This document shows, one piece after another, positions 1 through 36,041 of a DNA stretch of 36,041 nucleotides (position 1 is its first letter; each line of letters opens with the position of its first letter). The translations under genes and the position numbers were made by a program. Source of the stretch: an uncultured Spartobacteria bacterium. Lineage in GTDB: Bacteria > Verrucomicrobiota > Verrucomicrobiia > Chthoniobacterales > Chthoniobacteraceae. The stretch lies in NCBI GenBank assembly GCA_903929475.1, contig CAIYUV010000051.1, positions 1 to 36,041 of the forward strand. Reading direction: 5' to 3'. The notes beneath the pieces are model-generated. The model saw only the letters and a list, made by a program, of their open reading frames with translations. It did not search any database and was not told the DNA's origin.

Positions 1-174
1 AACCGTGGCCTAAGTCATGATCAGTAGCGATGCGCTTCAGTCATTGGTGCTCTTTTGATAGCTCAGCGGTAAGCTCACGTGGCGGAACATCCTTGTGCAT
101 GGAGTGGGGGAAGGTGGCGCGGTCGCCGGATGTGTTGCTTGCACTCATTGGCGGAAGTGCGGAAAGTGTGGGCC
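1..174. other. upstream region of the first gene, no gene recognised
   Basis: No coding sequence is supported here. In-frame GTG and other starts upstream of 175 would add an Arg/Trp-rich extension in front of a clear signal peptide, so they are unlikely. A TTGCAC at 139-144 lies about 30 bases before the ATG and could be a -35-like element, with only a poor -10 (AAAGTG, 163-168). If used, the transcript would be nearly leaderless. This is inference from spacing only. Confidence 0.3.
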
Positions 175-2352
175 ATGCGAGCGATTGTTTTGCTTCTTGT
201 CCTTGTCCTCTCCGCCAGCGCGGAGACGGTGACTTTCCGCAATCACGTGCAGCCGATTTTGATGAAGACGGGATGCTCGACGGGCGCGTGCCACGGGGCG
301 GCGGCGGGGCAGGGGGGATTGAAGCTCTCGCTGCGCGGCTACGATGACGAGGGCGATTTCCTCACACTCACACGCGGTGCGTTTGGGCGGCGGGTGAATC
401 CGAGCGAGCCTGCGAAATCGCTCATCCTGCTGAAGGCGACGAGCGCCGTGCCGCACAAGGGCGGCGAGCGGTTCAAAGTGAATTCTCCGGAGTGGCGCAC
501 GCTCGTGGATTGGATCGCCGATGGCGCGCCGGGGCCGCGTGCGGAAGATGCGCGCATCGAGCGAATCGAAGTGCAGCCCGCGCAGGTGCGCCTCGCGCCG
601 GGTGAAAAGAAGCAGTTCACCGTGCGAGCGCATTTTTCCGACGGACACAGCGAGGACGTGACGCGCTGGGCGAAATACACGGCGGCGAATCAGACCGTGC
701 TCAACGTGGACGACGCGGGCCTCGCCACGGTGGTCGGCCACGGCGAGAGCGCGGTGACGGTCTGGTATTTGCAAAAGGTCGCGTTCGGCACGGCGAGCGT
801 TCCGTTTGAAAATCAAATCGCAGAGAGCACGTGGACGCAGGCGCCGCGCAGGAACTGGATTGATGATCAAGTGCTGGCGAAATTGCGCGAGCTGAATCTC
901 CCGCCTTCACCGCGAAGCTCCGATGGCGAATTTGTCCGCCGCGTATTCCTCGACACCATCGGCGTGCTGCCGACTGCAAATGAGGTGCGCGATTTCCTAG
1001 CGGATAAGAGCGCCGACAAACGCGACCGGCTCATCGAAGCGCTGCTCGTGAGGCAGGAGTTCGTGGATTACTGGACATACAAATGGAGCGACCTCCTGCT
1101 TGTCACGAAGCGCAAACTGCCTTTGCCGACGATGTGGTCCTACTACCGCTGGGTGCGCGATCAGGTCGCGTCGAATACACACTGGGACGACTTCGCCACG
1201 AAGCTCCTCACCGCGCAGGGCAGCTCGCTCGACAACGGCGCGGCGAATTATTTCGTCATCACGCCCGACCCGCGCGACGTGTCGGAAAAAACCTCCGTCA
1301 CCTTCCTCGGCATCTCCACCGTGTGCGCGAAATGCCACAACCACCCGATGGAAAAGTGGACGAACAACGACTACTTCGGCTACGCCAATTTGTTCGCCCG
1401 TGTCCGTATTAAAAATGGCAAGGGCGAAGAGCGCATCGTCTTCGCCGCCGATGATGGCGACCTCGTCCAGCCCCTCACCGGTAAGCCCCAGCAGCCGCGC
1501 CCGCTCGGCGGGCAGCCCGTCGCGCTCGATGCCGCCGGCGACCGCCGCGAGGCGCTGGTGAAATGGCTCACTGCTCCCGAAAATCCCTACTTCGCCCGCG
1601 CCATCACCAACCGCGTGTGGGCAAATTTCTTCGGCGTCGGACTCGTCGAAGCCGTGGACGACATCCGCGAGACGAACCCCGCCAGCAACGAGCAACTCTT
1701 CACCGCCGCCGCGACATGGCTGCGCGAACACCACTACGATCTCCGCGCGCTCATGCGCGAGATTTTGCAAAGCGAAACCTACCAGCGCACCAGCGCCCCG
1801 CTGCCGGGCAACAAGGACGAAACGCGCTTCTATTCCCACTACTACCCGCGCCGCCTCATGGCCGAAGTGCTCCACGACGCCATCGCGCAAGTCACCGAAG
1901 TGCCCACGCCTTTCACCACGCGCGACGTCACCGTCGAGGGCGACAATCAAACGCCGTTCCCCCTCGGTTGGCGCGCCCTCCAGCTCCCCGACGCCAACAC
2001 CAACAACTACTTCACCAAAACATTTGGCCGCCCCGCCCGCGAGCTGACGTGCGAATGCGAGCGCACCACCGAGTCGAACGTCGCCCAAGCCCTCCACATC
2101 GCCAACGGCGACACCCTCAACGCCAAACTCCGCGCCAACGACGGCTTCATCACCAAAGTCCTCGCCGCCAAAAAAACCGCCGCCCAGTGGCTCGAAGACG
2201 CGACCCTCGCCACCCTCGCCCGCGTCCCGTCCCCCGCCGAAATCCAAGCCGTGCAAAACTCCCTCGCCGCCGCAAAAGACGAACAGCGCCTCGTCGTCGA
2301 GGACACCCTCTGGGCCCTCCTCAGCAGCCGCGAGTTTTTGTTCAATCACTGA
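175..2352 (+). CDS. secreted DUF1549/DUF1553 planctomycete-type cytochrome-like protein with BIG2 domain
   Basis: A 725-residue protein. Residues 1-16 form a signal peptide ending in an A-S-A cleavage motif. A PSCyt-like segment follows with C34-x4-C39-H40, the CX4CH arrangement usual in this subfamily. A bacterial Ig-like (BIG2) domain spans about 120-210. DUF1549 spans about 222-420 and contains a classical CXXCH motif (C384-A-K-C387-H388). DUF1553 spans about 465-700. This architecture is very common in Planctomycetes and Verrucomicrobia, often in many paralogues beside DUF1501 proteins, and is thought to act in the periplasm, perhaps in polysaccharide degradation or electron transfer; the exact reaction is unknown. 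No DUF1501 partner is seen here. The start at 175 was chosen because it gives the signal peptide directly; an in-frame GTG at 79 does not. A weak GCCGC/GCGGC hairpin follows the stop. Confidence 0.9.
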   Translation: MRAIVLLLVLVLSASAETVTFRNHVQPILMKTGCSTGACHGAAAGQGGLKLSLRGYDDEGDFLTLTRGAFGRRVNPSEPAKSLILLKATSAVPHKGGERFKVNSPEWRTLVDWIADGAPGPRAEDARIERIEVQPAQVRLAPGEKKQFTVRAHFSDGHSEDVTRWAKYTAANQTVLNVDDAGLATVVGHGESAVTVWYLQKVAFGTASVPFENQIAESTWTQAPRRNWIDDQVLAKLRELNLPPSPRSSDGEFVRRVFLDTIGVLPTANEVRDFLADKSADKRDRLIEALLVRQEFVDYWTYKWSDLLLVTKRKLPLPTMWSYYRWVRDQVASNTHWDDFATKLLTAQGSSLDNGAANYFVITPDPRDVSEKTSVTFLGISTVCAKCHNHPMEKWTNNDYFGYANLFARVRIKNGKGEERIVFAADDGDLVQPLTGKPQQPRPLGGQPVALDAAGDRREALVKWLTAPENPYFARAITNRVWANFFGVGLVEAVDDIRETNPASNEQLFTAAATWLREHHYDLRALMREILQSETYQRTSAPLPGNKDETRFYSHYYPRRLMAEVLHDAIAQVTEVPTPFTTRDVTVEGDNQTPFPLGWRALQLPDANTNNYFTKTFGRPARELTCECERTTESNVAQALHIANGDTLNAKLRANDGFITKVLAAKKTAAQWLEDATLATLARVPSPAEIQAVQNSLAAAKDEQRLVVEDTLWALLSSREFLFNH

Positions 2353-3072
2353 GCCGCCAGGGTGCGGCAGACGATGGCCCCTGTTTAGCAGGATGATGGA
2401 ATTCCCTCGGCAGTCGCAATCGGCGGGGGAAAGTGGGCGGCTTTGGGGGTGGATTTGGGGATTTCTCTGAGAAACAGGGTGCTTCTCCTGTCGGGGAGAG
2501 GTATCTTCTCTGTTGAGGTGGTGAAAATTGGGATTCACTGGCGCGAAAAAGTCATTATAACGCGCCAAATTATCATAATTTGGTGCGAAATAATCATTAT
2601 TTTGTGCGAGATAATCATTATTTTGTGCGAGATAATCATTCACTGGTGCCAGATTATTATAAAAGGGTGCGAATTTTTAAAGATTTGGTGGCAAATAATC
2701 AAACATTGGTGCAAAAGAATGATAATTACGCGCCAAAGAATGACAAATGCGTGCCAAATAATGATAATTACGTGCCAGAGAATAATAATTACGCACCAAA
2801 TAATGATAATCTCGCACCAAATAATTATTCTTTCGCGAGGGTTGGGGATTGATTGGCGCAAGTTGTTGAGTGTTTCGCGCGAGTCGGGAATCCCGTTGCG
2901 CGAACAAATGGGAATTTGGAGCGTGAGGAGGTTTTTCCTGCCGAAAAATTTGCTGCCGACGCGAAAGATTGGTGCGGCGGGGTGCGTATTTTTTCCAGTG
3001 TTTGGGAGATTTTTCCCGTAACACACTCCATAAATAGAGCACTCACACGAAACTCCAAAGAAAACACCCAGC
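2353..3072. other. 720-base gene-free region dominated by a 21-bp repeat array
   Basis: The region between two plus-strand genes is much more AT-rich in its middle than its surroundings. Several reading frames on both strands stay open across it, but only because the repeat period (21) is a multiple of three; their products are Ile- or Asn/Tyr-rich and resemble no protein family. Bases 2353-2505 show only a weak hairpin just after the first gene. Bases 2926-3072 are the likely 5' region of the gene at 3073, with an AT-rich TAAATAG near 3033 that could belong to a promoter. The array itself is listed separately. Confidence 0.7.
2506..2925. repeat. tandem array of about 20 degenerate 21-bp units, arms mutually inverted
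   Basis: Units keep an exact 21-bp register. Each has a 12-bp AT-rich half resembling ATAATCATTATT followed by a 9-bp half such as TTGTGCGAG or ACGCGCCAA. The core is 2548-2841 (14 units); outer units keep mainly the GCGCGAA-like part. Units 2590-2610 and 2611-2631 are identical. Left-arm units (to about 2673) end in GTGCGA-like sequence. Right-arm units (from about 2716) end in CGCACCAA-like sequence, its reverse complement. Bases 2578-2598 match the reverse complement of 2802-2822 at 19 of 21 positions. The AT half is itself a near-perfect palindrome around a central C or G. The array could form a long hairpin or cruciform, or present sites every two helical turns. Function unknown. Confidence 0.85.
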
Positions 3073-3798
3073 ATGAATGCGAAACAAGCTTACTTCTGGC
3101 CTCCGGATGCGGAGGGGAAACGCGACTGGCTCATCCACTGGAATGTGACCATCACCCCGGCGCTCATCACCAAATACAGCCTCGCCAGTGCGGACATGAC
3201 TTATCTGCAAAAGGCGGAACGGGTGCTTGGCTATCTCATCGAACTCAAAACGGTGGCGGACGCCTGGTCACAGTCCATCACCGAAAAGCGCGACGGGATG
3301 TTTTCCCTGCCGCCGACGACCACCCTTGTGCTCCCGGCAAACCCCGCGCTGCCCGCCCCGCCCACCACCAGCGGCGGCGCGACGCTCGACATCGCCTGCG
3401 GGCTGGACGTGACCGTGGCCCGCATCGCCGCGCAGATGAAACGCAGCCCCGCCTACGACGTGGCCGATGGCGAACTGCTCGGCATCGAAGGCCCCGCCGT
3501 CCCGGCTCCCGACCCCGCGACGACGAGGCCCAAACTCACGGCAAAAATCATCACCGGCGGCGCGCCGGAACTGCGCGTGAAGATCTCCCCATTTCGATCC
3601 TGGGAATTGTGGGGGGACTTCGGCACGGGCACCTTCGCCATGGTGCAGGTGGCGCTCCGCTCGCGCCTGCTCTGCGGGCACGCGCTGCCCGCGCCGGGCC
3701 ACAGCGCGGTGTGGAAGTTCAAGGCGATCTTCCGCGACGGCAACTCGCAGTTCGGCCAGTTCAGCGACGTGCTCCCGGTGACGGTCTTCGGCGAGTAG
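3073..3798 (+). CDS. hypothetical protein of a Verrucomicrobia/Bacteroidetes-type family with a fibronectin-like C-terminus
   Basis: A 241-residue protein with no signal peptide or membrane segment. Residues 1-75 look helical and begin with an aromatic motif (YFWPPD). A Pro/Ala linker follows at about 78-100, then a short helical segment whose R-S-P-A-Y and L-L-G-I-E-G motifs I associate with a family of unknown function in Bacteroidetes and Verrucomicrobia. A second Pro-rich linker precedes a beta-rich C-terminal part ending in a WKFKAIFRDGNSQFGQFSD segment, which resembles the last strands of a fibronectin type III fold. The family assignment is from memory of the pattern and not from a search. 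It stands alone, about 150 bases downstream of the 21-bp repeat array and followed by a strong hairpin, so it is probably transcribed by itself. Function not known. Confidence 0.75.
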   Translation: MNAKQAYFWPPDAEGKRDWLIHWNVTITPALITKYSLASADMTYLQKAERVLGYLIELKTVADAWSQSITEKRDGMFSLPPTTTLVLPANPALPAPPTTSGGATLDIACGLDVTVARIAAQMKRSPAYDVADGELLGIEGPAVPAPDPATTRPKLTAKIITGGAPELRVKISPFRSWELWGDFGTGTFAMVQVALRSRLLCGHALPAPGHSAVWKFKAIFRDGNSQFGQFSDVLPVTVFGE

Positions 3799-3827
3799 GC
3801 CGGTGCGGCCGGGCTTGCGTGGATACG

Positions 3828-3865
3828 AATTGGGCCGCGCCCGCAGTGCGGGGCACGGCCCAATT
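3828..3865. terminator. strong GC-rich hairpin, probable terminator
   Basis: AATTGGGCCG at 3828-3837 pairs perfectly with CGGCCCAATT at 3856-3865. Inside it, CCCGCA and TGCGGG form a second short stem. It lies 30 bases after the stop of the hypothetical gene and before the permease gene. There is no long U tract, only the flanking AATTT, so it may be a poorly canonical intrinsic terminator. Confidence 0.55.
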
Positions 3866-3981
3866 TAGTGCGCTGGTCTCAGCGCTTGGATGGATGAAAG
3901 GACTACTTGGTTTCCTTTTTCTTGCAGTCTGCTTTTCCGCTCTGGAAGAATGGGCGCCGGCCCGCTAGGGGTGCGTGGCTC

Positions 3982-4752
3982 ATGCCGCACTTCACGCTTT
4001 TCCAATGGTTGCTCGCCGTCGTGGCGGGGTTGGGCGTGGGGATGTCCAAGAGCGGGTTTGTGGGGGTGACGCTCGTGCCGGTGCTGGCGATGGCGGCGCT
4101 GTTTGGCGACAAGGTTTCGACGGGGGTGTTGTTGCCGATGTTGTGCATCGGGGATATCGGGGCGGTGATCGCTTTTAAGCGGCACGCGGTGTGGCGTCAT
4201 GTGTGGCGGACGCTGCCCATCGCGTGTGTGGGCGTGGCGCTGGGGACGTGGCTGATGAAGTCGGTGGTGCCGGAGTGGGCGTATCGTCCGTTCATCGGGT
4301 GGACGGTGTTTGTGCTCGTGGTGCTGCAACTTTGGCGGATGTGGAAGCCGGGGGCGTTTGAGCACGTGCCGCATTCGTGGCCGTTCGCGGCGGCGATGGG
4401 ATTGCTGGCGGGGGTGACGACGATGATGGCGAATGCGGCGGGGCCGGTGATGGGGCTGTATTTCCTCGCGGTGGGCTTGCCGAAGTATCAACTCACGGGG
4501 ACGAGTGCGTGGTTCTTTTTGATCCTGAATTTCTACAAGCTGCCGTTCAGCGCGTGGCTGGGGCTGATTCGCACGGATACGCTCTTGTTTAATTTCGCGC
4601 TGATTCCGGCGATTGTGGGCGGGCTGTTCCTCGGGCGCTGGCTGCTCGCGCACGTCTCGCAGCGGTGGTTCGACGGGTTGATTCTCGGTTTCGCAGCGGT
4701 GGTGGCGCTGTGGCGGATTGGGTTTTGGACGTGGGCGGCGTCGTTGTGGTGA
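3982..4752 (+). CDS. TauE/SafE-family (DUF81) membrane permease
   Basis: A 256-residue protein made almost entirely of hydrophobic segments, about seven or eight predicted membrane helices. The first repeat begins with a glycine-rich stretch (GLGVGMSKSGFVGVTLVPVL) typical of TauE/SafE proteins. The second repeat has A-A-G-P-V-M-G-L-Y, again typical of the family. Members are proposed to export sulfite, sulfoacetate or related small anions across the inner membrane; the substrate here cannot be told from sequence. The ATG at 3982 was preferred over an upstream TTG at 3907 because the extension is not membrane-like and an AGGGG lies just upstream at 3966-3970. The DoxX gene follows after 60 bases. 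No sulfur metabolism gene is nearby. Confidence 0.85.
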   Translation: MPHFTLFQWLLAVVAGLGVGMSKSGFVGVTLVPVLAMAALFGDKVSTGVLLPMLCIGDIGAVIAFKRHAVWRHVWRTLPIACVGVALGTWLMKSVVPEWAYRPFIGWTVFVLVVLQLWRMWKPGAFEHVPHSWPFAAAMGLLAGVTTMMANAAGPVMGLYFLAVGLPKYQLTGTSAWFFLILNFYKLPFSAWLGLIRTDTLLFNFALIPAIVGGLFLGRWLLAHVSQRWFDGLILGFAAVVALWRIGFWTWAASLW

Positions 4753-4775
4753 GGAAAAGCGGACGTTCGCAATTC

Positions 4776-4805
4776 TTGCCGAGTGCATGGCGGCACGCTT
4801 AGTCT
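4776..4805 (+). promoter_or_regulatory. candidate promoter for the DoxX gene
   Basis: TTGCCG at 4776-4781 and TAGTCT at 4800-4805 are separated by 18 bases. The -10-like element ends 7 bases before the ATG at 4813, so a transcript from here would have almost no leader. The match to the sigma-70 consensus is moderate and has not been tested. Confidence 0.3.
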
Positions 4806-4812
4806 CCGCGCC

Positions 4813-5229
4813 ATGTGGTCATTCCTCTCTCGCAATCGTGACGCCGGTCTCCTCTTTCTCCGCCTCGCGCTGGGTGGATTCTTTTTGTGGGCGCATGGCT
4901 GGGCGAAGCTCACGGGAGGCACGGAGATGTGGCACGCCATCGGCGGCGCGATGAAGCACGTGGGTATTAATTTCTGGCCCACATACTGGGGCTTCATGGC
5001 GACGATGGCGGAGACGCTGGGGCTGGTGCTCATCATGATCGGTGTCGCATTTCGTCCGGCTTGTTTGATGGTGGCCTTTACGATGGGAATGGTGGGACTG
5101 CACATGTGGTTGATGGAAAAAACATTCTCCGGCGCGCTGCGGGAGGCTTCGCACGCATGGGAGTTGGGCATCGTTTTCTTCGCGCTCATTTTCATCGGCC
5201 CCGGAAAATACAGCGTGGATAAGCAGTAG
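4813..5229 (+). CDS. DoxX family integral membrane protein
   Basis: A 138-residue protein with four hydrophobic segments and the family-typical first helix (LLFLRLALGGFFLWAHGWAKL, where a G-x-K/A-K signature follows the helix). The third segment contains the M-A-E-T-L-G-L motif usual in DoxX. DoxX-like proteins are small inner-membrane proteins of mixed or unknown role, sometimes linked to quinone redox or thiosulfate oxidation; no specific function can be assigned. An in-frame GTG at 4783 would extend it by ten residues, but the ATG at 4813 fits better with the hydrophobic N-terminus and the candidate promoter. dnaE begins 51 bases downstream. Confidence 0.85.
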   Translation: MWSFLSRNRDAGLLFLRLALGGFFLWAHGWAKLTGGTEMWHAIGGAMKHVGINFWPTYWGFMATMAETLGLVLIMIGVAFRPACLMVAFTMGMVGLHMWLMEKTFSGALREASHAWELGIVFFALIFIGPGKYSVDKQ

Positions 5230-5244
5230 AGTGCGACGTTTGCG

Positions 5245-5273
5245 TTGACGCCGCGAGCGCTCGGGCGTGATGT
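5245..5273 (+). promoter_or_regulatory. candidate promoter for dnaE
   Basis: A TTGACG at 5245-5250 is followed after 17 bases by TGATGT (5268-5273), 7 bases before the chosen dnaE ATG. The -35 is good and the -10 is poor. The geometry is the same as that before the DoxX gene. The TTG of the -35 is also an in-frame alternative start, which is judged unlikely. Confidence 0.3.
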
Positions 5274-5280
5274 CTCTTTT

Positions 5281-8200
5281 ATGCCCGATAGTTTTGTCCA
5301 TCTCCACTGCCACACGGAATACTCCACGCTCGACGGCGCGTGCCGCGTCGGCGCGGCGGTGAAGAAGGCGTCGAAGCTCGGGATGCCCGCGCTGGCGATC
5401 ACGGATCACGGCGTGATGTTCGGGGCGGTGGAGTTTTACCAGGAGTGCAAAAAGCAGGGAATTAAACCGATCATCGGCTGCGAGGTGTATGTGGCGCCGG
5501 ATTCGCATTTGAGGAAATCGGCGGTGACGAAGCAGGAAGGGAACTTTCATTTCACGCTGCTGGCGCAAAACGAGGACGGCTACAAAAACCTCATCAAGCT
5601 CGTCTCCATCGCGCACCTCGATGGTTTTTACTACAAGCCGAGGATAGACAAGGAACTGCTCGCCGCGCACGCGAAGGGGCTGATCGGCCTGAGCGGATGT
5701 CTGAAAGGCGAGGTGCCCTACGCGATTCATGCGGAGGATAATTTGAAGAAGGCGATGGAGCTGGGCGCGGCGTATCGCGACATCCTCGGGCCGGAGAATT
5801 ATTTCATCGAGATGTGCGACCACGGCATCGAGCAGCAGATCAAAGTGAATCGCGCACTGCCGAAGATCGCCCGCGAACTCGGTGTCGGGATGGTCGCGAC
5901 GAACGACGTGCATTTTCTCAACCGCGACGACCACGACGCGCACGACGTGCTCATCTGCATCGGCACGGGTGTGAACGTCACGGACGAACGGCGGATGCAC
6001 TACGTGCCCGAGGTGTATTTCAAAACGCCCGAGGAAATGCGCGCGCTGTGGAGCAGTCACCCCGATGCGTGCGACAACACGCTCGCCATCGCGGAGCGGT
6101 GCGGCTTTGAGCTGGATACGTCGCCAAAATATCCCAGCTACGCGCCGCCGAAGGGAAAGACTCAGAACGAATATCTGCGCGAGATTACGGAGGCCGGTCT
6201 GCGGCGTCGCTACGGCGCGGATGCGGACAGCGAGATCGTGCGCAGCCGATACGAGTTGGAGTTTCGCGTGCTGGAGAAGGCGGGGTTCATCAACTATTTC
6301 CTCATCGTCTGGGACTTCATTGACTGGGCGAAGAAGCAGGGCATTCCCGTCGGCCCCGGTCGCGGTTCGGCGGCAGGCTCCATCGTGGCCTACGCGATGG
6401 GAATCACGGACATTGATCCGATTAAATTCAAACTGCTCTTCGAGCGCTTCCTGAATCCAGAGCGTGTGTCGCCGCCCGATATTGACGTGGATTTTTGCGT
6501 GAACCGCCGCAGCGAGGTCATCGAATACGTGCGGCAGAAATACGGTGAGCGGGCCGTTTCGCAGATCATCACCTTCGGCACGCTCGGCGCGAAGTCGGTC
6601 GTGCGCGACGTGGCCCGTGTGCTGGGCTGGAGCTACAACGACGCGGATCGCATCGCAAAAATGATCCCGAACGAACTGGGCATCACGCTCGCGGGCTTCG
6701 ACAAAAAGAACAAGGACACGGGCGAGATGGAGCACACCGCCGGTGCGATTGACAAAAATCCCGAGCTGGCTGCGGCGGTGAAAAGCGAGCAGGCGACCAA
6801 GCAACTTTGGGACGCCGCGGTGAAGCTCGAAGGAATCACACGCGGAACGGGCGTCCATGCCGCCGGTGTGGTGATCGGCGACCGCGACTTGAGCGACTAC
6901 ATTCCGCTCTCGCGCGCGAACGACGGCAGCATCGTGAGCCAATACGAGATGGGGGCGCTCACGGAGGTGGGAATGTTGAAGTGCGACTTCCTCGGGCTGA
7001 AGACGCTTACCGTCATCACCGACGCGGTGGTGCTCATCCGCAAGCACACGCCGGATTTCAACATAGACACGATACCGCTGAACGATCAGCCGGTCTTCGA
7101 CATGCTGAATCGCGGCGAGACGGTTGCGGTGTTCCAACTCGAATCCGGCGGCATGGTCGGCGTCTGCAAACAGTTCGCCATTTCCGACATCGAGGACATC
7201 AACGCGATCCTTGCGCTCTATCGTCCCGGCCCGATGGAACTCATCGGCGACTACATCAAGCGCAAGCGCGGAAAGGCGAAGGTGAAAGCGCCGCACGAGT
7301 TGCTGAATGAGATGACGCGCGAGACTTACGGCGTGATGATTTATCAGGAGCAGGTCATGCAGGCCGCGCAGATTCTCGCAGGCTACACGCTCGGCGGCGC
7401 AGATTTGTTGCGCCGTGCGATGGGCAAGAAGGACAAGGAAAAGATGGCGAAGGAGCGCATCAAATTCTGCGAAGGCTGCGCGAAGCTTCACGGCATCAAG
7501 GAGGAAAAGGCGAACGAGATTTTCGACACGCTGGAGAAATTCGCAGGCTACGGTTTCAACCGCTCGCATTCGGCGGCGTATGCGTGGGTGAGTTACCAGA
7601 CTGCGTATTTGAAGGCGAACTACCCGGTCGAGTTCATGTCCGCCGTGATGAGCAACGAAGTCGCGAACATGGACAAAATCAGCATCTTCGTGACGGAGTG
7701 CGAACGGCTCGGGATTAAACTGCTCGCGCCGGACATCAATTATTCCGGGCTGAAATTCGAGCCCGCCGAAGTCAGTGCCGAGGGCGTCGCGGCGCTGAAG
7801 GAATTGCGCAGGCAGAAGAAGCCGGAGGATGCGTCCATCGAAGACATTGAGCCGGATGTGAACTTCGACGATCTCCCCGCCGCCAGTAAGAAGAGCGTTG
7901 CTGCGGAAACCGTCAGCAAAGTTCCTGCGGAGCCGAAGCCGCGTATCGGCGCAATTCGCTACGGGCTTGCGGCGATCAAAAACGTTGGCGGACTTGCGAT
8001 GCAGGCGGCGATTGCCGAGCGCGAAAGCGGCGGCATTTTCAAATCCATCGAGGATTTCTGCGCTCGTGTGGACTCGAAGAAGATCAACCGCAAAGTCGTT
8101 GAGAGTCTGGTGAAATGCGGTGCGTTTGATTTTACACAAACGGATCGCGCGCAACTCTTCGCCGAAGTCGAAGCCGCGATGGCCGCCGCCGCCAGTTCGC

Positions 8201-8907
8201 AGCGAGACAAAGCTGCAGGACAGGTTTCGCTTTTCGGTGATATGATGTCCGGCAGCGCGCCGACGCCAGCGAAGCGCGCGAGCATCGTCGTGCCGCCGTG
8301 GTCGCAGTCGGAGAAACTCGCTTTTGAAAAAGAACTGCTCGGCTTTTACGTCACCGGTCACCCGCTCGATGAATATCGTGGAGAGTTGGAAAAATCGAAA
8401 TACACGCCCATCGCAAAACTTTCCGAGCAGGAGACGAAGAGCAACGTGACCATCGCCGGCCAGCTTGCGTCGGTGGATAGAAAGTTCACCAAAAAGGACG
8501 GCAAGCCCTTCGCCATCGTCATCCTCGAAGACCTCACCGACCAACTCGAAGTGATGGTGTGGAGCGAGGCATTCACCAAATTTCAAAAGCATCTGGAAGC
8601 GGGCAAAGTCATCGCACTCAGCGGCAGGCTTGATTTGCGCGAGGAAGGCCCGCGCGTGACTGCGGACAAGATCGAGCCGCTGACGAAGCTGGACGCGAAG
8701 CCGATCATCCTGAAGCTCGATCGCGCGAAGGCTACCGTGAGTGACTTGATCACCATCCGCGACATCATCGCCCGCAACCCCGGCACACGGCGCATCGAGT
8801 TGCGTTTCATCGGCGGGGAAAAGCCATTGCGCATCGTGCCGGACGATGCTTTTCGTTTGAATCTCACCGAGGCAGCAAAGACGGAACTTGCCCGATGGAT
8901 TTCATGA
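5281..8907 (+). CDS. dnaE: DNA polymerase III subunit alpha
   Basis: A 1208-residue replicative polymerase, close to the usual 1,150-1,200 residues of DnaE1. The PHP domain comes first, with H7-x-H9, ITDHG, GCEVY and NDVH motifs all present, so its metal site looks intact. The polymerase core has GPGRGSAAGS at about 358-367 and P-D400-I-D402-V-D404-F, which supplies catalytic aspartates; M-L-K-C-D-F-L-G-L downstream is the region of the third. The FNRSHSAAYAWVSYQTAYLK segment is near 760. An OB fold follows at about 1055-1130 (VTIAGQLASV onward). An acidic insert (EDIEPDVNFDDLPAA) precedes the fingers/OB part. It is the only replication gene here. Its stop overlaps the phytase-like gene (ATGA), so the two may be co-transcribed. 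Confidence 0.97.
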   Translation: MPDSFVHLHCHTEYSTLDGACRVGAAVKKASKLGMPALAITDHGVMFGAVEFYQECKKQGIKPIIGCEVYVAPDSHLRKSAVTKQEGNFHFTLLAQNEDGYKNLIKLVSIAHLDGFYYKPRIDKELLAAHAKGLIGLSGCLKGEVPYAIHAEDNLKKAMELGAAYRDILGPENYFIEMCDHGIEQQIKVNRALPKIARELGVGMVATNDVHFLNRDDHDAHDVLICIGTGVNVTDERRMHYVPEVYFKTPEEMRALWSSHPDACDNTLAIAERCGFELDTSPKYPSYAPPKGKTQNEYLREITEAGLRRRYGADADSEIVRSRYELEFRVLEKAGFINYFLIVWDFIDWAKKQGIPVGPGRGSAAGSIVAYAMGITDIDPIKFKLLFERFLNPERVSPPDIDVDFCVNRRSEVIEYVRQKYGERAVSQIITFGTLGAKSVVRDVARVLGWSYNDADRIAKMIPNELGITLAGFDKKNKDTGEMEHTAGAIDKNPELAAAVKSEQATKQLWDAAVKLEGITRGTGVHAAGVVIGDRDLSDYIPLSRANDGSIVSQYEMGALTEVGMLKCDFLGLKTLTVITDAVVLIRKHTPDFNIDTIPLNDQPVFDMLNRGETVAVFQLESGGMVGVCKQFAISDIEDINAILALYRPGPMELIGDYIKRKRGKAKVKAPHELLNEMTRETYGVMIYQEQVMQAAQILAGYTLGGADLLRRAMGKKDKEKMAKERIKFCEGCAKLHGIKEEKANEIFDTLEKFAGYGFNRSHSAAYAWVSYQTAYLKANYPVEFMSAVMSNEVANMDKISIFVTECERLGIKLLAPDINYSGLKFEPAEVSAEGVAALKELRRQKKPEDASIEDIEPDVNFDDLPAASKKSVAAETVSKVPAEPKPRIGAIRYGLAAIKNVGGLAMQAAIAERESGGIFKSIEDFCARVDSKKINRKVVESLVKCGAFDFTQTDRAQLFAEVEAAMAAAASSQRDKAAGQVSLFGDMMSGSAPTPAKRASIVVPPWSQSEKLAFEKELLGFYVTGHPLDEYRGELEKSKYTPIAKLSEQETKSNVTIAGQLASVDRKFTKKDGKPFAIVILEDLTDQLEVMVWSEAFTKFQKHLEAGKVIALSGRLDLREEGPRVTADKIEPLTKLDAKPIILKLDRAKATVSDLITIRDIIARNPGTRRIELRFIGGEKPLRIVPDDAFRLNLTEAAKTELARWIS

Positions 8908-9854
8908 TCAGGGCGTATTTGTTCATCCTACTGTTCGCTGGCGTTACGCTTGCCGGGACAAAAATCGAGTCCGTTACGGGGCAGTCTTCGCTGACTATTG
9001 ACTACGATAAGGCCACGGATTTCAGCGGCATCACATGGCTCGGCGGCGAAAACTTTATGACCGTTTCGGACAAACAGAGCGCGATTTACCCATTGAATCT
9101 GCGGATTGATCCCAACACGGGACAGCTGTTGGACGGCAAATTTGGCGAGAGGATTTCTGTGAAGACGAAGTTCAATGACTTCGAGGGCATTGCGTATTTG
9201 CCGGAGTTGAAGCGCATCTACATCAGCGCGGAGGGAGGCAATGGCATTGTCGGCTTCGATATGCGGGGCGATGCGACTTTCGCTGTCGCGGTGCCGGATG
9301 TTTTCAAGCGCGCACGCACGAACAAGAGTCTGGAATCGCTGTCTTTTGGAGCAGGCGCGTTGTGGACTGCGAACGAGGGCGCGCTCGAAGGCGACGGGCG
9401 TCCGAGCGGAAGGGGTGAGGGAACTGTGGTGCGGCTGCAAAAATTCGATGCGAGCTTCCGCGCTGTAGCCCAGTTTGCCTACCGCACAGAGCCCGGCCCG
9501 GCGGGTGCGCTGGAGGCCGTTACCGGCGTGAGCGACTTACTTGCGCTTCCGGACGGTGGGTTGCTGGCACTGGAGCGCGTGCTGACTTCGCACGGGCTGA
9601 TGGCGAAGATTTTCCAGGTGGACTTCATCGGCGCGACCGACACTTCAGCAATTCAAAAGCTCGAAGGCGCTGTTTTCACGCCGGTGAAAAAGACGCTGCT
9701 GTTTGAGAAGAGCACATTCACGACGAACTACGAAGGAATCACGCTGGGGCCGAAGCTGGCTGGCGGCTGGCGGAGTTTGCTGCTCATTGCCGACAGCGGT
9801 GGTGCGACGAAGCACACGCTCATGCCGTTGCGTATTTTTCTGGATGCGAAATGA
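8904..9854 (+). CDS. secreted esterase-like/phytase-like domain protein
   Basis: A 316-residue protein with a signal peptide (MIRAYLFILLFAGVTLAGTK) and a single domain matching the esterase-like activity of phytase family. Typical features are D-F-S-G-I-T-W-L-G near the start, F-N-D-F-E-G-I-A-Y, N-K-S-L-E-S-L-S, L-W-T-A-N-E-G and a final N-Y-E-G-I-T-L-G-P, which are the blade motifs of a beta-propeller-like fold. Family members are exported and often found near phosphate genes, but enzymatic activity is rarely shown. The ATG at 8904 overlaps the dnaE stop as ATGA and gives a basic signal-peptide start; an ATG at 8895 is the alternative, adding M-D-F. It converges with the pseudopilin gene three bases away, with no obvious terminator. 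Confidence 0.8.
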   Translation: MIRAYLFILLFAGVTLAGTKIESVTGQSSLTIDYDKATDFSGITWLGGENFMTVSDKQSAIYPLNLRIDPNTGQLLDGKFGERISVKTKFNDFEGIAYLPELKRIYISAEGGNGIVGFDMRGDATFAVAVPDVFKRARTNKSLESLSFGAGALWTANEGALEGDGRPSGRGEGTVVRLQKFDASFRAVAQFAYRTEPGPAGALEAVTGVSDLLALPDGGLLALERVLTSHGLMAKIFQVDFIGATDTSAIQKLEGAVFTPVKKTLLFEKSTFTTNYEGITLGPKLAGGWRSLLLIADSGGATKHTLMPLRIFLDAK

Positions 9855-9857
9855 CGA

Positions 9858-10691
9858 CTATATGCCGGGGTTTGGATCTTCAGTGGGATCCGGAGTCCAG
9901 AAAATGGCTGATGGGTTGGTTGAAGACAGTGTTGCGTCCCAGATGATTGTGCCAGACGTGGTGAGCAGATCTTTTCCGGAAACCTCCTCTGCGTGGCCGT
10001 CAAAAAAAACGAGGATGCCTTTGTTGGTGTAGCGCGCGACAAAGGCTTGTGCGTTTGCTTTGCAACTGCCGCTGTAGTCAGTCTTCGAGATGGCGGGATG
10101 CGCTCTCAATTCACCGGGAAGTCCTCTTTCTAGGAATAGCACTGTCCGGGATGGAAGTTGGACTGTGCTGATGTTCATATCAGCCTTGAGGCCGGTAAAA
10201 GTTTTTACGTTATTGGGTCCGCGTGCTCTATGATGGAGCTTCGTGTTCATAGCTATGGCAAAGAGCGGTTGGTTTTTGATTTGCTTCATCGGATACTGAG
10301 CACCAGGAAGGTAGAGGATGTTTTGATGGGTGTAGAAATCCGCTGTCCTCCTCTCTTGGTAGAAGTCCGCCACGGATTTTTCCCTCAGTTGGTGTGGTAT
10401 GGCATTATACCAGGCTTTCTCAGTGTTGGCTGCGGCGAAGCTTGCCCAACCGAGTTCCTTGCCGGGTGCATCTTCAGCGGGAATCACGCCAGAGTTTTCA
10501 GCAGTGTAGGTGTGGACGGCCGCAGCAAGCTGCTTCATGCGATTGAGTGCCGTCATTTTATTCGCGTTGGCACGCATCCGCACGATGATGGGATAGGCTA
10601 TCGCTGCAAGCACAGTGATGATCGCAATAACGACCAACATTTCCATGAGGGTGAACCCTTGGTGGCGTGATTGAGTGGATTTGGATTGCAT
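9858..10691 (-). CDS. type II secretion-like pseudopilin (prepilin N-terminal cleavage/methylation domain)
   Basis: A 277-residue protein with a short basic leader ending in G, then F-T-L-M-E-M-L-V-V-I-A-I-I-T-V-L, the class III prepilin signal with the conserved Glu at +5 and a hydrophobic helix that anchors and assembles the subunit. After the helix the sequence is a variable globular domain. Near the C-terminus N-K-G-I-L-V-F-F-D-G-H-A-E-E-V corresponds to the DG-containing tail motif of H-X9-DG-type pseudopilins, a group expanded in Planctomycetes and Verrucomicrobia. It would be processed by a prepilin peptidase not seen here. The ATG at 10691 was chosen over a GTG at 10721, which would overlap the upstream gene. 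It follows the DUF4956 gene with 19 bases between them, so co-transcription is likely. Confidence 0.85.
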   Translation of the reverse strand: MQSKSTQSRHQGFTLMEMLVVIAIITVLAAIAYPIIVRMRANANKMTALNRMKQLAAAVHTYTAENSGVIPAEDAPGKELGWASFAAANTEKAWYNAIPHQLREKSVADFYQERRTADFYTHQNILYLPGAQYPMKQIKNQPLFAIAMNTKLHHRARGPNNVKTFTGLKADMNISTVQLPSRTVLFLERGLPGELRAHPAISKTDYSGSCKANAQAFVARYTNKGILVFFDGHAEEVSGKDLLTTSGTIIWDATLSSTNPSAIFWTPDPTEDPNPGI

Positions 10692-10710
10692 GAAGATTTT
10701 TGGCTGCCTG

Positions 10711-11532
10711 CTAGTCGTCACTCAATGTGCGGTTGGGCGAGGTGGAGGTGAGATAAACGCGGTTATTGCCGTTGATTTGCTGGATCGCGGAGACGAGTTC
10801 ACCGGGGCTGTATTCCGGCTTGAGGCTGATGGTGTAGCGGAGTTCGGTCATCATACCGGCCTGAATGGATTCGACTGAGATCAGATCATACATTTCCAAG
10901 AACTTGGTGAATGTTTCCTTAAATGCAAAGTCGAAGTTGATGTCATTTGTGACACGAATCCGAAGGTTGTGACTGGCCCGGTTTGGTGCGAACCAGTTGG
11001 CGCGAGAGAAACCGTATATGATGGCTGAGATAAGGAGGGTGGTTGCCATCGCGAGCCCATATTGACGGGCACCTACGGCCAGACCGGCGGCCATAGCGAG
11101 AAAAATAAAGCTGATATCACGAGCCTCGGAGAGAGTCACGCGGAAGCGAATAATCGAAAACGCTGCAAACATGCCGAATGCGGTTGCCTGAGCTTTTTGA
11201 CTGCTACCTCCGCGAACCACCATCACGATCATGGTGACGACGGTGCCCAAAATGATCAGCGTGTGAACGTAATCCTGGGAAAGTTTTGGGCCGCGGAATG
11301 TGGCCTTATAGACGGCTGCAATGAGGGACATGAGGCCGAACGAGAGAATGGTCGCGAAGAAAATTTCCGGCAGGCCGGGCTGTTCGGCTTTAAAATTCAG
11401 AGTGGTGTGGAAGAAATCCACAATAGGTTGCAGAAATCCAAATTGGTTTAAGAAGCTCAATAGCGGGCCCAACTCATCAGGATCGGGTATGTCAGTAGGG
11501 GCGACATTGGCGAGGGCGTTTAAATGAATCAT
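10711..11532 (-). CDS. DUF4956 domain membrane protein
   Basis: A 273-residue protein. The N-terminal third is soluble, then about four hydrophobic segments lie between residues 60 and 175 (for example FFATILSFGLMSLIAAVYKA and TLIILGTVVTMIVMVVRGG). A cytoplasmic C-terminal domain of about 95 residues follows, with a beta-alpha-beta pattern (LRIRVTNDINFDFAFKETF onward) similar to small regulatory domains. A G-M-F-A-A-F-S-I-I-R-F-R segment between membrane helices is typical of DUF4956. Such genes commonly sit beside VTC-domain genes, as here, 28 bases downstream of one. A joint role in polyphosphate or in an envelope polymer is possible but not shown. The CotH gene often found with this pair is absent from the window. 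Confidence 0.85.
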   Translation of the reverse strand: MIHLNALANVAPTDIPDPDELGPLLSFLNQFGFLQPIVDFFHTTLNFKAEQPGLPEIFFATILSFGLMSLIAAVYKATFRGPKLSQDYVHTLIILGTVVTMIVMVVRGGSSQKAQATAFGMFAAFSIIRFRVTLSEARDISFIFLAMAAGLAVGARQYGLAMATTLLISAIIYGFSRANWFAPNRASHNLRIRVTNDINFDFAFKETFTKFLEMYDLISVESIQAGMMTELRYTISLKPEYSPGELVSAIQQINGNNRVYLTSTSPNRTLSDD

Positions 11533-11560
11533 AGGTTGGTTTTAGTTTCGAAAAATTGTC

Positions 11561-12418
11561 TTAGCAGTGGGCAGGAACGAGCATGGGGATTTGCGAATAA
11601 AAATCACGACCGGTATCGGGAGCAATTTCCTTTGTAACGGCCAGCGGGGGAAGTTTCGCACGATAAGAAGGTGCCAGCATTTTCCTGAGCACAGGGTCGC
11701 TGCGTTCGAGGGCTATCGAGTATTTTGAATGACTCGCCAGCAAGCAGCCGGTTTCACCGATCATTCGGCTCAGCCAATAGGGGACGTTGCCGCTGACTTT
11801 TACTTCTAACACTGATGTGTCCTCGGAATGCAGTCGGCTTTTCGGATCGAAGCGGCGGTCATCCGGAACGGGAATAAGATTATCGAGTCGGTAGAAAATG
11901 CCGGTATCGTAAGTAATTCGGAGGTCGGATTCCGTATCAATTGCCGCGTAGGCTCTGCGGTCGTAGCGCATCAATACTGTGGGAGCGAAGCCGCGGCAAA
12001 TGACAAGGTCATTCACTATTTCCTCGACGACACGTTTACTCGCATAATCAAGTTCGACGTTCGGCCATTTTCCTTCCCCTACCCGCAGAGCCTCATCGAG
12101 AGGTATTCTCGCACGGCGCTTCACTCCGCGGCCGTCGGCTTTGTGTTTAATTTCAAGAAAAGTGGTAGGTGGCAGCTTCCCATCGAGACTGCCGTAAACC
12201 CGAATGCGGAATTTGCGCCGGTTGCTGAGTCCACGTGCCTTGTCCCAGTAGCAGTCGCGTTCAGGGGTGTCGTAATAAAGTGAGATAATCGGGTAGTAGG
12301 CCGTCTCGTCTGCATTCGCATCGGCACGTAAATGAGGCCCAAGTTTTTCCATCAGTGCCTCGCGTTGCGCGGCGCTGATGACAAACTTCATTTCAAATCT
12401 ATCGAGACGATTACTCAC
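11561..12418 (-). CDS. VTC domain (polyphosphate polymerase-like) protein
   Basis: A 285-residue single-domain protein. R-F-E-M-K-F near the start, the Y-Y-D-T strand, R-K-F-R-I-R-V-Y, F-L-E-I-K-H-K and S-V-L-E-V-K-V-S-G are the strands and basic/acidic residues that line the tunnel of the VTC fold. In yeast this domain makes polyphosphate from ATP; bacterial members are less well studied. The GTG start at 12418 is kept because the first core strand begins only a few residues later; the next ATG (12391) would remove it. Upstream bases 12419-12558 are the only available promoter region for this three-gene minus-strand group. Whether it makes polyphosphate cannot be told from sequence alone. 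Confidence 0.85.
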   Translation of the reverse strand: MSNRLDRFEMKFVISAAQREALMEKLGPHLRADANADETAYYPIISLYYDTPERDCYWDKARGLSNRRKFRIRVYGSLDGKLPPTTFLEIKHKADGRGVKRRARIPLDEALRVGEGKWPNVELDYASKRVVEEIVNDLVICRGFAPTVLMRYDRRAYAAIDTESDLRITYDTGIFYRLDNLIPVPDDRRFDPKSRLHSEDTSVLEVKVSGNVPYWLSRMIGETGCLLASHSKYSIALERSDPVLRKMLAPSYRAKLPPLAVTKEIAPDTGRDFYSQIPMLVPAHC

Positions 12419-12558
12419 TATATCGGAAAAAATTGGTGGGCAGGGTTACTTTAAGAGGTCATGTTCTGTTCGCGACTGTGGAAAAAATCAACAGGTCTGT
12501 TTGGAAAATGTAACATTTGTTTGGCGTCGAAATTCGGCAGATGAGCGATTGGGCCGGT

Positions 12559-14658
12559 TCATTCGCCGCTGAAAAACTTCCGAAACGAACGTAAAACGCC
12601 GCCGCTATTCTTCGGTTCGGACTTCTGCAGTTCGCTGTTGTCGGGCGGTGAAGAGGCCGTGGCATCCGGCTTCGAGCGGTCGCCACGGAAGGAATTCGCG
12701 GGATATTTGTCGGCGGATGCGCGCTTCATCACATCCACCCACACCGGCAGCGCGAGCGCGGCACCGTAGCCTTTCGGCACGATGGTGGCGGGCTTGTCGA
12801 GGCCGACCCACACCGAGCAGGTGAGGCTCGTAGTGTAGCCTGCGAACCACGCGTCGTGGTAGTCGTCGGTGGTGCCGGTTTTTCCGGCGGCGGTTTTATT
12901 CCAGCCCAGCGCCTTCGCGCTCGCGGCGGTTCCGTGATCGAAAACTTTTGTGAGGACTTCCGTCGTGGTCGCACACACCGCCGGATCCATCGCCTTCATG
13001 CTGATGTGACCCGCGCGGTAAATCACCTCGCCGTCCGCGTTATCAATCCGCTCGATGAGGTAGCCCTGCCTGCGCACGCCGCCATTGGCGAGGACGGTGT
13101 AGGCCAGTGCCACTTCCTTCGGCGTCGCGCCGAAATTGCCGATGTAGCTTTGCGGGTTCTGCGGTATCTCGGGGAGTCCCGCCTGCAACGCGAGTTTGGC
13201 GACATTTTCAATGCCCGCACGATTTCCCACGCGCACAGTCATCGTATTACGCGAGCGAATCAGTCCTTCCTCAGCCGGGAGTCCGCCGTTGAATTTATCG
13301 TCGCTGTTCTCGGGCCTCCATCCCGGCGCTCCGGCGATTTCTCCATGCTGGATCGGCCCGTCGCTGATTTCCTCGTCGGGCGACATCCCCTTCGCAAACG
13401 CCGCCGCATAAACGAACGGCTTGAACGTCGAGCCGACCGTCCGGTGCGCTTCGATGGCGCGGTTGAATTTGCTCTCGCGGTAATCGCGCCCGCCGACCAG
13501 CGCACGGATTCCGCCGCTGCGATTGTCCACGGCCACCACCGCGCCCTGCAAATAATCCGTCGGCAACTCCGCCTTGCGCTCTTCGTCGGAAAAATCCGCC
13601 TTCTTGGGATGCGGATAGTTTGCGCGCTGCTCCACCTTCGTGAGCGTGCGGTCGAGTGCTTTCTGTGCTTCCTCTTGGAGCGAAGGATCGATCGTCGTAT
13701 AAATGCGCAGGCCGCCCTGATCCTGCTGATCATCATCCAGCAGCGTGTCCAGTTCGCGCAGGATCATATCCATCGCATAATTCTCCTGCGTGGAGATCGT
13801 CTTTTTCGCGGCGAATTTCAGCGTCTGCTTTCGCGCGGCTTCGATTTGCTGCGCGGTGATGCCGTATTTTCCAAGTATCCACGCGCAGTCAGTCGTCAGC
13901 AGTCTGTCGAGCACCATGTCCCGCTCCGCCGTCGCGCGCTTGGAATTGGTGAAAGGCGACGCCTTCGTGGGCGCGCGGATGATGCCCGCGATCATCGCCG
14001 CTTCGCCGAGCGACAGATCCGCAGCGCCTTTTCCAAAATACACCTTGCTCGCCATCTCGATCCCATACACGCCGCTGCCGAAGTAAATACGGTTCATGTA
14101 GTGTTCGAGAATCTGCCCCTTGGAATACGCCCGCTCGATCCGCAGGGCCACGAACACCTCCAGTAATTTTCTATCAAAACTCTTCCGCTGTCCGAGCGAA
14201 TCATAGCTGTTCCGCGCGAGCTGCTGCGTCAGCGTGCTTCCGCCCTGCTGCTGGCCCTGCGCAGTCCGCACTACTGCGCGCAGCAGGCCCTTTGGATCCA
14301 CTCCGGGATGTGAAAAAAATCGCGTATCCTCCCGCGCCAGCAGCGATGCGACGAAAAACTTCGACACTTCATCGGACTTCACCGGCAGTCTGTTTTCCCC
14401 CTGCAGACGCCCCCAGATTTTTCCATCCATGTCATAGACCGTCGAGCGTTCCTTCATCACCTCCACGCCCTTCATGTCGAACCGCGAGGCGCGGAAAAAA
14501 TACACGCCAATCACGATGGAAAACACCAGTGCGCCCCACAAGAAGAGGCGCAGAAAAATCCTCCGCCAGCGGATATGCCGGCGCGGGCTGTTCTTTTTTC
14601 GACGACTGGACTTTTTAAATGAGCGACGTGCCAATTGTAGTAATGTGCGGCGCAGCAT
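12559..14658 (-). CDS. class A penicillin-binding protein (PBP1A family), bifunctional transglycosylase/transpeptidase
   Basis: A 699-residue inner-membrane enzyme that polymerises lipid II and crosslinks peptidoglycan. A very basic cytoplasmic N-terminus precedes one membrane helix (about 30-50). The GT51 domain has catalytic E110 in E-D-T-R-F-F-S-H-P-G and the GGSTLTQQLARN motif. The transpeptidase domain has S410-T-F-K413, S469-R-N471 and K593-T-G595. The last residues G-V-L-R-S-F-R-K form a short basic tail after a Ser/Pro-rich linker, similar to the end of FtsQ in this window. Starts at 14745 and 14733 are possible but would overlap the divergent ABC gene, so the ATG at 14658 (M-L-R-R-T) is preferred. 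Placement close to the dcw cluster fits a cell wall role. Confidence 0.92.
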   Translation of the reverse strand: MLRRTLLQLARRSFKKSSRRKKNSPRRHIRWRRIFLRLFLWGALVFSIVIGVYFFRASRFDMKGVEVMKERSTVYDMDGKIWGRLQGENRLPVKSDEVSKFFVASLLAREDTRFFSHPGVDPKGLLRAVVRTAQGQQQGGSTLTQQLARNSYDSLGQRKSFDRKLLEVFVALRIERAYSKGQILEHYMNRIYFGSGVYGIEMASKVYFGKGAADLSLGEAAMIAGIIRAPTKASPFTNSKRATAERDMVLDRLLTTDCAWILGKYGITAQQIEAARKQTLKFAAKKTISTQENYAMDMILRELDTLLDDDQQDQGGLRIYTTIDPSLQEEAQKALDRTLTKVEQRANYPHPKKADFSDEERKAELPTDYLQGAVVAVDNRSGGIRALVGGRDYRESKFNRAIEAHRTVGSTFKPFVYAAAFAKGMSPDEEISDGPIQHGEIAGAPGWRPENSDDKFNGGLPAEEGLIRSRNTMTVRVGNRAGIENVAKLALQAGLPEIPQNPQSYIGNFGATPKEVALAYTVLANGGVRRQGYLIERIDNADGEVIYRAGHISMKAMDPAVCATTTEVLTKVFDHGTAASAKALGWNKTAAGKTGTTDDYHDAWFAGYTTSLTCSVWVGLDKPATIVPKGYGAALALPVWVDVMKRASADKYPANSFRGDRSKPDATASSPPDNSELQKSEPKNSGGVLRSFRKFFSGE

Positions 14659-14731
14659 ATCGCAGCGTGCGCGCGAAGCCAGCTTGCTTTCTCGCTCGCC
14701 GATTGCGCGCTGAGCCAACAAAGATGTGGCC

Positions 14732-16468
14732 ATGCGCACTGTCATTCGCGTTTTTGCCTACTTGCGCCGCTATCCCGGGATGGCGGCGGGGACGCTCGCG
14801 TGCGCGATTTTCTCCACGTTGATGGCGTTTGTTTTTCCGAAAATCACGCAGCTAGTGATGGACGACATCATCGCCGGGCGCGGTGAGCGGCTGTGGACGC
14901 TCGTGGCCATCGCCGGGGCCGCGTATCTCGGGCGCGACGGTTTCAACGCATGGCGGATCATTTTGAACAACACGTTCGAGCAGCGCGTGATTTTCGATCT
15001 GCGCAGCGATCTTTATTCGCACATCCAGCGACTGCCTTTGCGGTGGTTCGATGATCGCGCGACGGGCGATATCATGACGCGATTGCTCGAAGACGTGACG
15101 GCGGTGGAGCGCATGTTGATTGACGGCATCGAGCAGGGCGTGGTTGCCGTGCTGCAAATCATCCTCGCAATCGTCGCGCTCTTTTTATGCAGCACCAAGC
15201 TTGCGTGGTTCGCGTTGCTGCCGGTGCCGTTTCTCATCGCAGGTGCGCTCACCTACACACTCACCGCGCCGCGCCGCTACCGGATTCAGCGCAAGGCTTC
15301 GTCAACGATGAATTCCCTGCTGCACGATAATCTCGCTGGCATCCGGCAAATCAAAACCTACGTTCGCGAAACGGAGGAGCACGCGCGTTTCGACGGCGTG
15401 AGCGGCGCGCTCCGCGATGCTGCTTTGCGCATCATGCGCGTGTGGGCGATTTACAGTCCCTCGATGAATTTCCTCGGCGCAATCGGTGGCGTGCTGATGC
15501 TTGGCTTCGGCGGTGGCGAAGTGCTCGCGGGGCATCTCACGCACGGCGAACTGGCGGGGCTGCTGTTTCTCGTCGCGCTGCTTTACGAACCCATCGGCAA
15601 GTTACATTCGCTCAATCAACTCATTCAGGGCGGACGCGCGGCGGGCGAGCGCGTCTTCGAGATTCTCGATGAAAAGCCGGAGCCGAGCGAAGTGGAGCAC
15701 GATCTTCCAGTCTCTGTGAAAGGCGATGTGCAGTTCGAAGATGTGTCTTTTTCCTACGGCGACGACGTGCCCACGCTGCGTCACATCACGCTGCACGCAC
15801 GACCCGGCGAGACCGTGGCGCTGGTCGGCCCCACCGGCGCCGGGAAGACGACGCTCGTGAATATGCTCACGCGTTTTTACGAATACGACGATGGGGAAAT
15901 CTGCGTGGACGGCACGCCGCTCCGCGATTTGCCGAAGGCCGCGCTGCGTTCGGCGGTGGGGATGGTCACGCAGGAGAGTTTTCTTTTTAACGGCACCGTG
16001 CGCGACAACCTCCGCCTCGGCCGTCCCTCCGCGAGCGACGATGAACAGTGGCGGGCGCTCTCGGATGCGAACGCGCGTGAGTTCGTCGAACGGCTGCCGA
16101 ACCGCATGGATACAGTGGTCGGCGAGCGCGGCGTGAAACTCAGCGTCGGCGAAAAACAGCGCGTCTCCATCGCCCGCGCGCTCCTGAAGGATCCGCCCAT
16201 CCTCATTCTCGACGAAGCCACGTCATCCGTGGATACTGAAACCGAGCGTCTCATCCAGCAGGCGCTCGATCGTCTCATGCAACGCCGCACTTCATTCGTC
16301 ATCGCACACCGGTTGAGCACCGTTCGCCATGCGGATCAAATCCTCGTGCTCGAACGCGGTCGCATCGTCGAGCGCGGCAGGCACGACGTTCTTCTCGCGC
16401 TCGGTGGAGTGTATGCGCGTCTATGCGCGAGCAGTTTTCTCGATGGCGAAATGGAGGTCTTGTCGTGA
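14732..16468 (+). CDS. MsbA-like ABC exporter, fused membrane and ATPase domains
   Basis: A 578-residue half-transporter. Six membrane helices lie in the first 300 residues. The ATPase domain follows from about 335, with Walker A G366-P-T-G-A-G-K372-T, the LSVGEKQR signature, Walker B I-L-I-L-D494-E495 and the switch histidine in A-H-R-L-S-T. It would act as a homodimer exporting a lipid or other hydrophobic compound. MsbA (lipid A flippase) and multidrug exporters of this type cannot be separated by sequence at this level, so no symbol is given. The ATG at 14732 is preferred to the GTG at 14726; both lie within bases that could be the beginning of the divergent PBP gene. The coding end is followed by 228 bases leading to mraZ. 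Confidence 0.9.
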   Translation: MRTVIRVFAYLRRYPGMAAGTLACAIFSTLMAFVFPKITQLVMDDIIAGRGERLWTLVAIAGAAYLGRDGFNAWRIILNNTFEQRVIFDLRSDLYSHIQRLPLRWFDDRATGDIMTRLLEDVTAVERMLIDGIEQGVVAVLQIILAIVALFLCSTKLAWFALLPVPFLIAGALTYTLTAPRRYRIQRKASSTMNSLLHDNLAGIRQIKTYVRETEEHARFDGVSGALRDAALRIMRVWAIYSPSMNFLGAIGGVLMLGFGGGEVLAGHLTHGELAGLLFLVALLYEPIGKLHSLNQLIQGGRAAGERVFEILDEKPEPSEVEHDLPVSVKGDVQFEDVSFSYGDDVPTLRHITLHARPGETVALVGPTGAGKTTLVNMLTRFYEYDDGEICVDGTPLRDLPKAALRSAVGMVTQESFLFNGTVRDNLRLGRPSASDDEQWRALSDANAREFVERLPNRMDTVVGERGVKLSVGEKQRVSIARALLKDPPILILDEATSSVDTETERLIQQALDRLMQRRTSFVIAHRLSTVRHADQILVLERGRIVERGRHDVLLALGGVYARLCASSFLDGEMEVLS

Positions 16469-16633
16469 TGAACCACTTTCAAAACCCAACGCTGTTCCCT
16501 TCGAGTCGTTATTGCCGTGCTCGCCAGTTTCCCGGCCTTTCCTTGGGATTTTTCGCCGTTTTTTGGAGGAGAAACCGCAGCCGCAAAAAAAATCTTCAAT
16601 TTTTCTGAAAAAATCCCTCCTTCGTGATTGACG
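16469..16633. promoter_or_regulatory. intergenic region before the dcw cluster with a TTGACG -35-like element
   Basis: Between the ABC exporter and mraZ. GGGATTTTT (16545-16553) and AAAAATCCC (16609-16617) form a 9-bp inverted repeat with a long loop, and a small TTTTT/AAAAA hairpin lies at 16600-16612; either could terminate or attenuate, weakly. TTGACG at 16628-16633 is a good -35 candidate. No convincing -10 is found at 16-19 bases; a TTAGTC lies at 21 bases. Confidence 0.35.
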
Positions 16634-16673
16634 AATAGTCAGACTTAGTGGCACTTAGTCGGCCTTAGTTGGA
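16634..16673 (+). promoter_or_regulatory. four 10-bp-phased direct repeats, probable MraZ operator
   Basis: AATAGTC, CTTAGTG, CTTAGTC and CTTAGTT begin at 16634, 16644, 16654 and 16664, exactly 10 bases apart, with GG following the last three by one to two bases. MraZ proteins are known to bind short direct repeats with a 10-bp period upstream of their own gene (TGGGN repeats in E. coli; AAAGTG-type repeats in mycoplasmas). Location, number and phasing match that design, but the sequence differs from the E. coli motif. The repeats begin directly after a TTGACG, so bound MraZ would cover the core promoter. Confidence 0.65.
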
Positions 16674-16696
16674 ATTCACCATTCCGGCGCTAGGCC

Positions 16697-17146
16697 ATGA
16701 GCGAAAATACACCCACGAACCAGACGCCAGTTTTCATGCGCGACTACCGCAATGCGGTGGACGCGCAGTGGCGCGTGACCGTGCCCTCGGCTTGGCGTTT
16801 TGCTGAGCGTGCCGAACTCTACATCCGACTGAAGGACGACCACCTCGTCGTGCTGCCCCGCTCCGAGGTCGAACGTTTCATGGAATGGTCGAACAATCTT
16901 CGGGGTTCCGACCGGACCGCTGTGCGCCGCGAATGGGCCAGCACGACGGATCAAACCAAGATTGACTCCGCAGGCCGCCTCACTTTGCCAAAGGATTGGG
17001 CGGAAAAAGTGGGACTCAAGACGGGCGCAAAAGCCCTGCTCGTGGGCGCCATCGAGGGATTTGAAATCTGGGCCGAGGACGAATACGCCGCCGACACCGG
17101 CGGGCTTCTCGCACGCGGACGCAACCTTCTCGCTGATTACGACTGA
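16697..17146 (+). CDS. mraZ: transcriptional regulator MraZ
   Basis: A 149-residue protein with two SpoVT-AbrB-like halves. The first is D22-A-Q-W-R-V-T-V-P30, the second I-D90-S-A-G93-R-L-T-L-P98. The second matches the conserved D-x-x-G-R pattern; in the first a Trp replaces the usual Gly. MraZ forms oligomeric rings that bind repeats before the dcw operon and generally repress it. It is first in the cluster and overlaps the next ORF by TGATG. The four 10-bp repeats just upstream are its likely binding site. Confidence 0.93.
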   Translation: MSENTPTNQTPVFMRDYRNAVDAQWRVTVPSAWRFAERAELYIRLKDDHLVVLPRSEVERFMEWSNNLRGSDRTAVRREWASTTDQTKIDSAGRLTLPKDWAEKVGLKTGAKALLVGAIEGFEIWAEDEYAADTGGLLARGRNLLADYD

Positions 17147-17186
17147 TGATCGGACTCACCAACACACTCGGTGCCGTCATCGAACC

Positions 17187-17191
17187 GGAGG
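17187..17191 (+). promoter_or_regulatory. Shine-Dalgarno sequence deciding the rsmH start
   Basis: GGAGG lies eight bases before the ATG at 17200. The alternative ATG at 17146 overlaps the mraZ stop but has no such site. The family-typical R-G-Y-H-V-P-V-L begins shortly after 17200, which supports the downstream start. Confidence 0.7.
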
Positions 17192-17199
17192 ACTATATC

Positions 17200-18153
17200 A
17201 TGCCCGCAGAAATCAACACGCGCGGTTACCACGTGCCTGTGCTCATGCGCGAAGTGCTCGAATATTTAGCACCTGCGCCCGGCAAAGTGATTGTGGATGG
17301 AACGCTCGGCGGCGGCGGACACACCACGGCACTGCTCGACAACGGAGCAACAGTTTTCGCCTTCGACCAAGATCCGGAGGCATTTTCAAATTTCGCGAGC
17401 CTGCGGCTGGGCGGTTTCCTTGGGCGGTTCCGCCCGGTCCAGGCTAATTTTCAAAACGTGGAGGCTGAGTTGGAAAAACTCGGTGTGACACAGATAGACG
17501 GTGCGCTACTGGACCTCGGAGTCAGCAGCCACCAACTCGATACGCCGGAGCGCGGCTTTTCGCTGCAAGCCGACGGGCCGCTCGACATGAGAATGTCGCC
17601 AGCCGCGCCCGTGAGCGCCGCCGACATCGTGAACACCGCCACCGAGGAGGAACTCACGCGCATCTTCCGCGACTTTGGCGACGAGCCATCCGCCCGCCGC
17701 GTCGCCATGCGAATCACGAGGGATCGTGCGGAAAAAATGTTCACCCGCACGCTTCAGCTTGCGGACTGCATCGCTGGTGTGTTGCCAAAAAAGAGCCGCA
17801 TCCATCCCGCGACACGCTGCTTTCAGGCACTCCGAATCGCCGTGAACTGCGAACTCGAAGTCCTCTCCTCCGCGCTGGAATCCTTTTCCCGCCTGCTCGC
17901 GCCGGGAGGTCGTCTCGCAGTGATTTCATTCCACAGCGGGGAGGATCGCATCGTGAAAAATTTCTTCCGCACCCACGCAACAGAATGGCTCGACCGACCC
18001 GAATGGCCCGCGCCGCGCCGCAACCCGGATTACATTTTCCGCCTCATCACGCCTCACCCGGTCATTGCGACCGATGACGAGCAAAAAACCAACCCGCGAT
18101 CCCGCTCGGCCAAGCTCCGCGTCGCCGAGCGTCTTTCCAATGCCCGAAAATAG
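17200..18153 (+). CDS. rsmH: 16S rRNA (cytosine(1402)-N(4))-methyltransferase
   Basis: A 317-residue SAM-dependent enzyme (also called MraW) that N4-methylates C1402 in the ribosomal decoding centre. Visible motifs are H-V-P-V-L near the start, the SAM-binding V-D-G-T-L-G-G-G-G-H, F-D-Q-D-P for ribose contact, D-L-G-V-S-S-H-Q-L-D, R-G-F-S with the D-M-R-M loop, T-R-C-F-Q-A-L-R-I-A-V-N and S-F-H-S-G-E-D-R. Length and order are normal. It is the standard second gene of a dcw cluster. Starting at 17146 instead would add 18 residues unlike the family. Confidence 0.95.
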   Translation: MPAEINTRGYHVPVLMREVLEYLAPAPGKVIVDGTLGGGGHTTALLDNGATVFAFDQDPEAFSNFASLRLGGFLGRFRPVQANFQNVEAELEKLGVTQIDGALLDLGVSSHQLDTPERGFSLQADGPLDMRMSPAAPVSAADIVNTATEEELTRIFRDFGDEPSARRVAMRITRDRAEKMFTRTLQLADCIAGVLPKKSRIHPATRCFQALRIAVNCELEVLSSALESFSRLLAPGGRLAVISFHSGEDRIVKNFFRTHATEWLDRPEWPAPRRNPDYIFRLITPHPVIATDDEQKTNPRSRSAKLRVAERLSNARK

Positions 18154-18487
18154 CCGCCGTTATTCGCAAGCAGTCCCAGTCATCGCGATCCTCATCGCCG
18201 TGATTGTCGTCGTCAGCATTTCCGCGTTTTTCATCAAGACGCTGATGGTCAAGCATCAGGTCGTTGTTGGCGGCGATCGCATCAAGCGGCTGGAAACAGA
18301 ACTCGCCGAACTCAACAACAAGAACGAGGCGCTTCAGACGAAAAAAGATCAGCTCACGTCCGTCCCTGCCCTTCAAAAAGCTGTGAGCAAAGGCTTCGTC
18401 AACCTCGTGAAGATTGACGAGAAATTCGTGGTCAACGCCAGCCATCCACGCCGCGCCGTGGCCGTCGCAGAAAAGGAGGATCGTTGA
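18140..18487 (+). CDS. ftsL: FtsL-like divisome membrane protein
   Basis: A 115-residue protein by position and topology. A short cytoplasmic part is followed by one membrane helix (about 12-33) and an extracytoplasmic heptad-like segment (R-I-K-R-L-E-T-E-L-A-E-L-N-N-K-N-E-A-L, about 47-70) typical of the FtsL coiled coil. FtsL pairs with FtsB and FtsQ and activates FtsW-FtsI. FtsL sequences are poorly conserved, so the name rests on gene order between rsmH and ftsI. The start is uncertain: 18140 overlaps rsmH by 14 bases, while an ATG at 18074 would add 22 residues. No clear ribosome binding site marks either one. Confidence 0.7.
   Translation: MPENSRRYSQAVPVIAILIAVIVVVSISAFFIKTLMVKHQVVVGGDRIKRLETELAELNNKNEALQTKKDQLTSVPALQKAVSKGFVNLVKIDEKFVVNASHPRRAVAVAEKEDR
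18474..18479 (+). promoter_or_regulatory. Shine-Dalgarno sequence of ftsI
   Basis: AGGAGG ends nine bases before the ATG at 18489, inside the end of the ftsL-like gene. It decides for this start over an upstream in-frame start at 18414, which lies within ftsL. Confidence 0.7.
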
Positions 18488-18488
18488 G

Positions 18489-20318
18489 ATGAGCCTCACG
18501 TCGCGCGCATGCTTTGCCTGTTACGGCTTCGCAGCTGTGTTCACGGCACTCTCGGCGCGACTGGTTTATCTGGCAGTGGATAAACACGAGGCTTCGGCGA
18601 CCTCCGCGAAAAATAACTATCAGGGCAGCACCATCATCCCCGCACGGCGCGGCACGATTCAGGACAAGTATGGAACAATGCTCGCCCGCAACGAACCGCT
18701 CAAAAACGTAATTGCAGACGCATCGCTCCTAGTCTTCGACAAAAAGGACGGCAAAAAAACAGAGCACATCGATCTGCGGCCGAGAGTGGCGGCGATTCTC
18801 TCCGAACCGCTCCACATGAGCGAGGCGGAGATCGTAAAACGCATCACACCCGGGGATAAATATATCGTCCTCAAAAAGAAAATCACCGAGGAAAAGTTTG
18901 AGGGCATCAGCGAGGAAATCGAGGCGTTGCAAAAAAAGCAAAAGGTCAATCTCAAGGGCATCCGCTTCGAGCAGGATTTCGAGCGCATTTATCCGGCAGG
19001 CCAGCTCGCAAGCCACGTCGTCGGCTTCTACGGCTTCGAGGATAACGAAAAAAATCCCAAGCTCGGACGCTTCAAGGGCATCGAGGGCATCGAGCGTTCG
19101 ATGGACGACTGGCTCACCGGTCAGGACGGATCGCGTTCCTTTGAAAAAGACGGACGCGGTCGTGAAATCGTAAGTTCGCGCGGCGATGAACGCTCGCCGC
19201 GCAACGGTTCGCACGTGCGGCTCACGCTGGATTTGCACCTTCAGCAAATCGTCGAGACCGAACTTGCCGCTGCGTGCAAAAAACTAAGGCCGATCAAAGC
19301 CAGCGTGGTGATGATGGATCCAAAAACAGGAGCCATCCTCGCGCTCGCGAATTTCCCGACATTCGATCCGAACGAGCCCGGCAAAGCCAAGCCCGAGCAG
19401 CGATTCAACCACGTAGTCGCCGGCATCTACGAGCCAGGCTCCACATTCAAAACCGTCACCTGCGCAGGCGGCATCAATTACGGCTTGGTTGACCCCGACA
19501 CGACCATCTTCTGCGAAAACGGTTATTGGGCCGGATTCAAACTTCACGACCATCATCCCTACAGCGATCTCAGCGTCACGCAGATCATCGAGAAGTCGTC
19601 GAACATCGGTGCTGCGAAAATCGCGATCAAAATGGGCGAGGAACGATTCTACAATTGGATGCGCAATTTCGGATTCGGTCAGGCCACGGGCATCGCGCTG
19701 CCCGGCGAGGCGCGCGGCATCCTGCATCCGCGTCATCTTTGGTCGAACATCTCGATCAGCCGTGTTGCCATGGGACACGAAGTTGCTGCGACGCCGCTGC
19801 AAGTGGTGACTGCGACAAGCGCGATTGCCAACGGCGGCCACTTGATGATGCCGCAAATCCTCAAGGACATCCGCGACGACAGCGGCACCGTGCTTGCAGA
19901 ATATAAACCGCAGGAAGTCCGCCGCGTGATTACCGACGACACAGCAGGCAAAGTCCGCGAGGCGCTCATTCGCGTGACCGGAAAAAAGGGCACTGCTTCG
20001 CGCGCACACATCCCCGGCTTTCGCATCGCTGGAAAAACCGGAACCTCGCAGAAGATCGAGGACGGTCATTATTCAAAGGAAGATCACATCACTTCGTTCG
20101 TCGGCTACGTTCCCGCCGACGATCCAGCGTTTTGCATGGCGATTATTTTCGATCAGGCGCAGGTGTCGGATCACGAGGACGTCGGCGGATTTGTAGCCGC
20201 GCCAGTCTTCAAAGTCATCGCCGAGCAATCGCTCGCCTACCTCGGCATTCAACCCGATCCGATCCTCCTCCAGCAGGAAAAGGATGAGGCCAAAGCCCTC
20301 GCAAAAAACGGACGCTGA
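18489..20318 (+). CDS. ftsI: septal peptidoglycan transpeptidase FtsI (PBP3, class B)
   Basis: A 609-residue protein with a membrane helix near residues 6-26 followed by the R-R-G-T-I-Q-D class B motif and a dimerisation domain. The transpeptidase domain has active-site S318-T-F-K321, S370-S-N372 and K516-T-G518. There is no PASTA domain. FtsI crosslinks new septal peptidoglycan together with the glycosyltransferase FtsW, which is encoded further along the cluster. The start is fixed by a good Shine-Dalgarno and the membrane anchor. The stop overlaps the murE start as TGATG. Confidence 0.94.
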   Translation: MSLTSRACFACYGFAAVFTALSARLVYLAVDKHEASATSAKNNYQGSTIIPARRGTIQDKYGTMLARNEPLKNVIADASLLVFDKKDGKKTEHIDLRPRVAAILSEPLHMSEAEIVKRITPGDKYIVLKKKITEEKFEGISEEIEALQKKQKVNLKGIRFEQDFERIYPAGQLASHVVGFYGFEDNEKNPKLGRFKGIEGIERSMDDWLTGQDGSRSFEKDGRGREIVSSRGDERSPRNGSHVRLTLDLHLQQIVETELAAACKKLRPIKASVVMMDPKTGAILALANFPTFDPNEPGKAKPEQRFNHVVAGIYEPGSTFKTVTCAGGINYGLVDPDTTIFCENGYWAGFKLHDHHPYSDLSVTQIIEKSSNIGAAKIAIKMGEERFYNWMRNFGFGQATGIALPGEARGILHPRHLWSNISISRVAMGHEVAATPLQVVTATSAIANGGHLMMPQILKDIRDDSGTVLAEYKPQEVRRVITDDTAGKVREALIRVTGKKGTASRAHIPGFRIAGKTGTSQKIEDGHYSKEDHITSFVGYVPADDPAFCMAIIFDQAQVSDHEDVGGFVAAPVFKVIAEQSLAYLGIQPDPILLQQEKDEAKALAKNGR

Positions 20319-21868
20319 TGAACCTCTCGATCCTCTCAAAAGCAATCCAGCCGGTCGCAATCACCGGCGAACTGGATCGCGACATCACCGCGATCTGCTA
20401 CGATTCGCGCCGCGCGAACCAGGGCAGCCTGTTCGTCGCTCTGCCCGGTGAAAAAGCGGACGGAACCCAGTTTGTGGATTCCGCGATTGATCGCGGGGCG
20501 GTTGCAGTCGTGAGCGAAAAAACCGGCCTCGCCACACGCGCCACGCATTTGCAGGTGAAGAACGCACGGCACGCGCTCGCCGACGCTGCATCCGCCTTTT
20601 ACGGCAACCCGTCCCACGCGATGAAAATCGCGGGCGTGACCGGCACGAACGGAAAAACCACCACGGCATTTCTCATCAAGCACATCCTCGACACGCAGTT
20701 CCTCCGCTGCGGTCTCATCGGCACTGTGAACTACGTCATCGGCGACAGAAAACTGCCTGCGACGCGGACAACACCCGAGAGCGCCGATTTGCAGGAACTG
20801 TTGTGGATGATGCGCTCCGACGGCTGCAAGAGCTGCGCGATGGAAGTCAGCTCCCACGCGCTGATGCAGGATCGCGTGCGCGGCGTGGAGTTCGACGTGG
20901 CCGTGTTCACAAACCTCACGCAGGATCATCTGGATTTCCATCGCACGATGGACGCATACTTCGAGGCCAAGGCGCAGCTATTCGAGCAACTGCCCGCGCA
21001 GAAAAAAAGAGGGCGCGCCGTGATCAACACCGACGACCGTTTCGGTTCACGTCTCGCGGATCGCATCAGAAAGAACACCCAGGTTTTCACCTACGGCGTC
21101 GGCGCGCAGTCGCAGTTCCGCGCGAGCGACATTCGCATGGATTTCACGGGCACGAGCTACCAGCTCGATGCGGCCGGCAGGAGCTATCTCGTGAAGATGC
21201 CGTTCATCGGCGCGTTCAACGTGCTGAATTCGCTCGCCGCCATCGCCACCGCACACGCGCTCGGCCTGAACGTGCGCGATGCAGTGAATGCCATCAAGCA
21301 GGCACCGCCCGTCCCCGGACGCCTCCAGGCTGTTCCTGCAAAAAAGCCATTTCGTGTTTTCGTGGACTACGCGCACTCGGACGACGCACTCACCAACGTC
21401 ATGCGCACACTGCGCGAACTCGAGCCTGCGCGGCTCATCGTCATGTTTGGCTGTGGTGGAAATCGCGATGTCACCAAGCGTCCGAAGATGGCGGCGGCCG
21501 TGGATGCCATGGCCGATTACGCCATCGTGACGAGCGACAATCCCCGCAAGGAAGACCCGCTCGCAATCATCGAGGACATCAAGCCCGGCTTCCGCCGACT
21601 CATTCCCGAAATCATCGTGGATCGCAGGGAGGCCATCTTCAGGGCCATCGCCATGGCGCAGCCGCGCGACATCATACTGCTCGCGGGCAAGGGACATGAA
21701 AACTATCAGGAGTTTGCGGACTCAACGATCCCGTTCGACGACGCCGCCATCGCGGCAAGCGCCGTCAGCGGGCGCCCGGAAAACATCAACCGGCCCGTGC
21801 AGCTAGATGAGGAAAATTTTGATGGTGCACCGCGCGTCGTGCGCAGGAGGAGGGACCATAATCAATGA
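20318..21868 (+). CDS. murE: UDP-N-acetylmuramoyl-L-alanyl-D-glutamate--2,6-diaminopimelate ligase
   Basis: A 516-residue Mur ligase with three domains. The ATP-binding loop is G106-V-T-G-T-N-G-K113-T-T-T. T-N-L-T-Q-D-H-L-D-F-H and Y-A-H-S-D-D are typical of the central and C-terminal parts. D407-N-P-R410 is the signature that in characterised MurE enzymes selects meso-diaminopimelate rather than lysine, so the stem peptide is predicted to be DAP-type. The C-terminal tail (about 490-516) is Arg-rich and a little longer than usual. The gene overlaps ftsI (TGATG) and murF (ATGA), indicating coupled translation. Confidence 0.95.
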   Translation: MNLSILSKAIQPVAITGELDRDITAICYDSRRANQGSLFVALPGEKADGTQFVDSAIDRGAVAVVSEKTGLATRATHLQVKNARHALADAASAFYGNPSHAMKIAGVTGTNGKTTTAFLIKHILDTQFLRCGLIGTVNYVIGDRKLPATRTTPESADLQELLWMMRSDGCKSCAMEVSSHALMQDRVRGVEFDVAVFTNLTQDHLDFHRTMDAYFEAKAQLFEQLPAQKKRGRAVINTDDRFGSRLADRIRKNTQVFTYGVGAQSQFRASDIRMDFTGTSYQLDAAGRSYLVKMPFIGAFNVLNSLAAIATAHALGLNVRDAVNAIKQAPPVPGRLQAVPAKKPFRVFVDYAHSDDALTNVMRTLRELEPARLIVMFGCGGNRDVTKRPKMAAAVDAMADYAIVTSDNPRKEDPLAIIEDIKPGFRRLIPEIIVDRREAIFRAIAMAQPRDIILLAGKGHENYQEFADSTIPFDDAAIAASAVSGRPENINRPVQLDEENFDGAPRVVRRRRDHNQ

Positions 21869-23241
21869 ACGCCACGCTGCTTTCCCAAGTTGCGCAGTGG
21901 GCCGGGGGCCGGCTTCTCGCAGGCGGCGCGGATGCAAGGGTTACGAACATCTGCACCGATTCCCGCTCTCTCAAAGCGGGGGATCTTTTCGTCGCATTGC
22001 GTGGTGAAAATTTCGACGGGCACGCATTTGTCCCCGAGGCAGCGAAGCTCGGAGGCATCGGGGCCATCGTGGAAAAAGCTCCGCTCGGCCTGCCTGCGAA
22101 CTTCGGCATCATCGAAGTGCTCGACACACTCCGCGCGTTGCAAACGCTCGGCGCAAACTATCGCGCTGGCCTGTCGCTGAAAGTGGTCGGCGTGACCGGC
22201 AGCAACGGAAAAACTTCGACGAAAGACTTCGTGACTTCGGTGCTGGGCCGGAAGTTCCGCGTCGCAAAGACCGAGGGCAATTTGAACAACCACATCGGCG
22301 TCCCACTCACGCTGCTGCGGCTGGATTCCACGCACGAAGTTTCCGTGGTCGAAATGGGAATGAACCATCCCGGCGAAATCGCGCCGCTTGCCGCGATGGC
22401 GAAACCGGATACAGCAATCATCACGAACATCGGCAGCGCGCACATCGAGTTCATGCACACGCGCGAGGCCATCGCGCAGGAAAAAGGGATGCTCGCCGAG
22501 GCTGTCCACGCCGGCGGCACCGTTGTGCTGAATGCCGACGACGAATTTACACCCGGCATCGCAAAACGATGCAGCGCACGCGTCGTCACCGCCGGAATCA
22601 GCAGCGGCGACGTCCGCGCGACAGACCTCAAACCACTTTCATCCGGGATCCAGTTCCGTCTGCACGCCACTGGGCAGTGCGTGCAGGCGGAACTCCCGGT
22701 TCCCGGCGAGCACATGGTGCGGAATGCCCTGCTCGCGTGTGCCGCCGGAATTTCCTTCGGCCTCACGCTCGATGAGTGCGCAGCCGGCCTCCGCGCTCCG
22801 CAACTCAGCAAGGGCCGTCTCCAGCAAAAACAAATCGGCGGCATCACCTTCCTCGACGACAGCTACAACGCGAATCCCGACAGCGTCGTCGCCGGCCTCG
22901 CCACTCTCGCAAAAATGCCAGGCAAGGGCCGCCGCATCGCAGTGCTCGGACGCATGGGCGAACTCGGCACCGAATCCGAGCGCGGCCACCGTCGCGTGGG
23001 TGAAGCCGCCGGGCAGCACGCCGTTTCGTGCGTCATCGCCGTTGGCGACGAGGCGCGCTGGACCGCCGAGTCCGCACGCACGGGCGGCGTTCGCGAAGTG
23101 ATTCACGTCGCCGACGTGGACGAGGCCGTCGCCGCACTGCGCGGTGTGGCGCACGAAGGCGATATCGTTTTGGTAAAAGGCAGCCGCTCCGCAAAAATGG
23201 AGCGTGTCGTGCAGGCGATGGAGAAAGGGGGCGTGGCGTAA
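21865..23241 (+). CDS. murF: UDP-N-acetylmuramoyl-tripeptide--D-alanyl-D-alanine ligase
   Basis: A 458-residue ligase that adds the D-Ala-D-Ala dipeptide made by Ddl, encoded later in the cluster. The N-terminal part has C-T-D-S-R-S-L-K-A-G-D-L-F-V-A-L-R-G, the usual MurF/MurE-type UDP-binding segment. The ATP loop is G109-V-T-G-S-N-G-K116-T-S-T-K. E-M-G-M-N-H-P-G-E-I and N-I-G-S-A-H are MurF hallmarks, and D-D-S-Y-N-A-N-P-D-S marks the C-terminal domain. Length is normal. The start overlaps the murE stop as ATGA, and the stop overlaps mraY as TAATG. Confidence 0.95.
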   Translation: MNATLLSQVAQWAGGRLLAGGADARVTNICTDSRSLKAGDLFVALRGENFDGHAFVPEAAKLGGIGAIVEKAPLGLPANFGIIEVLDTLRALQTLGANYRAGLSLKVVGVTGSNGKTSTKDFVTSVLGRKFRVAKTEGNLNNHIGVPLTLLRLDSTHEVSVVEMGMNHPGEIAPLAAMAKPDTAIITNIGSAHIEFMHTREAIAQEKGMLAEAVHAGGTVVLNADDEFTPGIAKRCSARVVTAGISSGDVRATDLKPLSSGIQFRLHATGQCVQAELPVPGEHMVRNALLACAAGISFGLTLDECAAGLRAPQLSKGRLQQKQIGGITFLDDSYNANPDSVVAGLATLAKMPGKGRRIAVLGRMGELGTESERGHRRVGEAAGQHAVSCVIAVGDEARWTAESARTGGVREVIHVADVDEAVAALRGVAHEGDIVLVKGSRSAKMERVVQAMEKGGVA

Positions 23242-24377
23242 TGTTCTACTACCTCCAACGTCTCAGCGAAGGCGCGACGAACGATTTTTTCAAAGCGTTC
23301 AATGTATTCCAATACATCACCTTTCGCGCAGTGTTTGCCGCGCTCACGGCCTTCGTTCTCTCGCTGCTGCTCGGAAATTTCACGATCCGAAAACTCCTCT
23401 CGCTCAAACTCGGCCAGCCCATCCGCAGTGCCGACGAGGTGAACAAACTTTACGAACTGCACGGGAAAAAAGCAGGCACGCCGACGATGGGAGGCATCCT
23501 CCTGCTAGGTGCCACGGTTGTCTCCACGCTGCTATGGGCGAGGCCGGACAACACATTCGTATGGCTCGTTCTGGGAGCGATGATCGTCGCTGGCGGACTC
23601 GGATTTGCCGATGACTACTTCAAGGTTTCCAAGAGAAATTCCGCAGGTGTTCGCGAACGCACCAAGCTCCTCGTTCAACTCGCAATCGCCATCGGAGTGA
23701 CTTGGTTTTTCCTGGGCAATCCATCGCTCAATGTGCAGGCGGGCGCCCTGTTCGTGCCCTTTTATAAAAAGATGCTCGTCGCCAACATGGGGATGGTTCT
23801 CACGCTCCTGTTTTTTTCCGGGATCATCATGGGCACGTCGAACGCGGTGAATCTCACCGACGGTCTCGACGGTCTTGCCACCGGTTGCACGCTCACCGTC
23901 ACCTTTGCCTACGCGGCACTCGCCTACATCGCGGGCAATCACATCATGGCTGACTACCTTCAAGTGCCGTTCTATCCGCAGGCTGGCGAACTGACGGTGT
24001 TCTGCATGGCGCTGGCCGGTGCGTCGCTCGGGTTTCTGTGGTTCAACGCGCATCCGGCAAAAATGTTCATGGGCGACACCGGCTCGCTCGCCATCGGTGG
24101 CGCGATTGGAGTCGTGGCGATCTGCGTGAAACAGGAACTGCTGCTCCTCATCATCGGCTTCGTCTTCGTGGTCGAGGCGGCGTCGGTGCTCATCCAGCGG
24201 TTCTATTTCAAATACACGCGCAAAAAATTCGGCGAAGGGCGGCGCATTTTCAAAATGGCGCCGCTGCATCACCACTTTGAACTCAGCGGCTGGAAGGAAA
24301 CCGCCGTCGTCGTCCGCTTTTGGATCGTCAGTTTCATCTGCGCCCTGCTCGGGCTTGCCACGCTCAAACTCCGATGA
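23241..24377 (+). CDS. mraY: phospho-N-acetylmuramoyl-pentapeptide-transferase
   Basis: A 378-residue polytopic membrane enzyme with about ten hydrophobic segments that moves phospho-MurNAc-pentapeptide to undecaprenyl phosphate, giving lipid I. Catalytic motifs are D124-D125 in F-A-D-D-Y-F-K, N204-L-T-D-G-L-D-G and the cytoplasmic H-H-H-F-E near the C-terminus. P-T-M-G-G-I is also in place. The true start is the ATG overlapping the murF stop (TAATG); the reading frame is open further upstream, but that part lies within murF and is Arg-rich. Confidence 0.95.
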   Translation: MFYYLQRLSEGATNDFFKAFNVFQYITFRAVFAALTAFVLSLLLGNFTIRKLLSLKLGQPIRSADEVNKLYELHGKKAGTPTMGGILLLGATVVSTLLWARPDNTFVWLVLGAMIVAGGLGFADDYFKVSKRNSAGVRERTKLLVQLAIAIGVTWFFLGNPSLNVQAGALFVPFYKKMLVANMGMVLTLLFFSGIIMGTSNAVNLTDGLDGLATGCTLTVTFAYAALAYIAGNHIMADYLQVPFYPQAGELTVFCMALAGASLGFLWFNAHPAKMFMGDTGSLAIGGAIGVVAICVKQELLLLIIGFVFVVEAASVLIQRFYFKYTRKKFGEGRRIFKMAPLHHHFELSGWKETAVVVRFWIVSFICALLGLATLKLR

Positions 24378-25714
24378 ACATCGCGAACCTCCATATTGCA
24401 GTGCTCGGTGCGGGCGAGAGCGGCGAAAGCGCGGCGAAGTTGCTGCGTGAACTCGGCGCGCGCGTGACCGTGCTCGACAGCGGTGACCCCGAAAAACTTG
24501 CGGATAAAATCGCCGCTCTGTCCGCTCGTGACATCGCCTGCATCGCAGGCCCCGCGGCGGACACCGACGCGACTTTCTACGATTTTGGCATTCTCAGCCC
24601 CGGAATTGATCCGGTTGTTCCGCTGGTGAAAAACTTCCGCGCGAAGGGAATTGATCTCATTGGCGAACTGGAAATCGCCGACAAACTCTGCGGCAAACCC
24701 GTCGTGGGAATCACCGGCACGAATGGCAAGACTACGACGACGCAGTTGGTGGATGTGATGCTGCGCGGCGCGGGAGTGAAGACCGTCGCGTGCGGCAACA
24801 TCGGCCCTGCGTTCTCCGCGAAGGTGCTCGAAGGCCGCGCGCTCGACGTGATGACGGTGGAGATCAGCAGTTTTCAACTCGAAGAAATCAGCAGTTTCCG
24901 CCCCAAGGTCGCCGTGTGGCTGGGCTTCGCGCCTGACCACTTGGATCGCTATCCCGACATGGATGCCTACTACGCGGCGAAGGTGCGCATCTTTGAAAAC
25001 CAGATGGCGGACGACTGGGCGGTGGTGAATTTCCGCGACAAACTTCCGCCGTTGAAAGCGCAGAAGATCACGTTCAGCGCCTATGTGCGCGGCGGTGATT
25101 TCGATTTGCGTGACGGCGTCATCCATCACCACGGCGAGCCGGTGCTTGCGATGGCTGACACGCAGTTGCGCGGCTCGCACAATGCGGAAAATCTCATGGC
25201 CGCGCTTGGTGTCGGGCTGGCGCTGGGGCTGACGTTTGATGCATTGCGCCCGCCGCTCTGCGCATACAAGCCGCTGCCGCACCGCTGTGAATTCATCCGC
25301 ACGCTCGATGGCGTGGACTACGTGAACGATTCGAAGGCCACCAATCTCGACTCGCTCGAAAAAGCGCTCGCGGGGGAGACACGCCCGGTCGTCCTCATTG
25401 CGGGTGGAAAGGACAAGGGCTTCGAGTTCGACAGCGTCGCGGATCTCGTTGCTGAGAAATGCCGCTGTGCCGTGCTGCTTGGCGAAATGGCCGCGCGCAT
25501 CGAGCGCCTGTGGAGTCCGAAAGTTTCCTGCGTCAACGTCGGGCGATCGCTCGCAAAAGCCCTCCAGATCGCCCGCTCGCAGGCACGCAGCGGCGACATC
25601 GTCCTCTTTAGTCCCGGCACGTCGTCCTTCGACATGTTCCGCAACTACGCGGACCGGGGAAATCAATTCCGTCAGTTAGTCCAACAACTCCAACCAACAA
25701 AAAACCAGCCATGA
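24374..25714 (+). CDS. murD: UDP-N-acetylmuramoyl-L-alanine--D-glutamate ligase
   Basis: A 446-residue ligase that adds D-glutamate. An N-terminal Rossmann-like domain begins I-A-V-L-G-A-G-E-S-G. S-P-G-I-D marks the substrate region, the ATP loop is G112-I-T-G-T-N-G-K119-T-T-T-T, then G-N-I-G and the S-S-F-Q-L-E motif, P-D-H-L-D-R-Y, and N-D-S-K-A-T-N in the last domain, ending with the L-F-S-P-G-T-S-S-F-D-M-F signature. It starts within the mraY stop (ATGA), and its own stop overlaps the LysM gene (ATGA). Confidence 0.95.
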   Translation: MNIANLHIAVLGAGESGESAAKLLRELGARVTVLDSGDPEKLADKIAALSARDIACIAGPAADTDATFYDFGILSPGIDPVVPLVKNFRAKGIDLIGELEIADKLCGKPVVGITGTNGKTTTTQLVDVMLRGAGVKTVACGNIGPAFSAKVLEGRALDVMTVEISSFQLEEISSFRPKVAVWLGFAPDHLDRYPDMDAYYAAKVRIFENQMADDWAVVNFRDKLPPLKAQKITFSAYVRGGDFDLRDGVIHHHGEPVLAMADTQLRGSHNAENLMAALGVGLALGLTFDALRPPLCAYKPLPHRCEFIRTLDGVDYVNDSKATNLDSLEKALAGETRPVVLIAGGKDKGFEFDSVADLVAEKCRCAVLLGEMAARIERLWSPKVSCVNVGRSLAKALQIARSQARSGDIVLFSPGTSSFDMFRNYADRGNQFRQLVQQLQPTKNQP

Positions 25715-26460
25715 AAAAGCAATTGCAACAACTCCGCCGCTTCTTCGTGAGAACGAAGAAGCTGAATCTCACCGCCACGCGCAACGCGATGCCCACAACC
25801 TATGAAGAGGACGACGAGGGAAGCAGCCGGCTCTCCGGCGCTTTCGTCGTCGTGCTGCTGCTACACGTCGTCGCCATCATCGGCGTCTTCGCCTTTTCGC
25901 GAATCAAGGAAAGCCGCTCCACGACGACGGGCAGCGCAGGAGTGCCCCCACAAAACACTGCGCCAGTGGACAAGGGCGCTGTGCATAAAGCATTATCCTC
26001 TGCGAGTGGAGCGGCCTCTGATCAGCATCAGACGGATGCCCAGAAAGCTTCGCCAGCACTTGCGGCGACGGGCAAAACTTACGTGGTAAAATCGGGCGAC
26101 AACCTCAACAAAATCTCAATCGCCTACAGCACCACGGTCACGGACTTGGTCTCCGCCAACAGTCTGAAAAACGAAAACGACATCCGCGCAGGACAGGTGC
26201 TCACCATTCCCGATGGCAGGGCCGCGAAGCTCGCGCCCGCGCCCGAGATCAAGCCGGTTGCGAAGACGCCGGCTGCCGCACCCGCCGCTGCGCCGGGCGT
26301 GCAGAGAGTCCACCTTGTTCAAAAGGGTGACACCGTTGCGAAAATCGCGCGCGACAACAACTGCACCTACGAGGAATTGGTGAAACTCAACAACATCAAG
26401 GATCCGAAAAAACTTCAGCCGGGCCAGAGTGTGAAAATTCCCGCTGTGAAAAAAGGCTAG
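25711..26460 (+). CDS. membrane-anchored LysM protein (NlpD-like position)
   Basis: A 249-residue protein with a cytoplasmic N-terminus of about 40 residues, one membrane helix (about 42-62), a Ser/Ala-rich linker, and two LysM modules (about 120-166 and 200-246), each with Y-V-V-K-S-G-D or L-V-Q-K-G-D at the start and P-G-Q-S/A-G-Q-V near the end. LysM modules bind the glycan strands of peptidoglycan. There is no LytM peptidase domain, so it is a binding or scaffolding protein rather than a full NlpD. Chlamydial clusters carry an nlpD gene at this same place between murD and ftsW, which supports a conserved PVC division or wall function. Start overlaps murD as ATGA. Confidence 0.88.
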   Translation: MKKQLQQLRRFFVRTKKLNLTATRNAMPTTYEEDDEGSSRLSGAFVVVLLLHVVAIIGVFAFSRIKESRSTTTGSAGVPPQNTAPVDKGAVHKALSSASGAASDQHQTDAQKASPALAATGKTYVVKSGDNLNKISIAYSTTVTDLVSANSLKNENDIRAGQVLTIPDGRAAKLAPAPEIKPVAKTPAAAPAAAPGVQRVHLVQKGDTVAKIARDNNCTYEELVKLNNIKDPKKLQPGQSVKIPAVKKG

Positions 26461-26490
26461 CAATCCGTTGCTAAGGCAGCGTCCGCACTG

Positions 26491-27654
26491 ATGCAAAAAC
26501 GATTCGTATTTCTGAATGTCTATGTGTTGCTCGTGGCCGTGGTGGCCTTGATCGGCATCGGAATCGTCATGCTCACAAGCACCGGTGCCTACGCGCAGGA
26601 CAACCACGGAGACCCGCAATACTACCTCAAGCGCCAGCTCGCATGGCTGGGAGTTGGCACCGTGCTGTGTGTGATTGGGGCGATTGTAGATTATCGCTGG
26701 ATGGAAAAGCGCTGGTGGATTCTTTATGCGTTCGCCGCAGCACTGCTGATTTGCTGCTTCGTGCCCGGCATTGGAAAAAGAATCAACGGCTCGCGTCGCT
26801 GGATCGGTGCGGTTGGGCAGACGTTGCAGCCGTCCGAGATTGCGAAGCTCGCCGTGCTGGTCGGGCTTGCATGGTGGTATTCGCGCAAGGAGGCGGTCTC
26901 GAAATCGTTTTTGGGCGGATTCGTGTATCCGTTGCTCGGAGTTTGCGTGCTCGTTGCGCTCATTGCGCCCGAGGTGGACCTCGGAACCTCGTCGCTGATT
27001 TTCGGAACGGCCGTGATGGTGATGTTTGTTGCAGGCGCGAGGCTCTGGTATCTCGGTGCCATCGCGATGGCGGGGTTTGGCGGACTTTTTCTGGCGGTGC
27101 GAATGATGCCCGAACGCGCAGGGCGACTGCTCGCATTTCTTCACCCGGAGAAATATCCGGACGACGCCTATCAGCAGGTGCAGGGGTTGATTGCATTTGG
27201 ATCGGGCGGCATCAGCGGACGCGGAATTGGCAACGGGATGCAGAAATTCGCCTACCTGCCCTACGCGCACACGGATTTTATTTTCCCGATGGTTGGCGAG
27301 GAAATGGGACTGTTTGCGACGCTCACGGTGGTGCTGCTTTTTCTCTTATTGCTGGTCGCGGGGACGGTGATCGCTACGCGCGCGTGTGATCGTTTTGGAA
27401 AGCTGCTCGGCTTTGGTATCGTCGCGCTGCTTGCGTTTCAGGCTGTGTTGAACATCGGCGTGACCACGATGGTTTTGCCGAACAAAGGGCTGGCGCTGCC
27501 GTTCATCAGCTATGGCGGATCGAACCTCGCATTCTGCCTCGCGGGCGTTGGCATCCTTGTGAGCATTTACCGTCGCGGGCTGGGGGAAAGGCCCGACCCC
27601 GAGGGCAGAGTTTTCGCAGCAAAGATAAAAACGCGGAAGACACCACGTATCTAA
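26491..27654 (+). CDS. ftsW: septal peptidoglycan glycosyltransferase FtsW (SEDS family)
   Basis: A 387-residue protein with about ten membrane helices. K-R-I-N-G-S-R-R-W-I, the Y-Q-Q-V-Q-G-L-I-A-F-G-S-G-G segment with G-R-G-I-G-N-G-M-Q-K, H-T-D-F-I-F-P-M-V-G-E-E and the final P-F-I-S-Y-G-G-S-N are SEDS signatures. FtsW polymerises lipid II at the division site together with FtsI. Position between murD and murG, rather than near rodA or mrdA-type genes, favours FtsW over RodA. It follows the LysM gene after 30 bases, the first non-overlapping junction after ftsI. Confidence 0.94.
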   Translation: MQKRFVFLNVYVLLVAVVALIGIGIVMLTSTGAYAQDNHGDPQYYLKRQLAWLGVGTVLCVIGAIVDYRWMEKRWWILYAFAAALLICCFVPGIGKRINGSRRWIGAVGQTLQPSEIAKLAVLVGLAWWYSRKEAVSKSFLGGFVYPLLGVCVLVALIAPEVDLGTSSLIFGTAVMVMFVAGARLWYLGAIAMAGFGGLFLAVRMMPERAGRLLAFLHPEKYPDDAYQQVQGLIAFGSGGISGRGIGNGMQKFAYLPYAHTDFIFPMVGEEMGLFATLTVVLLFLLLLVAGTVIATRACDRFGKLLGFGIVALLAFQAVLNIGVTTMVLPNKGLALPFISYGGSNLAFCLAGVGILVSIYRRGLGERPDPEGRVFAAKIKTRKTPRI

Positions 27655-27657
27655 GAC

Positions 27658-27825
27658 ATGACCACCACACAAACACCCGTCCAGCGAACCCTCAATGAAC
27701 TGCTCAGGCCTGCGCCGCAACCGGCGCGGCGCGAATGTAAGCTCATCGGCGAACCGTTCGTAAGCCCGGTCGCCAATATTCCGACGAATCGCACACCACT
27801 GTCGCCGACCAGCAAGCCGAGATGA
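27658..27825 (+). CDS. small ORF (55 codons) between ftsW and murG, unknown function
   Basis: An ATG three bases after the ftsW stop opens a 55-codon frame whose TGA overlaps the murG ATG as ATGA. The product is basic and Pro/Thr-rich, begins M-T-T-T-Q-T-P-V-Q-R, has a helical-looking R-T-L-N-E-L-L-R-P and one Cys, and has no membrane segment. I recognise no family. Placement is typical of a real coupled gene: the ATGA fit would otherwise leave an unusual 167-base gap in this tightly packed cluster. No clear Shine-Dalgarno is present, so it may be translated by ribosomes terminating at ftsW. Confidence 0.6.
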   Translation: MTTTQTPVQRTLNELLRPAPQPARRECKLIGEPFVSPVANIPTNRTPLSPTSKPR

Positions 27826-28907
27826 GATTTGTCATCGCGGCCGGCGGAACCGGCGGGCACTTGTTTCCGGGCCTCGCAGTGGGCGAGGTTCTGCTCGCGC
27901 GCGGTCACGAGGTGATGGTGCTGATTTCGGAGAAGGAAATTGACGCGCTCGCGACGCAGGGCCGGAGTGAGTTTCGCATCGAGAAGGTCGCGGGCGTTGG
28001 GCTGCAATCGAAGTCGCCGCTCGCGTTCTGGCGGTTTTGGATGGGATTGCAAACGGCGAAAAAACAGTGCGCGCGGCTTTACGATGAGTGGAAACCAGCG
28101 GCGGTGCTCGGCATGGGCGGATTCACTTGCTTCGCACCGATTGTCATCGGACGGAAGCGCGGGCTTCCGACGTTCGTCCACGAGTCGAACGCGATTCCCG
28201 GTCGTGCGAACAAACTGAATGCTCGTTACGTCACACGTGTGCTGCTCGGTTTCGCGGAATGTCGCGCTCATTTTCCCAAGGCGCAGTGCGAAGTCACCGG
28301 CACGCCCATCCGCAGCGCGCTCACACGGCCCGTGGAGAAAAGCTCGGCGCGTGCGGCGTTCGGACTTTCGCCGGAAAAAAGCACGATGCTGGTGATGGGA
28401 GGCAGCCAGGGCGCGAGCGGCATCAACAAAGCCGTCACAGCCGCACTGCCGAAGCTCGCGGGACGCGGGTTGCAAGCGATCCATCTCACGGGGAAGGGCG
28501 GCGAGGATTCCGTGCGCGATGCCTACGCGAAGGCTGGCGTGCCTGCGCACGTCGCGGCGTTTCACCATCGCATGGAGGAGGCATACGGAGCGGCGGACAT
28601 GGCCGTCGCGCGGAGCGGAGCCGCGAGCCTCACGGAGCTTTCGCACTTTGGCCTGCCCAGTGTGTTGATACCGTATCCATTCGCCGCCGATGATCACCAG
28701 ACTGCGAATGCGCAAATTTTTGATCGCGCAGGCGCAGGCGTGCTGTTGAAAGAAAGCGACGCCACCGGCGACACGCTCGCGCAGAAAATTTCATCGTTCC
28801 TCGACAACCCCGGACTGCTCGCAGCGATGTCGCAAAAAAGCCGGCAGCTTGCACCAACGCAGGCGGCCGGGCGCGTGGCGGACACCATTCTCACTTTCTG
28901 CACTTAA
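27822..28907 (+). CDS. murG: UDP-N-acetylglucosamine--MurNAc-(pentapeptide) pyrophosphoryl-undecaprenol GlcNAc transferase
   Basis: A 361-residue GT28 glycosyltransferase that turns lipid I into lipid II on the inner face of the membrane. The N-terminal G-G-T-G-G-H-L-F-P-G-L-A is the lipid I-binding glycine loop, and H-E-S-N-A-I-P-G-R-A-N and G-T-P-I-R are MurG-typical. The C-terminal half has G-G-S-Q-G-A and the UDP-GlcNAc-binding A-R-S-G-A-A-S-L-T-E with P-Y-P-F-A-A-D-D-H-Q-T-A-N-A. The length is normal. It starts within the end of the small 55-codon ORF and ends directly before murC-murB. Confidence 0.95.
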   Translation: MRFVIAAGGTGGHLFPGLAVGEVLLARGHEVMVLISEKEIDALATQGRSEFRIEKVAGVGLQSKSPLAFWRFWMGLQTAKKQCARLYDEWKPAAVLGMGGFTCFAPIVIGRKRGLPTFVHESNAIPGRANKLNARYVTRVLLGFAECRAHFPKAQCEVTGTPIRSALTRPVEKSSARAAFGLSPEKSTMLVMGGSQGASGINKAVTAALPKLAGRGLQAIHLTGKGGEDSVRDAYAKAGVPAHVAAFHHRMEEAYGAADMAVARSGAASLTELSHFGLPSVLIPYPFAADDHQTANAQIFDRAGAGVLLKESDATGDTLAQKISSFLDNPGLLAAMSQKSRQLAPTQAAGRVADTILTFCT

Positions 28908-31208
28908 ATGGACGGCAACCAACTGGCCAAATTTCTGACGCAAGGCGCGCGGCGCATCCACCTCATCGGCGTGGCGGGTTCCGGCATGAGCGGCATCGCC
29001 GGGCTGTGCCTTGCGCTCAAGCATCGCGTGAGCGGGAGTGACAAGGCGACGACCGAGGAGACGACACGCCTGCAAACGCTGGGGCTGGATTTCGCATCGC
29101 CGACAAACACGGAGAAGGTGCGCGATACAGAGTTGGTGATTTTTTCCTCGGCGATCAAACCGGGGCATCCCGACTACGATGCGACAAAAAAAGCTGGAGT
29201 TCCCATGGTGCGACGCGCTGATGCGCTGGCGGCGATCATGCGGCAGAAGCGCGGGATCGTTGTTGGAGGGATGCACGGAAAGACGACGACGAGCGCGATG
29301 GCGGCTCATGTGCTGCGCGCAGGCGGCGTGCGACCATCGCATTATGTCGGCGCGGAAATTCCTATCCTTGGCGTGAACGCGCAGTGGGATGCATCGGGCG
29401 AATGGTTCGTGGCAGAGGCGGACGAGAGCGACGGCACCATCGTGAATTACCACCCGGAGCACGCGATCATCCTCAACATCGAGGAGGAGCATCTGGATTT
29501 TTACGCCGACCTCGCGGCCATCGAACGTGCGTTCGAGCAGTTGCTCGCGCAGACCAGCGGGAAGGTTTTCTTTTGCGCCGACGACCCGAACGCCTCGCGC
29601 CTCTGCACCAAACACCACGGTGCGATTTCGTTCGGGGAGTCGCGCGCAGCTTTCTACCGCTTCGACGCGCTGCACACTAAGGACTTTCAGTCGCACTTCG
29701 TCGTGTCGCGCGGCGGAGAACCGCTCGGCGCGGTGACGCTGAACGTGCCGGGTCGGCACAACGTGAGCAACGCTACCGGAGTGATCGCGCTCGCGACGGA
29801 AATCGGCGTGCCGTTTGCAAAGATCGCGGAGGCGCTGGAGACATTCCGCGGTGCGCGGCGGCGTTTTGAAATCAAGTATCGCAGCGAGCGGTTCATGATC
29901 GTGGACGACTACGGGCATCATCCCACGGAAATCCGCGCCACGCTTGCGAGTGCTCGCGGCACGGGGCGCAAACGCGTGCTCACCATGTTCCAGCCGCACC
30001 GCTACACGCGCACGCAGGCGCTCAAGGATGAATTTGGCCGCGCGTTTGCGGAGACGGATTTGCTTTTCCTCGCCGACGTTTATCCCGCGAGCGAACAGCC
30101 GATTCCTGGTGTGAGCGGTCAGACAATCGTGGATGCGATCTCGCAGCAGAGCGGACAGGACGGCGTTTTTTACCAGCCGAACCGCGAGCAGATTCAATAT
30201 GACCTCGGACGGATGCTGGAACCGGGCGATCTCGTGCTGAGTCTCGGTGCGGGAAATATCCACGAACAGGCTTCGCGGTTGAAAGATGATGTGGCGATGC
30301 TTGATGCCTTGCTCGATGTGATGGGTGCTGGCGCGATCAAACTCTACGAGCCGCTCGCAAAACACACGACGATGCGCGTCGGCGGGCCTGCACAATTTTG
30401 GGCGGAGCCGGAGACCGAGGAGGGTTTCGCACGGCTGGTGAAATTTACGACGGAGCGCGGGATACCGCTTTTCGTGATGGGACGTGGCTCAAACTTGCTC
30501 GTCCGCGATGGTGGAATTCGCGGTGTGGTTGTGCATCTCACGCGTGGCGAATTTAAAAAACTCGATGTGCAGGGCGAACTCATCACCGCAGGCGTCGGCG
30601 TGAAGCAGCGCGAGCTGGCAATCGCGGCGCGTGATGCGAGCATCGGCGGCTTCGAGTGGTTTGAGGGCATCCCCGGAAATATCGGCGGTGCGCTGCGCAT
30701 GAACGCGGGGGCGATGGGCGGGGAGACGTTCCGTCAGGTCGTGAGCGTGCGCTACGTGGACAAGTTTGGAGAATTCCACACGCGGACGCCGCACGAGATG
30801 GTCGTCCACTATCGCGATGTGCCATCGCTCGCGCACAATTTCGCCGTCTCCGCGACCTTCCGCGGCCAGCCGGATGCGCCGGAGGAGATCGCGCGGAAGC
30901 TGGATGAATCCATGCAAAAGCGCCGCACGTCGCAGCCGAAGGAATCGAGTGCAGGCTGCATTTTCAAAAATCCGGGGCAGATTCCTGCCGGAAAACTGAT
31001 TGATGAATTAGGACTGAAAGGCGCGCGAGTCGGGGGCGCGAAAGTTTCCGAGGTGCATGGAAATTTCATCGTGAACGACGGTGGCGCCACAGCGGCGGAC
31101 GTGCTGGCGATCATCGCAAAAATCACGGACGCAGCGAAACGTGAGCGCGGGATCGAGTTGCACACCGAGGTGCAGATTGTGGGTGAGGAAGGGGGGCTTG
31201 GCGAATGA
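28908..31208 (+). CDS. murC-murB: MurC-MurB fusion: UDP-MurNAc--L-alanine ligase plus UDP-N-acetylenolpyruvoylglucosamine reductase
   Basis: A 766-residue fusion. MurC occupies about 1-470: G-V-A-G-S-G-M-S-G-I-A-G near the start, the ATP loop G-M122-H-G-K125-T-T-T, and D-D-Y-G-H337-H-P-T-E. MurB spans about 478-766: an FAD-binding part with T-M-R-V-G-G-P-A, G-R-G-S-N-L-L-V-R-D-G-G, then G-I-P-G-N-I-G-G-A-L-R-M-N-A-G-A and S-A-G-C684-I-F-K-N-P. Cys occupies the position where E. coli MurB has its proton-donating Ser. MurB makes UDP-MurNAc and MurC uses it at once, so fusion links consecutive steps. No stop or frameshift separates the halves, and the linker is short. It begins immediately after the murG stop. 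Confidence 0.95.
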   Translation: MDGNQLAKFLTQGARRIHLIGVAGSGMSGIAGLCLALKHRVSGSDKATTEETTRLQTLGLDFASPTNTEKVRDTELVIFSSAIKPGHPDYDATKKAGVPMVRRADALAAIMRQKRGIVVGGMHGKTTTSAMAAHVLRAGGVRPSHYVGAEIPILGVNAQWDASGEWFVAEADESDGTIVNYHPEHAIILNIEEEHLDFYADLAAIERAFEQLLAQTSGKVFFCADDPNASRLCTKHHGAISFGESRAAFYRFDALHTKDFQSHFVVSRGGEPLGAVTLNVPGRHNVSNATGVIALATEIGVPFAKIAEALETFRGARRRFEIKYRSERFMIVDDYGHHPTEIRATLASARGTGRKRVLTMFQPHRYTRTQALKDEFGRAFAETDLLFLADVYPASEQPIPGVSGQTIVDAISQQSGQDGVFYQPNREQIQYDLGRMLEPGDLVLSLGAGNIHEQASRLKDDVAMLDALLDVMGAGAIKLYEPLAKHTTMRVGGPAQFWAEPETEEGFARLVKFTTERGIPLFVMGRGSNLLVRDGGIRGVVVHLTRGEFKKLDVQGELITAGVGVKQRELAIAARDASIGGFEWFEGIPGNIGGALRMNAGAMGGETFRQVVSVRYVDKFGEFHTRTPHEMVVHYRDVPSLAHNFAVSATFRGQPDAPEEIARKLDESMQKRRTSQPKESSAGCIFKNPGQIPAGKLIDELGLKGARVGGAKVSEVHGNFIVNDGGATAADVLAIIAKITDAAKRERGIELHTEVQIVGEEGGLGE

Positions 31209-31292
31209 ACAGGCTTTTTTCGCAAGAACCCGGCGTGCGCGTCGTATCAACTTTTGATGAAAACCAATTCGATGTCGCTTGATCTTACCAAT

Positions 31293-32189
31293 ATGAAAAT
31301 CGCCGTCCTCATGGGCGGGCCCGGGTCGGAGCGGAAAGTTTCGCTCAAGTCCGGCGAGGGAGTTGTTTCCGCTCTGCGCTTGATGGGCGCGGATGTGACT
31401 GCGGTGGATGTCGCAGATGAAAACTTTGCGCTGCCGGAAGGGACGCAGCTTGCGTTCAATGTGATTCACGGAACGTTTGGCGAAGACGGGCAGGTGCAGC
31501 GCATCCTCGATGCGCGCGGCGTGCCTTACACGGGCGAGGGTGTGCGCGGGAGCGAGCTGGCGATTGACAAGATTGCGACGAAGCAGCGGCTTGTTGAACG
31601 CGGTGTGCCGACAGCGAAGTTCGAAATTATCCGCAACGGTGCGCGGCCATCGCTGCCGCTGCCGCTCGTGATCAAGGCCCCGAAGGAGGGGAGTAGCGTT
31701 GGTGTCTATATCGTGAAGGACGAGGCGGAGCTTGAGAAGTCGCTGGCGGTGGCTTGGAAATTTGGGAGCGAGCTGCTCGTCGAGCAGTTCATCGCGGGGC
31801 GTGAATTGACGGTGGGCGTGGTGGGCGATCTTGCTCTGCCGGTGATCGAGATCGTGGCGAAGAAGGATTTTTACAACTTCGAGAACAAGTATCCGTTTTT
31901 GAATCCCAACGCGGCGGGTGCGGATCATTTTTGCCCAGCTCCGCTTTCGCCGGAAATCACTGCGCTCGTTCAGCGCACGGGAATCGCCGCGCACCGCGCG
32001 CTCGATCTTGAAATTTATTCACGAATGGACATTCTGCTCACCGACGCGGGTGAGCCGTTTGTGCTCGAAGTGAACACGATTCCTGGCATGACGCCGTCGT
32101 CGCTACTGCCCGAGGCCGCAGCGGCCGTGGGCATCAGCTACGCCGAATTGTGCCGTCGTATTATCGAACTTTCACTCGCCCGTTTTTAG
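31293..32189 (+). CDS. ddl: D-alanine--D-alanine ligase
   Basis: A 298-residue ATP-grasp enzyme. V-L-M-G-G-P-G-S-E-R-K-V-S-L is the first substrate loop, followed by H-G-T-F-G-E-D-G, Y-T-G-E-G-V-R-G-S, the ATP-binding K-A-P-K-E-G-S-S-V-G-V and E-V-N-T-I-P-G-M-T near the end. It supplies D-Ala-D-Ala to MurF. Starting at 31293 gives the usual DdlB N-terminus; ATGs at 31257 or 31272 are possible and would lengthen it by 12 or 7 residues. There is no strong ribosome binding site before any of them. A 25-codon ORF (31205-31282) starting at the murC-murB stop ends ten bases before 31293 and may couple translation. Confidence 0.92.
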   Translation: MKIAVLMGGPGSERKVSLKSGEGVVSALRLMGADVTAVDVADENFALPEGTQLAFNVIHGTFGEDGQVQRILDARGVPYTGEGVRGSELAIDKIATKQRLVERGVPTAKFEIIRNGARPSLPLPLVIKAPKEGSSVGVYIVKDEAELEKSLAVAWKFGSELLVEQFIAGRELTVGVVGDLALPVIEIVAKKDFYNFENKYPFLNPNAAGADHFCPAPLSPEITALVQRTGIAAHRALDLEIYSRMDILLTDAGEPFVLEVNTIPGMTPSSLLPEAAAAVGISYAELCRRIIELSLARF

Positions 32190-32191
32190 CC

Positions 32192-33253
32192 ATGTCCAAA
32201 CGCCGCATTTCCAATAAAAAACTCACGACTGCCCGCGAGCATCGGAAAAAATACATCATCAAGGGCGTGGTGAAACGAGGGACGAACCCGCGCATCCAGG
32301 CGGCGGGGCGTTCGGCGGGGCGTCTGTTGAAAGTGGTGTTCGTCGTGGCGCTGCTAGTGGGATTGGGGATCGGCGCGAAGGAAGGGTATCGCAAATTGTT
32401 TTGGGAGAATCCGGATTATGCGTTGAAGGAAGTGCGCTATTCGACGGACGGATCGCTGACGCGTGAGATGGCGATTGCGGTGACGGGATTCAAAGAGGGC
32501 CGGAATATTTTTGGCTACCGGCTGGACTCGGGGCGCGATGCGCTGAAGGCGCTGCCGCAGGTGGAGAATGTGGAAATTCGCCGCTATCTGCCAAACCGGA
32601 TCGAGATCACACTCACGGAGCGTAAGCCCGTCGCGTGGGTGACAGCGCGCGTTTCGGACGATCCTGCGAAGAGCGAACGCTCGCACCTGCTCGATGCGCG
32701 CGGGCTTGTTTTCAAGCCGAAGCGTTTGTTGCCCGAGTATGATCCGCTACCGGTGATCGGCGGTGTGGAAATGGGCGACATCGTTCCGGGAAAACCGATT
32801 GGAAAAGCCGAGGTGGTGACTGCGCTGGAATTGTTGCGGCGGACGAATGAATCGGGCGATTTCAAAATTCTTTCGATGGATGTATCGAAGGGCTACTGCA
32901 TCACGGCGACGGATCAAAAGCGGGCGCAGCTCACATTTGGACTGGATGAGGTGGAGTCGCAGCTCAAGCGGCTGACGATTGTGCAGCGTGAGGCGGCGCT
33001 GATGACGCAGGAGGTGAAGACGGTGAATTTGATGCTCGCGCGGAATATCCCGGTGACATTCGTGACTTCGCCCGATGCGGAGCCGGAGCCGGTGATGGAG
33101 GCACCTATTCCGAAGGCGAAATTGATTGGAGCCGATCCGGCGAAGGGGGCGAAGCCCGCGCCGACTGGCACCAAGAGAAACGACAAAAACAAGGACACGC
33201 CGAAGAGCGAGGGCGATGGTGTGCTCAAAAGTTTCCGCCGGAGGCAGGCATAA
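32192..33253 (+). CDS. ftsQ: cell division protein FtsQ
   Basis: A 353-residue single-span protein. A basic cytoplasmic tail of about 40 residues precedes the membrane helix (about 43-63). The POTRA domain (Y-A-L-K-E-V-R-Y onward) and the FtsQ beta domain (V-E-I-R-R-Y-L-P-N-R-I-E-I-T-L-T-E-R-K-P-V-A, then the D-A-R-G-L-V-F region) follow. The C-terminal 50 residues are Pro/Lys-rich and end in G343-V-L-K-S-F-R-R-R-Q-A, an extension not usual for FtsQ and similar to the end of the class A PBP in this window. FtsQ recruits FtsL/FtsB and later FtsW-FtsI. It starts two bases after ddl and overlaps ftsA (TAATG). Confidence 0.88.
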   Translation: MSKRRISNKKLTTAREHRKKYIIKGVVKRGTNPRIQAAGRSAGRLLKVVFVVALLVGLGIGAKEGYRKLFWENPDYALKEVRYSTDGSLTREMAIAVTGFKEGRNIFGYRLDSGRDALKALPQVENVEIRRYLPNRIEITLTERKPVAWVTARVSDDPAKSERSHLLDARGLVFKPKRLLPEYDPLPVIGGVEMGDIVPGKPIGKAEVVTALELLRRTNESGDFKILSMDVSKGYCITATDQKRAQLTFGLDEVESQLKRLTIVQREAALMTQEVKTVNLMLARNIPVTFVTSPDAEPEPVMEAPIPKAKLIGADPAKGAKPAPTGTKRNDKNKDTPKSEGDGVLKSFRRRQA

Positions 33254-34446
33254 TGGGCAAGGCGAACATAGTCGTCGGACTGGAAATAGGCACATCGAAG
33301 GTGTGCGTTGTCGTGGGCGAACTGAAACGCGACGGCTCCGTGCAGATTCTCGGTGTCGGCGAGGCTCCGTCGGTGGGCGTGCGCAAAGGGGAGATCGTGG
33401 ACATTGATAATTGCGGCAAGTGCGTGCGCGAGGCGATCGCGGACGCGGAGGACAAGAGCGATGTGATGATCAAGAATGTGTATCTCGGCATCACCGGCGC
33501 GCACATTCAGAGCTTCAATAATCGTGGTTCATTCGTGCTGCCGGATGAGCGGGAGAAGATTGAATCCGCCGACGTGGGGCGTGTGCAGGAGGAGGCGAGA
33601 ACTGCGCCGATTCCTGCGCACAATATGTTTGTTCACACGGTGCTTCAGCATTTCTACGTGGACGGACAGGACGGGGTGCTGAATCCCGTGGGGATGTTCG
33701 GGCGCAAGCTTGAGGCGGATTTTCACATCGTGCATGGCGTGGCGAACCGGATCAAAAACAGCATCCAGTGCCTGTGCGATCTCGACATCGAGATCGAGGA
33801 CATCGTGTTCACGCCCTACGCGGCGGCGCAGGCGGTTTTGGATCAGGGGCAGAAAAATATCGGCGCGCTGATGCTCGACATCGGCGGCGGGACGATGGGC
33901 TACGCCGTGTATGTGAAGGGGGCGATTGTGCAGAGCGGCTGCGTTGGCATCGGCGGCGATCATCTCACGAATGATTTGTCGCTCGGGCTGCGCATCCCGA
34001 TGGGAAAAGCGGAAATGCTGAAAATCAAGGAAGGGAGTTGTGTGATCGGGAACAGTCTGCCGGGCGAGACGGTGTCGCTGCGCGACGAGCACGGTTTTGC
34101 GGGGAAGGAAATCGAGCGGGAGATGTTGAATACGATCATTCACATGAGGATTCGTGAGACGTTTGAATTTCTGCTGCGCGAGTTGAGTAAAGGGCCGTAT
34201 CTCGACTACCTCGGCGCTGGCGTGGTGCTCACGGGCGGCACTTCCGCGCTGCGGGGGATCAAGCATCTTGCGGAGGATGTTTTCCAAATGCCGGTGCAGC
34301 TTTGCAGGGCGCAGAATGTTTCCGGGGTGGCGAGCGCCTTCGAAAATCCGCAATACTCGACGGCGGTCGGTCTTGTGAAATATGCGCAGGCGACCTTCGA
34401 TGATGAAGGCGGAGGATGGCTGGATTGGTTCAAACGCTGGTTTTAA
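33253..34446 (+). CDS. ftsA: cell division protein FtsA
   Basis: A 397-residue actin-like protein that tethers FtsZ to the membrane. V-V-G-L-E-I-G-T-S-K is the first phosphate motif, followed by a 1C subdomain (V-Y-L-G-I-T-G-A-H-I-Q-S). The second phosphate motif is D209-I-G-G-G-T-M-G216, where E. coli has Asp in place of the last Gly. G-V-V-L-T-G-G-T-S-A-L is the adenosine motif. The C-terminus G-G-G-W-L-D-W-F-K-R-W-F is an amphipathic membrane-targeting helix as in other FtsA. The start overlaps the ftsQ stop (TAATG). Confidence 0.93.
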   Translation: MGKANIVVGLEIGTSKVCVVVGELKRDGSVQILGVGEAPSVGVRKGEIVDIDNCGKCVREAIADAEDKSDVMIKNVYLGITGAHIQSFNNRGSFVLPDEREKIESADVGRVQEEARTAPIPAHNMFVHTVLQHFYVDGQDGVLNPVGMFGRKLEADFHIVHGVANRIKNSIQCLCDLDIEIEDIVFTPYAAAQAVLDQGQKNIGALMLDIGGGTMGYAVYVKGAIVQSGCVGIGGDHLTNDLSLGLRIPMGKAEMLKIKEGSCVIGNSLPGETVSLRDEHGFAGKEIEREMLNTIIHMRIRETFEFLLRELSKGPYLDYLGAGVVLTGGTSALRGIKHLAEDVFQMPVQLCRAQNVSGVASAFENPQYSTAVGLVKYAQATFDDEGGGWLDWFKRWF

Positions 34447-34458
34447 TCCCACACGCAC

Positions 34459-35760
34459 ATGATCGAATATACACGCTCAAGTTCTCATTCCGCTCCCACG
34501 ATCAAGGTGATCGGTCTTGGCGGCGCTGGCGGCAACGTGCTCGATCGTCTGGTGCTCGATGGTTCCGACGCTGCGTGTGTTGTGGCGATGAATACCGATG
34601 TGCAGAAATTGAACGGCAGTGTTGTCGGAGAAAAGGTGCATCTCGGACCGAAGACCACTCGCGGACTTGGAACCGGCGGCGATCCCGAAGTGGGCTATGC
34701 GGCGGCGGAGGAGACGACGGAGGAAATCGTGGCTTCGCTCGCGGGAACACAGTTGGTTTTTATTTGCGCAGGACTCGGCGGCGGAACCGGGAGCGGCGCG
34801 GCCCCGCTCGTCGCGCATCTGGCGAGGAAAGCTGGTGCGATGGTGATTGCGTTTGTGACGCTGCCATTTTCCTTCGAGGGGAAGCGCCGCAATGCGCAGG
34901 CTCTGGATGCGCTGGCGCAGATCGAGGGGCAGGCGAATCTGGTCGTGTGTTTTGAAAACGATCGGATGGGCGAAGCGTCGTCGCCATCCGCCGGGATTCA
35001 GCAGGCGTTCGTGGCTGCGGATTCGGTTTTGAGTCAGAGCATCCGATCCATTGCTGGGTTGGTGGAGCAGCGCGGATGGGTGAGCGTCGGGCTGGATGAT
35101 TTGGCGGTTGTGCTGCGCCGACAGCAGGCGCGCGCGCTTTTTGGATACGGCGAAAGCGACGGGCCGAATCGCGCACACGAGGCGCTGGAACGCGCGTTGC
35201 GCTGTCCTTTGATGGACAAGGGAAAGCTGCTTACGGATGCGCACTCGGTGCTGGTGCACGTGGCCGGTGGTTCCGAACTCACGCTGAATGAGGTGAGCGT
35301 GTTGATGGAGGAACTCAACCGCCACATCAGCGACGGCACGCGGATCAATTTTGGCGTGAGCACCGATGCGCGATACGGACGCAAGCTGTGTGTTTCGATT
35401 TTGAGTTCGACGGGCGAAGCTGTGGTGAGTCCGCAGGCGAAGGCTGTGCTTCCGAAGCTGGCGACGGCGGAGAAAAAAGAGGATTTGTTTACAAAGGAAA
35501 CAGCGCCGATTTTTGAGGCGGATCAAGAGCCGGAGCCGTTCGAGGAATTGGAGGAGCCGGAGCCGGTGAAGCCTCCTGCGAAGGCGGCCCCGAAACTCGC
35601 GCCGACGAAAGAGCCTGCACCGAAGAAGGAGGAGAAGGCGGAGCAGATGTCGCTGGAGCCGGTGAATCGCGGACGCTTCGACAAAGGCGAACCCACCATC
35701 GTGGATGGCGAGGATTTGGATGTGCCGACTTTTCTGCGGAAAAATCTGAAGGGGAAGTGA
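34459..35760 (+). CDS. ftsZ: cell division GTPase FtsZ, divergent T7 loop
   Basis: A 433-residue tubulin homologue. G-L-G-G-A-G-G-N and the tubulin signature G107-G-G-T-G-S-G113 are intact, with M-N-T-D and R-G-L-G-T-G for nucleotide contact. The T7 synergy loop, normally N-x-D-x-x-D, reads S209-V-G211-L-D213-D214: the Asn and first Asp are replaced and only the last Asp remains. An acidic, Pro/Glu-rich linker follows residue 340, and the last residues D-L-D-V-P-T-F-L-R-K match the conserved tail that binds FtsA. It starts 12 bases after ftsA and has no clear Shine-Dalgarno. It is the last gene of the cluster. Confidence 0.94.
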   Translation: MIEYTRSSSHSAPTIKVIGLGGAGGNVLDRLVLDGSDAACVVAMNTDVQKLNGSVVGEKVHLGPKTTRGLGTGGDPEVGYAAAEETTEEIVASLAGTQLVFICAGLGGGTGSGAAPLVAHLARKAGAMVIAFVTLPFSFEGKRRNAQALDALAQIEGQANLVVCFENDRMGEASSPSAGIQQAFVAADSVLSQSIRSIAGLVEQRGWVSVGLDDLAVVLRRQQARALFGYGESDGPNRAHEALERALRCPLMDKGKLLTDAHSVLVHVAGGSELTLNEVSVLMEELNRHISDGTRINFGVSTDARYGRKLCVSILSSTGEAVVSPQAKAVLPKLATAEKKEDLFTKETAPIFEADQEPEPFEELEEPEPVKPPAKAAPKLAPTKEPAPKKEEKAEQMSLEPVNRGRFDKGEPTIVDGEDLDVPTFLRKNLKGK

Positions 35761-35769
35761 GTCAGTTTT

Positions 35770-36041
35770 CTAAGGCGTCGTGACGCGGTAGAATCTGCTG
35801 CTTGTTGCCGTTGGGTCAGTGAAGGTGATGGTTTGCTGGGAAGGGGTGGATGGGTAGGTTTGGAGGGTGGTCCATGAGGCTGCGGTGAGAGTGTCTTTGT
35901 ATTGGATGGTGTCGGATTTGTAGGGCATGGCGGTGCAGGTGAGGGTGTAGCCTGGGCCGGATGTTGCGGTGGCGATGGCGACGGAGAATTTGCTGTTGGG
36001 GTCGTTGGGGTTGGTGCCTGCGAGGAATTCCTGGAGGTTGG
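35770..36041 (-). CDS. 3' end of a secreted protein with EF-hand/TSP3-like motif (partial, runs off window)
   Basis: On the minus strand an open frame enters from the window edge and stops at 35770-35772, giving 89 residues and no start. The visible part begins N-L-Q-E-F-L-A-G-T-N-P-N-D-P-N-S, a calcium-binding repeat pattern common near the C-terminus of verrucomicrobial exported proteins. A beta-rich segment follows with S-W-T-T-L-Q-T-Y and ends T-F-T-D-P-T-A-T-S-S-R-F-Y-R-V-T-T-P. Codon use is consistent with coding. It converges with ftsZ nine bases away. The rest of the protein and its function cannot be judged from this window. Confidence 0.65.
   Translation of the reverse strand, partial: NLQEFLAGTNPNDPNSKFSVAIATATSGPGYTLTCTAMPYKSDTIQYKDTLTAASWTTLQTYPSTPSQQTITFTDPTATSSRFYRVTTP

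Follow-up and report, generated by a model that had tools for sequence, protein, structure and literature searches.

The window, a stretch of 36,041 nucleotides from an uncultured Spartobacteria bacterium, carries a module of two parts: a tandem array of 21-bp units and, shortly downstream of it, a gene for a protein with a predicted FN3 domain. As we would define it, the module consists of about 10–25 dyad-symmetric units in an exact 21-bp register, followed within ~0–300 bp by a gene for a helical-plus-FN3 protein of 230–240 amino acids. The existence of this combination of array and gene is well supported. Twenty-one base pairs make two turns of DNA. For the mechanism we infer that the array would serve, at the level of DNA, as a cis platform whose equivalent sites all lie on the same side of the helix, that a dimeric protein would bind these phased sites cooperatively, and that the bound protein would control expression of the adjoining gene in cis. 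Phase and symmetry, perhaps with matching between neighbouring units, would be what matters, so that the sequence of an array could drift by unit-by-unit homogenisation, as we propose, and recombination or transposition would have spread those array copies that lack a gene. This reading of the module, with its array as a helically phased platform of dyad sites, is the one we prefer; we hold it tentatively, at somewhat less than an even chance.

The Array in the Window

The periodic stretch in the window, as measured, spans 2493–2937. In the array itself the identity at lags 21/42 is 0.63; 2000 shuffles averaged 0.28 and never exceeded 0.35. In its best 168-bp stretch lag 21 reaches 0.71, and lags 18–20 and 22–24 give 0.34–0.37. 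TRF reports a period of 21 with 0% indels. The two measurements agree on the exact register over ~420 bases that an earlier note on this DNA had described. That note also matched 2578–2598 to 2802–2822 in inverted orientation, and the 19 of 21 identities it counted are reproduced. The unit orientation, which it saw flip near 2674–2715, does so near 2710, as indicated by the complementarity of the two arms (Table 1).

Table 1. Parts of the cassette and adjoining features, in positions of the window.
Feature	Position	Strand	Description
Cassette 5' part	2365–2505	+	84% common to the array copy on contig C235 (genome G000); starts with remains of the rlmN 3' end (by eye)
Header	2482–2518	+	CTTCTCCTGTCGGGGAG ... 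CTTCTCTGTTGAGG, with the genus-level motif TTCTCTGTYGGNG, phased with the array; one mismatch in the window copy
Phased array	2506–2925	+	~20 units of 21 bp; orientation flips near 2710
Left inverted arm of array	2585–2701	+	117 nt, 72% complementary to 2720–2836
Right inverted arm of array	2720–2836	-	Complementary to 2585–2701
Leader between array and gene	2926–3072	+	Last 50 bases A/C-rich (read from sequence)
Gene	3073–3798	+	241-aa protein, N-terminal helices and C-terminal FN3 domain (predicted); multi-copy
Cassette 3' tail	3799–3830	+	Match to G000:C55 (99% over window 3563–3830) ends at 3830
Inverted repeat after gene, putative terminator	3828–3865	+	10-bp arms 3828–3837 / 3856–3865 (read from sequence)

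The alternation of AT-rich and GCGCAA-containing halves is present in the window copy. As a shared motif it fails, being peculiar to the window and the C235 copy of the same genome. Arrays in general share the 21-bp register and, at the level of the genus, a header (TTCTCTGTYGG); the letters of the units vary.

Array and Gene as a Cassette

In the sister genome G007, whose DnaE is 96% identical, homology to the window runs up to 2358, in the PSD1 gene, and picks up again at 3963, ahead of a TauE-type gene; the two window flanks sit on different contigs there. Within G000, the genome of the window, C235:1–612 matches window 2365–3018 at 84% and C55 matches window 3563–3830 at 99%. These matches and the breaks in G007 indicate that array and gene form a unit of ~1.5 kb, and we would place the window cassette at about 2365–3830. 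Directly upstream of it, window 79–2352 encodes a PSCyt2 (DUF1549) plus PSD1 (DUF1553) protein.

At 2365 the window has what look, by eye, like the last bases of rlmN. The C235 array adjoins rlmN, and at the same rlmN stop codon G007 has an unrelated 21-bp array. Contigs C5 and G007:C70 have in common, at ~95%, an upstream flank with an HTH gene; their family genes show only 76% identity, and the units are not alike. The C5 gene is nearer to the gene on G007:C33 (89% protein identity), and the C5 array is likewise nearer to the C33 array. Comparisons of this kind show array and gene to have been duplicated or replaced together as a cassette, which bears on the suggestion of the earlier note that the two may form one functional or mobile unit.

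Arrays With and Without a Gene

The gene of the window has several relatives in its own assembly, many of them cut at contig ends. The copies on C5, C236, C177 and C195 have 21-bp arrays upstream, with quite different units. A pattern search placed the header motif TTCTCTGTYGGNG exactly at 24 sites in the genome, and at almost every one of them an in-phase 21-bp array follows, with a unit of its own (for example CCATTTCTTGCGGGGGCGTCC, TTCCGCCGTCCAATAACGTTA, AGACGGAGCATTTAAAGTTTT and CTCTTTGAAGAAGGAACATTC). About 15 internal arrays have no family gene within ~3 kb, arrays at contig ends not being counted; array counts per genome are lower bounds. In G007 there are two gene-less arrays in 397 kb, a density similar to that of the window's genome. 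Gene-less arrays are dispersed in the same genomes as the module. The two that were compared with sister genomes, C59 and C86, lie at synteny breaks, and the module itself stands alone among unrelated genes (rpoC, sulphite reductase, SHMT, M42 peptidase).

Such a distribution would be expected of a dispersed mobile repeat of the REP or BOX kind, in which the array is the mobile part and the gene a passenger or maintenance factor. The header at more than 20 places in the genome, the many arrays without a gene, the similar density in the sister genome, the lone position of the module, the synteny breaks at two gene-less arrays and the cassette boundaries all fit. However, REP and BOX units are recognised by sequence, whereas the array sequence here is free; no transposase was found in the module and its protein belongs to no known family, and the bond with one gene family reaches across a phylum, deeper than expected of a passenger. 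We consider this reading rather unlikely, although it can be compatible with the phased platform that we prefer.

Several arrays of this genome have features of their own. On C41 (L080:222–538) a separate 21-bp array of CCACACGTGGGGGACTGCGTG type is immediately followed by a second array, which has the standard header. A gene-less array on C138 (L067, near 3600–3700) ends in GCGCCCGCTCTTCACGGGGCGCGCTCCGTTTGTT, like the hairpin after the family genes on C5 and C236, which could reflect the loss of a gene or a terminator belonging to the array itself. Arrays of TTCCGCCGTCCAATAACGTTA type (L068, L069, L029; C177, C85) end in CTCTTTTCCTCAGAGAAGC. This sequence looks like the header read in reverse complement (CAGAGAA), so that inverted ends of the element are possible. 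An LRR-like coding stretch with a register of ~69 bp occurs in several copies in G000 and G007 (L070:1–514, L243:720–1219, L247:2695–3157).

Association of Arrays with the Gene Family across the Phylum

A DNA similarity search with the window array in 19 genomes found nothing beyond its own genome. Since the array sequence is not conserved, the search had to go by period. Within the genus, almost all full-length homologues with sufficient sequence have 21 or 42 as the best lag in their upstream 900 bp; the exceptions are L107, with 8-bp repeats, and the fragment L096, and L084 does carry an array. Most testable loci in other families and orders of the class also have a 21-bp array upstream. 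There L137 has a register of 22/44, L130 shows only 8-bp repeats among its top lags, and the lag test found no clear array upstream of the homologues at L132, L133 and L135.

Among named genomes, 54 of 72 loci could be tested, and 42 of these have a best lag of 21, 42 or 63 at ≥0.5 upstream of the gene; most of the remaining loci show lag 21 weakly, a register of 22 bp (Haloferula luteola, L166) or 8- or 14-bp repeats in addition. The same lag test found arrays in 0 of 53 control regions of 700 bp downstream of the gene and in 1 of 42 control regions at −1700 to −1000. The last search added six testable loci, with 21 or 42 the best lag in five (L273, L274, L275, L279, L286) and a weak signal in L277. 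The array is tied to the gene family across the phylum. The link between array and gene that had been suspected from the window receives strong backing from this period-based test; the proposed check for 21-bp arrays with the AT/GCGCAA pattern upstream of homologues turned up the arrays, and the AT/GCGCAA motif is not conserved in them. Header matches in another genus (L051, L052) were without the period and were set aside as chance.

Homologues are distributed patchily over the Verrucomicrobiota, with many copies at loci unrelated to one another: one profile found them in 28 of 236 genomes of the class, and another, narrower one in 6 of 388 genomes of the phylum. A scan of genome contigs with narrow patterns returned Verrucomicrobiota records, among them one labelled Lentisphaerae and two without a phylum name; the family may also occur in other phyla. 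Plasmids, phages and viral contigs yielded no member of it. At the locus with the 22-bp register in H. luteola, where the isolate YC6886 carries the module, the module is divergently arranged beside an HsdM-like (type I restriction-modification) gene.

Register and Symmetry Are Kept While the Letters Change

Similarity between unit profiles reaches the random baseline below ~65% protein identity, and no 7-mer is repeated at least four times in more than 5 of 87 arrays. The register is exactly 21 in 514 of 518 local windows (22 in three, 16 in one), a figure that measures drift within arrays, the arrays having been chosen by lag 21/42. Dyads within units go beyond those of column-permuted arrays in 45 of the 87 arrays (Fisher 1.6e-35), and the arms covary unit by unit beyond within-column shuffles in 27 of 87 (Fisher 2e-19), both Fisher values overstating independence because the loci are related. 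In L286, for instance, GGTAT-CC-ATACC stands beside GGTAG-GC-CTACC, and in L150 GGCTGAA-TCC-TTCAGCC stands beside GGCTGGA-TGC-TCCAACC. Within an array the unit letters change in concert, with fast turnover. Taken together, register and dyad symmetry are kept while the letters of the array turn over quickly.

Concerted change, fast turnover and symmetry on both strands are also what a neutral minisatellite would give, with slippage and template switching making and homogenising the units and quasi-palindrome correction producing the dyads; template-switch mutation can make palindromes without selection. However, slippage favours no single exact period across dozens of unrelated arrays, nor does it explain placement upstream of one gene family, with control regions almost free of arrays. 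We judge a neutral origin improbable.

Mismatches within dyads are G.T in 250 cases (310 expected) and A.C in 283 (328 expected), a result repeated at stricter thresholds. Both strands of the arrays fold better than the column-permuted control (p ~1e-14), and the sense strand is not favoured when composition is controlled. With neither a G.U nor a strand preference, the symmetry seems to lie at the DNA level, belonging to the double strand or to the way in which it mutates rather than to a single RNA strand. The one-face binding at two turns by a putative protein, offered in the earlier note, is compatible with the strict 21-bp register and the strand-symmetric dyads.

A long structured RNA, the other suggestion made there, finds no support in the folding of the sense strand, which is no better than that of the antisense, or in the dyad mismatches, which do not prefer G.U over A.C, although promoter-like sites before the array hint at its transcription. 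The same observations bear on a more specific proposal, in which the array would be a transcribed 5' leader, built of RNA hairpins in tandem, and would govern how the FN3 mRNA is translated, how stable it is or where it is localised. Before the array there are 12 promoter-like sites where 4.7 would be expected (for example TTGACA-TAAGAA in L156), an enrichment that would fit an array which is transcribed and functions as RNA. The leader before the ATG is unstructured and A/C-rich, a stretch also seen in many homologues, and the units fold better than their column-permuted controls. Against this, G.U is not in excess over A.C at dyad positions and the antisense strand folds equally well; RNA hairpins need no exact 21-nt register with almost no indels, and the arrays of seven loci have no Rfam match. 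Hairpins acting in the mRNA leader are in our estimate unlikely.

As 21 bp is seven codons, the array could in principle encode a heptad repeat, either as an N-terminal extension of the protein or as an overlapping gene, and one or more sense frames are open in 71 of 87 arrays. However, variability follows codon position in only 2 of 87 arrays, the open frames are not biased to the frame of the gene (33 of 110), and the C41 array tolerates a 1-bp deletion. Coding heptads were rejected on codon position and frame, and we give them next to no probability.

The FN3 Protein

Family members have 230–240 residues, in a helical part and an FN3 domain. An AlphaFold2 model (pLDDT 88) places helices at 11–31, 36–76 and 104–117 and the FN3 domain at ~137–233. 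Residues 137–233 of the model align to FN3 domains with Z 10.9 and an rmsd of 2.2 over 87 residues, and the C-terminal part is accordingly modelled as an FN3 beta-sandwich. FN3 domains were the sole matches in the fold search, which barely covered the helical N-terminal part. The family has no Pfam or NCBIfam match, in keeping with its earlier description as uncharacterised. PADLOC gave no match for three family members, and no described defence protein was found among them; PHROGs gave only a chance-level match. Between close pairs dN/dS is 0.11–0.29, showing the protein to be, by this measure, under purifying selection while the array turns over.

Comparison with Known Systems

CRISPR arrays have identical repeats and unique spacers, whereas the units here abut without spacers at a period of 21. 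As units also differ from one array to another, the array is, as first claimed, neither a CRISPR array nor a known REP type.

The middle units of BOX elements are one conserved sequence of ~45 bp. The units here, in contrast, measure 21 bp, vary freely in sequence, keep to the helical register and are linked with a gene family. The likeness lies in a dispersed, intergenic element with a fixed header and a variable number of tandem middle units, as in the BOX elements (boxA-boxB(n)-boxC) of Streptococcus pneumoniae (PMC3049150). A genus-level header and a partial trailer exist in our arrays, and the middle units are not conserved.

REP/BIME elements with RAYT transposases also have short palindromic units that are dispersed and sometimes clustered (GTAG- and CGTC-tagged REPs, PMC3733652; REPINs, PMC3116915), and Opitutus terrae, of the Verrucomicrobia, is reported to be rich in GTAG REPs (PMC3733652). 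The module differs in having no conserved tag or sequence, in its strict 21-bp register and in its partner, a helical-plus-FN3 protein. Y1_Tnp genes are present in 10 of 10 genomes of the genus, one of them (C236:48688–48990) at ~1.5–2 kb from the C236 array; no Y1 transposase was found among the 20 neighbours scanned with Pfam, and the search for a Y1/RAYT partner brought up no link.

Plasmid iterons are tandem Rep-binding repeats of ~17–22 bp. Like the module they have sites in tandem, spaced by about two turns of the helix and close to a gene, but the module is chromosomal, with many loci per genome, dyad-symmetric, not conserved in sequence and without a Rep homologue. No Rep initiator was found beside the repeats, the partner being a protein of predicted helices and FN3 without a Pfam or NCBIfam match, and a relative had no match on plasmids. 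The lambda OR and OL regions are tandem operators of three sites, bound by the XRE-family repressors Cro and CI. They resemble the module in having dyads about two turns apart upstream of a gene, and in one subgroup of the module an XRE HTH gene adjoins. The module differs in its 10–25 sites rather than three, and its HTH gene was not found at most loci and is unmatched to the array sequence.

Since no known system fits and no description of such a module was found in the open-licence papers covered, we rate this kind of array and gene as new. It looks to be a previously undescribed module in two parts, which move together as a cassette. Recognition of regulatory and mobile repeats normally depends on their sequence. 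In the module a two-turn spacing and a dyad symmetry are kept across a phylum, beside one protein family under purifying selection, while the letters are exchanged even between sister species. Annotation that relies on sequence would overlook such elements, which a period search finds, and they raise the question of how a cis element works with only its geometry conserved.

A Candidate Regulator and Second Arrays

An XRE-family HTH gene lies upstream of the array at eight loci of one protein subgroup (L019 on C5, L020:641–1213 on C236, L083, L084, L085, L098, L104 and L117), which include a genome of another family, G195. We regard it as a candidate regulator in this subgroup. As a reader of the array sequence it does not fit, near-identical HTH genes adjoining unrelated arrays (L083 and L104). 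The FN3 protein may be durably coupled in cis to an array that conserves nothing but register and dyad symmetry, and the array may work by geometry, through phase and self-symmetry with its letters free, possibly as a locus-specific address recognised only by its own cassette or its own type of protein, a proposal we find possible and hold a little more loosely than the phased platform itself.

At four loci (L145, L150, L158, L156) a second tandem array precedes the 21-bp array, ~400–600 bp before the gene. Its units are of 8 bp (GCGCACCA, CACCGCGC, GCGCCCCA) or 14 bp (CTCTCGCGCCGCCA), and in L145, L150 and L156 it follows closely after a promoter-like site.
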